DNA of 64,000 bases from Bacteroidota bacterium (lineage in GTDB: Bacteria > Bacteroidota > JABWAT01), in contig JAFLBE010000021.1 in the NCBI GenBank assembly GCA_017303995.1, positions 1 through 64,000 on the forward strand, read 5' to 3'. The notes under the pieces are model-generated. The model was not told where the DNA came from. It saw nothing but the letters and a program-made list of their open reading frames with translations, and did not search any database. A program made the position numbers and the translations under genes. The first letter of the stretch is position 1. Each line of letters opens with the position of its first letter. Positions 1 to 64,000 of this stretch are shown here, piece after piece.

Positions 1-2
1 TC

Positions 3-467
3 ACTTATTTTTGGATGGGTAATCATTTTGCCTATCTGACCTTTATCATGGATATGTTCAGCCGGAAAATCCTTTCTGCAATTGCAAGTCAGACACTTCT
101 GGCCGATGAAACTGTTCTTCCTGCACTAAAAAAAGCAATTAAAACCAGAAACAATGAGATTCCTCCCAAATTGATTCTACACTCTGATGGTGGGGGTCAA
201 TATTTTTCCCACAACGTTCTGACCATTATCAAAAAGTACACGATTCAGAGTAGCAGAGCGCAATCCTGTTATGAAAACGCTAATGCCGAAAGAATCAATG
301 GTACAATTAAAAATGACTACCTGATCCCTAAAAAACCGCAGTCTTTCTCTGAACTTTCTCTTTTACTTAAAAAGACTGTTTATCTTTACAATCATGAAAA
401 AACTCACAGTTCTCTTAACAACTTAACACCGGATCAATTCGAATATTTTAATTATAAATCGAAGTGA
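3..467 (+). CDS. IS3-family transposase OrfB, 3' part
   Basis: C-terminal part of an rve-type integrase domain; the gene begins before the window, since the frame is open from base 3 (TYFW before the first Met). It reads like the IS3 OrfB core: DMFSRKI after the first strand, HSDGGGQY around the second catalytic Asp, and ENANAERINGTIKNDYL around the catalytic Glu, followed by the usual YNHEKTHSSLNNLTPDQF end. The first Asp (of DIT) lies outside the window. Counting from the second Asp to the Glu gives 33 intervening residues rather than the usual 35, so this is a slightly short variant. OrfB with OrfA forms the transposase that moves the element by a circular intermediate. OrfA, the left end and the left inverted repeat are not visible, so intactness cannot be judged. 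Confidence 0.85.
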   Translation, partial: TYFWMGNHFAYLTFIMDMFSRKILSAIASQTLLADETVLPALKKAIKTRNNEIPPKLILHSDGGGQYFSHNVLTIIKKYTIQSSRAQSCYENANAERINGTIKNDYLIPKKPQSFSELSLLLKKTVYLYNHEKTHSSLNNLTPDQFEYFNYKSK

Positions 468-502
468 CATCCTTTATAAATCTTGTCAACGTTATTCAGG
501 CA

Positions 503-542
503 ATTACAACTTGTAACTTACCACTTATCACTTGTCACTGAT
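503..542 (-). repeat. Heptamer array after carB C-half
   Basis: On the minus strand, starting about 3 bases after the stop codon at 543, the sequence runs AGTGACA, AGTGATA, AGTGGTA, AGTTACA, AGTTGTA: five successive variants of one heptamer. Similar arrays follow the stop codons of three other minus-strand genes (ends at 2578, 24217 and 31713). Confidence 0.75.
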
Positions 543-2330
543 TCACACCAGCTCGTACTGATAATATTCCTGAATGGATCTGACCACCCAGTTTTCTTCA
601 AGTGTACGGTAAATTCCCTTCACGGCAGCTTGCGCACCTGAAACGGTGGTGATAACCGGAACCCGGTGAAGAATGGCAGCAGAACCAATGGCATTTTCAT
701 CAAAACGGGAAGCTGCACCCAGCGGCGTGTTGAAAACCATGGCAATTTCACCGTTCTTGATCATATCCACGATATCCGGACGACCTTCATTCACTTTGAA
801 AACGGTTTCAACTTCATATCCCTTTTCACGCAGATAAGTTGCCGTTCCCTGAGTTGCAAGCAGCTTGAATCCGAAGCGGGCAAGTCCGTCTACAGCCTGG
901 AGCAAACGGTCGCCTTTGTCACGATCGTTTACAGAAATGAAAATGGATCCTTTTTTCGGAAGGCGATTCCCGGCTGATAACTGTGATTTTGCAAAAGCAC
1001 CGCCAAAATTGGGCGAAATCCCCATCACTTCACCGGTCGACCGCATTTCAGGACCTAAAAACACACCGGCATTCGGGAATTTGCTGAATGGGAACACTGA
1101 TGACTTAACCGTGATGTAACCACGGTAGGTAAATTCAGGCAGATTCAAATCTTTGAGTTTTTCACCGGTCATAATCCGGGCTGCAATTTTTGCAAGCGGA
1201 ACTCCGGTTGACTTGGATACAAACGGAACGGTTCTGGATGCACGAGGATTCACTTCAAGAATGTAAACCTGACTGCCCTGCTGTGCAAACTGAATATTCA
1301 GTGGACCCAAAACCTTCAGGGCTTTGGCAATTCTGACGGTATACTCCCGGATAACATCGAGTTTCTGGGTTGCAAATTGTGGCGGAAGAACCGAAGTGGA
1401 ATCACCCGAGTGAATTCCGGCTTCTTCAATGTGCTCGAGAATCCCGCCAATGTAAACGTCATCGCCGTCACAAACCGCATCCACATCAAATTCAATGGCA
1501 TTTTCCAGGAATTTATCAATCAAAATCGGGTGCTCATCACTGACTTCAACGGCAAATTTCATGTAAGTTTCAAGCTCAGAAGTCGAGTTCACAATCTGCA
1601 TGGCCCGTCCGCCAAGAACGAAAGATGGTCTCACCAGAACCGGATAACCGATTTTTTCTGCAATCACTTTGGCTTCAGTAAATGAAAAGGCTGTTCCCCA
1701 TTCAGGAACCGGGATACCAATACTGTCAATGAGATTCCCGAAAAGTTTACGGTCTTCTGCAAGCGCAATTCCCTCAGGTGACGTACCCAGAATATTTACG
1801 CCGGCATCGGCCAAACGCTGAGCCAGTTTCAGTGGGGTTTGTCCGCCAAAAGTCACAATCACACCGTCAGGTTTTTCGAAGTCGATAATGTTCATCACAT
1901 CTTCGAAAGTCAGCGGTTCAAAGTACAACCGGTCAGTCGTGTCATAATCAGTTGAAACGGTTTCTGGGTTGCAATTCACCATGATGGTTTCGAAACCCTT
2001 GGCCTTCAGGGCAAAAACGGCATGGACACAGCAATAATCAAATTCAATTCCCTGACCAATCCGGTTCGGACCGCCGCCAAGAATGATCACTTTTTTTCTG
2101 TTGGAAGGTTTGGGTTCGTTATTTCCGTCGTAGGTCGAGTAGAAGTACGGCGTATAAGCTTCAAACTCAGCCGCACAGGTATCCACAGATTTAAATCCGG
2201 GAATGACGCCGTGTTCAATCCGGAGTTTGCGGACAGAATTTTCATCAGTTTTCAGCAAAACAGAAAGCTGTTTGTCGCTGAAACCGTATTCCTTGGCTTT
2301 TTGCAGAATGTCTCTGGTAATGTTTGCCAT
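543..2330 (-). CDS. carB: Carbamoyl-phosphate synthase large subunit, C-terminal half
   Basis: 595 residues covering the second half of CarB, which makes carbamoyl phosphate from carbamate and ATP for pyrimidine and arginine synthesis. Residues 1-60 continue the oligomerisation domain (KAKEYGFSDKQ..., VDTCAAEFEAYTPYFYSTY). About 80-200 is the pre-ATP-grasp fold (GGGPNRIGQGIEFDYC), 200-430 the second ATP-grasp domain, and 455-595 the MGS-like allosteric domain (ISVNDRDKG..., LLATQGTATYLREKG). The N-terminal half is a separate gene at 4063-5535, and a DUF4139 gene lies between them. Together the halves (490+595) match the length of a normal CarB (about 1,070), so nothing essential seems missing. 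The break lies inside the oligomerisation domain. Split CarB is known in Methanocaldococcus and Aquifex. No carA is present in the window. Confidence 0.95.
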   Translation of the reverse strand: MANITRDILQKAKEYGFSDKQLSVLLKTDENSVRKLRIEHGVIPGFKSVDTCAAEFEAYTPYFYSTYDGNNEPKPSNRKKVIILGGGPNRIGQGIEFDYCCVHAVFALKAKGFETIMVNCNPETVSTDYDTTDRLYFEPLTFEDVMNIIDFEKPDGVIVTFGGQTPLKLAQRLADAGVNILGTSPEGIALAEDRKLFGNLIDSIGIPVPEWGTAFSFTEAKVIAEKIGYPVLVRPSFVLGGRAMQIVNSTSELETYMKFAVEVSDEHPILIDKFLENAIEFDVDAVCDGDDVYIGGILEHIEEAGIHSGDSTSVLPPQFATQKLDVIREYTVRIAKALKVLGPLNIQFAQQGSQVYILEVNPRASRTVPFVSKSTGVPLAKIAARIMTGEKLKDLNLPEFTYRGYITVKSSVFPFSKFPNAGVFLGPEMRSTGEVMGISPNFGGAFAKSQLSAGNRLPKKGSIFISVNDRDKGDRLLQAVDGLARFGFKLLATQGTATYLREKGYEVETVFKVNEGRPDIVDMIKNGEIAMVFNTPLGAASRFDENAIGSAAILHRVPVITTVSGAQAAVKGIYRTLEENWVVRSIQEYYQYELV

Positions 2331-2365
2331 TTTATTCCTGTACTTTAAATTCTATTTTATATTGA

Positions 2366-2400
2366 TGTCATTCCCGTCCCGCAAGCGGGAGGAATCCATG
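2366..2400 (+). repeat. TGTCATTCC-type hairpin
   Basis: Starts TGTCATTCCC and ends GGAATCCATG, with arms around CCCG..CGGG. It belongs with the elements at 7476-7504, 7535-7563 and 31546-31573, which share the TGTCATYCC start and an internal inverted repeat. It sits between the carB C-half and the DUF4139 gene. Confidence 0.55.
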
Positions 2401-2475
2401 AATTTTGTATTTTTGGGTAAAAGGCTTTTTAAATACTGGATTTGCGTCGCACATTTCATGACCCGCCTTCGCCAC

Positions 2476-2499
2476 CCCTCCTTTGGAAAAGGAGGGGAA
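2476..2499 (+). repeat. CCCCTCC hairpin
   Basis: Inverted repeat with arms CCCCTCCTTT / AAAGGAGGGG around a short loop, in the gap between the carB C-half and the DUF4139 gene. It may act as a small intergenic repeat; there is no T-run of a strong terminator on either side. Confidence 0.5.
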
Positions 2500-2510
2500 T
2501 CTTAAATTTT

Positions 2511-2577
2511 AACCCGTCACCCGTAATCCGTGACCTGTAACCGAATCAGTCACCCGTCACTTGTCCCTTGTCACCGG
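2511..2577 (-). repeat. Heptamer array after DUF4139 gene
   Basis: On the minus strand, two bases after the TAG at 2578, come GGTGACA, AGGGACA, AGTGACG, GGTGACT, then after a short break GGTTACA, GGTCACG, GATTACG, GGTGACG. The unit and placement match the array after the carB C-half. Confidence 0.75.
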
Positions 2578-3987
2578 CTATTTATAGCTGACCTTAACCG
2601 AATAGGTAACTTTTACTTCTGAATCTGCTTTTACCGGCACATCAAAGTAACCTTTGTAATTGGATTCTTTCACAAACTTGTGTGATGAATCTGTAATTTT
2701 CCATTCACCGCCAACATTGGCATAAAGCCGGATGGTGATGTCTTCGGTTTTTCTGTTTCTCAGGCTGACTTCATATTCGGCATTATAGCCTGAACCGATG
2801 CTGAAGTTTTGAAAAGAGAGCTGTTTGCCATTTGCAACCACATCAAACGCTTCGCCGGTTGTGATTTTAACTTCTTCATTGTTGGGTGTGTGATCAATAT
2901 TATCTTCACCCAGTAATTGCTGACGGCCTTTGGAATCCGCTTTGAAAACTCTTACAACACCTTTTGGCAACGGACGGCCCAGGCTATTATCCTTACTGTT
3001 TTTAAAATCATACCTGACAGTAGCCCGGTTGAACTCTTTTTCGTCACCTGAACCCATCGGCAAATTCTCGAAAATGTATCGTTTTTCTACTGATATATCG
3101 TTGGTAGCAAACAACTGAACCTGTTTGGTCTGGTTCATTCCAAGTGTGGTTGGCTGGTCTAAAGTATAGAGATAATATTCGGAAAGATTTTCCTGTTCAA
3201 AAGCAGGGGCGTCAACACTCATAAGGGAAAGCTCATCTGACCGCCCCCCCCTGAATTTTGCTAACGATGAATTTTCAGCTCGTTTTATAGACCCGGCAAC
3301 CAACTGAAGGGTTACATTTTCAAAACGTGCACCCGAGTTGTTGCTCAAAGTTACCCAGCTTGATAAGTCAGATTTTTTCTCATTTTCAGTTAAAACCATG
3401 ATGTAATCAGCAGACCAGTTCATGCCATTGGTCTGATACGAAACCTCAAGTTCCTGTGAGCCTTTAGTCTGATTATTGAGCTTCCAGATTAAAGTTGGCT
3501 GTGAAAATAAATTGGCAGGAATCGTAGGTACAACAACCCGGCCTGAATAGCCAAGAGAAATTTCATTTCCGATCTGATAGATGGGTCCATTATTATTGGC
3601 AATCAGCTTTGCTTTGACTTCTGTTTCTGTACCGTTCTCATTAAGGCGGTAAAGTTTAACATCCTTACCCACATACTTATCCATCAGCCGATTAGATGAG
3701 ATCAGATCATATTCGTAATTCTGTTCAAAAATGGTAAGCTGGTCTGGGTTGGCTTTTGATTTGATTCGTACAGTTTGTGGGATAATAAAGGATGAAACAT
3801 CTTCATATCGCAGGGTTGAAATACCTGCTTTCAGGTCAACTTTCCGGGTTTCTCTGACAAGTCCAAGACCATTGTGGTAAATGGTTACCGAGACGGATGT
3901 CCTGTCAGCAGAAGAACTGACGTTATCCTGAGCAAAAAGTGTGGTCGCCGTTAATACGGTAATGAGAAGGAGAAAAAATGGTTTCAT
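2578..3987 (-). CDS. DUF4139 domain secreted protein
   Basis: 469 residues starting with a clear signal peptide (MKPFFLLLITVLTATTLFAQ), so it is exported to the envelope. The body matches the DUF4139 pattern: early IYHNGLGLVRETRKVDL, then ISSFIIPQTVRIKS-like text, GRVVVPTIPANLFSQPTLIW, and a C-terminal beta-rich part with VEISLRNRK-like strands. The function is unknown; related proteins are predicted outer-surface or periplasmic beta proteins. A possible Shine-Dalgarno AAGGA lies about 10 bases before the ATG. The gene sits between the two halves of carB, an odd place for an envelope protein. A run of eight G (plus-strand C at 3244-3251) lies within the reading frame and could be a slippage site. 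Confidence 0.8.
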   Translation of the reverse strand: MKPFFLLLITVLTATTLFAQDNVSSSADRTSVSVTIYHNGLGLVRETRKVDLKAGISTLRYEDVSSFIIPQTVRIKSKANPDQLTIFEQNYEYDLISSNRLMDKYVGKDVKLYRLNENGTETEVKAKLIANNNGPIYQIGNEISLGYSGRVVVPTIPANLFSQPTLIWKLNNQTKGSQELEVSYQTNGMNWSADYIMVLTENEKKSDLSSWVTLSNNSGARFENVTLQLVAGSIKRAENSSLAKFRGGRSDELSLMSVDAPAFEQENLSEYYLYTLDQPTTLGMNQTKQVQLFATNDISVEKRYIFENLPMGSGDEKEFNRATVRYDFKNSKDNSLGRPLPKGVVRVFKADSKGRQQLLGEDNIDHTPNNEEVKITTGEAFDVVANGKQLSFQNFSIGSGYNAEYEVSLRNRKTEDITIRLYANVGGEWKITDSSHKFVKESNYKGYFDVPVKADSEVKVTYSVKVSYK

Positions 3988-4062
3988 TAGAAATGTCCTT
4001 ATGTTTTGGTTCCCCGTTTGTACTCTGATTGAGAAGTCAGGGTTCCTTGTGTAACCGGATTT

Positions 4063-5535
4063 TTACACCGAAAGCTGGCGGAGTTCATCTTCAAACTCAA
4101 CCAGTTCTTTGATATGATTCAGGAACCAGGGGTCAATTCCCGTAATCCTGAACAGATCTTCAAGGGTGTAACCCAACTGATAAGCATACCGGATGTAGAA
4201 AATCCGCTGCGGATTCGGAACCGCCAGTTTTTCTTTGAGATCCGACCGGAAGTTTTCAATTTCTGACGGGGTCATGGTTAACGGATCTTCTTTGTCTTTT
4301 CCGTCTGTTCCCAGACCCATTCTGCCGATTTCAAGTGAACGGATCGCCTTGTTGAAAGCTTCCTTGAACGTCCGTCCGAAAGACATAACCTCGCCCACTG
4401 ATTGCATCTGAATGCCGAGACGGGGTTTCACGGTTTTGAATTTTTCAAAATCCCACCGGGGAATTTTCACAACCGTGTAATCTATCGTCGGTTCGAAGCA
4501 GGCCGGTGTAACTCTGGTAATGTCGTTGAGAATTTCATCGAGTGTGTACCCAATGGCGAGTTTGGCTGCAATTTTGGCGATGGGAAAACCGGTTGCTTTT
4601 GAGGCAAGGGCAGAAGAACGGGAAACCCGTGGGTTCATTTCAATGACACGCACTTCACCATCAGCAGGGTTGACGGCAAACTGGATATTTGATCCGCCGG
4701 TTTCAACACCGATTTCACGGATGATTCTGATTGAATAATCCCTGAGCGTTTCATATTCTTTATCGGTAAGCGTTTGTGCAGGAGCAACGGTTATGGAATC
4801 GCCGGTATGAACACCCATCGGATCAAAGTTTTCGATGGAACAAACGATGACCACGTTGTCCTTGGTATCCCGCATGACTTCGAGTTCGTATTCCTTCCAC
4901 CCGATTACTGATTCTTCAACCAGAATTTCACTGGAAGGAGAAAGAGTGAGTCCACGATGAACAATTTCCTTGAATTCTTCCATGTTGTAGGCAATTCCGC
5001 CACCGGAGCCCCCCATGGTGAATGAAGGACGGATAATCGTTGGAAATCCGATTTTCTCAACAATCAGCAACGCTTCCTGCATCGAATAGGCAAACTGACC
5101 TTTGATCGTTGCAACGCCGCAATTTTTCATTGCTTCGTTAAACTCGGATCGGTTTTCTGCTTTTTTAATCGCTTTCAGATTGGCACCGATCAGTTGAACG
5201 CCATATTTTTCAAGAACACCGGCTTCGGCAAGCTGAACGGCAAGATTCAGTGCGGTCTGTCCGCCCATTGTCGGGAGAATGGCAGACGGCCGTTCTTTTT
5301 CAATAATTTTTTCAAGGAAGTCGGCGGTGAGAGGTTCGATGTAGGTGGCATCGGCAAATTCAGGATCGGTCATGATGGTAGCCGGATTACTGTTTACCAG
5401 AATCACCCGGAATCCTTCCCGTTTCAGAACGGTGCAGGCCTGGGTGCCTGAGTAATCGAATTCGCAGCCTTGTCCGATAACGATCGGACCACTGCCGATC
5501 AGCAGTATTGAGGAAAGATCTGTCCGTTTTGGCAC
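4063..5535 (-). CDS. carB: Carbamoyl-phosphate synthase large subunit, N-terminal half
   Basis: 490 residues covering the first half of CarB, the carboxyphosphate-forming part that receives ammonia from CarA. Residues 10-32 hold the pre-ATP-grasp motif ([19 protein letters not shown]). About 125-345 is the ATP-grasp domain, with the glycine loop [12 protein letters not shown] and the metal-binding [18 protein letters not shown]. The end (from about 400) is the first part of the oligomerisation domain ([19 protein letters not shown]) and stops cleanly with a TAA after ELRQLSV. The other half is at 543-2330. Both halves keep full ATP-grasp motifs, which argues for a working two-chain enzyme rather than a broken gene. 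A promoter-like TATATTTG lies upstream. Confidence 0.95.
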
Positions 5536-5997
5536 TTGGTTTCCTTAGGTTTTCAGTCAAAAGACCTGTTAAAAGTTTGCAAATATAGGATTTTACCTGC
5601 ATGATGTCAGATTTATGCAGAATGAAATTCAGTTCACGCTAATTCACAATTATCCACAATTTTGGCTGAATGTGATTTTCAATACAATCCGCCAGCAACA
5701 AAGTCAATTCTTAACAAAGAAAAAATATTTAAAAGTGATAAGTCATTTAATTATAATAATATAAGTCGTTTTTGTAAAATGAACATAATGTGATTTAAAT
5801 CATGATTTTCAAGCAGTTAGGTCATGTGATGTTAAGTCTCCGGAATCTTCGCACAAGTTATCCACAGGTTATCCGCAAAAAAAATGGAACCTGAAAGTGG
5901 AAGTAATTGAACACTTTTAACCCGGCATGAGCACTCAATGTATGACATGTTTGCAATTTTCGGGTATCTTTACTTTCAAATGAAGAAAGAACGCTGA
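5536..5997. other. Divergent intergenic region with three DnaA boxes
   Basis: This 462-base gap separates carB (minus) from the TatD gene (plus) and holds no gene. It has perfect DnaA boxes TTATCCACA at 5650-5658 and 5858-5866, and a near-perfect TTATCCGCA at 5869-5877, all in the same orientation; the last two are 11 bases apart, about one helical turn. The stretch 5700-5780 is very AT-rich. It could be a DnaA-binding regulatory or titration site. It is 30-40 kb from the other box clusters in this window. Confidence 0.5.
5580..5610 (-). promoter_or_regulatory. Candidate FCB-type promoter for carB N-half
   Basis: On the minus strand, TATATTTG (5587-5580) fits the -7 pattern TAnnTTTG. Twenty bases upstream is CTG in place of the usual TTG. 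The site is about 45 bases before the carB start at 5535. Confidence 0.4.
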
Positions 5998-7377
5998 ATG
6001 AGTTGGTCTGCAATTGATACACATGCCCATATTTACTGGGAAGATTATGTGGAACCTGTGGAAGATATTCTTGCACGGGCGGATGAACAGGATGTAAAAA
6101 CCATTCTGGTTCCGGGTACCAATCTTGAAACGTCAGCAAAAGTAGTTGAACTTGTAAACCGGTTTCCCGGCAAATTATTTGGCGCTGCCGGCATCCACCC
6201 AAGCGACGTGAAGGATACTGATGAGGAAACTTATCTTTCTGAGATAAAAAAAATTGCTCTTAAACCGGGCATGGTGGCCATTGGTGAAATCGGACTCGAT
6301 TACTACTGGGACAAATCGTTTATCGAAAAACAAAAACGGTTTTTCCACGAACAGATAAAGCTTGCTATCCAGCTGAATAAACCCATCATTATTCACAACC
6401 GGAATTCTGATGATGATCTGATTGATATTCTGAATGAGTATAAGGGCTCTGGATTGACCGGTGTATTTCATTGCTTTTCAGGAGATCGCAGTTTTCTTGA
6501 AAAAGCATTGGCAACCGGATTTTATATTTCCCTTGCAGGTCCGCTCACGTTTAAGAACAGCAAGCTGAAAGATCTGATTCCGTACCTTCCCCTGAGCAGA
6601 TTGCTTACCGAAACCGATTCCCCGTTTCTATCTCCGCACCCCATGAGAGGGAAACGAAATGAACCGGCTTATGTGACTTATGTGGTTAAGTACCTCGCTG
6701 AGTTGTATCATGTCACTGAAGATGACATCAACCGGAACGTCACGTTCAACACCTGGAAACTGTTTGGAATCGGCGAAAAACCCAAACCCGTCACCACTTA
6801 CGAAATCGGACAAAATCTTTACGTCAATCTCACCAACCGCTGTTCGGCGGATTGTGTTTTTTGTGACCGGAAGGAAAACGCCTCGATTCAGGGCTATAAC
6901 CTCAAAATTGACAAAGAACCATCGGCTGAAGACATTCTTTCCCAAATTCCGGATCCGAAAAAATATCATGATATCGTCTTTTGCGGATATGGTGAACCCA
7001 CGATCAGACTCGATGTGCTGAAAACAGTTGCTGCCGAACTGAAATCGAAAGGTGCTTCCATCCGGATGAACACCAACGGACACGGAAATATCATTAATAA
7101 GCGGAATATTCTGCCTGAACTTCAGGGTTTGGTTGATAAAATTTCAATCAGCCTGAATTCTCTTGAAGAAGAGGATTATAATTCGGTGATGAGACTTCCG
7201 AAGGGAAAAGGATTTTATCAGGGCATGATTGATTTTGCCCGCGACGCCAAATCTTTTATTCCGGATGTGACGATGAGTGTGGTTGCCCCGATTGATGCTG
7301 ATGTTTCGGCCTACCGGAACTTTGCAGAAAAGGAAGTTGGGGTTCACTTCAGACACCGGCCCCTCGATTTTCTTTGA
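5998..7377 (+). CDS. TatD-family hydrolase fused to radical SAM domain
   Basis: 459 residues with two enzymes in one chain. Residues 1-255 are a TatD-type metal-dependent DNase/hydrolase with the expected metal ligands: DTHAHIY, GEIGLDYY, IIIHNR, VFHCFSG and TETDSPF. From about 268 a radical SAM domain starts; its cluster cysteines are C282, C286 and C289 (CSADCVFC, the CxxxCxxC pattern), followed by a GYGEPTIR motif for SAM. Radical SAM proteins linked to TatD are a recognised family (TatD-associated radical SAM), but the substrate is not known. The ATG is preceded by a weak purine run (GAAAGAA). It stands alone, with a repeat-rich gap after it. Confidence 0.9.
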   Translation: MSWSAIDTHAHIYWEDYVEPVEDILARADEQDVKTILVPGTNLETSAKVVELVNRFPGKLFGAAGIHPSDVKDTDEETYLSEIKKIALKPGMVAIGEIGLDYYWDKSFIEKQKRFFHEQIKLAIQLNKPIIIHNRNSDDDLIDILNEYKGSGLTGVFHCFSGDRSFLEKALATGFYISLAGPLTFKNSKLKDLIPYLPLSRLLTETDSPFLSPHPMRGKRNEPAYVTYVVKYLAELYHVTEDDINRNVTFNTWKLFGIGEKPKPVTTYEIGQNLYVNLTNRCSADCVFCDRKENASIQGYNLKIDKEPSAEDILSQIPDPKKYHDIVFCGYGEPTIRLDVLKTVAAELKSKGASIRMNTNGHGNIINKRNILPELQGLVDKISISLNSLEEEDYNSVMRLPKGKGFYQGMIDFARDAKSFIPDVTMSVVAPIDADVSAYRNFAEKEVGVHFRHRPLDFL

Positions 7378-7475
7378 AAAGAATACATTTTCCCGCAAAG
7401 GGCGCAAAGCGGGGGGAGTTTTTTATGGGGAAATGCAAAATTTTGTTTAGTAGAATTTTTTGATGAGATGAAACA

Positions 7476-7504
7476 CTGGATCCTGAGTCAAGCTCAGGAT
7501 GACA
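7476..7504 (+). repeat. TGTCATCC-type hairpin, copy 1 of inverted pair
   Basis: Read on the minus strand it starts TGTCATCCTGAGCTTGAC and ends GGATCCAG. It is an inverted copy of the element at 7535-7563, making a two-copy inverted unit of about 88 bases after the TatD fusion gene. Confidence 0.6.
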
Positions 7505-7534
7505 CAATCGTCATTAAATGACTTTCCAGTAGGT

Positions 7535-7563
7535 TGTCATCCCGGACTTGATCCGGGATCCAT
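7535..7563 (+). repeat. TGTCATCC-type hairpin, copy 2 of inverted pair
   Basis: Starts TGTCATCCCGGACTTGAT and ends CCGGGATCCA, with strong internal arms CCCGGA..TCCGGG. It pairs in inverted orientation with 7476-7504. The rest of the 7378-7665 gap shows only CTCTGCG-type repeat fragments (7388-7427). Confidence 0.6.
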
Positions 7564-7665
7564 GCCTTTTCCAACAAACTCTGTTTTCAAACCCAAAGAA
7601 TTTCCAGCGGACTTCGCGTTGTTATAACCTTGCGACTTAGCGTTTAAAGTATAAAAAGGCCAGAC

Positions 7666-8094
7666 ATGAAAAAACCATACACCATTCCTGAAATTCTTAA
7701 AACCCACAAACGGATTGCTGTCCTGGGTTTAAAACCCGGACACATGGAAGTCTCGAATCAGATTTTTCATTTTCTGATTGATAAGGGATTTGATGTGGTG
7801 GGAGTGAATCCGAAGTTTGCCGGAACATATATCGCCCACAAACCGGTTTATGGCACGTTGTCTGAAATTCCGGGACAAATCGATATTGTTGATGTTTTCA
7901 GAGCCTCTGAACATCTTCATTTGCATGTTGATGATATTCTGGGGATGAATCCCCTGCCGGGTGTTGTCTGGTTTCAGCAGGGAATTTCAAGTGAGGAAGT
8001 GGGAGCGACACTGGAATCGAAGGGCATTCAGGTCATTCAGGATTATTGTATTGCCGTTGCATATTCAACTCACAAACCTGAGATTGAAGGGTAG
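7666..8094 (+). CDS. CoA-binding domain protein
   Basis: 142 residues matching the stand-alone CoA-binding (YccU-like) Rossmann family: the first strand is RIAVLGLKPGHMEVSNQIFHF, followed by GFDVVGVNPKFAG and the end VIQDYCIAVAY. Such proteins bind CoA or acyl-CoA; the biological role is not established. Length is normal for the family. Its stop overlaps the convergent RAYT gene (ends at 8070) by 25 bases. Confidence 0.8.
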   Translation: MKKPYTIPEILKTHKRIAVLGLKPGHMEVSNQIFHFLIDKGFDVVGVNPKFAGTYIAHKPVYGTLSEIPGQIDIVDVFRASEHLHLHVDDILGMNPLPGVVWFQQGISSEEVGATLESKGIQVIQDYCIAVAYSTHKPEIEG

Positions 8095-8663
8095 ATTTTT
8101 TTAAAGAAACAATCTTCTTCCCATTGCATTGGATTGTTTTGTATGTATTCTTTGATTCGGTTGAATTCGGGTTCGTTTCTGATTACATGTTCGTAATAGT
8201 TCCGCTGCCAGACTTGAGCCCCCGGTGTATGTCGTAAAGTATTGATCTTAGTTGTTACTGCTGCTTTAAATCCCGCAATAAAAGCCCCGATTGTTTTTGA
8301 TTTCGGTCCTGTAGGGGCGACCGGCTGGTCGCCCGGAATTTGAATTTCGCATTCCATTACTGAATGGGCGACCAGCCGGTCGCCCCTACAAATTTCTGGC
8401 GATTTTATTGCGATGATTCCATGAAAATGATTTGGCATCAAAATCCAATCATATAATTCTAATTCCCGCCTTATATCCACCGATTTTATCCATTCTTCCA
8501 CAACAATTTTCCCAAGCTGATTTGGAGTAAGTTCTCCATTTTGAATTTCACCAAATAAATTTTGTTTGTTATGAGCACAAATTGTTAAAAAGTAAAATCC
8601 TGGTGCAGAATAGTCATAGCCTTTCAACCGCAATGACTTACGGTTTGGATATAATTTTGACAT
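8070..8663 (-). CDS. REP-associated tyrosine transposase (RAYT)
   Basis: About 197 residues of the Y1 (IS200-like) transposase family. The start is put at MSKLYPNRK, since the upstream frame to 8762 is translated repeat. It shows YDYSAPGFYFLTICAHNK, the HUH metal motif PNHFHGII, and the single catalytic Tyr region WQRNYYEHVIRNEPEF followed by IQNNP. RAYTs nick and move single-stranded REP/REPIN hairpins and are kept as single-copy, domesticated genes. Two palindromes of the GGGCGACC..GGTCGCCC family lie inside the coding frame (8310-8334 and 8366-8390, inverted to each other), adding about 25 residues between the HUH and Tyr parts (the CRGDRLVAH... and PGDQPVAPTG text). A third copy sits just upstream. 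The frame remains open through the insert. Confidence 0.85.
   Translation of the reverse strand: MSKLYPNRKSLRLKGYDYSAPGFYFLTICAHNKQNLFGEIQNGELTPNQLGKIVVEEWIKSVDIRRELELYDWILMPNHFHGIIAIKSPEICRGDRLVAHSVMECEIQIPGDQPVAPTGPKSKTIGAFIAGFKAAVTTKINTLRHTPGAQVWQRNYYEHVIRNEPEFNRIKEYIQNNPMQWEEDCFFKKIYPSISGL
8310..8334 (-). repeat. GTAG-foot REP, copy A, inside the RAYT gene
   Basis: GTAG followed by the palindrome GGGCGACCGGCTGGTCGCCC (arms GGGCGACC / GGTCGCCC). It forms an inverted pair with the copy at 8366-8390, giving a REPIN-like unit of about 81 bases. Confidence 0.85.
8366..8390 (+). repeat. REP, copy B, inside the RAYT gene
   Basis: GGGCGACCAGCCGGTCGCCC followed by CTACA, the complement of the GTAG foot. 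It is the inverted partner of 8310-8334. Confidence 0.85.
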
Positions 8664-8722
8664 CGATGGTTTCGTTATATTGATTTTTCGGGATCGTAAA
8701 ACGGTTCGGGATATTTCAGAGC

Positions 8723-8747
8723 GGGCGACCAGCCGGTCGCCCCTACA
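8723..8747 (+). repeat. REP, copy C, upstream of the RAYT gene
   Basis: Same 20-base palindrome and CTACA tail as copy B, 60 bases upstream of the RAYT start and just downstream of the sigma54 activator gene. Confidence 0.85.
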
Positions 8748-8764
8748 ATAAAGCAACGGCAAAT

Positions 8765-9994
8765 TTACGGTTCCAGACCGTATTCTTTGATTTTCCGGTA
8801 AAGCGTTCTCTCTGAGATTTTTAATTCTTCTGCTGCTTTTCTGCGGTTCCCTGTGTGGCGGTTCAGCGCTTCTTCAACTGCTTTTTTCTCCATATCCGTC
8901 AGCGAAAAAGATTGCTCTTCTTTTGCCGGCTGATTTTCCTGTTCTTTTTCTACATGAAAGTCGGTAAAATGACCACTCGAAGCTGGCAGCAGTTTCCCTG
9001 AAAACTGATCGAAATTCACAGGTTGGGCAACAACTGGAACCGGAACAACGGGTTGCTGCTGATTGGAAAGATGCCTGAGTACGTTTTTTATGTCCATCAG
9101 TTCCGTTTTCAGATCCACCATCATCCGGTAGAGATATTCCATTTCCATCTTATCGTGGGTACCTGATGGTTTTTCAGGAATTGCCGGTAACCGGGTTGAA
9201 AAGTTTTGGGATTGCTGTATGAGGTATTTTCTGATGACATTTTCATCGACCAGATGGGCGCCATCCAAAACCAGCACACTTTCGGTTAGGTTTCTGAGTT
9301 CCCGCACATTTCCCGGCCAGTGATAATTGATGAGCATATCGATGGCATCTTTGGTAAGGCCAACCGGGTGGATGTTGTATTTTCTCGAAAATTCCAGCCA
9401 GAAAGCCTGAAATAAAACAGGAATATCATCCCGGCGCTCATGCAATGGCGGAAGGTGAAGCTGAACAGCACGAAGGCGGTAATACAAATCTTCACGGAAT
9501 TTTTTAGCCTGAACTTCGTAAAGTAAATCTTTATTGGTGGCGGCAACAACTCTTACATCCGTTTTTCTAACCTGCGAACTTCCGACCCGCATATACTCGC
9601 CACTTTCGAGCACACGAAGCAGTTTCACCTGAACACTTAACGGCATATCTCCGATTTCATCCAGAAAAAGAGTTCCGTTATTTGCCAGTTCAAAATATCC
9701 CTTGCGGGCTTCAACTGCGCCGGTAAAAGCACCTTTTTCATGACCGAAAAGTTCAGATTCGAGAATACCTTCAGGAATTGCACCACAATTCACAATCATG
9801 AGCTTTTCGTTGGCCCGCGGAGAAAGTCCGTGAAGAGCTTGTGAAATAACTTCCTTACCGGTACCCGATTCACCAGTTATCAGAACGGTTATATCGGTTC
9901 TGGCGATTTGAGGAATGAGTTTTAAGATGTCATTTAACTGGCGGCTGTTGCCGAGAATATCAAACCGGTTTTTGATTTCATCAACAGAAATCAT
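8765..9994 (-). CDS. Sigma54-dependent transcriptional activator, Fis-type
   Basis: 409 residues. It begins almost directly with the sigma54-interacting AAA+ domain (about 10-245): Walker A GESGTGKE, the sigma54 contact loop GAFTGA, Walker B TLFLDEIGD and the WPGNVRELRN sensor. A proline/glutamine-rich linker follows (about 260-360), then a Fis-type helix-turn-helix (about 370-405, NRRKAAEELKISERTLYRKI). There is no receiver, GAF or PAS domain, as in PspF, so its activity is probably set by a partner protein. The start at 9994 is chosen because AGAGGTAA lies 6 bases upstream and the ATG overlaps the stop of the preceding gene (ATGA). It is the last gene of the miaB operon. Target promoters are unknown. 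Confidence 0.9.
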   Translation of the reverse strand: MISVDEIKNRFDILGNSRQLNDILKLIPQIARTDITVLITGESGTGKEVISQALHGLSPRANEKLMIVNCGAIPEGILESELFGHEKGAFTGAVEARKGYFELANNGTLFLDEIGDMPLSVQVKLLRVLESGEYMRVGSSQVRKTDVRVVAATNKDLLYEVQAKKFREDLYYRLRAVQLHLPPLHERRDDIPVLFQAFWLEFSRKYNIHPVGLTKDAIDMLINYHWPGNVRELRNLTESVLVLDGAHLVDENVIRKYLIQQSQNFSTRLPAIPEKPSGTHDKMEMEYLYRMMVDLKTELMDIKNVLRHLSNQQQPVVPVPVVAQPVNFDQFSGKLLPASSGHFTDFHVEKEQENQPAKEEQSFSLTDMEKKAVEEALNRHTGNRRKAAEELKISERTLYRKIKEYGLEP

Positions 9995-10743
9995 AATGTT
10001 ACCTCTAAATATTGTCCGTCTGTTGCTAAACAATGAAACGGAAATTCTGATTTAATTTTTTCAGGATAGTGACTGATGATCCAGGAAACAGGCATGAGTC
10101 CATCAACTACTGTTCTGATTTCACCGGCAGACAAATGACTGCCGTCAAGTATCAAAAGTTCAGTTGGAGAATTGGCAGAAAGTAAGTTAACATCTTCTAC
10201 CGTTCCAACATCCATCGTAAACCCAATCCATCGTCCTGTTTTCTGATTTTCGATCCGGAAAGACCAGCTCTGCAAAGATCCTGCCGGAGCAAAATTTTCA
10301 TACTTTTTCACATGGGAATTTAAAACCGGCGTTAAAATCAGTCCGTCACCGAGCAAAATCCTGTCAGACTGAATAGGGTAAACATCCGGGAAAACTGACA
10401 TTCTTTCCTTAAAAAGGTAATGAAGCCGGGCCAGATCCTGAAAATTGGAAAACAGGTGTTCCGGAAGGTGTAACTGCCAGGGTTCTGTCCGCTTGATCTG
10501 ATGGAAGTATTGAACCAGAAGAAAAAGACCGGACCAATGATCTGGGTGGGAATGGGAAAGGGCAACCGTTACCGGCCGGTCTTTGTTTTCATTAAGCAGG
10601 GGAATCAAAGTTCTGAGGGTTCCTTCACTCACATCAAGTACCAAAAGGCTGTCATTCCAACCGATAAGGTAGGATGAAAAAAAACGGTCAGTTTCAGGGA
10701 GTCCGCACGATGTTCCCGGAAAGGAAACGGTTACTGCTAACAT
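9991..10743 (-). CDS. Metallo-beta-lactamase-fold hydrolase
   Basis: 250 residues with the MBL metal-binding motif SHSHPDHWSG (HxHxDH) near residue 85, a later His in LNSHVKKYENFAP, an Asp-containing FTMDVGTVED, and a final HYPEK histidine. This resembles ribonuclease Z/phosphodiesterase-like members of the fold. Substrate is unknown. It is translationally coupled on both sides: its ATG overlaps the TAA of the SPOR gene by one base (TAATG), and its TGA overlaps the ATG of the sigma54 activator. The conserved coupling suggests that the two proteins work together, for example the hydrolase as a sensor for the domain-poor activator (inference). Confidence 0.8.
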   Translation of the reverse strand: MLAVTVSFPGTSCGLPETDRFFSSYLIGWNDSLLVLDVSEGTLRTLIPLLNENKDRPVTVALSHSHPDHWSGLFLLVQYFHQIKRTEPWQLHLPEHLFSNFQDLARLHYLFKERMSVFPDVYPIQSDRILLGDGLILTPVLNSHVKKYENFAPAGSLQSWSFRIENQKTGRWIGFTMDVGTVEDVNLLSANSPTELLILDGSHLSAGEIRTVVDGLMPVSWIISHYPEKIKSEFPFHCLATDGQYLEVTL

Positions 10744-11456
10744 TACTCTTCCACCACAAATCCGTTAATTTCGAGTTTGGACTTAAGTTTACCAACACCA
10801 GCCTGAGCATCGTCATCAGAAGAATAAGGACCAATTCTCACTTTGTAAAAGATTTTTTTATTCGTGGTTTCTTTCACAACTTTTCCAGAAAATCCTTTTG
10901 CTTTTATATTTTTTAGTGCTTTATCAGCCTGATTTTTGGCAGCAAAAGCACCCGCCTGAATAAAAAACTTACCTGAACCCGATTCTGGTTCCTTTACCGG
11001 TTTTACCTTGGCCACAGGTTTCTCTGCAACAACCGGTTCCATGATTTTAATGGGCGGGGCAACAATCGTGACCTGGGTTTGTTCGGTTAAGGCAATTCCC
11101 TGTCCGGTCAGAAAATCCTGATAGATTTTTGCTTTGACGGGTTCATTTCTGGAATTGTGATATTGTATCAGCCGTTCTGCTGCTTTTTGTGCGGCAAATG
11201 AAGCGGGGAAGGCTGTGACCAGAGAATCATAAACAACCGCAGCGGCTTCGGCATCCTGATTAAAAACAGCATTCAGGAAGATAATGCCGGGATCATTTGG
11301 GTTTTCGGCAGTAATGGCAGGCAGCAGATTATGAACATCCTGTGCACGGCCCTCATTGAGCATGTCAACCAGGGGTTTGATGTAAACTTCATCCTGCGCG
11401 AGAATGGGGCTCAGCGGAGCAAGAATCAGAACAGATAAAATTAAAATTCGGAACAT
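10743..11456 (-). CDS. SPOR-domain envelope protein
   Basis: 237 residues. The start is put at MFRILILSVLILAPLSPILAQ, which is a signal peptide with AGGA about 8 bases upstream; the longer frame to 11489 would run into miaB. Residues 25-110 look like a helical TPR-like region (ENPNDPGIIFLNAVF...), followed by a proline/valine-rich linker. A C-terminal SPOR domain (about 160-237, GKFFIQAGAFAAKNQADKAL ... VRIGPYSSDDDAQAGVGKL) is expected to bind denuded peptidoglycan at the division site. Coupled to miaB upstream and to the hydrolase downstream. Confidence 0.85.
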   Translation of the reverse strand: MFRILILSVLILAPLSPILAQDEVYIKPLVDMLNEGRAQDVHNLLPAITAENPNDPGIIFLNAVFNQDAEAAAVVYDSLVTAFPASFAAQKAAERLIQYHNSRNEPVKAKIYQDFLTGQGIALTEQTQVTIVAPPIKIMEPVVAEKPVAKVKPVKEPESGSGKFFIQAGAFAAKNQADKALKNIKAKGFSGKVVKETTNKKIFYKVRIGPYSSDDDAQAGVGKLKSKLEINGFVVEE

Positions 11457-11469
11457 GGGGAATCCTGTT

Positions 11470-12810
11470 TTATAGACTGACCGGTTCATCCTTCAGCACA
11501 TCGGCCTTCAAAGTATGTCCGGTTCCTGAGATGATTCTGACTTTCACCAGATCGCCGGGTTTCATTCCGGGTTCTGCCTGGAAAACACAGGCAACGTTTG
11601 AGTCTGTTTTTCCGCGAAAGAAATTCACTCCGCGCGGGGCCGGACCTTCAATCAGAATCGTTTCAATATTGCCAATCCGTTTCTGATTATTTTCAAAAGA
11701 GATTCGTTCCTGAACTTCAATCAGCCGGTTCAGCCGGTCGGTTTTCACTTCGTCGGGAACATTGTCGCCCATTTTGAAGGCTTTGGTTCCTTCTCTGGGT
11801 GAATATTTAAACATAAAAGCGGTGTCAAACTTCACCTGGCGCATGATATCGAGCGTATCCTCAAAATCAGCTTCAGTTTCTCCCGGGAAACCAACCATCA
11901 CATCGGTGGAAAGGGAAACACCGGGAATCATGGTCTTCATGTGATCGATTAAAGCAAGATATTCTTCACGGGTGTAGGTACGGTTCATATCCGCAAGGAC
12001 TTTAGTAGATCCGGCCTGAAAGGGAATGTGAATGTACTTGCAGAGATTTTCGTTATCCCGGATGGCTAAAAGCACATCATCAGAAAAATCTTTGGGGTGT
12101 GACGTTGCAAAACGGATTCTGATTGAACGGTCAACGGCGGCAACCGCTTCGAGTAACGCACCAAATTGTTTTCCACTATCACTATACGAGTTTACATTCT
12201 GGCCAAGAAGGGTAATTTCTTTCGTTCGTCCTTCCGCAGAAAGCAGTTCAACTTCTTTCACAATCGATTCAACCGGACGGCTTCTTTCACGGCCACGGGT
12301 AAACGGAACCACGCAGAAGGTGCAGAAATTATCACATCCGCGCATGACCGTCAGCCAGGCAGAAATGCCTTCTGTGCGAAGCGGGGTAATGTTTTCGTAA
12401 GTTTCATCGAGAGAAAGCAGGGTGTTGATGCCTTTTTCACCCAGTTTGGCCATCTGAATCAGGCGGGGCACGTCACGGTAAGCATCAGGACCCACAACCA
12501 CATCGACCAATTTTTCTTTTTCGATCAGATTGGTTTTCAGACGTTCGGCCATGCAGCCCATCACGCCCACAACCAGTTCTTTTCCTTTACGCCGTTTCAT
12601 TCCACGCAAATGCTTCAGCCTGGAAAAAACCCGTTGTTCGGCATTTTCCCGGATGGAACATGTGTTGATAAAGATCAGATCGGCATCATTAATATCCGTC
12701 ACCACTTCATAATGGTCTTTTGCCAGAATACCGGCAACCAGTTCAGTATCACTGAAATTCATCTGGCAACCATAAGTCTCAAAATATACTTTTCCCTTAA
12801 CGTCTTCCAT
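11470..12810 (-). CDS. miaB: tRNA methylthiotransferase MiaB
   Basis: 446 residues. MiaB adds the methylthio group to i6A37 of tRNAs reading UNN codons. The N-terminal UPF0004 domain starts KVYFETYGCQMNFSDTE and includes INTCSIRENAEQ and GCMAERL, giving the three cysteines of the auxiliary cluster. The radical SAM motif is GCDNFCTFCVVPFTRGRERSR. The C-terminal TRAM domain (about 385-446) ends with MKPGDLVKVRI. The start at 12810 (MEDVKGK) is chosen over 12897 because the upstream extension is not conserved-looking and GGTGAG precedes this ATG. First gene of the operon miaB - SPOR - MBL - sigma54 activator. Confidence 0.95.
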   Translation of the reverse strand: MEDVKGKVYFETYGCQMNFSDTELVAGILAKDHYEVVTDINDADLIFINTCSIRENAEQRVFSRLKHLRGMKRRKGKELVVGVMGCMAERLKTNLIEKEKLVDVVVGPDAYRDVPRLIQMAKLGEKGINTLLSLDETYENITPLRTEGISAWLTVMRGCDNFCTFCVVPFTRGRERSRPVESIVKEVELLSAEGRTKEITLLGQNVNSYSDSGKQFGALLEAVAAVDRSIRIRFATSHPKDFSDDVLLAIRDNENLCKYIHIPFQAGSTKVLADMNRTYTREEYLALIDHMKTMIPGVSLSTDVMVGFPGETEADFEDTLDIMRQVKFDTAFMFKYSPREGTKAFKMGDNVPDEVKTDRLNRLIEVQERISFENNQKRIGNIETILIEGPAPRGVNFFRGKTDSNVACVFQAEPGMKPGDLVKVRIISGTGHTLKADVLKDEPVSL

Positions 12811-13000
12811 ACTCACCAATTCTTCAATAAGACCCCAAAGATAGACAAAATGGCAGGAAGATGGAAATAAACTGACAGGTTTTGAGTTCGCAGACATTTT
12901 TCTGGGTAAATCTCATCAAAGTAGTTCTGAACTTCTGTGCCGGCTGTCCATCAGAACCTGCAACTCTCTTTTCATTCTGATTTTATTTATCTTACCGCTT

Positions 13001-13008
13001 TAATTTTG
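13001..13008 (+). promoter_or_regulatory. Candidate -7 element of the dsbD promoter
   Basis: TAATTTTG fits TAnnTTTG, 9 bases before the ATG at 13018. The -33 part is weak (CTG 21 bases upstream), so this is tentative. Confidence 0.35.
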
Positions 13009-13017
13009 AAGTGAATC

Positions 13018-14940
13018 ATGCGCAATCTTATTCTCGTTTTTCTTCTCGCCATATCAAATCTGACTTTTGCTCAGAAAGCATCAGATGTCGTCACTTTTTC
13101 GGTTGAATCTGCAATCGTAACCCCGCAAAATCAGGTTCAGGTTAAACTGAAAGCCACCATCCGGGATGACTGGCATTTATATTCTTCCACTATTCCTCCG
13201 GGCGGACCGATTGCCACTTCATTTTCTCTTTTGGATGGCGGATCGGTTTTATCAGTTACTGAATCGAAGCCTCTTTCTGAATTTGATCCCAACTTCGGAA
13301 TGGAAACCGCCTGGTTTAAAAACCTGGCCGAATTTGTGGTCACCATCCAGCCGGAAAAACTTTCTGGAAGTCTGGACATTCAGGCAAGATTCATGGTGTG
13401 TAATGATGCGGTTTGCCTGCCCCCAACGAAGGTGAAAATTCCGGTTTCCTACAAAATCCCGGCCGCAGTTTCACTTGCAAAAACCCCAAAACCAGAAACC
13501 AAGCCTGAACCAACAATCACACTAATTCCCGATTCATCTGCAAAAACGGTGATTGTTCCTGCCGAAACCAGAGAACCCGTGATTGCCGGAACGTCAACAG
13601 AAGGACTTTCTCTCTGGGCGTTTATCTGGCTGGCCATGTCTGTCGGTGCTTTAACGTTGCTGACCCCTTGTGTTTTCCCCATGATTCCGATTACCGTTTC
13701 CTATTTTACAAAACGTCAGGAAAAAATTTCGGGTCATGCGGTTCGTGATGCGGTGATTTTTATGACCGGAATTGTTCTCACGTTTACTTTACTGGGATTT
13801 TTTCTTGCGGTCATTTTCGGTGCAGCCGGGATCACCAACTTTTCCACAAATCCGTTTATCAATCTGGCGGTCGGACTCCTGTTCGTCTTTTTTGCCCTGA
13901 ATCTGTTTGGCATGTTTGAAATTACGGTTCCGTACCAACTTCAAACCAAGCTCACCATGATGTCGTCAAACGGAAACGGGTTTATCGGTATCATTCTCAT
14001 GGCGTTAACATTTACGGTGACCAGTTTTACTTGTACAATGCCATTTGTCGGAACGATTCTCGTTTCAGCGTCACAGGGTGAATGGTTTTACCCGGTTGTG
14101 GGCATGCTGGCGTTCAGTTTTGTTTTTTCAATTCCGTTTTTCTTTCTGTCAATGTTTCCGTCATGGATCAGCAAACTGCCGAAATCAGGTAACTGGATGC
14201 TGTCAGTCAAGGTTCTGATGGGATTTCTTGAAATCGCAGCTGCCTTTAAATTTTTCAGCAATGCTGATCTGGTTTATCAGTGGGAAATTCTCACCCGTGA
14301 CCGTTTTCTGGCCGTTTGGGCAGCAATTTCTCTGGCATCTGCTCTTTATATGTTCGGCGTCTTCAGAATGGCTCATGAATCTGAAGATACCGGCGGAAAA
14401 AGTCCGGTCAGAATTCTCATCGGGATATTTTTTCTGTACCTGACGTTTGATTTCACGGCCGGAATTTTCGGGAAAAGGCTGGGTGAGCTTGATGCGTTTA
14501 TGCCGCCACAAGGTTATGGCAGAACGAGTTTTATGACCAGCGGACTGGTTGCCGGCGGAAATGAATCCGGAAAATCTGAATCCGCCTGGCTTTCATCTCT
14601 TGAAGAAGCTAAGAAAATATCAGCACAAACCGGAAAACCCATTTTTGTGGACTTCACCGGTTACACCTGCACCAATTGCCGGTGGATGGAACAGAATATT
14701 TTCACCCGTCCTGAAATTTCTTCGCTTCTAAATGAATTTGTTCTGGTGAAACTTTACACAGATGGTGACGGAGCCGAATACGAAGCCAATCAATTATTCC
14801 AGGAAACCAAATTTGGAACGGTGGCTTTGCCGCTTTATGCAGTTTTGACCTCAGATGAAAAAATTCTGGGCAAATTCGAAGGCATGACCCGGAATCCGGC
14901 TGAGTATGAATCCTTCCTGAAATCCGTCCTGGGGAAATGA
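13018..14940 (+). CDS. dsbD: DsbD-type thiol:disulfide reductase
   Basis: 640 residues, with three parts of DsbD. A signal peptide (LILVFLLAISNLTFAQ) leads into a periplasmic alpha domain (about 20-150) with a CNDAVC cysteine pair. A central membrane domain (about 195-480, eight segments) carries the redox cysteines C218 (LLTPCVFPMIP) and C339 (SFTCTMPFVG). The C-terminal thioredoxin-like domain has C551 and C554 (GYTCTNCRWM). The protein moves electrons from cytoplasmic thioredoxin across the membrane to periplasmic partners used in cytochrome c maturation and disulfide repair. All cysteine pairs are present, so it should be active. It stands alone, followed by a long repeat region. Confidence 0.92.
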   Translation: MRNLILVFLLAISNLTFAQKASDVVTFSVESAIVTPQNQVQVKLKATIRDDWHLYSSTIPPGGPIATSFSLLDGGSVLSVTESKPLSEFDPNFGMETAWFKNLAEFVVTIQPEKLSGSLDIQARFMVCNDAVCLPPTKVKIPVSYKIPAAVSLAKTPKPETKPEPTITLIPDSSAKTVIVPAETREPVIAGTSTEGLSLWAFIWLAMSVGALTLLTPCVFPMIPITVSYFTKRQEKISGHAVRDAVIFMTGIVLTFTLLGFFLAVIFGAAGITNFSTNPFINLAVGLLFVFFALNLFGMFEITVPYQLQTKLTMMSSNGNGFIGIILMALTFTVTSFTCTMPFVGTILVSASQGEWFYPVVGMLAFSFVFSIPFFFLSMFPSWISKLPKSGNWMLSVKVLMGFLEIAAAFKFFSNADLVYQWEILTRDRFLAVWAAISLASALYMFGVFRMAHESEDTGGKSPVRILIGIFFLYLTFDFTAGIFGKRLGELDAFMPPQGYGRTSFMTSGLVAGGNESGKSESAWLSSLEEAKKISAQTGKPIFVDFTGYTCTNCRWMEQNIFTRPEISSLLNEFVLVKLYTDGDGAEYEANQLFQETKFGTVALPLYAVLTSDEKILGKFEGMTRNPAEYESFLKSVLGK

Positions 14941-15437
14941 ATACGACCGCCGAGACGCTGAGAACGCGGAGCGGGGGGATAATTTTTATAGAAATAACAA
15001 ACGCGGATTTTGGTTTTCGTAGAGCCGCGATGCATCGCGGCTCTACGATTCAATTGCATCACCATTAAAAACCTCTTGTATTCCTCTGCGAAAACCTCTG
15101 CGTCACTCTGTGGTTAAATGAAATTTCCCCTGCGTTCTTTGTAATTATTCGGCGACTTTGCGATTCACTCCCACCGGTATTTTGCCTTAAACCAAAAAAA
15201 GGAATTTGTATTCCTCCGTGTTCCTCTGCGAAAACCTCTGTGTTTCTCTGTGGTTAAATGAAATTTCCTCTGCGTTCTCCGCGCCTCTGCGGTAAAATTC
15301 TCCCCAAAATTGCAAAAGTTTACTGATTTAATTATTATTCGGCTAGAAGTTTATTAATTAATCTGTTTCCGGTTAAAAAGATGTCCGATTCGGACAAATC
15401 CACCTTTTTCCGGTATAAATCCATCAAGGAGTTTTGA
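14941..15437. repeat. Repeat-filled gap after dsbD
   Basis: No gene seen. The gap holds a 28-base segment (14952-14979, starting GAGACGCTGAGAACG) identical to 28983-29010, a perfect 32-base palindrome at 15017-15048, and two related CTCTGCG-type segments (about 15076-15140 and 15222-15300) that share the text TGTGGTTAAATGAAATTTC. Confidence 0.7.
15017..15048. repeat. Perfect 32-base palindrome with GTAG feet
   Basis: Left arm TCGTAGAGCCGCGATG, right arm its exact complement. The core GTAGAGCC...GGCTCTAC has the GTAG foot seen on the REP copies, here on both sides. Confidence 0.85.
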
Positions 15438-17039
15438 ATGCCAAACCTCACAACACGGGAATCCTGGGGAACCCGGCTGGGACTGATTTTTGCCGTTGCT
15501 GGAAATGCAATCGGACTCGGGAATTTTCTACGGTTCCCGGTTCAGGCTGCTGAAAACGGCGGCGGATCTTTCATGATCCCCTACATTATTGCATTTATTC
15601 TCATCGGTATTCCGCTCATGTGGATGGAATGGGCCATCGGCCGGTTTGGCGGAAAGCATGGCCACGGTTCAACTCCCGGCATCTTCGCCAAAATGTGGAA
15701 TCACCCCATTTCAAAATACCTCGGCGTTCTGGGTCTGATTATCCCGTTTATTGTACTTGTCTATTACGTTTTCATTGAATCCTGGACGTTTGCTTACTCG
15801 GTTTTCAGTCTCACCGGCACGTTTCAGGATTACATGACCCTGCATAAATCTGAAGGTTCTTCTGAACTTTTGCTGATGAAAAACTTTCTTCTGGGCTACA
15901 CCGGTGTTGAAAGTCAGCCGTTTTTCTCGGGACTGACCATGGCCTGGAGCTTTCTCATTATCACGATCGCTGCCAATGCCTGGATTTTATATAAAGGTTT
16001 GTCCGGCGGAATTGAATGGTTCGCCAAGTGGGCGCTTCCTTTGCTCTTTTTCTTCGCCATCATTTTGGTTATCCGTATTTTTACTCTTGATGCAATTCCC
16101 GGGGTTAACGGAACAGTATGGCAGGGATTGGGTTACATCTGGAATCCGGATCTGACCCGTTTGTGGGATGTGGATGTCTGGCTTGCCGCCGCAGGACAAA
16201 TTTTCTTTACCCTTTCACTCGGAATGGGTTCCATCCACGCTTATGCTTCCTACCTGAAGCCTAAAGATGATATCGCACTTTCTGGTCTTGCAACTGGAAT
16301 CACCAACGAATTTGCTGAAATTATTCTGGGAAGTTGCATCGCCATTCCTGTTGCCGTGCTGTTCTTTGGGCTCAGTGAAACCATCACCATTGCTCAGGGC
16401 GGATCATTTAACCTTGGTTTCGTTTCTATGTCGGTGATTTTCAATCACATTGCTTACGGACAGTTTTTCGGTTTCATTTGGTTTTTCCTTCTTTTCTTTG
16501 CAGGAATTACCTCATCCGTTGCGATGGGTCTGCCAATTGTGACTTTCCTGAAAGATGAGTTTCAGTTTAATCACAAAAAAGCTGTTTCCGTCCTGATCGG
16601 GTTGACAGTTGCCTGTGTGATTCCTGTGGTTCTGTTTAACAAGTTCGGGTACCTTGATGAACTTGATTTCTGGGCCGGAACCTTTATGCTGGTTCTGTTC
16701 GGTGCCGTTGAAACGATTCTGTTCGTCTGGGTTTTCGGAATGGACAAAGCCTGGGCTGAAATCAATGAAGGTTCAGATATTAAAATCCCCAGGATTTTCT
16801 ATTTCATTATGAAATATGTAACCCCAACGTTTCTGATTCTTCTGCTTGGCGCCTGGTTCTTTAATTCTGCCTGGGATATTCTCATTTACAACAAGAGTGC
16901 CGGCGGCGGAAATGTGGTCAGTGAAAACATTCCGTACATCACGGCTGCACGGGTATTTATCTTTGGGTTTATTGTACTCTTCTGTTCTCTGGTCTATGTG
17001 GCCTGGAAACGTTATGGCAAGAAAGAGGTGAAATCATGA
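15438..17039 (+). CDS. Sodium-dependent transporter, NSS/SNF family
   Basis: 533 residues with about 12 membrane segments. It belongs to the neurotransmitter:sodium symporter family, which imports amino acids or similar solutes with Na+. The first segment has the signature GNAIGLGNFLRFPVQAAENGGG (unwound TM1 with the Na+ sites), and TM6 and TM8 text is present (SLGMGSIHAYASYL, FAGITSSVAMGLP). The substrate cannot be read from sequence. The start follows AAGGAG (15428). The gene's TGA overlaps the ATG of the small membrane gene that follows. Confidence 0.92.
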   Translation: MPNLTTRESWGTRLGLIFAVAGNAIGLGNFLRFPVQAAENGGGSFMIPYIIAFILIGIPLMWMEWAIGRFGGKHGHGSTPGIFAKMWNHPISKYLGVLGLIIPFIVLVYYVFIESWTFAYSVFSLTGTFQDYMTLHKSEGSSELLLMKNFLLGYTGVESQPFFSGLTMAWSFLIITIAANAWILYKGLSGGIEWFAKWALPLLFFFAIILVIRIFTLDAIPGVNGTVWQGLGYIWNPDLTRLWDVDVWLAAAGQIFFTLSLGMGSIHAYASYLKPKDDIALSGLATGITNEFAEIILGSCIAIPVAVLFFGLSETITIAQGGSFNLGFVSMSVIFNHIAYGQFFGFIWFFLLFFAGITSSVAMGLPIVTFLKDEFQFNHKKAVSVLIGLTVACVIPVVLFNKFGYLDELDFWAGTFMLVLFGAVETILFVWVFGMDKAWAEINEGSDIKIPRIFYFIMKYVTPTFLILLLGAWFFNSAWDILIYNKSAGGGNVVSENIPYITAARVFIFGFIVLFCSLVYVAWKRYGKKEVKS

Positions 17040-17191
17040 TGGCCTTATTAACCTTATTGCTTCAACAAGGTGCTGAAGGACTCAGCACCGGCGGACTTAT
17101 TTTTCTTTCCGTCTGCTGGGGGTTATGCATCATTGTCATGGTTGCATCATTCTGGCGGATCATGAAAATCGGAAACAAAATCGAAGAATAA
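17036..17191 (+). CDS. Small membrane protein, MetS-like symporter partner
   Basis: 51 residues: a short N-terminus, then one membrane segment (GLIFLSVCWGLCIIVMVASF) and a basic tail (WRIMKIGNKIEE). The start ATG overlaps the stop of the NSS gene (ATGA). Small one-pass proteins next to NSS transporters are known: MetS is the small partner of MetP in Corynebacterium. The size, membrane segment and coupling fit that role here, but sequence similarity has not been tested. The frame stays open from 17036 to the TAA at 17191. Confidence 0.75.
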   Translation: MMALLTLLLQQGAEGLSTGGLIFLSVCWGLCIIVMVASFWRIMKIGNKIEE

Positions 17192-17202
17192 ACTGACTCA
17201 AA

Positions 17203-17586
17203 ATGAACTCGTTAATTTCAGTAAAATGGGTGTTCCGGATTGCCGGAATTTACGGACTTCTGGTTCTCATTCCCATGTATTTCATGGAAACCCAGACCGG
17301 AATTGATTCACCGCCTGCAATTAATCATGCAGAATATTATTACGGATTTATTGGCACAGCCGTTGCCTGGCAGTTTGTTTTTCTTCTGATTGCAACTGAT
17401 CCGGTAAAATACCGGCTGATAATTCTGGCTGCCTGGGTTGAGAAGTTCTCATTTGGGATTGCCGGGCTTGTTCTGTTTTCACAGGGAAGAATGCCGGATC
17501 CGATTTTTGCCGGAAGCCTGATTGATCTGTTTCTCGGGTGTTGTTTTGTCTGGGCCTGGTTCAGAATAAAAAAAGAACTTGCCTGA
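17203..17586 (+). CDS. Small multi-pass membrane protein, unknown
   Basis: 127 residues with about four membrane segments: FRIAGIYGLLVLIPMYF, YYGFIGTAVAWQFVFLLIA, RLIILAAWVEKFSFGIAGLV and LIDLFLGCCFVWAWF. There is a conserved-looking loop PPAINHAEYYYGFIG. I do not recognise a family. It lies 11 bases after the small MetS-like gene, so it is probably co-transcribed with the symporter. It ends in a strong terminator. Confidence 0.7.
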   Translation: MNSLISVKWVFRIAGIYGLLVLIPMYFMETQTGIDSPPAINHAEYYYGFIGTAVAWQFVFLLIATDPVKYRLIILAAWVEKFSFGIAGLVLFSQGRMPDPIFAGSLIDLFLGCCFVWAWFRIKKELA

Positions 17587-18270
17587 TGTAGAAATGAAAA
17601 AGGGCGACCAATTGGTCGCCCTTTTTGTTTAAGACAAAAAAACAGTTCTCCCGCGGATGTCGCAGATTTTCACGGATGGACAGGATGAAAGAGATAATGG
17701 TTAATGGAAATCAAACTGCATTTCCTCGCCCCAGAGGGGTGACCTCTTGCTTGCCCGTGGCGCAGTCTTGGGGTAGAAAAACGAACACGCCCCAATTTCC
17801 TAATCCGGACGGAACACATCCAATTCTGACCCCCTTCCACACTTCTTCCACAACGAAGGAACAACGAAAGACCGACGAACTTACCTAATACAAAGAGTGG
17901 ACATAAGTTATGAAAATGGAACCTGAAAATGGAAACACTCCAGAAAGACACCAAATCAAGCATATAATTAAAAATGATCTGACGTTCCTCTTTTACCCAA
18001 GTCGGGTGCGAAATCAATCCATGAAATTTAAATTCTTTTTCCAATAGAAATAACTGATCTCTCCACTCACTCAACAAAAAAGAATATTCTACCTGAGACT
18101 CACCCGCTAAGCATAAGTTACGGTTAATTTATGTGTTAAATATATCACAAAATTGCCGCGTTTTAGAAAAAAAAAAAAACACTTTAATTCATAGTTGAAT
18201 TGAATTTAATAAAAAGCGCTTCTATCTTTTACATAGCGTTATTACACAAAACCGAATTCCCGAAAAACCC
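17587..18270. other. Intergenic region, 684 bases
   Basis: Holds the terminator at 17599-17626, then unannotated sequence. 17660-17780 looks like reused repeat text (for example CTTGCTTGCCCGTGGCGC). An open plus frame of 45 codons at 17909-18046 (MKMEPENGN...) and a minus frame at 17670-18077 have no recognisable domain. The text at 18170 has a long A-run. No supported gene. Confidence 0.5.
17599..17626 (+). terminator. Terminator of the symporter operon
   Basis: Stem AAAGGGCGACC / GGTCGCCCTTT with an AATT loop, followed by a T-run, 12 bases after the last stop. The stem arms GGGCGACC / GGTCGCCC are identical to those of the REP repeats elsewhere in the window. Confidence 0.85.
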
Positions 18271-19611
18271 ATGAACTCAAAATTAAATCTCTCAATCCTG
18301 TTTACCGGCATTCTCGTTACCTTTCTTTCCTGCCAGGAACCTGAAGAAAAAGATAACCGGAGCCTCACTCTCTCTGTGATCGAGTCTGATTTAACTTCAG
18401 CCTTACTTTCACTTAAAACACAGGAACTGCAACTCCCGGCATCTTTGCAATTAACCCGAAACGGGGAACCTGTTCAGTCATTTACCCTTCATCAGGCTGA
18501 TACCACGTTGTCTGAAACCGGGCTAAATCCCGCTTTAACCTATTCATGGCAAGCGTTATTGAAAAACGGAGAAAAGACAGTAAAAACCAGCAATGTGGCT
18601 TCGGGTAAAACCATGGATACAACCAGCCATAACTTTATCTGGAATGTAGAAACCATAGGTTATGCAAATTCCAACCTGACTTGTGGGGTTATCATTAATG
18701 AAAATGATATGTGGGTTGGGGGTACCATTTACCCGGATAGTGCAAGTTATGAAGATGATGTTAAATATGGACTTTCTCATTGGGATGGGATAAAGTGGAC
18801 ACCAGAAATTGTTACAGCCAGGTGGTTTCCAGATAATCCAGATATTAAAGGCCCAGTCCGGGTTTCTGGAATGACTTATACCAATCGACACAAATTACTT
18901 GTTACCACAGGGTTGGTACTTTTAGAAAAAGAAGCATCCAATTTTATTGAACTGGCTGTAGATACATGGGATGAGAAGGGGTTTGGGAATATTTGGGGAA
19001 ATGATGAAAATGACCTCTATATCTACGGTGTAAATGGTGGTCTATCCCATTATAACGGGACAGTTTTAACTCAAATCCCAACCAATACAACATTGGACAT
19101 ACAAGATATACATGGAGATTACAACCCTAAAACAAAAGAATATGAGTTACTGGCTTTGGCTTCAAGATCTCTGCAAAAAGAAGGCAATCTGCTTTTAAAA
19201 ATCAATGGACAAACGGTTACCCCCCTCTCCCTCACTGGTATGGACGATTACTCAAAGGATGAATTGTGGTTTACCCAGGGAAGTCACTATTGGTTGGTAG
19301 GTGGTAACTCTTTTTATAAAAAATCACTCAATGATTCACATTGGACGATCAATAATATCTATCCTTTTTCAAATTGGTATGTAGCAGATATTAATGGCTG
19401 GAAACAAAATGATCTGATCATAACCCTTCATGACAGCCATTTGCTTCATTTTAATGGGTCGACCTGGAAAGATTTTAAAGATGAATTAAATCTTGCTGGA
19501 CTTGCGGTGGGTGAAATTTACATTAAAGATGATAACATTCTGATTATCGGGCAGGAATTCAGTATCGGATATGCAAGAGGAATCGTAATCCGCGGAAAGC
19601 GGATTAGGTAA
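18271..19611 (+). CDS. Lipoprotein, beta-propeller-like
   Basis: 446 residues with a lipoprotein signal: ILVTFLSC, Cys at about residue 21, then QEPEEKD. The body has repeated WxxG-containing strands (NENDMWVGG, GLSHWDGIKWT, GNDENDLYIYG, GLSHYNGTVL, HFNGSTWKD), as in bacterial beta-propeller or Kelch-like proteins, and ends IVIRGKRIR. The function is not recognised. It is an outer-membrane-anchored or surface protein if the lipobox is used. It is followed by its own terminator. Confidence 0.75.
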   Translation: MNSKLNLSILFTGILVTFLSCQEPEEKDNRSLTLSVIESDLTSALLSLKTQELQLPASLQLTRNGEPVQSFTLHQADTTLSETGLNPALTYSWQALLKNGEKTVKTSNVASGKTMDTTSHNFIWNVETIGYANSNLTCGVIINENDMWVGGTIYPDSASYEDDVKYGLSHWDGIKWTPEIVTARWFPDNPDIKGPVRVSGMTYTNRHKLLVTTGLVLLEKEASNFIELAVDTWDEKGFGNIWGNDENDLYIYGVNGGLSHYNGTVLTQIPTNTTLDIQDIHGDYNPKTKEYELLALASRSLQKEGNLLLKINGQTVTPLSLTGMDDYSKDELWFTQGSHYWLVGGNSFYKKSLNDSHWTINNIYPFSNWYVADINGWKQNDLIITLHDSHLLHFNGSTWKDFKDELNLAGLAVGEIYIKDDNILIIGQEFSIGYARGIVIRGKRIR

Positions 19612-19615
19612 ATGA

Positions 19616-19647
19616 AAAGTGCCGGATGCTGTAACATCCGGCACTTT
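19616..19647 (+). terminator. Hairpin terminator after lipoprotein gene
   Basis: Stem AAAGTGCCGGATG / CATCCGGCACTTT with a 6-base loop, starting four bases after the stop at 19611. Confidence 0.8.
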
Positions 19648-19658
19648 AGGTTGCAATA

Positions 19659-19811
19659 AAAAAACCAGTTAGAGGTATTGATTACTGCGAATCTAAATTA
19701 TAAAAAACAGGAGGATAAACCAAAACAAACCACAATTCAACCTTGATATGGCCACGCAAGAATACCTGTAAGTATTCCAACGTAAATTGAACAAAAAACC
19801 AGTTAGAGGTA
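19659..19811. repeat. 19-base direct repeat flanking 115 bases
   Basis: The text AAAAAACCAGTTAGAGGTA occurs at 19659-19677 and 19793-19811. The second copy contains the probable ribosome-binding site (AGAGGTAAACAATG) of the subtilisin gene. The sequence between holds no gene. Confidence 0.7.
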
Positions 19812-19815
19812 AACA

Positions 19816-22800
19816 ATGAGAAGTCTATTTTTCCCGGTCGTACTATTATTTTATTCAGTTCTTTCATTCGCCCAATCCATTCCTGATAAAGTGCCCGGTC
19901 AGGCACTTATTAAGATAAAACCAGCATTTAATCAGGGCATGACCTTTGCCACATCAGGTTCAGGTTCTGTCACCTCATCAAACACAACCATTAATGAGGT
20001 ATTTTCAGCTTTAAATGTCACCAAAACAGAAAAACTGTTTGGATCTGAAACAAATGCAGCAACAGTTTCAGCATTTGGTCTTGATCAGTGGTATGTGGTG
20101 TATTATCCAACAACCACCCCCGTTGAGGCAGCTATTTCAACTTTAAAAAACAATACAGCAATTGAAATTGCAGAACCAAATGGAATTCGTTTTATAACCA
20201 GTGAGCCTGATGATCCCGAATACCAATCAGGCAATCAATGGGGGTTAAAAAAAATTGAAATGAAAGAAGCCTGGGAGATTTCCGTAGGCAATTATTACAG
20301 TAAAGTGGCAGTTCTTGATGTTGGTTTTAAACTGGATCACCCCGATTTGGCTGGAAATTTTGAGTCACCTCAATACCGAAGGGATGAAACGGATATTAAA
20401 TTTGCAGATCACGATGGTTGTACCCCAATATCGGGTGAAGATTATACAACACCCGATGATGATCCAACCAGTGTTGGCCCCCATGGTACCCACGTTGCAG
20501 GAATTATAGCTGCCAAGACTAATAATAGCATAGGTGTTGCTGGAATAGTCTGGGATGGAAGCAATTCAATTGTTCCGGTTCGTTGTGGCGCTCAAATGAT
20601 TGGACCTCTAGGGCAAGTGGGAGTTGTTGAGTCTGATGACTGGATAAGGGCTCTGAACTGGGTCAGAAATCAGAATAACTTTAAAGTTGTAAATATGAGT
20701 TTTGGAGGTCCTCGTTCAATACAAGGTGAACAGGATGCTATTAATGCGGCAGTACAAAGCGGCATAACCATTGTTGTTTCAAGCGGTAATGAAAATGCAT
20801 CAAGTTTAAGTTATCCGGCAGCTTATCAGGGTGTAATTGCTGTAGGAGCATCGAATTATAATGATGAAAGATGTGATCCGGATGATTGGGGTGTTGATGG
20901 TGGAAGTAACTTCGGTCCAGGATTATCACTGATTGCACCGGGTAACTATATTCTTAGTACTTATTTTGGGTCTAAAGATTATGAATATAAATCGGGCACA
21001 TCTATGGCCGCACCCCATGTTGCGGGTGCTGTTTGTTTGCTTTTATCAAAAAAACCCTCACTCACTCCGTCCCAGATCAAACATATCCTTGAAGCAAGTG
21101 CTGATAAAGTTGCCGGGATGAATGGTCAGGATTTTACCAATGAATATGGGTATGGTAGGCTCAATGTTTATAGAGCAATGCAAATGATTAATCTGGTAAC
21201 CATTTCAGTAACCCAAAAGTTAAATGTAATTTTGGGTGGCAAGATCGGTGTTGTTCAGCGCTGGATTGGCAATGAGTTTACCGGTGACGTAATAGGTAAA
21301 ACAATTACATTTCCTTCAACCCTAAATTCTATTGAAACCTTAAAAGGGGATCAGGCTATTTATTCGGGTCAGAAATACAGAGAGTGGTATAACGCAGAAG
21401 TTCTGGATCCAAATGTTACCAATCACCATTCTTTTAGTGTCCCAGGAGATCTGATTTTAAGATCTCAGTTTTACCCAACAGTGAATGCAGCCTTAAAAGT
21501 TAAAGTGGATGGAGTGGATTACCCAACTGGTTTTGTGAACTTCAAAGATCCGTGGCTGATTGACTTTGAAGACAATGCTTTTAACAACAGCCGACGAAAC
21601 CGGGGGATGAATGATGCACCCCTGAAACCTGTTCTTTCCGGGGATCCAAGTCCGGGTGTTTACAACCTGGGTACAGGAACGGATTACAAAGGAGTATTTA
21701 AAAATTTATCTATTGATGCAGGAAATTCATTTTACAAACTCCAATCCAATCCAACCGAAACCTTTGGTACGCAGGATGTCTACTTTTTAAATTGGTTACC
21801 AACAGGTGCCAATATTTCAAATCTGACAAGTGGTTCTGAACAACCTGTTGTTTTTACCACAGATAATGCAATTGTTACCGGTAATTTTAAAGGAAAACTG
21901 TCAACCGGTTCTCCTGAGCTTGGTGACCCAATTAATCAGCGAAGACTGATTTCAGACGGGTCTTCCCATCTTCTGGTATATGAATCAATGGGTGAAGTTT
22001 GGGTTACCGGCTATAACGGAACAACGTGGAGTGTTGAAAAAAGACTTAGTTTTGGTACCGGGGCTGCTAAAAATCCAAGTATCAGTAACCTGTTAACAAT
22101 AAGTTCAACCGATAAAAAGGCAGTCATTACCTGGATTGAGAATGGTTTATTATATTTCCAGCCCATTAAAGTGGGTACAAACTGGACAGATATAAAATTA
22201 ACCTGGAACACTACTCCTGAACGTGAATATTCCAGTTTACCTTCAGGAGCACCCAGAACAGACAGCCGTCCTGTTAGTACGTTGTTTTCAACAAATGGAA
22301 CTGATATTCGGGTTTGGTATGCTTACGAAAAAACGTCAAGCGGAATTTCATCAGGTTACTACCGGATTACCAATGAGAATGGATCCAGTTTCTTATTGGG
22401 AACTTATCTTAATTTGGCTGGTTCGCCAGGAGTAACAATAATTTCAAACAGTAATGGTGACCAATATCCGGTTTTGATCAATCAACCCGCGGCAGTTGGT
22501 AACCCAGAGAAAAAGGCAATCTATTTTCTTGCAGGGGGTTATGCTTCTGGAAAAAGAATTGCAGAATATGCCCTTTCAAGTTCGACAACTTCAGTTCTCC
22601 CGGCAACAAGTAATGAATATACGTTTTATGGTTTGAGTGGGGGTGTTAACCCAACCAGTTCCAGTTATGCTCTTGTTGCTGCAGCACAAAGAAATTTATC
22701 TGGTGGAGTCATCTCCTATGATGCTGAGGTATATTCAAAGGCAAGTTATTCAGGAACAAGTCTGCCAACCTTAAGTAAAATTTACACCAATGCAACGAAA

Positions 22801-23742
22801 CCGGTTGTTATGCTTCAAAACGCTTCTAATTACGGCTCTCCTATTTATGAAGTCAACTTCAAACAGGGAACAAGCTGGTACAAAGCAGATGGCGGGGCTT
22901 CTATTACCCAAATCGGCTCAAACCTGGGTGGGATCTTTGCACGTGAACAGGTTGGCGTCAATGATCGTAAATCCATTTTTGTGAAGACCACTACTTCACC
23001 TGCCAGTTTGGTTGTTTATTCCGGTTCAGGTGTTCTCAACAAAGGGGAAGGTACGCTTTATGCAGATGTGCGTTCGGTCCGTAATTACACAACTCTGAGC
23101 GGTCAATCCAAAACCGTTATTCTTGATTTTGCAGGAGCTTTGGTTGAACCGGTTGATTCATTAGAAAATGGGTCTTCGATCTGTGCGGTGAAACTGATTT
23201 CACCTGATCAGAATACCATCATCGTCCGTCAGCCGGATTCCATTAAAACGGCTCTGGCCATTGATGTGGTCAGAAATGGTGTTGCAATCCGGTCATATTC
23301 TGCCGGATTGTGGGATGAACTCAGCATCAACAGTTTTGAAGACGTTCAGGATGGAGATGTATTGGTGTTCAGACTGGGCTTCCCGGTAGCTTCTTCCTGG
23401 GGTTATGAAATTTATGATTTCAACGGAACCAGCCTGAGCAAACCGGATGAAGCAACTGCAGGAGCCGTTAAACTGAAAAAACTGGAGAATGGCGTTGCCG
23501 TCTATCCGAATCCGTTTAACCCGAACACCAGTATTTCAGTTTCGCTTGAAACACCCGCAAGTGTAAAAGTGATGGTGTATAATATTCTGGGACAATTGGT
23601 TTCCGATTTTGGGAAAGCCGATCTGGGCGCCGGTGTTCACAATTATGCATTTGATGGTAAATCTCTTGCATCAGGAACGTATTTCTACCAGGTAGAGATT
23701 GGTGAAAAGGTCAAAACCGGTAAACTGCAATTACTGAAATAA
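19816..23742 (+). CDS. Secreted subtilisin-like protease with C-terminal sorting domain
   Basis: 1308 residues. A signal peptide (LFFPVVLLFYSVLSFAQ) is followed by a propeptide-like region (about 20-130). The S8 peptidase domain (about 140-460) has its triad: Asp168 (AVLDVGFKLDHPDL), His223 (GPHGTHVAGI) and Ser396 (SGTSMAAPHVAGA). A long beta-rich middle of unknown role follows (about 470-1225). The end (about 1230-1308) is a FlgD-like/type-A sorting domain: VYPNPFNPNTSISVSL, VYNILGQLVSDFG, SGTYFYQVEIGE. Such tails send proteins through the type IX system to the cell surface or outside in FCB bacteria. The gene is monocistronic, with AGAGGTAA before the ATG and a terminator after. Confidence 0.92.
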   Translation: MRSLFFPVVLLFYSVLSFAQSIPDKVPGQALIKIKPAFNQGMTFATSGSGSVTSSNTTINEVFSALNVTKTEKLFGSETNAATVSAFGLDQWYVVYYPTTTPVEAAISTLKNNTAIEIAEPNGIRFITSEPDDPEYQSGNQWGLKKIEMKEAWEISVGNYYSKVAVLDVGFKLDHPDLAGNFESPQYRRDETDIKFADHDGCTPISGEDYTTPDDDPTSVGPHGTHVAGIIAAKTNNSIGVAGIVWDGSNSIVPVRCGAQMIGPLGQVGVVESDDWIRALNWVRNQNNFKVVNMSFGGPRSIQGEQDAINAAVQSGITIVVSSGNENASSLSYPAAYQGVIAVGASNYNDERCDPDDWGVDGGSNFGPGLSLIAPGNYILSTYFGSKDYEYKSGTSMAAPHVAGAVCLLLSKKPSLTPSQIKHILEASADKVAGMNGQDFTNEYGYGRLNVYRAMQMINLVTISVTQKLNVILGGKIGVVQRWIGNEFTGDVIGKTITFPSTLNSIETLKGDQAIYSGQKYREWYNAEVLDPNVTNHHSFSVPGDLILRSQFYPTVNAALKVKVDGVDYPTGFVNFKDPWLIDFEDNAFNNSRRNRGMNDAPLKPVLSGDPSPGVYNLGTGTDYKGVFKNLSIDAGNSFYKLQSNPTETFGTQDVYFLNWLPTGANISNLTSGSEQPVVFTTDNAIVTGNFKGKLSTGSPELGDPINQRRLISDGSSHLLVYESMGEVWVTGYNGTTWSVEKRLSFGTGAAKNPSISNLLTISSTDKKAVITWIENGLLYFQPIKVGTNWTDIKLTWNTTPEREYSSLPSGAPRTDSRPVSTLFSTNGTDIRVWYAYEKTSSGISSGYYRITNENGSSFLLGTYLNLAGSPGVTIISNSNGDQYPVLINQPAAVGNPEKKAIYFLAGGYASGKRIAEYALSSSTTSVLPATSNEYTFYGLSGGVNPTSSSYALVAAAQRNLSGGVISYDAEVYSKASYSGTSLPTLSKIYTNATKPVVMLQNASNYGSPIYEVNFKQGTSWYKADGGASITQIGSNLGGIFAREQVGVNDRKSIFVKTTTSPASLVVYSGSGVLNKGEGTLYADVRSVRNYTTLSGQSKTVILDFAGALVEPVDSLENGSSICAVKLISPDQNTIIVRQPDSIKTALAIDVVRNGVAIRSYSAGLWDELSINSFEDVQDGDVLVFRLGFPVASSWGYEIYDFNGTSLSKPDEATAGAVKLKKLENGVAVYPNPFNPNTSISVSLETPASVKVMVYNILGQLVSDFGKADLGAGVHNYAFDGKSLASGTYFYQVEIGEKVKTGKLQLLK

Positions 23743-23895
23743 GGGGATAATTCTACCGCGGAGGCACTCCCAAGCAACTTCGTTGCGCGGGTCTAAGGAA
23801 AGAACGCAGAGCGGTGGAATATTTTTTTATTGGAATTTCGAATTTTGGAAGAGACACGATTTATCGCGTCTCCGCATTTTATCAAATTCAGAATA

Positions 23896-23924
23896 AAAAG
23901 GGCGACCAACGGTCGCCCTTTTTT
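23896..23924 (+). terminator. Terminator of the subtilisin gene
   Basis: Stem AAAAGGGCGACC / GGTCGCCCTTTT with a 3-base loop (AAC) and a T-run. Like 17599-17626, it uses the same GGGCGACC / GGTCGCCC arms as the REP repeats. Confidence 0.85.
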
Positions 23925-24168
23925 ATATATTTAACAGTCGCTTTCTACCACAGAAGACACGGAATTTACGGAAAAACGAATTCGAATTTCATCCCGATCC
24001 CGAACGCTTTCGGGACGGGATCTTCGCTTCGTTCGATTTAACCTTGAAAATTTACCCTTTAACCTAGACCTTGCCCTTTTCCGCGTGTTCCGCAATTTCC
24101 GTGGTAAAAAATCCCTTTTTTGTAAGACGGGCACTTTCCCGAGAATCAGGACTCAGTGTACGCTTTTT

Positions 24169-24216
24169 CGTACCCCGTGCAACGTACAACTTACCCCGTA
24201 CAGCCTACCCCGCCCC
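24169..24216 (-). repeat. Heptamer array after gltB
   Basis: On the minus strand, directly after the TGA at 24217, the text runs in 7-base steps with the units GGTAGGC, TGTACGG, GGTAAGT, TGTACGT, TGCACGG. This is more diverged than the arrays at 503-542, 2511-2577 and 31588-31712. Confidence 0.6.
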
Positions 24217-27200
24217 TCAGTGTTTATGCGGTTCTGCAGCAGTTTCCGGTTTGGTGACAACCTGGGTCATTGGTAGAGCAGCAACAAACAAACTTTTCAG
24301 TTGTTTCAGATCTTCACCGATTTTATCCGCTTCGACGAGTTGTTCCGCCATTCCGGTTCCTCTGAGTTCTGCCTGATAATCGGTCAGCAACTCCGTTACA
24401 GCAGATTCATCGGTTTCATCCAGTTCACGGAAGGCAATTTTGGCATTTGAAGCCAGACGGAGTTTGAGTGTGTCGACCGTTAGTCCCAGTTCCGGATACA
24501 ACCTGAAGTAAATCGTACCGCCGGTCATGCCGGAGCACATCCACGGACCCGGATCACCCAAAACAACAATTTTTCCGCTGGTCATATATTCGAAAGCAAA
24601 TCCTTTCAGAGCTGCTTTTTCAAGAATCATGAGCGGATCAGCCATGTCATATTTTTCGGTAATTCGTTTACCAAAAACCACATCGGCACCCGAAAGCCGG
24701 ATACACGTACGGGAATCAGCATAACCCTGAACAAAAAACCGTCCGCCCTGTGCACCGTATGCAAAACATTTCCCGACTGAACCGTCAAGCGATTTTCCGT
24801 TGTGATTCATGCCTTTCAGAACCGACATTTTTCCGCCGGAAGCTCCTTTTGCAGAACCATCCTGCACACCACCCTGAATCCGGATGTGAAGCTGTGGGGT
24901 AATGAATGAACCCAATCCGTTACCCGGAATCGATCCACCGGTCAGATCCAGGAAGATTTCTCCGTTGAACGGAGTTCCCTTGAGCGCCAGTCTTGCAAGT
25001 TCGCCGGCTGTGGCCGCACCAAAAGCACGGTCTGTGTTGGCAATCCGGTCATCACGGTAGAGAATTTTGTCGTGACCTTTTTCGATGGAATGAAGCAGGG
25101 TTTCCCCAATCATTTTCGATAAACCGGTCTTTGGTTTCTGAACCATAAACCAGTCTTCATCCGCTGTTGCACCCGAAACCGGACCCAATGAAGGTAAGGT
25201 CATCGGTTTCATATCAATTTTGTCAAAAGCACGGCTTTGTTTCAGAACGTGATTTTGTCCGACCAGATCCTGCAATGTTGAGAATCCGAGTGCAGCCGCC
25301 TGTTTCGCCAGTGATTCTTTCATGGTTCTGAGCAGATGTGACAGGTGTTCGACGGCATGTTCGTAATTCCGGGGTTCGTACGTCTCAAGTCCGGCAGCAA
25401 AGGCGGCTTCCCTCGTCGGGAAGTGAGCTGTGATTCCGGTGTGACAGGTTCCCAGATTACAATCCCGGCAAATGGTACAGCCAATGGCGACCATGGCCAT
25501 CGTTCCCATGCCGACACGGTTGGCACCGAGAGCCATGAGTTTCAGAATATCGTCGGTGGATTTGACCCCGCCATCAGCCCAGACTTCCACTTTTGACCGG
25601 AGTCCGGCAGAAACCAAAGCCTGATGACTTTCAAAAACAGCCAATTCCGTCGGGAATCCTACATATTTCAGCGAATGTCGCCGGGCAGCACCGGTTCCGC
25701 CATCAAATCCGGAAATCGCAATAATATCCGCTGATGCTTTTGCAACTCCGGTCGCAATCGGACCAATATTCGGGATTGCCGGAATTTTCACCGAAATGAG
25801 TGCAAACGGATTTACCGTTTTCAATTCTTCGATCAACTGTGCCAGATCCTCGATGGAATAAATATCGTGGTTGTTGCTTGGCGAAATCAGATCAACGCCG
25901 GTTTTGGTGTGCCGGGCTTCGGCAATTTTGGCAGTTACTTTAAAGCCGGGAAGATGTCCGCCCTCACCGGGTTTGGCACCCTGACCAACTTTAATTTCGA
26001 TAAAACGTGCTGAATTTAGCAGTGTTGCATTCACGCCAAACCGACCAGAGGCGACTTGCTGTCCGCGGTTTCTGAAATATTTTCCCATGATTTCAGGAAG
26101 TTCACCACCTTCACCGTTCATGCAGATCAGATTTTCCCGGGCAGCACCTTCAGCGTAGGTTTTGTACGAAATTTCACCCTGAGATCCGAACGACATCGCC
26201 GACACATAAAACGGACCATCATATCCATCGATGGAGATATCACAACTCTCAACAGGAGCTTTTCCGGTTTCGATGTCAAACAGGTGACGGATGGAAACGG
26301 GAGTTTTCTCGGTTACTTTTCTGAGTTTATCCAAATAATCAGAATAGGTCATCCGGCCTTGAGCCACTTCTGCGATGGATTTCCACACCTTCGGATACAG
26401 ATGCGCATCGGGTTTCAAACGAAGCAGATCTTTGGACAATGCTTCTTTTCTTTTTGATAAAAGACCGACCAGTTCTGCAAATCCAAACCCGATTTTTTCG
26501 TCACCCAAAGCATTGGTTATGCCGATGGCGTTCGCCAGGTCAGCCTTCAGTCCGATGGCAGCGAAAAGAGGTGCATATCCGCTGAGATCATGAATTCCCA
26601 AAGTTGAAATCACTTTTTCAATTCCGGAATTCAGTGCAGCAACCAGTGAAGCAATTTTCTTTTCAGAATTTTCTCTGTTTTCAAGGGCACGTTCAAAAAC
26701 GAGATAAGGAACCAGGGCATCGGCACCCAAACCAAGCGCAATAATGCAGTCGTGAGTGTTTCTGAGCTGTCCGGAAACGAGAATAATTGAAGTTTCAAGC
26801 CGGAGACAACGTCCCCGAACGCCATATTTTTCATCCAAAGCCCGGTTCAGTCTGGCAAGAAACACAAACGGATCCATGGCATAGGTCGGTGAATCAGCAA
26901 AACCGCGGTCGTCCAGAACGATCAGTGATCCTGATGACGTTGAAATAGAATTGGTGATCAGTTCAACTTTTTTGCTGTACTCTTCATCACCGGGAAATTC
27001 ATTTTCCGCCAGTAACGAAACCGGGAGAATATCCATGTGCGGTTCTGCCTGATGGAGAATGTCGGTCAAAGTCAGCGCCGGTGAATGGGCATGAATCCAC
27101 CCGTCATTCAGTGATCCGGCAACCAGTACCGGATGTTTCAGAAAAACCTGATGTCCGTGACTTTCTCTCCAGCCCGGGTGCGGACCCAAAAAGGTGTTCA

Positions 27201-28779
27201 GCGAAAAGTGATCGCCTTCCCGTTCCCGGTCAATGCTCGGGTTGGTCACCACAGCTACTTTTTCTTTGATGAATTCCGGGATGTTGATGATATCTTCAAC
27301 CAGAAACGCCAGCGGACCATCATAACCGGTAGCGGCAATCGGCTCTTTTCCGTTCGACATGAAGTAAGACACATCGTCCCATTCGTCGGTCTTCCATCCC
27401 ATCGCCATGTAATGATTCACCGGAACAGGTTTGATTTCGATTTCCTTGGCGGATTTTTCACGTTTTGGCGTGATCAGGTGATCTTTTGCCGTGACTGAAT
27501 TTCCGATCCGGTTGACAACAAATTCTCTGAGCTTATTGTGACTGAAAACTTCAACGCCGCCCGAAATAATCTGATTACCGGCACCGTCCTGCATCATAAT
27601 CGGTCGTTTCAGCCAGATTCCTTTTTTCTCACCGGGTGCAATCGGAACCGGATCATTTTCAAGCGATTCAAAATCAATCACGCCTTTTTCTGACGATGCA
27701 AAATATTCTTTATCCGTTTCGCCGTACCACAACGGGCGCAGACCAAGTGCATCCACAGAAAAGACAATTTCATCTCCCTGCCGTGCTATAATGGCGGCCG
27801 GACCCTGAGCCGGCATCCCGATAACCCGGCGGAAGTGGGTGTACAGTTTTTTTGCCTGCTCATCCATTTTTTCAATTTCTGACCATACCGGCGGGAAAAT
27901 CATTTCCATGGCTTCCATCAGGGTGAAATCTTCACGGAACATCAGATTTTCAACCATCCGGTCAAGATCCTGGGAATCCGAGCCGTTTTCTACAAGCTGG
28001 ATTCCAAGCCGGGTTGCTTCCTTCCGAAGGCGCATAATGGTGTTAATTTCACCGTTGTGTCCCAGTGTAGAAAACATCTGAGCCCGTTCGTGGGTCGATT
28101 CGGTGTTGGTGGAATAACGACCGTGTCCGAGCGTAATCGCACTCCGGAAATCCGGATGTTTCAGTTCCGGAAAGTAATTTTCGAGTGTTCTCACGTCACC
28201 TCTCAGTTTATAAATCACCGAGTTCTGGCTGAAGGAAACGACGTGAACGTCTGAGTACAATTTTTCAATTTTAAGATGAAGTTCGTGGCTTTTATTTTCG
28301 GCGATGGATTTACGTCCCTGCGGAACCATGGCGATATGCCAGTACAGCGGCTCGAGTGCTTTTCCTCTCACGCCAAGTGCTTCATGCGTCACCGACATTT
28401 TTGAAGAAATAAGAACGTCGTAACCGGCACCGTTCAGAAGCTGTTCGATGGATTTGATAATCGCCAGCTGCCGTTCTGATGTATTCCGGCGGATCATCAG
28501 GTGAAGGATGGTAAATTGCGGATTGAAAACCTGGCGGGAATCGAGTCCGGCCAGTTCAAGTTTTTTGGCCCAGATGAGTTTTGGAATATCCGTCTGGATG
28601 CCCGTTCCGTCGCCTTCCTGATTGATTTCCCCGGTGCGGTGTCCCATGTTATCGAGAGCTTTCAGCACCCGGCGAACGTTCCCGTGCGTTGCCATTCCGT
28701 TTTTCCGGACGAGCGCAATGATTGCACATGCATCATGTTCAAGATCGAACCGGTTGATCTGATAAGTTGAATTTCCCAT
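24217..28779 (-). CDS. gltB: Glutamate synthase large subunit
   Basis: 1520 residues. This enzyme makes two glutamates from glutamine and 2-oxoglutarate. The N-terminal class II glutaminase part has its Cys in [14 protein letters not shown] (residue 18 from the chosen start), with no long propeptide, resembling the glutamate-synthase-like group with DACAI. The FMN domain has [11 protein letters not shown]-type text ([15 protein letters not shown]) and [21 protein letters not shown], with iron-sulfur cysteines in [15 protein letters not shown]. The C-terminal GXGXG beta-helix is present ([17 protein letters not shown]). The start at 28779 is used because GGAG lies 7 bases upstream; the TTG at 28791 would put that GGAG inside the gene. 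No gltD neighbour is visible. The FCB-type promoter is at 28816-28845. Confidence 0.92.
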   Translation of the reverse strand: [1520 protein letters not shown]

Positions 28780-28815
28780 AACTTGCTCCAACAGTGGCTA
28801 GTACGCTTATGTATA

Positions 28816-28845
28816 CAAAATTAGTCGAATTCTCAATATTTGCAA
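28816..28845 (-). promoter_or_regulatory. FCB-type promoter for gltB
   Basis: On the minus strand, GTTG (28845 and just above) is separated by 19 bases from TAATTTTG (28823-28816). This fits the -33/-7 pattern TTG...TAnnTTTG. The predicted start of transcription is about 30 bases before the gltB ATG. Confidence 0.6.
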
Positions 28846-29031
28846 CACTCCACCTTAATTATTAAGATTTTGCATGCGTTTTTTTAAGTAATTGATTGTA
28901 TTGCAAGAATAATGCCGAATGAAAAAGCAAAAAAGACCATTTTGGGTTTAGTAACTTCCGTCGGGGAAATACGTTCACCGCAGAGACGCTGAGAACGCGG
29001 AGCGGGGGGAGGTTATTTTTTATTTGGTTAT

Positions 29032-29056
29032 TGTAGAGGCTACCGGCCGGTCGCCC
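29032..29056 (-). repeat. Degenerate GTAG-foot REP, inverted partner
   Basis: Read on the plus strand it is TGTAGAGGCTACCGGCCGGTCGCCC-like, with several changes from the consensus. It faces the intact copy at 29142-29165, the same inverted layout as the pair in the RAYT gene but with a longer spacer. Confidence 0.6.
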
Positions 29057-29141
29057 ATTTATTTTGAAATGGAGTAGATAAATGACCAATAACTGTTTGG
29101 CCCGCGAATTAAATCATTTTTGGAAAATTCAAAAATTACCC

Positions 29142-29165
29142 GGGCGACCAGCCGGTCGCCCCTAC
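29142..29165 (+). repeat. REP copy near gltB
   Basis: GGGCGACCAGCCGGTCGCCC plus CTAC: identical to copies B and C at the RAYT gene. Confidence 0.85.
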
Positions 29166-29292
29166 GAATTAAAAATTAAAAAATCTCCCTCCGCTCTGTG
29201 TTTCTCTGTGACTAACTCAGTGCCCCTCTGTGGTTAAATGCATTTGCATTTCTCTGCGTTCCCTGCGTCTCTGCGGTGGATTCCCCCGCCGT

Positions 29293-30624
29293 TTACCCGT
29301 TTTTTCTAATCTCTTTCCCAATCCGGCAGTCCAGGCATTTTTTCTTTGAACACCAGTTGTTGTACAGGTTCAGCAATCCCCAGTGAAAAGTGGTGGTGTG
29401 GTCGGTGATGCCGAATTTTTGTCTCATGGTTTTGTCAATCGCAATATCCTGCCGGTGCGGAAACGAGTCACACAAACTCAGAACCAGATCCTGCAAATCG
29501 GACCTTTTAAATTCTCTAGCATATAAATAAAGGACCGGGAACCAGGTGTTAAACAAAATCGAAGCTTTTCTTTCTTTCCCGATTTTATACGCCGGTGATG
29601 ATTTCACCGATAACAGATTCATCAGATCCGGGAAAATTTTCTCTGGCCGTGATCCCATATTCAAATGGGCTTCCAGGGTCAGAATCAGTGGTTTCAGGAA
29701 TCCGGTCTGGTAATATCTTCCAACCAGTTCGGCAGCCGATTTCAGTCTTTCTTCAGGCTGATTCACTGCTCTGACTGATTTTGTTTTCCACTCGGAAGGA
29801 TGAAAGAGATTTCCGCGCTGCAAAACCTCTTTCCTTATTTTTTCGATGGGATTCACACCAAATTCAGGTTCTTCTTCCAATCCGGCAAGAAAAAACCATT
29901 CTGAAAGCAGGGGCTGACCTGTTTCTCCTGTGATATCCGGCCAATCTAAAACCGGGAGTTCTCTCGCTAGCCGTTCAAACCTTTCTTTGTTGGACGGATA
30001 GCCAAGCGCTCTGAAAAATCCTTCAAATAAAAGCTGATCCCAAACATATCGTTTTCCTTTCAGATAAACCGGATTTGCAGTCAATTCTTTCAACCGGATG
30101 GCAAACCGGTTTACTTTTTCCAGAAAAGCAAGGTGGCCAAGTTCTGTCAGCCAGGCTTTTGTCAGGGTCTGACTCACACCCTGAAGCTGACCGCCGCAGG
30201 GAATATCTGTTTTGAAATTGAGTTTTTCCTGAAGAGACAAAACCCCGATCAAATCCTGAAAACTCAGCATTTTCGACAAAGTCAGATGAGGGATTCCGGT
30301 TCCGTTTTTTGCTGGAACTGACTCGTAACCGGGCAGATTGTAAAAGGAAACGTGGAGGATGCAGTGGTTGTAGGCGGGGTCGGTTGAATGCCGGTGGGTA
30401 AACCAGTCTTCAGACTGAACGTGAAGTTCAACTGAGCCGTGAACCGGTTTTCGATCCAGAAGTAAAACGGCGTCCTGAAAATCAGGTCCGTTCGACTCGT
30501 TTTCCCTTCCGGGATTGTGGATTTCTACAGAACGGCCGTCGTCAGTGGTTAAGGTTTTACCAAAAAGATAACCTGAAGACCATAAACGGGTCAGATACAG
30601 CTCGGGAAAAGCAGAAGCAGACAT
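29293..30624 (-). CDS. DUF2851 family protein
   Basis: 443 residues. The N-terminal signature is clear: IHNPGRENESNGPDFQDAVLLL, GSVELHVQSEDWFTHRHSTDPAYNHCILHV. The C-terminus ends with a cysteine cluster (NWCSKKKCLDCRIG) that could bind a metal. The family is common in Bacteroidota-like genomes and its function is unknown; a nuclease-like role has been suggested for the fold only by the charged N-terminal motifs (inference, weak). It is on the same strand as pyrF, 44 bases downstream of it, so it may be co-transcribed. Confidence 0.8.
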   Translation of the reverse strand: MSASAFPELYLTRLWSSGYLFGKTLTTDDGRSVEIHNPGRENESNGPDFQDAVLLLDRKPVHGSVELHVQSEDWFTHRHSTDPAYNHCILHVSFYNLPGYESVPAKNGTGIPHLTLSKMLSFQDLIGVLSLQEKLNFKTDIPCGGQLQGVSQTLTKAWLTELGHLAFLEKVNRFAIRLKELTANPVYLKGKRYVWDQLLFEGFFRALGYPSNKERFERLARELPVLDWPDITGETGQPLLSEWFFLAGLEEEPEFGVNPIEKIRKEVLQRGNLFHPSEWKTKSVRAVNQPEERLKSAAELVGRYYQTGFLKPLILTLEAHLNMGSRPEKIFPDLMNLLSVKSSPAYKIGKERKASILFNTWFPVLYLYAREFKRSDLQDLVLSLCDSFPHRQDIAIDKTMRQKFGITDHTTTFHWGLLNLYNNWCSKKKCLDCRIGKEIRKNG

Positions 30625-30668
30625 AAAACACCATGGATTGGTTCGGAATCTGCTTCAAAAATAGGAAA

Positions 30669-31493
30669 TCAAACCGAAAGAGTAAACCTGAACTTATTGA
30701 TCTTGTCGAAATACTCAGTTGCCTTTTGGTTCACAATCCGCTTATAATTTTCTTCGGATGATGAATAAATGATGTCACGGCCAACATTAATCAGTGCGCC
30801 ACGGCTTTGGCGGTTCACAGAATTCCGGATGGTCGCTTCCAGATCACCACCCTGTGCACCGATTCCGGGAACCAAAAACGGCATTTCACCTGCTTGCTGT
30901 CTGATTGCTTTTAAATCGGGCGCCTGGGTTGCGCCGGTTACCAATCCGATATTGTCATTTTTATTCCAGGAAACGGCTTTATCAATCACTTCCTGATATA
31001 AATATTTCCCGTTTTCGAGTTTAAGTCTCTGGAAGTCAGCCGAACCTGGATTGCTGGTTAAGGCCAGAAGAAAAATGCCCTTGTCTTCACGGCGGATAAA
31101 CGGTTCAATGGAATCAAAACCCATGTATGGCGCAACCGTCACGCAATCGAACTGATATTCATCAAAGAAGGTTTCGGCATATTTTTCTGAACTGTTCCCG
31201 ATGTCGCCAACTTTTGCATCTGCAATTGAAAGTACGTGTGGCGGAATTAAAGTTAACAGTTCCCGAAGGGTTTGCCAGCCCATTTCACCAAGCGATTCAA
31301 AAAAGGCAATGTTGAATTTATAGGCAGCCGCAACATCTTTAGTTGACTCAATAATATCCTTGCAGAAAGTCAGAATGGGATCAGGTGATTCCATCAGGTG
31401 CATCGGAAGTTTATTGAAATCAGGATCCATTCCGATGCAGAGCAGACTGTTGCTGGTCAGAATAGCCTGATTCAGCTTTTGATTATATTTCAT
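30669..31493 (-). CDS. pyrF: Orotidine 5'-phosphate decarboxylase, type 2
   Basis: 274 residues. It converts OMP to UMP, the last step of pyrimidine nucleotide synthesis. Motifs of the longer (type 2) family are present: LLCIGMDPDFNKLP, the catalytic SIADAKVGDIGNSSEKYAETFF, DCVTVAPYMGFDS, LVTGATQAPDLKAIR and VPGIGAQGGDLEA. The start at 31493 (MKYNQKLNQAIL) matches the usual length; an upstream in-frame Met (31529) would add a basic stretch that looks like non-coding text. A TGTCATTCC hairpin and a heptamer array separate it from serS. Confidence 0.92.
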   Translation of the reverse strand: MKYNQKLNQAILTSNSLLCIGMDPDFNKLPMHLMESPDPILTFCKDIIESTKDVAAAYKFNIAFFESLGEMGWQTLRELLTLIPPHVLSIADAKVGDIGNSSEKYAETFFDEYQFDCVTVAPYMGFDSIEPFIRREDKGIFLLALTSNPGSADFQRLKLENGKYLYQEVIDKAVSWNKNDNIGLVTGATQAPDLKAIRQQAGEMPFLVPGIGAQGGDLEATIRNSVNRQSRGALINVGRDIIYSSSEENYKRIVNQKATEYFDKINKFRFTLSV

Positions 31494-31545
31494 TTTTTTC
31501 TTTCGTGAAAAAATTTTTCCGAAAAACACACAGAAAACAGAACGT

Positions 31546-31573
31546 TGTCATTCCCACCTTTGCGGGAATGACA
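31546..31573 (+). repeat. TGTCATTCC-type hairpin near serS
   Basis: Inverted repeat with TGTCATTCCC and GGGAATGACA arms around a short loop, of the same family as 2366-2400 and the pair at 7476-7563. Confidence 0.75.
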
Positions 31574-31587
31574 GCAAAAAAAATTTC

Positions 31588-31712
31588 TACCCTCTGCTCC
31601 GCATCCTGTAACCCGTAACCTGTAATCCGTAACCAGATTTTCCCAGTGACCCGTAATCCGTAATTTGTAACCCGAATTTCGTCCCCCGTCCCTCGTCACC
31701 TGTCCCCAGTAT
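31588..31712 (-). repeat. Heptamer array after serS
   Basis: On the minus strand, after the TAA at 31713, successive variants include GGGGACA, GGTGACG, AGGGACG, GGGGACG, AATTACG, GATTACG, GGTTACG, GATTACA, GGTTACG, GGTTACA. The same 7-base unit is seen at 503-542, 2511-2577 and 24169-24216. It is the longest array (about 125 bases). Confidence 0.8.
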
Positions 31713-32993
31713 TTAACCCGGTTCAATCACATCAAATCTTGTATAATGTCTCAGCACTTCCGGGATGGTAATTGATCCGTCAGCGTTCTGATTGTTTTCA
31801 AGTAAACTCACCATCAACCGGGAAGTTGCCAACCCGGAACCGTTGAGCGTGTGAACATATTCAGGTTTCGAATTGGCGTCCGGTTTAAAGCGGATGTTGG
31901 CACGTCTTGCCTGAAAATCCTGAAAATTGGAGCAGGAAGAAGCTTCGAGATATTTATTTTCTGCAGGCGACCACACTTCAATGTCATAACATTTGGCTGC
32001 GTTGAAACTCAGATCGCCGGTACAAAGCAGAAGAATCCGGTAAGGAACTTTCAGCGCCTTCAGGATATTTTCAACATCATTCACCATGTTTTCCAGTTCG
32101 TTATACGATCCAACCGGATTTGCAAACTTCACCAGCTCAACTTTGTTAAATTGGTGAACCCGTAAAAATCCCTTGGTATCTTTTCCGTAAGAACCGGCTT
32201 CCCGGCGGAAACAAGCTGAATATCCGCAATATTTGACAGTTAATTCTTCAGCTTTGAAGGTTTCATTCCGGTGAAGGTTAGTGATGGGTACTTCTGCGGT
32301 TGGAATGAGATAAAGTCCGTCTGCCTGAATGGTGTACATATCTTCGGCAAATTTAGGAAGCTGACCGGTTCCCTTCATCGACTCTTCATTCACCACGAAA
32401 GGCGGAAAAATTTCCTTGTATCCATGATTGGCGGTGTGGGTATCCAGGAAGAAATTGATCAATGCCCGCTCAAGTGCAGCACCTTTCCCGACATAAACCG
32501 GGAAACCTGAACCCGAAATCTTGGCGCCACGTTCAAAATCAAGAATGCCGCATTTTTTCCCGAGTTCAATATGATCAAGCGGTTTGAATTCCTTGGTAAA
32601 AGTACCGGTTTCCCAGCGTCTCACTTCCACATTATCAGCAGCTGATTTTCCAACCGGAACCGAATCGTGCGGAATGTTGGGTGTATACAACAAAATCTCG
32701 TTGATTTTATTTTCTGCTTCGCTGAGTTCAGTGTCGAGTTCCTTGATGCGGTCAGAAACGGTTTTCATCTCAGCAATCAAAGAATCTGCATTTTCTTTGT
32801 TTTTCTTTTTCTGCGCAATGTCATTGGTGACGGTATTGCGTGTGGCTTTCAGCGTTTCAACTTCACCGATAAGTGTGCGGCGGCGAACGTCGAGTTCTAA
32901 AATCTGATCGATTTTTTTCGGATCGTCAAGTTTCGATTCGATTTTGGCTTTGTAGGTATCCGGATTTTCACGGATGAGTTTCAGATCGAGCAT
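31713..32993 (-). CDS. serS: Seryl-tRNA synthetase
   Basis: 426 residues, normal length. It has the N-terminal coiled-coil arm (about 25-105, [27 protein letters not shown]) that reads tRNA-Ser, and the class II catalytic core with motif 2 ([32 protein letters not shown]) and motif 3 ([20 protein letters not shown]). It charges tRNA-Ser (and tRNA-Sec where present). Its ATG lies two bases after the stop of the upstream reductase gene, so these are one transcript with the PfkB gene. Confidence 0.97.
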
Positions 32994-32994
32994 G

Positions 32995-33924
32995 TTAAAT
33001 GAGTCCTGCTTGTTTTAACTGTTGGCGGAAGCGGATGAGTCCTTCTTCCGTGGTTGAAAATTTCATTCCAAGTTCGGCTTCTGCTTTTAGGATGATAAGC
33101 CCTGAATTGAGCGGTCTTGGTGCGGGCTGATTCAGACTGGCAGTCAGAACCGGCGAAATCAATTTTTTATTGTAGCCGAATACTTCGGCGAGTTTCACTG
33201 CAAAATCGAAACGTGATCCGATATCCGATCCGGCAGCGTTGTAAATGCCATGAACGTTTTTGATAACGCCATGATAAATGGCTTCTGCAAGATCTTCAAC
33301 CAGAGTTGAATTTCCGATCTGATCGGTCACAATATTGACCGGTTTATTATCTTTTAGTTGCTGAACCAGCCAAATGGCAAAGTTGGATTTCGTACCAGTT
33401 CCGAGCCCGTAAACCACCATCGTTCTGAAAATCAGAAAATCGGGTCCTGAAGCGAGTGTTTCATTTTCACTGGCCAGTTTCGATTTTCCGTAATAGGAAA
33501 TCGGATTCACCCGTGCATCTTCCCGGTACGGACCGTTTTTACCGTCAAAAACATAATCGGTTGAAACGTGAACCAGTTTGATGTCGAGTGCTTTTGAAAT
33601 TTCAGCGAGATGTCTAACGCCATCCACGTTAATTTTCCAGCAAGCTTCTTTTTCAGTCTCACATTTATCAACATGAGTCATGGCGGCACAGTTGATAATG
33701 GCATCCGGTTCAAAATTTTTCACCAGTTCACGAACGGCTTTTCTGTCGGTGATGTCAAGTGACGAATATCCGCACGACACATCATCAAGCAGCAAGGTTT
33801 CGCCTTTTGCTGTCGCAAGAACATCAAACCGGGAATCCCGGCTGAAAAGCTGGATGACTTTCTGGCCAAGAAGTCCGTTTGCGCCGGTAACCAAAATCCG
33901 CTGAAACTGACTTGTTCCGCTCAT
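32995..33924 (-). CDS. RmlD-like NAD(P)-dependent reductase
   Basis: 309 residues of the short-chain dehydrogenase/RmlD substrate-binding family: [11 protein letters not shown] (nucleotide-binding glycines near residue 15), [13 protein letters not shown], a [14 protein letters not shown] block and the catalytic [11 protein letters not shown] (YxxxK). Members reduce dTDP-4-keto sugars in cell-wall or O-antigen synthesis, or act as related sugar reductases. No rml neighbours are present, so the exact substrate is open. It overlaps the PfkB gene upstream by 4 bases and abuts serS. Confidence 0.85.
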
Positions 33925-34850
33925 AACAAAGCTCCGTTGATTCTCATGTGCTCAACCTTCCGTGCAAATCCGGTTTTTCCTGCAGCAAGCTCTGCTAGTT
34001 TCATGGCTTTCTGAAGCGAGAGTTTTAAACTTTTTGTTTTGATCATCTGATAGGTATAAACTGAACCCAAAATATCTCCGCAACCCACTGTTGAAGGATT
34101 TTCTGCCTGGCTGAACGGACGTATAATATGACTGTTGATCGAATTCAAAACCTTTTCCCAGGCCACAACACCACGATCGCCTTTGTTAATCAGAAAAAAA
34201 TCAACTTTTCCGTCAATCATTGCCAGTTTCAGAATTCCCTTTTCGGTAAGTCCGGCCGCTAAAAACAGCATCTGCATTTCACGTTGGGTCACCTGAACAG
34301 AATTGATCTGACCGAATAACAGACTTAATTCTGCTTTCATTCCGTCCGGATTATTCCTGAAATCAGCAAAAAGACGTTCAGCTTTTACATGCAGATTCAC
34401 ATGAATAAATGCGGACGGATATTTATGGCGGATCAGTTTCAGGTCTGAAAACTGAAGGTCATAACCCGTATGAAAATTGATATAAACGGCAGCCGGTTCA
34501 ATGTCAGGCAAATGATTTAGTGAAATTGACTGTTCTGAAGCCTGAACTGAAAGATAACTCGTTTCTCCACCAGCTTTTTGTGTGACCTGAACCCGGTCGT
34601 TTTTTTCTTCTGATTGATAAATTCCATCTGCTTCAAGGGAAGGAAGTTGTTTAAGTTCAACTTTAACCAACTCAATTGAATCTGCTTCAACCGGGAAAAC
34701 CGGAAAAATTCGATCGTGTTTTTCTATCACTGACGACAAAGCGTAAAGTGACCAGGCAATTCCGCCCGGCTCAAAATTGACTGAGCCATCCTGATTTTGA
34801 AATCCGTCCCAGCAAAAATGCCCGAGAACGATGATGGATGAAGAATTCAT
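33921..34850 (-). CDS. PfkB-family carbohydrate kinase
   Basis: 309 residues. It resembles the ribokinase/PfkB fold: N-terminal IIVLGHFCWDGF and GGIAWSLYALS, and a C-terminal anion-hole/catalytic block PSTVGCGDILGSVYTY (GxGD with the catalytic Asp). Similarity is weaker than in core sugar kinases; the DTTGAGD motif is changed to STVGCGD. The substrate is unknown. It is the first gene of the unit with the RmlD-like reductase and serS. Confidence 0.75.
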   Translation of the reverse strand: MNSSSIIVLGHFCWDGFQNQDGSVNFEPGGIAWSLYALSSVIEKHDRIFPVFPVEADSIELVKVELKQLPSLEADGIYQSEEKNDRVQVTQKAGGETSYLSVQASEQSISLNHLPDIEPAAVYINFHTGYDLQFSDLKLIRHKYPSAFIHVNLHVKAERLFADFRNNPDGMKAELSLLFGQINSVQVTQREMQMLFLAAGLTEKGILKLAMIDGKVDFFLINKGDRGVVAWEKVLNSINSHIIRPFSQAENPSTVGCGDILGSVYTYQMIKTKSLKLSLQKAMKLAELAAGKTGFARKVEHMRINGALL

Positions 34851-35028
34851 GCTTACTTTTCGTTAAACTTTAAAGATACGATTTTGCAGTTGGAAGGAAA
34901 AAAGAAGAGCCGTCTAAATTAACTCTTTATTTTGATTATAATTTTACCCGTTCTGGCTTCAATTACTAATATTTGCTAATTTCACTTGCGCTGATCAACA
35001 TCATTTTATCAATCCCGGGAATTTTCCT

Positions 35029-35622
35029 ATGAAATTAAAATCTGTTTTATTGCTTACCATTTTCTTTTGTGCAGGTTCTGTCTTCGGTCAGATTTCTGAT
35101 TCACTCAATCAAAAGAATCAATCTACGTTTACTGTAAAACCTAAATCAAAAGATCTGAAAGTTTTGAAAACACCTGACGCTTTTTATTCAGAGACGGTAA
35201 AGGTGCTTTCATTAAACGATCGGGTTTCAGTCGTGGATTCAATGGGATCCTTTTATAAAATAACCTCAGAAAATGGCGATTTTTCTGGCTTTGTCCCAAA
35301 ATCATCCGTTTTACGTCCGGATCAAATTAATTCAGCAGACAAAATTCAAATTGTTGATAAAGACGAATTACTTTACCGTGTTGAACTTAGAAAAACCGAT
35401 TTGATTATCGGCATTCTTGCATTGGGCCTTGCGTGGGATTATGCTTTTACAACTTCAGATATGAACAAAGCCCTTCAAAAAATTGATAAATCAGGACTAT
35501 CTATCAATACAGATAATCTCAAGAGTTCAAGAAATACAAAATTTACACTGGCTGCTATTTTCGGTCTCGTGGGTTTGTATGAAGTTTATTCATCGGTTTC
35601 TGAAGTAAAAACAAACCCCTGA
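35029..35622 (+). CDS. Secreted SH3-like protein, unknown
   Basis: 197 residues with a signal peptide (LLLTIFFCAGSVFGQ). The middle (about 35-95) resembles a bacterial SH3 domain (VLKTPDAFYSETVKVLSLNDRVSVVDSMGSFYKITSENGDFSGFVPKSSV). After it come a hydrophobic segment (IIGILALGLAWDYAF) and a second near the end. No specific function is recognised; SH3b domains often bind cell-wall or other ligands. It sits alone between the PfkB unit and dnaN. Confidence 0.65.
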   Translation: MKLKSVLLLTIFFCAGSVFGQISDSLNQKNQSTFTVKPKSKDLKVLKTPDAFYSETVKVLSLNDRVSVVDSMGSFYKITSENGDFSGFVPKSSVLRPDQINSADKIQIVDKDELLYRVELRKTDLIIGILALGLAWDYAFTTSDMNKALQKIDKSGLSINTDNLKSSRNTKFTLAAIFGLVGLYEVYSSVSEVKTNP

Positions 35623-36022
35623 AAAAGCTGAAAGGGTTACCATTTCTTTACAAAACTTTCCGGCACTTAAAAAGATGAGAATCATCCCGTTCAATACTTT
35701 CATTTATGGAAGAAAAAATTTACTTTTACTTGTTCACATCATGGTGTGGACAAGCATTGGAAAACAGGTTGAATCTCTGTGAATAACTATGTGTTTTTAG
35801 GGTTCTGCCAAAAGTACTGTGGATGAGTGGGGATAATCTGTGGGCAAATAACCCTTTTTATCAGCCAGAGAAAGTGGATAAGTCAGGGTTCGATTTCAGG
35901 TCAGAAATGGCCTAAGACCCAAAAGTTAACCAGTTATCAACATACCCACAGCCTCTACAAGTTTTCTACATCAACATTTTAAATCTTAAGTATTATTATT
36001 TTTCCTTTCAGGGAGCAAGCGC
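35623..36022. other. Origin-like region upstream of dnaN
   Basis: 400 bases, no gene. It has a cluster of DnaA-box-like 9-mers, mostly in the same orientation, each one mismatch from TGTGGATAA: 35745-35753, 35778-35786, 35818-35826, 35828-35836 and 35873-35881, plus a TTATCAACA at 35934-35942 on the opposite strand. A two-mismatch site lies at 35839-35847. Clustering beside dnaN fits an oriC or a DnaA-controlled dnaN promoter. A second candidate lies upstream of dnaA. Confidence 0.55.
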
Positions 36023-37132
36023 ATGAAATTCAAGGTCAATTCAAGTATCCTTCTGAAAAGCCTGAATAAAGTGAACAGTGTCGTACCGGCTAAAACACCT
36101 CTTCCAATCCTTGAAAACATCCTATTTGACCTGAAAGCAGACGTTCTTACCCTTTCTGCTACCGATCTTGAAGTTTCAATGACGACTACAGTTATGGTAA
36201 CCGGATCTCAGGACGGTAAAGTTGCAGTTCCTGCAAAACGTCTGATCGATACCTTGAAAGCCTTACCTGAAACCAGTCTGGCTTTTGACATCAATGATTT
36301 AAATCAGATTACTTTTTCAACCGATCGTGGAACGTATAAACTTTCCGGTGAAAATGGTGAAGAATTTCCAAGTACACCAGATCTCGAAACCGGCTATGCC
36401 ATTTCAATCAGCAGCAAGCAACTTGCCCGGATGATCAATCATACTTTGTTTGCCGTTTCAACAGATGAACTTCGTCAGGCCATGATGGGTGTTTTATTCC
36501 AGATCAATTTTGATGAATTTAAAACAGTTGCCACCGATGGTCACCGTCTCGTTGCCTTCAGTTACAAAGCTTTCAGCTCTGAAGAAAACAAAAACTTCAT
36601 CATTCCTTCCAAGGCTTTAAATATTCTTCTTAAAAATATTGACGGACCTGAAACGCCAATCACCATTGACGAAAAGTTTGTTTCTTTCAAATTTGAAGAA
36701 GGAACTCTGACATCCCGGTTAATAAAAGAAAACTATCCGAATTATGAAGCTGTGATTCCGAATGAAAATAACCGGAACATGGTCATCAATAATCATGATT
36801 TAAAAGCAGGTGTTAAACGGGTTTCTCTGTTTGCAAATTCAAGTACTCACCAGATACGGTTTGCAATGGGTGAAGAACCGTTGAAAATTTTTGCTGAAGA
36901 TTTTGATCAGGGTCGGTCAGCAACAGAAAATATTCCTTCATTGTTTACCGGCGAATCTCTCGAAATCGGGTTTAACGCCAATTATATCCAGGATATTCTC
37001 GATCATATTGAAACTGATGAAGTCCGCTTTGAATTTTCAGGTCCGACACGGGCTTCTGTTGTACTTCCGGCAGCTCAGGAAGAAAACGAAAATATTCTTA
37101 TGCTGGTTATGCCGGTTCGGATCAACAGTTAA
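36023..37132 (+). CDS. dnaN: DNA polymerase III beta clamp
   Basis: 369 residues, normal length. It is the sliding clamp that holds polymerase on DNA. It has the three-domain clamp pattern (start MKFKVNSSILLKSLNKVNSVVP; middle NFIIPSKALNILLK, GTLTSRLIKENYPNYEAVIP; end with LVMPVRINS). GGGAG lies 8 bases before the ATG. It is followed after 3 bases by recF, the usual dnaN-recF order. Confidence 0.97.
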   Translation: MKFKVNSSILLKSLNKVNSVVPAKTPLPILENILFDLKADVLTLSATDLEVSMTTTVMVTGSQDGKVAVPAKRLIDTLKALPETSLAFDINDLNQITFSTDRGTYKLSGENGEEFPSTPDLETGYAISISSKQLARMINHTLFAVSTDELRQAMMGVLFQINFDEFKTVATDGHRLVAFSYKAFSSEENKNFIIPSKALNILLKNIDGPETPITIDEKFVSFKFEEGTLTSRLIKENYPNYEAVIPNENNRNMVINNHDLKAGVKRVSLFANSSTHQIRFAMGEEPLKIFAEDFDQGRSATENIPSLFTGESLEIGFNANYIQDILDHIETDEVRFEFSGPTRASVVLPAAQEENENILMLVMPVRINS

Positions 37133-37135
37133 CGA

Positions 37136-38245
37136 ATGTTCCTTCAAGAACTCGGGGTTTCCGATTTCCGGAATCACCCCGAAACCCGCCTTACCTTTCA
37201 GCGCAATGTCTCGATCTTCTACGGTAAAAACGGGCAGGGAAAAACCAACCTGCTCGATGCCATTTACTATCTTTGCCTGACAAAATCCTTCCAGGTTTCA
37301 TCTGAACTGCTTTGCATCCGTGACGAAACCAATTCTTTTTTTCTTCAGGGATATATGAAATCGGATTCCGGTCTGGAATCGGTTATCGATTCCCGCCTGA
37401 CCAGACCCGACAGCAAATTCATTTCAATTAACGGACAAAAAATCAGGTCATCATCTGAAATTATTGGTCAGTTTCCGATTGTTTTGTTCACACTTGAAGA
37501 CCGGCTGATCACCATGGGAACCCCGGCTGACCGGCGCCGTTTTCTTGATTCGGTTTTATTTCAGGTCAGTAAAGTTTACATGGAAGATTCCAGAAAATTA
37601 AAAAAAGCCATCAAACAGAGAAATGACCTTTTGCAATCTTCCGGGAAATTGACTGCTTCAGTTATTGAATTGTTTGAAGTGTGGACGGAAGAACTGATCC
37701 GGATTTCAATTCCTATTATAAAAAGAAGAATTTCCTTTCTCGCTGAATTCCGCAAAGAAATAGAACAGCTTTACAAAAATGAACTGGCTGGATTTGAACA
37801 TCCCGACGTGAGATACAAATCGGGTGATCAGTTTATTGAAAATGAAGCTGATATTGAGCCCTGGCTCAGGCAGCAATCAAAAAATTTGAGGAATCAGGAA
37901 TTAGATCGCAGAACCACTTTGATTGGTCCGCAACGGGACGATTTGTTTATCACGCTGGATGGAAAAGAAACCCGTTTTTTTGCTTCACAGGGACAGCACA
38001 AACTTTTTCTGCTTGCATTGAAAATTGCAATGTGGACGTATCTCAAAGAAAAAACAGGTGAAACCCCGATTGTTCTGGTTGATGATATTTTTTCAGAACT
38101 TGATTCAGACCGGCTTTCGATCATCAGTAATTTTCTTCCCAAACTCGGACAGGTTTTCATCACCATGACGGACCGGGAAACCCTAGCACTGCAGGGTGAT
38201 TTCGACTTTTTCAGAGTGGAATCCGGGAGGGTTTATGGCGGGTAA
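37136..38245 (+). CDS. recF: DNA replication/repair ATPase RecF
   Basis: 369 residues, SMC-like ABC ATPase that helps load RecA at gaps. Walker A is FYGKNGQGKTNLLDAIYYLC; the signature-like LIGPQRDDLFI and FASQGQHKLFLLALKIAM lie near the C-terminus, followed by Walker B PIVLVDDIFSELD. It overlaps the DUF721 gene by 11 bases. Confidence 0.96.
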   Translation: MFLQELGVSDFRNHPETRLTFQRNVSIFYGKNGQGKTNLLDAIYYLCLTKSFQVSSELLCIRDETNSFFLQGYMKSDSGLESVIDSRLTRPDSKFISINGQKIRSSSEIIGQFPIVLFTLEDRLITMGTPADRRRFLDSVLFQVSKVYMEDSRKLKKAIKQRNDLLQSSGKLTASVIELFEVWTEELIRISIPIIKRRISFLAEFRKEIEQLYKNELAGFEHPDVRYKSGDQFIENEADIEPWLRQQSKNLRNQELDRRTTLIGPQRDDLFITLDGKETRFFASQGQHKLFLLALKIAMWTYLKEKTGETPIVLVDDIFSELDSDRLSIISNFLPKLGQVFITMTDRETLALQGDFDFFRVESGRVYGG

Positions 38246-38537
38246 ATCACGGGTTGGAAAACTGGCTTCCATTCAGGATCTGATTCATTTTTATAAGAAT
38301 CACACAACTGCCGGAAAAATCGTTAAAAAGTTTGATGTTTTAGCCGAATGGCCCACAATTGTCGGCGAAAGAATTGCCCAAGAAACGACTGCAGAAAAGA
38401 TTGAAAATAAAATACTTAAGATTTCTGTGAAGAATTCATCCTGGCGTCAGGAGCTCACCTTCCGTAAAACCGAAATACTTACAAAAATCAATACACATTT
38501 CGGCGAAGAAATTGTAAAAGACATACTTTTTCGGTAA
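38235..38537 (+). CDS. DUF721 protein
   Basis: 100 residues (MAGKSRVGKLASIQDLIHFY...). It matches the DUF721 pattern: a basic N-terminus, W-P-I-V-G-like text (AEWPTIVGERIAQETTAEKI), then LKISVKNSSWRQELTFRKTEIL. It is usually found between recF and gyrB, as here. The start at 38235 is preceded by GGGAGG (38225-38230); a longer upstream frame overlaps recF more deeply. The biochemical role is not known; a nucleic-acid-binding role has been proposed for the family. Confidence 0.85.
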   Translation: MAGKSRVGKLASIQDLIHFYKNHTTAGKIVKKFDVLAEWPTIVGERIAQETTAEKIENKILKISVKNSSWRQELTFRKTEILTKINTHFGEEIVKDILFR

Positions 38538-38560
38538 ATTATCAGGTTATTTTCCAGTAA

Positions 38561-40525
<1,965 letters not shown>

Positions 40526-40599
40526 TTTTTTAACTTTCTGCCGGCATGAAATGCTCATTCCGGAATGACTTCATTTTTTTACTGAACTAACTTTTTATT

Positions 40600-43089
40600 A
40601 TGGCCAACGATCGCATTAAAATTAACCCGATAGTCGATGAGATGAAACTCTCTTATCTCGACTATTCCATGTCAGTGATTGTATCACGGGCATTGCCTGA
40701 CGTCAGAGACGGACTTAAACCTGTTCACCGCCGTGTTTTATATGGTATGAGTGATCTTGGAATGGGTGCCGGACGTGCTTTCAAGAAATCTGCCCGTATT
40801 GTCGGGGAAGTGCTTGGTAAGTATCACCCGCACGGTGACAGTGCTGTTTATGAATCAATGGTTCGGATGGCACAGGATTTCTCTCTTCGCTATCCTCTGG
40901 TAGACGGACAAGGTAACTTTGGTTCCGTGGATGGTGACAGTGCAGCAGCTATGCGGTACACTGAAGTCCGGATGAAACGGCTTGCCGAAGAAATGCTGAA
41001 AGATCTCGACAAAGAAACCGTCGATTTTCAGCCAAACTTTGATGATACGCTTCAGGAACCCCGTGTTCTGCCAAGTGCAATTCCCAATCTGCTGATCAAC
41101 GGAGCTTCCGGTATTGCCGTTGGTATGGCGACAAACATTCCGCCTCATAATCTGGCTGAAGTTATTGATGCCTGTCTGGCCATGATCAAGAATCCGGATA
41201 TTGAAAATGTGGATCTGATGGAGTTCGTTAAAGCTCCTGATTTCCCGACCGGTGGTACGATTTATGGCATGTCAGGCGTTCGTGAAGCTTACCGGAGCGG
41301 CCGTGGCCGTTGCGTCATCCGGGCAAAAGCCAATTTTGAAACCCGTGCCAACGGACGTGAATCTCTCATCATCACCGAAATTCCCTATCAGACCAACAAA
41401 GCCAGCATCATTGAAAAAATTGCTGACCTCGTTAAAGAGAAAAAAGTTGAAGGTATTTCAGACATTCGTGATGAATCTGACCGGGACGGAATGCGCATTG
41501 TCATCGAACTGAAAAAAGATGCTATGGGCACCGTGGTTCTGAATCAGCTTTATAAATACACCCAGCTTCAGAATACGTTTGGTATTATTATGCTGGCCCT
41601 CGTCAACGGTGCTCCCCGGGTTCTTGCCCTGAAGGAAATGATTCACTACTATCTGGAACACCGGATGGATGTGGTCGTTCGCCGGACAAAATATGATTTA
41701 AAGCAAGCGCAGCATAAAGCCCATATTTTAGAAGGGTTGAAAATAGCCCTTGATCATCTCGATGAAGTGATTAAACTGATCCGAAATTCTCCGGATACAG
41801 AAACAGCTCATGCCGGTTTGATGACCAGTTTTGGTTTATCTGAAATTCAGTCAAAAGCCATTCTGGAAATGAGACTTCAGCGTCTTACCGGACTTGAGCG
41901 CCAGAAGATTGAGGATGAATACCGTGAACTGATGATTCTTATCGGTAAACTTCAGGAAATTCTGGGTTCAGTTACGCTCAGATGGGATATTATTGCTCAG
42001 GAATTAACTGACATCCGAACCAAATATTCAGATGCACGTCGAACTGAAATGGTTCAGGCCGACGATGAATTTGATATGGAAGATCTGATCTCTGATGATG
42101 AAGTTGTGATTACCATTTCTCACAATGGGTTCATGAAACGGGTTCCGATTACTGAATACCGGTCACAAAACCGTGGCGGACGTGGCATTACAGCAGCAGC
42201 TGTTGGTGATACCGATTTCATTGAGCACATGATCGTGACCACGAACCACAATTATATTCTCTTTTTCACGAGTCATGGCCGGTGTTACTGGCTGAAGGTT
42301 TGGGCTGTTCCTGAAGCCGGGCGTCAATCGCGCGGACGTTCAATCGCCAATCTTCTCGAAATGCGTGAAAATGAAAAAGTCGCAGCTTTCATTACAGTTA
42401 AAAACTTTGATGAACCCGGCTTTATCATCATGGCAACCCGCAAGGGAATCATCAAGAAAACTGAGCTTGATTCTTACAGCAATGTGAGAAAGGGCGGAAT
42501 TATTGCCATAAACATCCGTGAAGAAGATGAACTGATTGAAGCCCGTCTGACCAATGGCGAACATAACGTCATTATCGGAACAAAGAACGGGAAAAGTATC
42601 CGGTTCCATGAATCCGATGTGCGTGACATGGGTCGTACTGCAACCGGTGTGAAAGGTGTAACTCTGGGTGCAGGCAATGAAGTGGTTGGGATGGTAACAA
42701 CTGATCGTCTGGATTCTTCGTTACTGGTTGTAACCGCAAAGGGAATGGGAAAACGGTCACCGTTGGATGAATACCGTGTTCAGACCCGTGGCGGTAAAGG
42801 TATTGCAACGGTGAAGGTGACTGAAAAAACCGGTAACCTGGTTTCTATCAAAGAAGTTGACGATACCAAAGATCTGATGATTATTACCACCGGCGGTACC
42901 ATTATCCGTCAGTCGTGTGATCAGCTTCGTGATATTGGCAGAAACACTCAGGGTGTCAGACTCATCAGATTGCAGGAAGGTGATTCGATCGCTTCAGTTG
43001 CGGTTGTTGTGAAAGATGACACTATTATTGTAGAGGATATCGAAAATCCAGGTTTGCCGGACCCCAATCCGGGTGAAATCGTTAGTTAA
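40600..43089 (+). CDS. gyrA: DNA gyrase subunit A
   Basis: 829 residues. The breakage-reunion domain has the catalytic Tyr120 ([12 protein letters not shown]) and the quinolone-region text [18 protein letters not shown]. The C-terminal domain carries the GyrA box [11 protein letters not shown], which marks it as gyrase rather than topoisomerase IV. Partner of GyrB just upstream; together they introduce negative supercoils. Ends in a terminator. Confidence 0.97.
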
Positions 43090-43094
43090 TTTAA

Positions 43095-43121
43095 AGTGCC
43101 GGTATATCCGGCATTTTTTTT
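43095..43121 (+). terminator. Terminator after gyrA
   Basis: Short stem TGCCGG / CCGGCA with a small loop, followed by eight T. Confidence 0.65.
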
Positions 43122-43218
43122 GCCTCTACTTTCATCAGGGTGAAATAAAGTAGAATTTCATATTTTATTCGTATTTTTGTTACAATAAAACCGGATCATC
43201 ACCCTTCTGTGAACAAGA

Positions 43219-43617
43219 ATGAAACATCTATTCATTATTCTGACTTGTTTTATTCTGGTTTCCGGGTTATCTGCCTGTGCCCCTCTGCAAACAAAAATCA
43301 GTGGTGAAACCTACCACAAAACTGAGCGGTCTGTCTTTGAAATTCAACTGGCAATCGATCAGCACATTCCTGAACTCAGAAAAATTCACCGGGAACTTCT
43401 CAGAAGCCGCCAACTTGGATTCAAAGAAGGTGTTATTGTTTTTCAGTTTGAAATCAACCCGGATGGATCGGTAGGGAATTATAAAATCGTCAAAAACACC
43501 TTTTTTCCACTGATTGGTGAAAGAATTAAAAAAGAAGTCCTGACCTGGAAATTCGAACCTGTCTATTCTGTTAATGTCCAAACCGTTGAATTACCTTTGG
43601 CCTTCACTGAAGATTAA
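43219..43617 (+). CDS. AgmX/TonB-C-like lipoprotein
   Basis: 132 residues with a lipobox (ILVSGLSAC, Cys about residue 20). The C-terminal half (GVIVFQFEINPDGSVGNYKIVKN ... EVLTWKFEPVY) resembles the AgmX/PglI or TonB C-terminal domain: a G-hydrophobic start, a psGxV turn and an end in W-[KE]-F-x-P. Members link to outer-membrane or trafficking partners; the exact role is unknown. A promoter-like TATTTTTG (43172-43179) lies upstream. It is convergent with glnA. Confidence 0.65.
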   Translation: MKHLFIILTCFILVSGLSACAPLQTKISGETYHKTERSVFEIQLAIDQHIPELRKIHRELLRSRQLGFKEGVIVFQFEINPDGSVGNYKIVKNTFFPLIGERIKKEVLTWKFEPVYSVNVQTVELPLAFTED

Positions 43618-43650
43618 AAAAAAAGCCAGTCTTGCGGACTGGCTTTTTTG
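43618..43650. terminator. Bidirectional terminator between lipoprotein gene and glnA
   Basis: Stem AAAAGCCAGTC / GACTGGCTTTT with a short loop, flanked by an A-run on the left and a T-run on the right, so it can end transcription from either side. Confidence 0.85.
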
Positions 43651-43669
43651 AATTAAAGATCTTTTCAGA

Positions 43670-45094
43670 TCAGCAATCATAGTAGAAAGCATATTCAATT
43701 GGGTGCGGATACATGGAAGCAGGTTTAACTTCTTTTTCCATTTTGTAACTAACCCATTGTTCAATAACTTCTTCAGGGAAAACTCCGCCACGTGTCAACC
43801 AGTCATGGTCGGCTTCGAGGTTCTTCAATGCTTCATAAAGTGAAGCAGGAGTTGAAGGAACATTAGCCAATTCTTCCGGTTTCATATCGTAGATGTCTTT
43901 ATCTAAAGGTTCACCCGGATGGATCTTGTTGATCACACCATCAATACCGGCCATTGCCATTGCAGCAAAAGCAAGATAAGGGTTACAGCTTGGATCTGGA
44001 CAACGGAATTCGATACGTTTTGCTTTTGCTGAATCTCCGGTAACAGGAATCCGAACAGAGGCAGAACGGTTACGTTGAGAATACGCAAGGTTAACTGGTG
44101 CTTCAAAACCTGGAATCAAACGACGATAAGAGTTTAAGGTCGGGTTGGTAAGGGCAAGCAAAGCTGGTGCGTGTTTCAGGATTCCACCGATGTAGTACAT
44201 GGCAGTTTCGCTGAGGTTAGCATAACCATTTCCATAGAATAGAGGTTTTCCATCTTTCCAGAGAGATTGGTGGCAGTGCATACCTGAACCATTGTCACCC
44301 TGAATTGGCTTGGGCATGAAAGTAACAGTTTTACCTTCATTATAGGCCACATTCTTGATCACATATTTAAAAAGACTGATGTTGTCTGCACAACGGGTAA
44401 GTGTGTCAAACTGAATTCCGATTTCGCACTGACCGGCAGAAGCCACTTCGTGGTGAAGCACTTCAACTGTTAAACCAACATCGTGAAGAACGTTAGACAT
44501 CTTCATGCGGAGGTTTGCGAGTTTGTCTTTAGGAGCAACAGGGAAATATCCTTCTTTCAGACGGTGTTTGTAACCCAGGTTAGGACCTTCATCCCGGCCG
44601 GTGTTCCATTCAGCTTCTTCAGAATCTACTTCATAGTAAGAAAAGTTGGAAGACGTATCATACTGAACGTTATCAAATACAAAGAATTCAGCTTCAGGAC
44701 CAAAAAAGACAGTATCAGCAATTCCGGTTGAACGGATGTAAGCTTCAGCTTTTTCAGCAATACCACGGGTACAACGTTCGTAGCGTTCACGGGTGATCGG
44801 ATCGTAAATATCACACATTAATGAGATAGTTGGCTGATCATAGAAAGGATCAATAAAAGCCGTTACCGGATCAGGAATCATGAGCATGTCAGATTCATGA
44901 ATAGATTTCCATCCGCGGATAGAGGATCCGTCAAAAGGTTTTCCTTCAGTAAAAGTTGCTTCAGAAAACTGTGAAATCGGATAGGTGGTATGCTGAAGAC
45001 TACCGATAAAGTCCATAAACTTAAAGTCAACAAACTTTACGTTATTAGCCTTTATCATTCCCATGGCTTTGGCAATGGCGTCGTTTTTGCTCAT
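43670..45094 (-). CDS. glnA: Glutamine synthetase, type I
   Basis: 474 residues, normal GSI length. It makes glutamine from glutamate, ammonia and ATP. Motifs: KPFDGSSIRGW, FFGPEAEFFVFD (metal sites), GSGMHCHQSLWKDG and NRSASVRIP. The adenylylation loop has Tyr402 in NKIHPGEPLDKDIYDMKPEE, the GSI-beta hallmark; whether it is adenylylated is not known, since no glnE is in view. It lies 30 bases after the Lrp-type regulator on the same strand, so they share a promoter. Together with gltB this gives the GS/GOGAT route. Confidence 0.96.
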   Translation of the reverse strand: MSKNDAIAKAMGMIKANNVKFVDFKFMDFIGSLQHTTYPISQFSEATFTEGKPFDGSSIRGWKSIHESDMLMIPDPVTAFIDPFYDQPTISLMCDIYDPITRERYERCTRGIAEKAEAYIRSTGIADTVFFGPEAEFFVFDNVQYDTSSNFSYYEVDSEEAEWNTGRDEGPNLGYKHRLKEGYFPVAPKDKLANLRMKMSNVLHDVGLTVEVLHHEVASAGQCEIGIQFDTLTRCADNISLFKYVIKNVAYNEGKTVTFMPKPIQGDNGSGMHCHQSLWKDGKPLFYGNGYANLSETAMYYIGGILKHAPALLALTNPTLNSYRRLIPGFEAPVNLAYSQRNRSASVRIPVTGDSAKAKRIEFRCPDPSCNPYLAFAAMAMAGIDGVINKIHPGEPLDKDIYDMKPEELANVPSTPASLYEALKNLEADHDWLTRGGVFPEEVIEQWVSYKMEKEVKPASMYPHPIEYAFYYDC

Positions 45095-45124
45095 AAGTGC
45101 TCTCCTTGTAGTGATTAAAAAAAA

Positions 45125-45589
45125 TCAGTCTGGGAGGGGAATAACAGAACTTTCCTTAATCGTTGATAAAACGATGCTGGTTTTTGTCCCGTGAACACCA
45201 TCCCAGGATTGAATCTTGCTTAAAAGCCATTCGATTTCAGACGTATTTCTTACTTTAATTTTCAGCAGGTGACTGCCTTCGCCGGTAATCGAGTGGCATT
45301 CAGTTATATGTTGGGTTTCGGCAATGGCTTTGGTAAATGATTCATAATATTTACTTCCATCTACATTTACAGTAATGAAAGCACTGATATCAAATCCTAG
45401 CCGTTTTGCATCAAGGATGACTGAATATCCTTTGATAATTCCCTTGTCTGTCATTTTCTTCATCCGTTCACTGACGGCAGGAAGGGAAAGGCCGACTTCT
45501 GCAGCAATTTCATTTCTTCTTCTGCGACCGTTGGCCATCAGAATCTGAAGGATTTTTAAATCTATGCTGTCTAGTTTTTCAATCATCAT
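45125..45589 (-). CDS. Lrp/AsnC-family regulator
   Basis: 154 residues. The N-terminal helix-turn-helix is IDLKILQILMANGRRRRNEIAAEVGLSLPAVSERMKKM; the C-terminal ligand-binding RAM domain includes ITECHSITGEGSHLLKIKVRNTSEIEWLL. Lrp-type proteins sense amino acids and regulate genes for their metabolism. It is 30 bases upstream of glnA in one transcript, so it probably regulates that unit (inference). The ATG is only about 8 bases after the predicted transcription start. Confidence 0.88.
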   Translation of the reverse strand: MMIEKLDSIDLKILQILMANGRRRRNEIAAEVGLSLPAVSERMKKMTDKGIIKGYSVILDAKRLGFDISAFITVNVDGSKYYESFTKAIAETQHITECHSITGEGSHLLKIKVRNTSEIEWLLSKIQSWDGVHGTKTSIVLSTIKESSVIPLPD

Positions 45590-45603
45590 ATAACTGGTTC
45601 CTG

Positions 45604-45634
45604 CAAATTTATTAAGTTAAAAAGTAAAAAACAA
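45604..45634 (-). promoter_or_regulatory. FCB-type promoter for lrp-glnA
   Basis: On the minus strand TTG (45634-45632), 20 bases, TAAATTTG (45611-45604). This gives a transcription start about 8 bases before the lrp start codon, so the mRNA leader would be very short. Confidence 0.65.
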
Positions 45635-46046
45635 GATATGGTTTTAAAAAGTTAAGTATATTTCAATTCCACTTTAGAATTGAAGGAGAAAATCAAGACA
45701 AACGACCTGATTTTGTGAAATAGTTTAAATTTTTTATAAACTGAAATGGCAATTTACGAAAATAATTTAAATAGTAAATAACAATCAGCTAAAATAATAA
45801 GCCCGTGAACGATTAGAATCTAATTAAAAAGGGATAAAAATATCCACTATAATCAGAATCGAAAGACTTAATAATTTTATGTGGATAACTTGTTGGTAAA
45901 TGAAACGGATAGGGAATTCAGTGTATAGCTATCAACATGTAAAATGTAATAATGTTATCATAAAACATTATAAAATATAGATATACCATAAATACCAGAG
46001 ATGTTGATAACTTTTTTCTTCCGGGAATTCAAAATGTGCACAATTG

Positions 46047-46076
46047 TTGAAATCTGATTTCTCTACCGTAATTTTG
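46047..46076 (+). promoter_or_regulatory. FCB-type promoter for dnaA
   Basis: TTG at 46047-46049, 19 bases, TAATTTTG at 46069-46076. The dnaA ATG is 57 bases further on. Confidence 0.6.
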
Positions 46077-46132
46077 TTCACACTTGCAAATCAAATTGTA
46101 TTCACCCCCAAATTTTTGAAAAATCTGCTTTT

Positions 46133-47557
46133 ATGGTTAACGCCGCTGATGCGCGTGAGGTATGGCAAAAATGCCTCAGTATAATAAAAAAAGAAATCAC
46201 AGTTCAAACTTATAGAACCTGGTTCGAACCTATTTCTCCTGTTAGTCTGTCCGGAAATGAACTTATGGTTCTGGTTCCAAGTAAATTTCATTATGAATGG
46301 ATCGAAAGCCATTTTGTTAGTATTCTGAGAAAATCAATTACCCAAACTCTGGGTGCCTCATCCATTCTTAAATATCAGATTGCACGAGAAGAAGATGACC
46401 CTGAGGTTTTTATTCCTGAAGACCGAATTCAGGATCCGGTTTCGGTTCAGGGGAACAGACAGCCGGCAGGAAATGGTGTAAAACTATCCTACGGAACAAA
46501 CCCCAAGCCTCTGAATGATGATCTTGTCCCCAACAACCTGAACGATAAGTACACATTTGATACCTTTATTAAAGGTGACAGTAACCAATTAGCACGTGCT
46601 GCAGCTTTTGCAGTTTCTGAAAATCCGGGTTCCAATTCATTCAATCCTCTTTTTATATATGGTGGTGTCGGACTTGGCAAAACCCACCTGATACAGGCGA
46701 TCGGAAACCGGGTTGCAAAATCAGGGAAAGTTAGAAATATTCTCTATGTTTCTTCAGAGCGGTTTACAGTTGATTTCGTCAATTCAATCCAGCATAACCG
46801 GGTTTCTGAGTTTTCAACGTTTTACCGGAATGTTGATCTTTTAATTGTTGATGACGTTCAGTTCTTCTCGGGAAAAGAAAAGACCCAGGAAGAATTTTTC
46901 CATATTTTTAATACGCTTCACCAATCCGGGAAACAGATTGTACTGACGTCTGACCGTCCGCCAAAAGATATGAAGTTTTTTGAAGAGCGGTTACTCAGCC
47001 GGTTTCAATGGGGACTTGCTGCTGACATTCAGGCACCCGATCTTGAAACGCGGATTGCAATTCTGAATCATAAAGCTGCCCAGCAGGAATTTGTTCTCGA
47101 TTCTGAAGTGATTGAATTTATTGCAGTGAATGTAACCAATAACGTTCGGCAGCTCGAGGGTTGTCTGGTTAAACTTATGGCTCAGGCCAGTCTGACCGGC
47201 GCAAGCATCAATCTTGGTATGGCCCGGGATGCTTTGCGTGACATTATCAAACCGTCAAAAATCAATTTATCAATAGAATCCATCCAGAGAATTGTTAGTG
47301 AATATTTTGGAATTTCGCATGATTTGCTGATTGACGGAACCCGGAAACAGGAGATTGTTCGTGCACGGCAGATTGCCATGTATCTGGCAAAGGAATTTAC
47401 CCAATCCAGTCTGAAAACTATCGGCAATCATTTCGGGCGACGTGATCACACAACCGTTATCCATTCGTGTGAATCGGTTAAAAACCAGGCGGAAACCAAT
47501 GATAAGTACAAGAAAACACTCGATGACATCCGCAGAAAAATTGAAATGAGCATGTAA
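46133..47557 (+). CDS. dnaA: Replication initiator DnaA
   Basis: 474 residues. Domain I starts EVWQKCLSIIKKEITVQTYRTWF; the AAA+ domain has Walker A FIYGGVGLGKTHLIQAIG and Walker B LLIVDDVQFFSGKEKTQEEFFH; the C-terminal DNA-binding domain has the DnaA signature FGRRDHTTVIHSCESVK. It opens the origin at DnaA boxes. Notably it is not next to dnaN here: dnaN-recF-gyrBA lie 10 kb upstream, separated by lrp-glnA. Confidence 0.97.
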   Translation: MVNAADAREVWQKCLSIIKKEITVQTYRTWFEPISPVSLSGNELMVLVPSKFHYEWIESHFVSILRKSITQTLGASSILKYQIAREEDDPEVFIPEDRIQDPVSVQGNRQPAGNGVKLSYGTNPKPLNDDLVPNNLNDKYTFDTFIKGDSNQLARAAAFAVSENPGSNSFNPLFIYGGVGLGKTHLIQAIGNRVAKSGKVRNILYVSSERFTVDFVNSIQHNRVSEFSTFYRNVDLLIVDDVQFFSGKEKTQEEFFHIFNTLHQSGKQIVLTSDRPPKDMKFFEERLLSRFQWGLAADIQAPDLETRIAILNHKAAQQEFVLDSEVIEFIAVNVTNNVRQLEGCLVKLMAQASLTGASINLGMARDALRDIIKPSKINLSIESIQRIVSEYFGISHDLLIDGTRKQEIVRARQIAMYLAKEFTQSSLKTIGNHFGRRDHTTVIHSCESVKNQAETNDKYKKTLDDIRRKIEMSM

Positions 47558-47591
47558 CCCGCTTCTATCACTTCAAAAACGTTTACAGTAA

Positions 47592-48224
47592 ATGAAATCA
47601 CAATTCTTTTTAGGTATTGCCGGCAATATTGGTTCAGGGAAATCTTCTCTCACGACGAAGCTTGCCAAACAATACAATTTTATGCCTTTTTTTGAATCGG
47701 TTGAAGACAATCCTTACCTGTCTGATTTCTATAAGGATATGAACCGGTGGTCTTTTCATCTTCAGGTTTACTTTCTTTCCTCACGGTTTCATCAGCAAAA
47801 CAAACTGGATAAACTGAACAAGTCGATCATCATGGATCGTACGATTTATGAAGACGCTGAAATCTTTGCAAAAAACCTGAATGTCATCAATATGCTCGAT
47901 GACCGGGATTATAAAAATTACCTGGCACTTTATGAAGAGATGACGTCCTTCCTGAAGGTTCCCGACTTGCTGATTTATCTCAGAGCATCTGTACCAACAC
48001 TGGTGAGACAGATTCAGCTTCGGGGAAGAGAATATGAATCTTCCATTTCTATTGAATATCTGAACCGGTTAAATGAATTGTATGAAACCTGGATTTCGAA
48101 TTATGACAAAGGGCCGAAATTGATCATCGAAACCGATGATTTGGATTTTGTAAACCTGGAAGAAGACTTCGGAAAAGTCTTAAAAATGGTAGATGGCCGT
48201 CTTTTTGGTATGTTTCCGATGTAA
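47592..48224 (+). CDS. Deoxynucleoside kinase
   Basis: 210 residues of the deoxyadenosine/deoxyguanosine kinase family: P-loop GIAGNIGSGKSSL, substrate-site FFESVEDNPYL, catalytic IIMDRTIYEDAEIFA (DR-S/T) and a lid with RQIQLRGREYE. It phosphorylates salvaged deoxynucleosides to feed dNTP pools. It is 34 bases after dnaA, so it may be co-transcribed, which would tie salvage to replication start (inference). Confidence 0.9.
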   Translation: MKSQFFLGIAGNIGSGKSSLTTKLAKQYNFMPFFESVEDNPYLSDFYKDMNRWSFHLQVYFLSSRFHQQNKLDKLNKSIIMDRTIYEDAEIFAKNLNVINMLDDRDYKNYLALYEEMTSFLKVPDLLIYLRASVPTLVRQIQLRGREYESSISIEYLNRLNELYETWISNYDKGPKLIIETDDLDFVNLEEDFGKVLKMVDGRLFGMFPM

Positions 48225-48270
48225 TTCTGATCAAATAATGAATAAATGAGACTTATAAAATAGAGAACTC

Positions 48271-48301
48271 TTGCGGTTAGCTTGAAAAAATGCTAAATTT
48301 G
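48271..48301 (+). promoter_or_regulatory. FCB-type promoter for rpmH
   Basis: TTG at 48271-48273, 20 bases, TAAATTTG at 48294-48301. The rpmH ATG is 41 bases downstream. Confidence 0.65.
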
Positions 48302-48342
48302 CGGTTCTCTGAAAAAAGTGAAGTAGTGGAGTTTTAAATAAA

Positions 48343-48489
48343 ATGAAAAGAACATTTCAACCCAGCAACCGGAAAAGAAGAAATAAACACGGTTTCCGGT
48401 CACGGATGGCAACCAAGAATGGTCGCCTTGTACTGAAAAGAAGAAGAGCTAAAGGAAGAAAACGCCTGAGCGTTAGCGATTCAAACTAG
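48343..48489 (+). CDS. rpmH: Ribosomal protein bL34
   Basis: 48 residues, too short for most ORF filters: [18 protein letters not shown], then [22 protein letters not shown]. This is the usual bL34 pattern of the large ribosomal subunit, with a short extra C-terminal tail (LSVSDSN). It starts the rpmH-rnpA-yidD-yidC-mnmEG-rsmG order found near origins. Confidence 0.97.
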
Positions 48490-48508
48490 TCGCGGTAAGG
48501 GTTGAGCC

Positions 48509-48919
48509 ATTAAGCAATTTGGTCTCCCCCGAACCAAAATACTCAGGGGAAAAATCGCCTTCCAGCATATTTATGAAAACGGGACTGTGTTCAGCAATCC
48601 CGTTTTTGTTTTACGCTTTATGGTTATTCCGCGTCCAGCAAATGAGTCAGAATTTTTCAAAGTGGCGTTCTCGGTCAGTAAGCGATCAGGTAATGCTGTT
48701 TTCAGAAACTCGGTCAAGCGCCGGATGAGGGAAATATTCCGTTTGAACCAGGGATTGATTTCTTTTTCAATTAAAGATGACCAGCAGTTAACCCTGGCTT
48801 TCTATTTCCGGAAGCGTAAGTCTTCCGGCCTACGCTACCAGATCTTGGAACAAGCGATGGTGGATCTCATCAGGCAACTTAACAAGGTTCATGAGAACAA
48901 TCCTGATCGTCTTGATTAA
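48509..48919 (+). CDS. rnpA: Ribonuclease P protein component, probable ATT start
   Basis: 136 residues if started at ATT 48509. In-frame text upstream of the first ATG/GTG codon matches the RnpA N-terminus: [20 protein letters not shown], equivalent to the LPR...L motif that opens RnpA. The usual core follows: [27 protein letters not shown]. The first standard start (GTG 48587) would remove this conserved helix. AAGG (48497-48500) precedes the ATT by 8 bases. A stop (TGA) lies at 48503-48505, so the start must lie between that and LPR. RnpA binds the RNase P RNA to process tRNA 5' ends. It overlaps yidD by 29 bases. Confidence 0.85.
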
Positions 48920-49100
48920 GTTTTACAAGATGGCCATTTCGCCATACTTCCCGCCTACCTGCCGGTTCACCCCCACTTGTTCCCAGTATTCCATTGATGC
49001 TTTAACGAAATACGGAGCTTTTAAAGGCTCAGTCCTCTCCGTAAAAAGAATTTTCCGGTGTCATCCGTTTTCACACGGCGGACATGATCCGGTTCCATAA
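48891..49100 (+). CDS. yidD: Membrane-protein insertion factor YidD
   Basis: 69 residues. It has an amphipathic start and the conserved cysteine block [23 protein letters not shown], followed by [17 protein letters not shown]. YidD aids YidC insertion of membrane proteins. It overlaps rnpA and precedes yidC by 12 bases, the standard arrangement. Confidence 0.95.
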
Positions 49101-49112
49101 ACAGGAGTTTGT

Positions 49113-50852
49113 ATGGATCGCAATAATACAATTGGTTTAGTTCTGATATCTGTCATTTTTGTTGGATGGTTTTACTGGTCTTATTCCCAGCAGGAAGCTA
49201 TTGTCAAATCAAAAAAAGAAACTATAGTTTCTGATTCCACTACCGTTAAAAAAGATACAGCAACAGCACCTGTTATTGCCAGTCCTGTTATTGCACCTGT
49301 TTCGGCAAGTGATACTCTGTTTGCTGTTGCTGATACGGCTTCAAGCACAGTTACCATTACAACCCCCGATTATACGGCTACCTTATCTGGAAAGGGAGCT
49401 GTTTTGACTTCCTTTCAAATTGATAAATATCTGAATCTTGGCAAACCGGTTGAACTGATTTCTGAACCCAAAACCGGGAACTTGAATTATCAGCTCAAAC
49501 TCGCAAACGGTTCAGTTGTAAATACACGTGATTTATCCTTCAAATTAATGAATGATAAATCTGATTATGTTCTGAAAGGCGATAAAGATTCTATACAGAT
49601 CGCATTTTCATCGAACACGGTAAATAATCAGGTTATTCTTGCTACCTATACTTTTCATAGTTCTGGTTATGTAATCGATCATAAACTGGTTCTGAAAGAT
49701 TTTCAAACGGTTCTTACCTCCCAACAGATTCTTCTTGAATGGAAAAATGGTATCGCTTATTCTGAACCAGATAAGGTTGCGGAAGCAACTGGTGCAGAAG
49801 CTTTTTACCATGCTGAAGATAATCATGATAATCTTAATGCAACAGCAACTGATGTTGATGAAGAATTGATTTATGCTAAATCGTTTAACTGGACTTCCAT
49901 CCGTACCAAATATTTCGCAGTGGCACTTGAGAATGTTGACAAGAAGGCCAACTCAGCAAAAATTTATGGGCGAACCTATAATGATGCTCAGGAAAAGCCT
50001 ACTGAAATTTATAACATGATTCAGTACATTCCCTATAACGCTGAATCGTATTGGGAAAAATCAACACGCATCACGCTTACCCCTTTAGATTATTATTACC
50101 TCAAAGGTCTTGATAACGAACTTCAATCGATGATGTCATTAGGGATACCCTGGGTCGTAAAACCTATTTCTGAATATTTTGTTCTTCCTCTGTTTATTTT
50201 CCTGAAAAATTACCTTCCTTCATGGGGATTGGTCATCATCATCTTTACGCTGATTATCAAGCTTCTTCTTTATCCGCTGACTCAGTCACAGACTCAGGGA
50301 ATGAAGAAAATGGCTACCGTTGCTCCGCTGATGAAGGAGATGCAGGAAAAATATAAAGACGATAAAGAAAAACTCCAGCAGGAAATGTTAAAGCTGTATC
50401 GTGAGCATGGTTACAATCCGCTTGCCGGATGCTTACCCATGTTGCTGCAAATGCCAATTCTTTTTGCACTTTATACGGTTTTTGCAAATGCAATTGAGTT
50501 TCGTCAGTCTTCATTCTTATGGATCGATGATCTTAGTTTGCCTGACATGCTATTCCACCTTCCGTTTACCATTCCGTTTTATGGAAGTCACTTTTCATTA
50601 TTCGCTTTTCTTGTTGCCGGATCTCAGATTATCCAGATGAAAATGCAGCCTCAAACAGACAAAACTCAGGCAGCAATTATGATGTGGGTTTTCCCGGTTA
50701 TGATGCTGATGATTTTCAATAATCTTTCTGCTGGATTGAACATGTATTACTTCCTGTTCAACGTGCTGACTCTTGCTCAACAGTGGTTCTATAATCAAAA
50801 AGAATCAAGTCTGCTTTCCAATTCAGTTACGGTAACAACCGGGAAAAAATGA
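49113..50852 (+). CDS. yidC: Membrane protein insertase YidC
   Basis: 579 residues. N-terminal membrane anchor (IGLVLISVIFVGWFYWS), then a large periplasmic beta domain (about 60-355). The conserved membrane core comes after about 370: NYLPSWGLVIIIFTLIIKLLLYPLT with the positively charged groove residue region, then GCLPMLLQMPILFALYTVF and MWVFPVMMLMIFNNLSAGLNMYYFL. It inserts membrane proteins together with Sec. Its stop overlaps the mnmE ATG. Confidence 0.96.
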   Translation: MDRNNTIGLVLISVIFVGWFYWSYSQQEAIVKSKKETIVSDSTTVKKDTATAPVIASPVIAPVSASDTLFAVADTASSTVTITTPDYTATLSGKGAVLTSFQIDKYLNLGKPVELISEPKTGNLNYQLKLANGSVVNTRDLSFKLMNDKSDYVLKGDKDSIQIAFSSNTVNNQVILATYTFHSSGYVIDHKLVLKDFQTVLTSQQILLEWKNGIAYSEPDKVAEATGAEAFYHAEDNHDNLNATATDVDEELIYAKSFNWTSIRTKYFAVALENVDKKANSAKIYGRTYNDAQEKPTEIYNMIQYIPYNAESYWEKSTRITLTPLDYYYLKGLDNELQSMMSLGIPWVVKPISEYFVLPLFIFLKNYLPSWGLVIIIFTLIIKLLLYPLTQSQTQGMKKMATVAPLMKEMQEKYKDDKEKLQQEMLKLYREHGYNPLAGCLPMLLQMPILFALYTVFANAIEFRQSSFLWIDDLSLPDMLFHLPFTIPFYGSHFSLFAFLVAGSQIIQMKMQPQTDKTQAAIMMWVFPVMMLMIFNNLSAGLNMYYFLFNVLTLAQQWFYNQKESSLLSNSVTVTTGKK

Positions 50853-52216
50853 ATTCACTGGATGATCCGATTGTAGCCCTTGCCACGCCGCCGGGTGTCG
50901 GTGGCCTGGCTGTCATCAGGGTTTCTGGTGTCGGATCTGTTCAGCGTGTTGCCCCTTTCATCCAATCTGCAAAACCGGTCACCGGTCTTCATTCCCATCA
51001 AGTTCAGTACGGACATTTTAAAACCGGTGATGGCCGTCTTCTTGACGAAGTTCTCGTCACCTGTTTTCTTTCCCCGAAAAGTTTTACTACTCAGGATACC
51101 ATAGAAATCTCCTGCCATGGAGGTCCGGTTGTTGTCCAATCCATTATTGCTGAACTTACGTCGTCGGGAATCCGTCATGCTGAACCCGGAGAATTTACAA
51201 AACGTGCTTTTCTTTTCGGCCGGATTGATTTAGCTCAGGCTGAATCCGTTGCTGATCTGATCCATTCCTCAAGTACACTGTCCCAGCAATCTTCTCTTTT
51301 TCAACTCTCGGGAATTTATTCTGACCGGCTGAAAACGATTCGAAAAGATCTGATTGACTATATTGCACTTCTGGAACTGGAACTGGATTTTTCGGATGAG
51401 GATGTAGAATTTGCATCCAGACAGAAACTGATAATTCAGCTTGATTCTATCATTGAATTTATTGGCCGGATTACGTCGACATATTTGACCGGCCGGTTTA
51501 TCAGAGAAGGTGCCCGGATTGTGATTGCCGGGAAACCCAATGCGGGCAAATCGACTTTGCTGAATCTGCTGCTGGGCCATGACCGGGCAATTGTTTCTCC
51601 TATTCCGGGAACAACACGGGATACGATTGAAGAAACCCTGAATATTGAAGGAATTCCGTTCCGGATTATTGACACTGCCGGCATTCGTGAAACCGAAGAT
51701 TCGGTAGAAAAAATTGGTGTCGAACGGACTTTGGATTCTATCCGCAGAGCCAATATTCTAATTTATATTTTTGATATTGGATTGGGTCTTGATCAGGATG
51801 AGCTTGATTTTCTTGATAAAGTTAAATCAGCAAACCCGGAAATTGTAATACTCAAAGCCGGTAATAAATCTGATCTTGCCGGAATGAAAAATGAGGGGAA
51901 CGATGTTATTCCCATCAGTGCTTTAAAAGATGATGGAATTTCTGATTTAAAACATGCAATTGTTTCTAAAGTTCTCGGAAATAAATCGTTGAACGAAGCC
52001 TCAGAATCAGTCACAAATGGACGTCACTATCAGGCGTTAACGCTTGCACTCGAAGCGGTTAAATCCGGCCGGACCGGAGTTATTGATGGAATCAGTCAGG
52101 ATTTTATTTCCGCTGACATCCGTCACGCCATTAATCAGATCGGGGAGATCACAGGGGAAGTTACAACTGATGAAATCCTCAATACCATATTTGCTAATTT
52201 TTGTATAGGGAAGTAA
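50849..52216 (+). CDS. mnmE: tRNA modification GTPase MnmE
   Basis: 455 residues. N-terminal tetrahydrofolate-binding domain (IVALATPPGVGGLAVIRVSG), then a G domain inserted in helices: G1 GKPNAGKSTLLN, G2 GTTRDTIEE, G3 DTAGI, G4 NKSD. It ends with the MnmE-specific FCIGK, whose Cys is catalytic. With MnmG it makes 5-carboxymethylaminomethyluridine at tRNA wobble positions. Confidence 0.96.
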   Translation: MNSLDDPIVALATPPGVGGLAVIRVSGVGSVQRVAPFIQSAKPVTGLHSHQVQYGHFKTGDGRLLDEVLVTCFLSPKSFTTQDTIEISCHGGPVVVQSIIAELTSSGIRHAEPGEFTKRAFLFGRIDLAQAESVADLIHSSSTLSQQSSLFQLSGIYSDRLKTIRKDLIDYIALLELELDFSDEDVEFASRQKLIIQLDSIIEFIGRITSTYLTGRFIREGARIVIAGKPNAGKSTLLNLLLGHDRAIVSPIPGTTRDTIEETLNIEGIPFRIIDTAGIRETEDSVEKIGVERTLDSIRRANILIYIFDIGLGLDQDELDFLDKVKSANPEIVILKAGNKSDLAGMKNEGNDVIPISALKDDGISDLKHAIVSKVLGNKSLNEASESVTNGRHYQALTLALEAVKSGRTGVIDGISQDFISADIRHAINQIGEITGEVTTDEILNTIFANFCIGK

Positions 52217-52219
52217 GCC

Positions 52220-54097
52220 GTGTTTGCCTGGGATGAAGTTTATGATGTGATTGTGGTGGGTGGCGGTCATGCCGGCTGTGAAGCGGCATGGGCTCCGGCA
52301 AAAATGGGACTTCGTACTTTACTTGTAACGATGAACCTGAATACGATTGCCCAGATGTCGTGTAACCCGGCAATTGGCGGAACCGCAAAAGGTCACCTCG
52401 TCAGGGAAATTGATGCACTCGGTGGCGTTATGGCCAGAATTATTGATAAAGCCGGAATTCAGTTCAGGATGCTGAACCGAAGTAAAGGTCCTGCCGTTTG
52501 GTCACCCCGTGCGCAAGCCGACCGGACGCAATACGGTGTTGCCATGAGAGAACTTCTTGAAACCGTTCCCAACCTTGAATTCCGCCAGGATTCAGTTTTT
52601 GATATTCTGATTGAAAATAATGTGGTCAAGGGAATCCGCACTTCACTGGGTTTAACGATCTACGCCAAAACGGTTGTGCTGACAACCGGTACGTTTATGA
52701 ACGGAACTATCCATGTTGGGATGACAAACCTGAAGGGCGGAAGAAGTGGTGAAGCTGCAAGTTTTGGAATTACTGATACGCTTCTCCGGCATGGATTTGT
52801 CTCGGGCAGATTGAAAACCGGAACACCGCCGAGAGTTGACAAACGTTCAATTGATTATTCAAAAGTTGAAGTTCAGCACGGTGATACGCCGGCCGAACCC
52901 TTTTCGTTTTACTCAAAGGGAATCACCAATCCGCAGATTCCCATGTACATGACATCGACAAACGAAGAAACTCATGCCATTCTCAGAACCGGCTTTGATG
53001 AAAGCCCCATGTTTGGTGGCAGGATTCAGGGAATCGGACCCCGTTACTGTCCGTCGATCGAAGATAAAATAAATCGTTTTGCAGAGAAGACATCACACCA
53101 TCTTTTTCTTGAGCCCGAAGGATTGTACACCAACGAAATGTACATCAATGGTTTTTCAACTTCATTGCCGGAAGCTGTTCAGCTTAAAGCCTTGAAAACG
53201 GTTCCGGGTTTGGAAAATGTGAAGATGATCCGTCCGGGTTATGCCATTGAATATGATTATTTTCCGCCTTACCAAATCAAACTTTCCATGGAAACCAAGC
53301 TGGTAAAAGGTCTCTTCTTTGCCGGTCAGATTAACGGAACTTCCGGTTATGAAGAAGCTGCAGCTCAGGGATTAATGGCCGGAATCAATGCCGGACTTTC
53401 TGCACGGAACGAAGAACCTCTGATACTGAAAAGATCTGAAGCTTACATTGGTGTCATGATAGATGATCTTGTAAATAAAGGGACAGATGAACCTTACCGG
53501 ATGTTTACCAGCCGGGCCGAACACCGGATTGCACTTCGTCAGGATAATGCAGATCGCCGGCTGATGGAAGCTGGTTTCAAAATCGGAACCATCGATTCGT
53601 CAGTGATTGAAATCATGCGGGAAAAGAAAGCCTTTATTGAGGAATTTACCCGTCGTTCCAAAACGATTTCTGTTCTTCCTGAGTGGGTGAATCCCTACCT
53701 GGAGTCTGTCGGAAGCAGTCCGCTTGAGCAAAAAATGAAGCTTGCAGACTTACTGAAGCGTCCGGAAGCAGAATTGAGTAAAATATCATCCCAAGTCCCT
53801 GAAATTAAAGAGTTTATCACGTCAAAACCCGAGTTTGAATCTTATTTGATTGATACCGAGATTGAAATCAAATATGAAGGCTATTTGCTCAGAGAACTTG
53901 AGCAGATTGAGAAGATGAACCGGTATGAGGAACTGCATATTCCTGGAAAAATAAACTACGATTCCATCCAATCTCTTTCTACTGAAGGACGGGAAAAGAT
54001 GAAAAAGGTCAAGCCAGAAACTCTGGGCCAGGCCAGCCGGATTGCCGGCGTTACCTCTTCTGATGTCAGCGTACTCATGATTTATCTGAGGCATTAA
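52220..54097 (+). CDS. mnmG: tRNA modification protein MnmG
   Basis: 625 residues, starting at GTG 52220. FAD-binding start [21 protein letters not shown], then the GidA signatures [12 protein letters not shown] and [17 protein letters not shown], and the C-terminal helical MnmE-binding part ([23 protein letters not shown]). Four bases separate it from mnmE, and its stop overlaps the rsmG ATG. Confidence 0.96.
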
Positions 54098-54795
54098 TGG
54101 AATTTGTTTCACGTGAAACACTCGAAAAATGGCTTTTTGTTGAGGCCACTTACCTTGAAGAATTCAACGAAAGAAACCGTTTACAACTGACACAGGAGCA
54201 GCTTGATCTGCTCATCGAATATGCCCGGTTCATTTGGGAAACCAATCAGATCATCAATCTGGTTTCAAGAAAAGATGAAATCAATATTCTGAGAAAACAC
54301 ATTTGCCATGGACTGGCTCTTAATATTCTGGCTAAGGATTATAAGTTCAAATCAGTAGTTGACTTCGGAACTGGCGGAGGAATTCCCGGAATTCCTTATG
54401 CTATTTCTCACCCCGACACGACTGTTATATTAACTGACTCTATCCAAAAAAAGATTACCGAGCTTGACGGTTTTATCCTCCATAATAAACTTCCGAATGT
54501 AAAAACAGTTCGCTCAAGAATTGAAGAATGGAAACCAACCGGAAGGATAAATGCAATCATGTCCCGTGGGGTTGGGACTATCAGGGACACCGTTCAGTGG
54601 ACGAAGTCAATCCGTGCAGAAAACAAAGGGTTGGTTTACCTTTTTCTGAAAGGTGGCGATCTTGAAGAAGAGTTTGGACAAGCAGCCAAGTTTATGAAAA
54701 CTGAAGTCACGAATGTGAAAATACTCCCACTGCAATTTTTTGGTTCTGATATGATTGGCGAGGATAAGTCACTTATTATTCTGGAGACAAAATGA
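54097..54795 (+). CDS. rsmG: 16S rRNA m7G527 methyltransferase RsmG
   Basis: 232 residues. SAM-binding motif VVDFGTGGGIPGIPYA, with later VKTVRSRIEEW and ALMSRGVG-type text (AIMSRGVGTIRDT). It methylates G527 of 16S rRNA. Residues 4-8 (VSRET) are encoded by a perfect parS site (54105-54120). It overlaps mnmG by one base and murQ by four. Confidence 0.95.
   Translation: MEFVSRETLEKWLFVEATYLEEFNERNRLQLTQEQLDLLIEYARFIWETNQIINLVSRKDEINILRKHICHGLALNILAKDYKFKSVVDFGTGGGIPGIPYAISHPDTTVILTDSIQKKITELDGFILHNKLPNVKTVRSRIEEWKPTGRINAIMSRGVGTIRDTVQWTKSIRAENKGLVYLFLKGGDLEEEFGQAAKFMKTEVTNVKILPLQFFGSDMIGEDKSLIILETK
54105..54120. promoter_or_regulatory. parS site, perfect, in the start of rsmG
   Basis: TGTTTCACGTGAAACA, identical to the ParB-binding consensus. 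It lies in codons 3-8 of rsmG, a common place for parS near origins. Confidence 0.9.
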
Positions 54796-55706
54796 AATCC
54801 AGAAAGGATCTCATTTCAGAGTTGAAGGGATTGCAAACCGAATCAAAATCAGATCACTATCCAGGTCTTGATTCACTGACTCCGGAGCAGGGAATTGAGT
54901 TATTTGTTCAGGATTATCTCGATTACCTTCCTGTTATTCTTACCCGGAAGGCGATCATTTCTAACGTTATTCTTGAAGCCAAAAGCCGGATAAAAAGTCA
55001 GAATAAAATTGTATATACGGGTGCCGGAACTTCAGGCAGGCTGGGGATTTTGGATGCTTCTGAATGTCCGCCAACCTTTGGCGTAGATTCAACTGTTTTT
55101 GTTGGGATTATTGCTGGTGGAGAAACGGCTATCCGGAATGCTGTTGAAGGTGCAGAAGATAATGAAGAGATGGGGATTGAGGATTATTCAACAGCGGGGA
55201 TTTTGGTTTCTGATTTGCTGATCGGGATTACTGCTTCCGGACGTACTCCCTACGTAATGGCGCAACTCAAACTTCACCATGCCTTGGGTGGCAAAACCGT
55301 TCTCATTATCTGCAATGAAAAGCCCGAAGGTAGCTATCCGTTTGTTGATTATCTCATTGATCTGAATGTCGGAAAGGAAATACTGACCGGATCAACCCGT
55401 CTTAAATCTGGCTCATTAACCAAGATTATACTGAATCTGATTTCCACATTATCAATGACTCAGGTGGGTAAAGTTTGGGGTAATTATATGGTTGATCTGA
55501 AAGCTACCAACGAAAAACTGAAAGCCCGGGCTGTAAAAACCTTCATTGAAATTACCGGTGAATCTTTCGAAACAGCAGAATCCTTCCTTCAGAAATCCGA
55601 CTTCCAATTAAAAACAGCCCTTGTCATGTTCTACAAATCCTGCGGAAAAGATCAGGCCGCACTATTTATTTCAGAAGCTGATGGTCAGCTAAAAAACCTG
55701 CTATGA
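54792..55706 (+). CDS. murQ: N-acetylmuramic acid 6-phosphate etherase MurQ
   Basis: 304 residues of the SIS-domain family. Signature text: IVYTGAGTSGRLGILDASECPPTFG, the catalytic AGGETAIRNAVEGAEDN, ITASGRTPYVM and GSTRLKSGSLTKIILN. It cleaves the lactyl ether of MurNAc 6-phosphate in cell-wall recycling. It overlaps rsmG and mfd by four bases each, so the three are translationally coupled. Confidence 0.94.
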   Translation: MKSRKDLISELKGLQTESKSDHYPGLDSLTPEQGIELFVQDYLDYLPVILTRKAIISNVILEAKSRIKSQNKIVYTGAGTSGRLGILDASECPPTFGVDSTVFVGIIAGGETAIRNAVEGAEDNEEMGIEDYSTAGILVSDLLIGITASGRTPYVMAQLKLHHALGGKTVLIICNEKPEGSYPFVDYLIDLNVGKEILTGSTRLKSGSLTKIILNLISTLSMTQVGKVWGNYMVDLKATNEKLKARAVKTFIEITGESFETAESFLQKSDFQLKTALVMFYKSCGKDQAALFISEADGQLKNLL

Positions 55707-58700
55707 ATCCGATCTTCCCGGATGTTTCACGTGGAACATCCAAGCAAGCTTCCGTTCTTCTTTCAAAACAACCGATCACAATTGATTGGTCTTCCTATCT
55801 TTCCTTCCTGATTGCTGATTTCTATTCAAAGATTCCCGGCAGGTGCCTGGTTGTCGTTCCCGAAGATTTTAGAATACCTGCCCTTGTCGAAGACCTTGAA
55901 ACTGTTAATCCTGATTTGTTTGTGCTTCATTATGAAGAACAGGATTGGGAACGGCTATATTCTGAAGAGACAGAACTGCGATTGATCAGCGAGAGAATAG
56001 AAACGCTCCGGATTTTACAGGATCGGGATAAGGCTGTTGTATTTTTATCGGCCAAAAGTATTCTTACCAAAGTGCCACCTCCAGCCAATTTTAACCGGGA
56101 AAAGTTACACCTGAGAGCCGGTAAATCAATCAGTTTTGAAAGCCTTCAGCATAATCTGGAACACTTTGGTTTTACCAGAGAAGATGTGGTTTCACGTCCG
56201 GGTGATTTTACAATCCGGGGTGGGATCGTCGATATCTTTAGTTTCGGTTCTGAGAATCCGGTAAGAATTGAATTCTGGGGAGATGACATTGATTCACTTC
56301 GTTACTTCGATGTGAAAACTCAGCGATCTATTGAAACGATAGAAAAGACAACGATTTATCCGAACTTTAACCGACCCAAATCGCTTTTGGCTCAGGTTTG
56401 TCTGCTCGAATATTTACAACCGGATGACTGGGTTTTATATCTTGATAAGGTCGGTTGCTGGAAACGGATTGAAGAATTTGATCCGGAGCAGGTTAGAAGA
56501 AAGACGGGAAATAACCAATCATTTTCATCACCGGAAGAGCTGCTTGTTTATGAAGATTTGGTTTCAGTTGCATCAATTGAAATCAAAGAACAATTGAATG
56601 AAGGCGTTGTTCCACAATCAAGACTTGGAATTGATGAAGCCAGTTTTCCGGTAAGAATCCGTGATTACCAGAATCAGGGTTACCGGATTTGGGTTGGCGT
56701 TGATCAGGACGCCCAATGGGACCGGATACAGAATTATCTCAAAAAGGATGAAAATCCTGTTCAGATTGAACTGTTAAAACCTTCGTTTCATGAAGGCTGG
56801 CTCGATACAGAAAACAAACAACTGATTCTTTCAGAGCATCTCATCTTTTCCCGATTCAGAAGAATTCAGCGTCGCCATCAGATCAAGATCAATACCGGAA
56901 ACCGGATTGAGAATCCGCTTGACCTCAGACGGGGTGATTATGTGGTCCATGAAGACCACGGAATCGGGAAATTTGTTGGTCTGACCAAAATAAAAGTTGG
57001 AAATAAACTGACCGAGGTCATCAAAATTGAGTACACGAGTGGCGATACTTTATTCGTCAACGTCAAGAAAATAGATAAAATTCAAAAGTATTCGTCTCGT
57101 GACGGAGCGAGTCCGGCTCTGGCGAAAATTGGTTCTCCTGACTGGCAGAAACGTAAAGAGAGTACAAAAGCCAAAATCAGGGAAATTGCCCGTGATCTGA
57201 TTCTGCTTTACAGCAAAAGAAAAAAGAAACCCGGATTTAAGTTTGCTCAAGACACACCCTGGCAGTCCGAATTGGAAGCATCGTTTATGTATGAAGACAC
57301 ACCCGATCAGGCCAAAACCATGATCAGTGTGAAAGAAGATATGGAAGATGCTCACCCCATGGATCGGCTGGTTTGCGGTGACGTGGGTTTTGGTAAAACT
57401 GAAATTGCCGTTCGGGCAGCCTTCAAAGCCATTCAGGATGGAAAGCAAGTCGCCATTTTGGTGCCTACAACAATCCTCGCCCAGCAGCACTACACAACAT
57501 TTACTTCCCGAATGGCACAGTTCCCGGTTCGGATTAATGTGCTGAGCCGGTTTAAAACTGCAAAAGAAGCAAAAGAAATCAAAGAATCAATGACAGATGG
57601 AACACTTGATCTCGTCATCGGGACAACCAGTCTGATGGCCGGTGATATTAAGTTCAAAGATCTCGGTTTGCTGATCATTGATGAAGAGCATCGGTTTGGC
57701 GTAAAGGATAAAGAACGCATCAAAGCCTTAAAAGTCAATGTTGATGTTTTGGCTATGAGTGCAACCCCAATTCCAAGATCCATGCAGCTCAGTATGATGG
57801 GTGCGCGTGATATTTCAATTATTGCAACTCCTCCAGTCAACCGGATGCCTGTTGAAGTGACGCTGCAACCCTTCAATGAACAAAAAATCAAAGATATCAT
57901 CAACGAAGAAATGAAGCGGAACGGACAGATTTTCTTCATTCATAACCGTGTTAAAAGTATCTACAGTATCGCCAATTATTTGAGCCGGCTGATGCCAAGA
58001 ATGAGAATCCAGGTTGCTCACGGACAAATGAACCCGAAGGAACTTGAAGAAATCATTGTCGGATTTATCAATCACGAGATCGATTTGCTTTGTTCAACCA
58101 ATATTGTAGAATCCGGCGTTGATATTCCTAATGCAAATACGATCATCATCAACCGGGCTGACCGGTTTGGGCTTTCTGAATTGTACCAATTAAAGGGCAG
58201 AGTCGGCCGTTCTAACCGAAAAGGACATTGCCACCTGCTTATTCCACCAATTGATATGATTAAACGGGATGCCGTCCGCAGGTTATTGACCATTGAAGAG
58301 TTTACTGAGTTGGGTTCAGGATTCAATGTGGCGATGCGGGATCTTGATCTTCGGGGTGCCGGAAATATTTTAGGTGCCGAACAATCTGGTTTTATCAATA
58401 ATATTGGGGTTGAATTATACCATTCGATTCTGGAAGAAACCGTACTTGAATTGAAAGAAGTTGAGTTTTCGAATCTGTTCAAGAAGGAAAAACGATTATT
58501 CCTGACCAAAGATGTGGTTGTTGAAACTCCATTCAACGCTCAGATTCCGGACGATTATGTTGAAAGTATTCAGGAACGGTTTGACTGGTACAAACGATTT
58601 TCCCAGGCACGCAAACTCGAAACGGTTTCTGATTTGCAAATTGAACTTGTTGACAGGTACGGTCCGGTTAATGATGAAACCATCAGTCTGATTTCTGAAA

Positions 58701-58981
58701 CCCGGCTGAAGTTGCTGGGTGAAAAAATCGGATGCACCAAAATTCAAATCAGTGCGAATTCAATGGAGCTTGTCTTTCCCGGAAAAGATCATGTGTTTTA
58801 CCGGGAGTCCTATTTTGAACAATTGCTGAAACAACTCGGAAGTCTGAAACAAAAATATCAGTTCCGGGAAGTAAAGGGAATTCTGACACTTTCGATCACC
58901 ATTTCAGATTTTGCAGGACTTGAATCTGAAAAATGGTACCTTAAACTGGAAGACATCCTTGAACACCTGGTTTTGGTCTGA
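55703..58981 (+). CDS. mfd: Transcription-repair coupling factor Mfd
   Basis: 1092 residues. The N-terminal UvrB-like region (about 1-330) has FTIRGGIVDIFSFG. The RNA polymerase-interaction domain is RRGDYVVHEDHGIGKFVGL. The translocase has Walker A VCGDVGFGKTEIAVRAAFKA, DEEHRFGVKDKERIK, MSATPIPRSMQ and the QLKGRVGRSNRKGHCHLL helicase end, then the C-terminal TRG/D7 part. Mfd removes stalled RNA polymerase and recruits UvrA. The start overlaps the murQ stop (ATGA). Codons 7-12 carry a near-parS site. Confidence 0.96.
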   Translation: MNPIFPDVSRGTSKQASVLLSKQPITIDWSSYLSFLIADFYSKIPGRCLVVVPEDFRIPALVEDLETVNPDLFVLHYEEQDWERLYSEETELRLISERIETLRILQDRDKAVVFLSAKSILTKVPPPANFNREKLHLRAGKSISFESLQHNLEHFGFTREDVVSRPGDFTIRGGIVDIFSFGSENPVRIEFWGDDIDSLRYFDVKTQRSIETIEKTTIYPNFNRPKSLLAQVCLLEYLQPDDWVLYLDKVGCWKRIEEFDPEQVRRKTGNNQSFSSPEELLVYEDLVSVASIEIKEQLNEGVVPQSRLGIDEASFPVRIRDYQNQGYRIWVGVDQDAQWDRIQNYLKKDENPVQIELLKPSFHEGWLDTENKQLILSEHLIFSRFRRIQRRHQIKINTGNRIENPLDLRRGDYVVHEDHGIGKFVGLTKIKVGNKLTEVIKIEYTSGDTLFVNVKKIDKIQKYSSRDGASPALAKIGSPDWQKRKESTKAKIREIARDLILLYSKRKKKPGFKFAQDTPWQSELEASFMYEDTPDQAKTMISVKEDMEDAHPMDRLVCGDVGFGKTEIAVRAAFKAIQDGKQVAILVPTTILAQQHYTTFTSRMAQFPVRINVLSRFKTAKEAKEIKESMTDGTLDLVIGTTSLMAGDIKFKDLGLLIIDEEHRFGVKDKERIKALKVNVDVLAMSATPIPRSMQLSMMGARDISIIATPPVNRMPVEVTLQPFNEQKIKDIINEEMKRNGQIFFIHNRVKSIYSIANYLSRLMPRMRIQVAHGQMNPKELEEIIVGFINHEIDLLCSTNIVESGVDIPNANTIIINRADRFGLSELYQLKGRVGRSNRKGHCHLLIPPIDMIKRDAVRRLLTIEEFTELGSGFNVAMRDLDLRGAGNILGAEQSGFINNIGVELYHSILEETVLELKEVEFSNLFKKEKRLFLTKDVVVETPFNAQIPDDYVESIQERFDWYKRFSQARKLETVSDLQIELVDRYGPVNDETISLISETRLKLLGEKIGCTKIQISANSMELVFPGKDHVFYRESYFEQLLKQLGSLKQKYQFREVKGILTLSITISDFAGLESEKWYLKLEDILEHLVLV
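55723..55738. promoter_or_regulatory. parS-like site with one mismatch, in the start of mfd
   Basis: TGTTTCACGTGGAACA differs from the consensus at one base (A to G). In the mfd frame it encodes VSRGT, matching the VSRET made by the perfect site in rsmG. It is 1.6 kb from the first site. Confidence 0.8.
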
Positions 58982-59671
58982 ACTCCGATTAGAATCGTTT
59001 TCATTCCAATTTTAAATTTATGTTGTAAGTTGTTGATAATATATAACATACAATCACTTTCCAACCGTTTAAAATCCCTCTGAAATCATACTCCCCACCT
59101 GTCGTTGGCATATAATCGGTTCTCGTTCGCTACGAAAACGGCCAGATATTTTTAGGTGGATTTCTAAAAGAGAAAGCCCGTTGTCAAAATTTTGAAAATG
59201 AAATTCTGGAAAACCGGAGTCGACCTGGAAAAATTCTGTTTGACTAATACTGTATATTTATGTACTGATACAATGTGCAGGTGTTGTCGGATTTCGGGAA
59301 CAGAATATTTTGCTGATCATTTCCTAAATACGGAGACGGGTCTGAGACCCGTCTCTACAAAAAACAAATTTCTTTTAATTACAAGGGCGACCAGCCGGTC
59401 ACCCCTACAAATTCATATCACAAAAAAACGGAGACGCCCCAGTGGGTCGTCTCTACAAAAATTCAAAAAATACGGAGACGTGATAAATCACGTCTCTACC
59501 CAAATCCGAATTTCCCCAAATATTTTCCCACCGCCCTGCGTTCCCAGCGACTCTGCGGTTTCTTGTCAAAAATAACCCGCCCGCAAACTTCCCAATCTGA
59601 CTGATGTTTTCAGTTGACTTTAGGTGGCCAAATGGTGATTTTAGTTGCTAAGTGGGTCAAAGTGGTAAAAA
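58982..59671. repeat. Repeat-rich gap before mraZ
   Basis: 690 bases without a gene. It contains a run of four GTAG-foot hairpins (59333-59499), a CTCTGCG-type fragment (59528-59583) and, at the end, the likely MraZ operator (59621-59676). 58982-59330 shows nothing I can name. Confidence 0.6.
59333..59499 (+). repeat. Four consecutive CTAC-tailed hairpins
   Basis: Hairpins at 59333-59358 (arms GAGACGGGTCT / AGACCCGTCTC), 59385-59408 (GGGCGACC / GGTCACCC, the REP), 59431-59456 (GAGACGCCCC.. / ..GGGTCGTCTC) and 59475-59499 (GAGACGTGAT / ATCACGTCTC). Each ends in CTAC on the plus strand, the complement of the GTAG foot, and all have the same orientation. Confidence 0.8.
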
Positions 59672-59676
59672 ATGGT
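59621..59676 (+). promoter_or_regulatory. Likely MraZ operator
   Basis: TGG cores at 59653, 59663 and 59673 are exactly 10 bases apart (AGTGGGTCAA, AGTGGTAAAA, AATGGTAAAC), with two further TGG cores at 59625 and 59633. MraZ binds three TGGGN repeats spaced 5 bases apart upstream of its own gene. The last repeat overlaps the assigned start codon at 59672. Confidence 0.6.
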
Positions 59677-60136
59677 AAACACGGTCACAAATTTCGGATT
59701 TATGGGAGAATTTCTCTACGCCCTTGATAAAAAGGGTCGTGTGAGTTTGCCTCTTCGTCTCCGGAAAAATCTGGCGGTTGACCGGGATAATGTGTTTGTG
59801 ATCACCCGTGGTTTTGAACAATGTCTTCTTTTATATCCTCAACAGACCTGGCAGCAAATTTCTGAAAAGCTGGCCGAGTTCAGTTATCTGGCTTCACCCG
59901 ACAACCGGGCCTTCATCAGAACCTTTTTATCCTGGGCAAATGAAATCGAACTGGATAGTCAGTTCCGGTTAAATATTCCGCAACGCCATCTCGACTTTGC
60001 TCAAATTTCATCAGAAACCGTCATTCTTGGATTGATGGATAAAATTGAGCTCTGGAATCCGCAGCGCTATCAGGATTATCAGTCGAAGACCGGTGCCGAC
60101 TATGAGACGATTGCGACCAAGATCATGGGACTGTAA
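59672..60136 (+). CDS. mraZ: Transcriptional regulator MraZ
   Basis: 154 residues. Two SpoVT/AbrB-like repeats are present: FLYALDKKGRVSLPLRLRKNL, and later FRLNIPQRHLDFAQISSETVILGLMDKIELW. MraZ represses the dcw cluster by binding repeats in its own promoter; the probable operator lies just upstream. The start may instead be the Met at 59702 (MGEFLYALDKKGR), ten residues later, which would leave the last operator repeat upstream of the gene. Its end overlaps the rsmH start by one base (TAATG). Confidence 0.9.
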   Translation: MVNTVTNFGFMGEFLYALDKKGRVSLPLRLRKNLAVDRDNVFVITRGFEQCLLLYPQQTWQQISEKLAEFSYLASPDNRAFIRTFLSWANEIELDSQFRLNIPQRHLDFAQISSETVILGLMDKIELWNPQRYQDYQSKTGADYETIATKIMGL

Positions 60137-61059
60137 TGGATTACCACATTCCTGTACTGGCAGAGGAAGTACTTGACGGACTCGCCATCAGGCCAAATGG
60201 AGTTTATGTAGACGGAACGCTTGGTGGTGGCGGACATTCAGAAAAAATTCTTGAAAAGCTGAATGAAAATGGGCGTTGCTTAGGATTTGACGTAGATCCG
60301 GATGCCATCGCCTTTGCATCAAAACGCCTTGAACGGTTTGGTGATAAATTTAAAATCGTCAATTCAAATTTTTCATTTTTATCAGAAGGATTATACAGAT
60401 CAGGTTTTAAATCTGCTGATGGGATTTTGCTGGATCTGGGTGTTTCTTCCCGGCAACTCGATAATCCGGAAAAGGGATTCAGTTTCCGGGCAGAAGCCAA
60501 TCTGGATTTACGTCTTGATCCGTCTTTGAAATTATCGGCGGCTGATGTTATCAATACTTATTCAGATGATCAGCTTTGTAAAGTCATCCGGGATTATGGT
60601 GAAGAGCAATTTGCCTGGCAAATTACAAAGGAACTGGTGAAACGGCGGGCCCAAAAGCCATTTGTAACCACAACTGAACTCACGACTGCAATTGATGCTG
60701 TTATTTTTCCTGATAAACGGAAAAAAAGTTACGCACGTGTTTTTCAGGCACTTCGTATAGAAGTAAACCGTGAACTTGAAGTTTTGAAAACAGCACTGGC
60801 AAAATCAGTTTCGTGCCTGGCTCCCGGTGGCCGTCTGGTTGTGATCAGTTACCATTCACTGGAAGACCGGATCGTAAAAGACTTTTTAAAATATGAATCA
60901 TTGAGCTGTATTTGTCCGCCGCAACAACCCATTTGTCAATGCGGAAAAGTGGCAACTGTTACCCTGATCAGCAGGAAACCTTTGGTTCCATCAGAAGAAG
61001 AATGTGAACGGAATCCGCGGTCAAGAAGCGCAAAGCTTAGAATTGCAGAACGAAAATAA
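60136..61059 (+). CDS. rsmH: 16S rRNA m4C1402 methyltransferase RsmH
   Basis: 307 residues (also called MraW). Conserved text: HIPVLAEEVLDGL, VDGTLGGGGHSEKIL (SAM site), GILLDLGVSSRQLDNPEKGFSF, VFQALRIEVNRELE and VVISYHSLEDRIVKDF, with a cysteine-rich stretch near the end (CICPPQQPICQCG). It methylates N4 of C1402 in 16S rRNA. Second gene of the dcw cluster. Confidence 0.96.
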   Translation: MDYHIPVLAEEVLDGLAIRPNGVYVDGTLGGGGHSEKILEKLNENGRCLGFDVDPDAIAFASKRLERFGDKFKIVNSNFSFLSEGLYRSGFKSADGILLDLGVSSRQLDNPEKGFSFRAEANLDLRLDPSLKLSAADVINTYSDDQLCKVIRDYGEEQFAWQITKELVKRRAQKPFVTTTELTTAIDAVIFPDKRKKSYARVFQALRIEVNRELEVLKTALAKSVSCLAPGGRLVVISYHSLEDRIVKDFLKYESLSCICPPQQPICQCGKVATVTLISRKPLVPSEEECERNPRSRSAKLRIAERK

Positions 61060-61062
61060 AGT

Positions 61063-61431
61063 ATGGAAGACAACGAACCCAAGGTCGTTAAACCCCGCAA
61101 AAAGAAAAGCCGGGTTGAAGAAAAGGTAGAAAACACAAAATCCATTACCGTTGTGGGGTATGTGATTATCGTGGTTGTGGCTTTGTTCTTTTATATTTCA
61201 AATACCTTAACTGTCAGGGATTTGCTGTCATCCAACGGAAAAATGAAGGATGATCTGGCCCGTGAAAGAACCGTGACAGATAAAATTCAGTCACAGGTGA
61301 ACCAGCTTGAATCGGTTCAGCGGATTCAGGATATCGCGGTAAAGGAATTGGGACTGGCTTTGCCACAGAAACCACCATTGGTGATTCAGGTGAAGCAAAG
61401 TGAACTGAATAAATTAACGGAAAAACCCTGA
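61063..61431 (+). CDS. ftsL: Cell-division protein FtsL-like
   Basis: 122 residues: a basic cytoplasmic N-terminus (RKKKSRVEEKV), one membrane segment (ITVVGYVIIVVVALFFYIS) and a periplasmic coiled coil (LLSSNGKMKDDLARERTVTDKIQSQVNQLESVQRI). The size, topology and place between rsmH and ftsI mark FtsL; sequence identity in this family is always low, so the name rests mainly on context. Confidence 0.75.
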   Translation: MEDNEPKVVKPRKKKSRVEEKVENTKSITVVGYVIIVVVALFFYISNTLTVRDLLSSNGKMKDDLARERTVTDKIQSQVNQLESVQRIQDIAVKELGLALPQKPPLVIQVKQSELNKLTEKP

Positions 61432-61432
61432 C

Positions 61433-63547
61433 ATGGAAGGTTTGGAACCGGGCTCATTTGAAAAACGTCAGTCGGGAATTAACCGAACCTATGTGGTTAC
61501 CGCTGCTTTTTTCATTTTCTTTCTGGTGATTATCGGCCGGATGTTTTATATCCAGGTTATTCAGGGTGGAAAATATCAGGAAGTTGCCCGGCAGCAATAT
61601 GAAGAGCGCCTGATTTTAAAGGCAAACCGTGGAATTGTGTACGATAGGCGGGGAATTCCGCTGGTTACGAATCAGATTCAGTACTCATACGGAATTGACC
61701 CCTACATGACAAAGCCGGAGGAAGCACCGGTTATTGCGAGACGGTTTTCTAAAGTTTTTGGAAAATCATACTCAGGTTATCTGAGTAAAATCAGAACGAA
61801 AAAGAATTTTCTCTGGCTGGAACGGGGAGTTTCACTGGAACAGAAAAAGCAACTTTCACTGGATAACTATAACAGTATTGTTGAGCTGAAAGAACCGACA
61901 AGACTTTACCGGTACAATGAAAAAGCAGGTCAGGTTTTAGGATTTACCAATATTGATAATAAGGGAATCTCTGGAATTGAGATGGCTTATGATTCCTGGA
62001 TCAGAGGAAAAGACGGATACACCATCATGCAGCGGGATGGAAGAGGTCAGTTGATTCCGGCTGCAGATTATGCCCGGCAGGACCCGTTAAACGGAAAAAA
62101 TGTATCAACCACCCTGGATATTGTTATTCAGAGCATCGTTGATGAGGAGTTAGCAAAAGGAGTTAAGGACGCAGGCGGAAATGCCGGAATCGCTGTTTTT
62201 ATGATCCCGCAAACGGGAGAAATTGTTGCCATGTCAAATTACCCCGGGTTCGACCCCAATAATCCGGGTGATGTAAAAGTTGAAAATACCAGAATCCGGG
62301 CCATTACTGATGTCTTTGAACCGGGTTCAACTTTTAAACTCGTAACAGCCGCCGCCGCTTATGAATATGGGGTGAGAAAAAGTTCTGATAAAGTAAATGG
62401 GGAACGGGGAAAATGGCTTTATAAAGGTGAAAAAGTCATCGACCATGAACCACTGGGAACCGTTACGTTTGAACAGGGAATTGTTCAGTCAAGCAATGTG
62501 GTCATGGCAAAAACAGGATTACTGATTGGTGAAGAAAACTTTTATAAAACAGCACGGAATTTTGGTTTTGGCATGGAAACCGGAATTGATATTGCCGGTG
62601 AAATTCCTGGAACCCTCAGACAACCGATGAACTGGTCAGGAATTTCGCTTGCCTGGCTTTCTTTCGGTTATGAAGTGCTGGTAACGCCCATTCAGGTCAT
62701 GAATGCCTACGCTGCAGTTGCAAACAGAGGTCAGCTCATGCGGCCTTATGTAGTGAAAACAATTTATGATGATGCAGGAAAAATTGTCTTTGAAAATAAG
62801 CCCACGGTTATCAGGCAGGTGATTACGACAGCAACAGTTGACACCCTTATTCCCATTTTAACCAAGGTAGTGAATCAGGGAACAGCAAAAGCAGCAAAAA
62901 TTCCGAATCTGCAGATTGCAGGAAAAACCGGAACGGCTCAAAAAGCAATTTCAGGAAAGTACGAAAAAAATTACATGGCTTCCTTTGTGGGATTTTTCCC
63001 GGCTGAGTCACCTCAGCTTGCCGGAGTTGTAATTATTGATTCTCCTGCCAAAGGATTTTATGGCGGTGCAGTAAGTGCTCCTGTTTTTGGAAGGATTGCC
63101 CAGCGGTTGATGTCAAATTCAATACTCGACCGTCAGGCGGATGAACAGACATCTACAACCGATTCACTTTATGGGCAAAAACTCCTTCCTGATTTAAACC
63201 ATCTGAGTGTAGAAGCTGCAAGAGCCTGGCTGGAAGATGAGGGAATCGATTATGAATTCCTGTCGGATGAAACGGGATATATTGTGGATATGAGCCCGGC
63301 TCCCGGAACCGTGGTAACCGATGACACAGAAGTAAAATTATCAACTGCAAAAACGGCAGGTAAAAAAGAGAAACTGGATCTTTCTGAATTAAAAGGAATG
63401 TCGCTTCGCCAGGCTGTAAATATGCTTCAAAGCTATGGTTACGAATCCAGAATTATTGGGACTGGAACAGTTACAAAGGTTGAACTTACCCATTCGGAGA
63501 AGAAAATTTACACCATTTATGGCCGTCAGGCAGGAGCCAAGCCATGA
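61433..63547 (+). CDS. ftsI: Class B penicillin-binding protein FtsI with PASTA domains
   Basis: 704 residues. N-terminal membrane anchor (VVTAAFFIFFLVIIGRMFYIQV), a dimerisation domain, then the transpeptidase with Ser299 (PGSTFKLV), the SSN motif (QSSNVVMAKTG) and K498-T499-G500 (GKTGTAQ). Two PASTA-like domains follow (LPDLNHLSVEAARAWLEDEGIDY and LSELKGMSLRQAVNMLQSYGYES), as in SpoVD/PBP2x types. It cross-links septal peptidoglycan. It overlaps murE by four bases. Confidence 0.94.
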   Translation: MEGLEPGSFEKRQSGINRTYVVTAAFFIFFLVIIGRMFYIQVIQGGKYQEVARQQYEERLILKANRGIVYDRRGIPLVTNQIQYSYGIDPYMTKPEEAPVIARRFSKVFGKSYSGYLSKIRTKKNFLWLERGVSLEQKKQLSLDNYNSIVELKEPTRLYRYNEKAGQVLGFTNIDNKGISGIEMAYDSWIRGKDGYTIMQRDGRGQLIPAADYARQDPLNGKNVSTTLDIVIQSIVDEELAKGVKDAGGNAGIAVFMIPQTGEIVAMSNYPGFDPNNPGDVKVENTRIRAITDVFEPGSTFKLVTAAAAYEYGVRKSSDKVNGERGKWLYKGEKVIDHEPLGTVTFEQGIVQSSNVVMAKTGLLIGEENFYKTARNFGFGMETGIDIAGEIPGTLRQPMNWSGISLAWLSFGYEVLVTPIQVMNAYAAVANRGQLMRPYVVKTIYDDAGKIVFENKPTVIRQVITTATVDTLIPILTKVVNQGTAKAAKIPNLQIAGKTGTAQKAISGKYEKNYMASFVGFFPAESPQLAGVVIIDSPAKGFYGGAVSAPVFGRIAQRLMSNSILDRQADEQTSTTDSLYGQKLLPDLNHLSVEAARAWLEDEGIDYEFLSDETGYIVDMSPAPGTVVTDDTEVKLSTAKTAGKKEKLDLSELKGMSLRQAVNMLQSYGYESRIIGTGTVTKVELTHSEKKIYTIYGRQAGAKP

Positions 63548-64000
63548 CTGTGAAAAACGGACGATGGCTGGCGGATTTGCTTGGCGTCAGTTGTCAGGAT
63601 AGCAAGGCCGATGCGAAAATTTCCACTCTGGTTTATGATTCAAGAAAAGCAGGCTATGGGGCTTTGTTTTTCGCTGTTGGCGGGTTTAAAACAGATGGTA
63701 ACTCCTTTGCAAGAAAAGCAATTGAGTCAGGTTCAGTTTTCGTTTTGAGTGAGCAGGAAAAGCCGGAAGATCTTCTTTTTTCGGGTTGGATCCGGGTTGA
63801 AAATATCCGCACGGCAATGGCATTTGTTTCAAGAGCCTTTTATGATTTTCCTGATCAGGATCTGACCTTAATCGGGGTTACCGGAACCAATGGAAAAACA
63901 ACGACGACCTTTCTGATTAGGCAGATTCTGGAAACGGCTGGATTGAAAACCGGAATTATTGGAACAACCGGAGCTTTTTACGGCAAAACAAGTATTGAAT
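63544..64000 (+). CDS. murE: UDP-MurNAc-tripeptide synthetase MurE, partial
   Basis: The first 152 residues; the gene runs past the window end. The N-terminal domain (KISTLVYDSRKAGYGALFFAVGGFKTDGN) and the ATP-binding GVTGTNGKTTTTFLI identify a Mur ligase, and the place after ftsI points to MurE, which adds the third amino acid (usually meso-diaminopimelate in Gram-negatives) to UDP-MurNAc-dipeptide. The specificity motif is beyond the window. The start overlaps the ftsI stop (ATGA). Confidence 0.9.
   Translation, partial: MTVKNGRWLADLLGVSCQDSKADAKISTLVYDSRKAGYGALFFAVGGFKTDGNSFARKAIESGSVFVLSEQEKPEDLLFSGWIRVENIRTAMAFVSRAFYDFPDQDLTLIGVTGTNGKTTTTFLIRQILETAGLKTGIIGTTGAFYGKTSIE

Follow-up and report, generated by a model that had tools for sequence, protein, structure and literature searches.

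The RAYT gene described here, which lies in a stretch of DNA of 64,000 nucleotides (the window), probably encodes an active group-4 enzyme (TnpA_REP subclass 2.4) that carries REPs of its own family, as tolerated survivors, in the hypervariable linker that joins the HUH strand to helix alpha-C; judging from its sequence, we give this reading a probability of about 0.82. The observations behind it are the in-frame copies, the open frame, the intact catalytic residues, the occurrence of palindromes at the same site in most relatives, the copies of one family in both loop and flank, the purifying selection on the REP-bearing cores of relatives, and a structural model in which the linker is unordered. 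The enzyme would recognise GTAG-footed single-stranded hairpins and would occasionally copy or move REP hairpins near its own gene. In-frame copies in the solvent-exposed linker would survive because the two catalytic half-domains are left undisturbed, and the loop REPs would then persist and turn over by duplication, deletion and replacement of units. We infer that the window RAYT is active, that it mobilises the window REP, and that the REPs stay in the loop through survival and not because of a function.

The RAYT gene and its REP copies

The open reading frame lies on the minus strand and likely starts at ATG 8663, although the frame stays open upstream of this codon as far as TTG 8762. 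The interval 8070-8747, to which the sequence-only reading had assigned the RAYT, comprises the gene and the upstream REP (Table 1). Residues H79, H81, K133, W152, Y173 and N177 are invariant among the 38 relatives compared, and the frame contains no stop or frameshift despite the insert. The Pfam match to Y1_Tnp is barely over the cut-off, and the NCBIfam match to REP_Tyr_transpos has an E value of 6e-18 yet falls under the curated cut-off. The only match in a sequence search of the PDB was 4er8 (E = 0.0028), a RAYT bound to a REP hairpin, which was also the best Foldseek match of the predicted structure. The end of the RAYT gene overlaps that of a convergent gene for a CoA-binding domain (7666-8094) by 25 nt (window 8070-8094).

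Table 1. Features of the RAYT gene and the REP copies in and beside it (window coordinates unless residues are given)
Feature	Position	Strand	Sequence or remark
RAYT / TnpA_REP gene, 197 aa	8070..8663	-	motifs, invariant residues, fold match to E. coli RAYT 4er8
HUH motif NHFH	residues 78-81 of RAYT		
W motif WQ	residues 152-153 of RAYT		VWQRNYYEHVIRNE
Catalytic Tyr	Y173 of RAYT		within YIQNNP
Internal REP copy	8310..8334	+	GTAGGGGCGACCGGCTGGTCGCCC; read in gene as PGDQPVAPT
Internal REP copy, inverted	8366..8390	-	read in gene as CRGDRLVA
Upstream REP copy, same family	8722..8747	-	~60 nt 5' of RAYT ATG
Window-family REP hairpin			GTAGGGGCGACC...

The palindrome GGGCGACC(AGCC/GGCT)GGTCGCCC occurs three times, at 8315-8334, 8366-8385 and 8723-8742. 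With their GTAG feet pointing outward, the two internal copies form a REPIN-type pair, the footed arms being 25 nt each, 100% complementary and spaced by 31 nt; as single-stranded DNA, the pair folds into one long hairpin (-39.4 kcal/mol, z = -10.2). It spans 81 nt, or exactly 27 codons, in frame between the HUH motif and the catalytic Tyr. The sequence-only reading, which had described an inverted GTAG-footed pair that leaves the frame unbroken and adds about 25 residues at this place, together with a third copy 60 bases upstream of the gene, was accurate on each of these points. In 64 kb, zero matches to the 20-mer would be expected by chance even if up to 3 mismatches are allowed, and a chance origin of the copies is excluded.

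According to pattern searches of the whole genome, the same 20-mer occurs at more than 15 other places, or about 20 or more when close variants are counted. The family is dispersed and most of its copies are single; one neighbouring pair is direct, not inverted (contig C106, 13821/13890), and window 29037/29142 is a looser inverted pair. When the other copies of the family were checked for interrupted genes, the overlying open frames either had no Pfam domain or carried the REP before the domain, as in a thiolase and a proteasome subunit frame, where the REP is likely 5' of the true start. Many of these REPs lie 20-40 nt from a G-rich phrase with a T run (GCGGGGGGAGG..TTTTTT; window 29000-29300 and loci L013, L014, L015, L017, L024 and L034), and CTCTGTG or CTCTGCG phrases sometimes adjoin them, which hints at a composite intergenic repeat. 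In addition, unfooted GGGCGACC..GGTCGCCC palindromes with the same stem are followed by T runs at window 17602-17621 and 23900-23918 and resemble terminators.

Class assignment and published precedent

RAYT group 4 of Bertels et al. 2017 is reportedly the same as TnpA_REP subclass 2.4. By its motifs and architecture, the predicted protein matches this class. Its NHFH, WQ and YIQNNP agree with the motifs tabulated for the subclass, NH[IFV]H, WQ and YIxNNP (PMC6006769). It also has the variable insertion between beta3 and alpha-C, a feature restricted to subclasses 2.3 and 2.4 (PMC6006769), has no long C-terminal extension (the protein stops at 197), and has long GTAG-footed REPs both in frame and beside the gene. 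REPs located in frame between HuH and Y are themselves a feature of subclass 2.4 (Quentin et al., 2018; PMC6006769), and the window gene differs from that description in nothing essential, its REPs being two inverted copies that each have one GTAG foot. The in-frame REPs of the window RAYT are an already published and usual habit of its subclass; the sequence-only view that a REPIN inside a RAYT is unusual does not hold, and two more RAYTs of the same genome do likewise. A literature search for RAYT group 4 found nothing beyond Quentin et al. (2018).

Two other systems invite comparison. Rickettsia palindromic elements (RPE) and the intragenic GTAG/CGTC REPs (Di Nocera et al., 2013; PMC3733652), which include in-frame REPs listed in other genes, likewise contribute 20-30 in-frame residues to otherwise functional proteins in the form of short palindromes. 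However, they occupy many unrelated host genes, whereas the host in the window is the cognate transposase and the site is fixed. The E. coli TnpA_REP (4er8) shares the HUH, W and Tyr motifs and is both the top fold match and the only sequence match in the PDB, but it belongs to subclass 2.2 and is without the beta3-alphaC insertion (PMC6006769).

Loop palindromes among relatives and in the same genome

Our survey covered 150 group-4-like genes. The window genome, together with 80 genomes of the same phylum, supplied 71 of them, and the remaining 79 were obtained by scanning named genomes of Cyanobacteria, Chloroflexi, Bacteroidetes, Nitrospirae, Planctomycetota and other groups. The linker had a palindrome score of at least 9 in 97 of the 150 genes, compared with 11 for core windows of the same length, and it exceeded all 50 shuffles and all core windows in 96; because shuffles of GC-rich linkers reach 9 in 57 of the 150 (best of 50), the comparison with the core and the joint test are the reliable ones. 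A GTAG- or GTGG-footed palindrome was present in 100 genes, and the foot was read as GTA/G (69), xGT/AGx (23) or GTG/G (5), the slash marking the codon boundary. The frame in which its TAG would be a stop codon was never used, as must be so if the gene is to stay open. The linker sequence varies among relatives and yet stays palindromic, so that the finding named beforehand as the mark of a normal loop, the same residues in relatives over DNA that is not palindromic, was not what the relatives presented. Of 112 genes, 45 had a copy matching their loop REP in their own flanks (within 1 kb); when the flanks of other genes were searched instead, the rate was 1.6%.

The length of the linker is hypervariable, from 10 to 191 aa in the survey, and the palindrome is absent from the short linkers of L091, L096 and L099. 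The RAYT loops of L084 (G022) and L086 (G044), 156 and 191 aa long and far beyond the usual length, consist of many tandem units (VRVENNN..., LLGEPLSGDS...) in an open frame. Between related genes (for example L044/L071 and the tandem copies of L042), the loop palindrome has been replaced by a different perfect palindrome. Locus L042 (G008; 371-2049, minus strand) holds three tandem RAYT genes, two of which have a common loop palindrome and the third another. Both fast turnover and co-evolution would agree with the perfection and the replacement of the loop palindromes. Passive decay of old insertions would not leave perfect palindromes in so many of the loops, which means either that the turnover is rapid or that selection acts on the hairpin.

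At this site, two further RAYTs of the window genome hold palindromes of two other families, each with a palindrome copy just outside the gene as well. The RAYT of contig C89 (L010) has a loop about 117 aa long with several copies around GTAGGGGCAGAAAATATTCTGCCCCTAC, and that of C13 (L009) has GTAGAGACGCGATTAATCGCGTCTCTAC in its loop, read as RRDAINRVST. The REPs of both genes have a double foot, and each window REP has a single GTAG foot.

Probable tolerance of the insert, and alternatives

The earlier reading had offered two outcomes for the insert, inactivation or tolerance as a surface loop. Most likely the insert is tolerated: the loops of relatives hold other palindromes, their cores are under selection, and the linker is of low confidence in the model; the inactivation half of the proposal fared poorly. 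The closest homologue found in the window genome, the 80 genomes of the phylum and the named-genome scan was L107 (51% identical). As no homologue above 51% was found there, close pairs of other members stand in for near strains of the window gene with and without its insert. L047 and L072, with a core identity of 99%, differ by one extra in-frame VGARRRP unit, and L059 and L098, which come from the two other genomes in the genus of the window, hold one and two REP units; the number of units differs in frame between cores that are 96-99% identical. In eight REP-bearing pairs of other members, core dN/dS was 0.06-0.56 and mostly <0.35, and the REP-bearing cores of these relatives are under purifying selection. 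In the AF2 model of the window RAYT, the core blocks have a pLDDT of 84-98 and the linker, between the strand 79-86 and the helix 125-144, one of about 46-58. The natural homologue L091, whose linker is 10 aa long, has the same elements, with strand and helix only 7 residues apart. The idea that the peptide itself is selected was unsupported: in hydropathy, the used frame is slightly more hydrophobic than the other open frames (-0.16 vs -0.70), and a more hydrophilic peptide is thus not preferred.

We consider it unlikely, though likelier than the other alternatives, that the internal REP is maintained for a function, in which it either links the enzyme with its cognate hairpin in transfer or is bound by the RAYT in its own gene or mRNA, limiting expression. 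Two thirds of the 150 genes, across many phyla, keep a linker palindrome despite differing sequence, but some members have a short linker that lacks one. Often no further copy lies near the one in the loop, given that only 45 of 112 have a match in the near flank, and the C89 family (exact 11-mer) and the C13 family (exact 17-mer) are confined in this genome to their own RAYT gene and its immediate side. Furthermore, the palindrome is identical in one REP-bearing pair whose core dS is 0.72; however, the number of REP units varies between near-identical genes, and selective survival combined with turnover gives the same pattern.

That the insertion has inactivated the window copy appears very unlikely. 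The addition of 27 codons to a small catalytic domain would speak for it, and with a closest homologue that is only 51% identical, divergence alone would leave room for recent decay. However, stops and frameshifts are absent, the invariant residues are all intact, the linker lies outside the confident core of the model, and homologues with similar or longer inserts are under purifying selection. If the loop were just a variable part of the protein, with DNA that happens to be palindromic, this would agree with the hypervariable linker length, but this reading is refuted by the genomic copy number of the 20-mer, for which no chance match is expected, and by the shuffles, with palindromes concentrated in the linker rather than the core, and its probability is negligible.

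The reading that we prefer, tolerated survivors in the linker of a probably active RAYT, leaves current understanding unchanged as far as the window gene alone is concerned. Together with the two other RAYTs of its genome, this gene is a clear case of a published but little-studied habit. There is a small chance that group-4 RAYTs contain the loop REP as an obligate part that co-evolves with them. In that case, inheritance, transfer and swapping would each involve the enzyme and its recognition hairpin together, and binding of the hairpin might serve self-regulation. Because the loop hairpin is varied yet palindromic and whole REP units distinguish near-identical genes, these genes are a good natural system for studying how RAYTs choose their REPs and whether any role falls to the internal copy.
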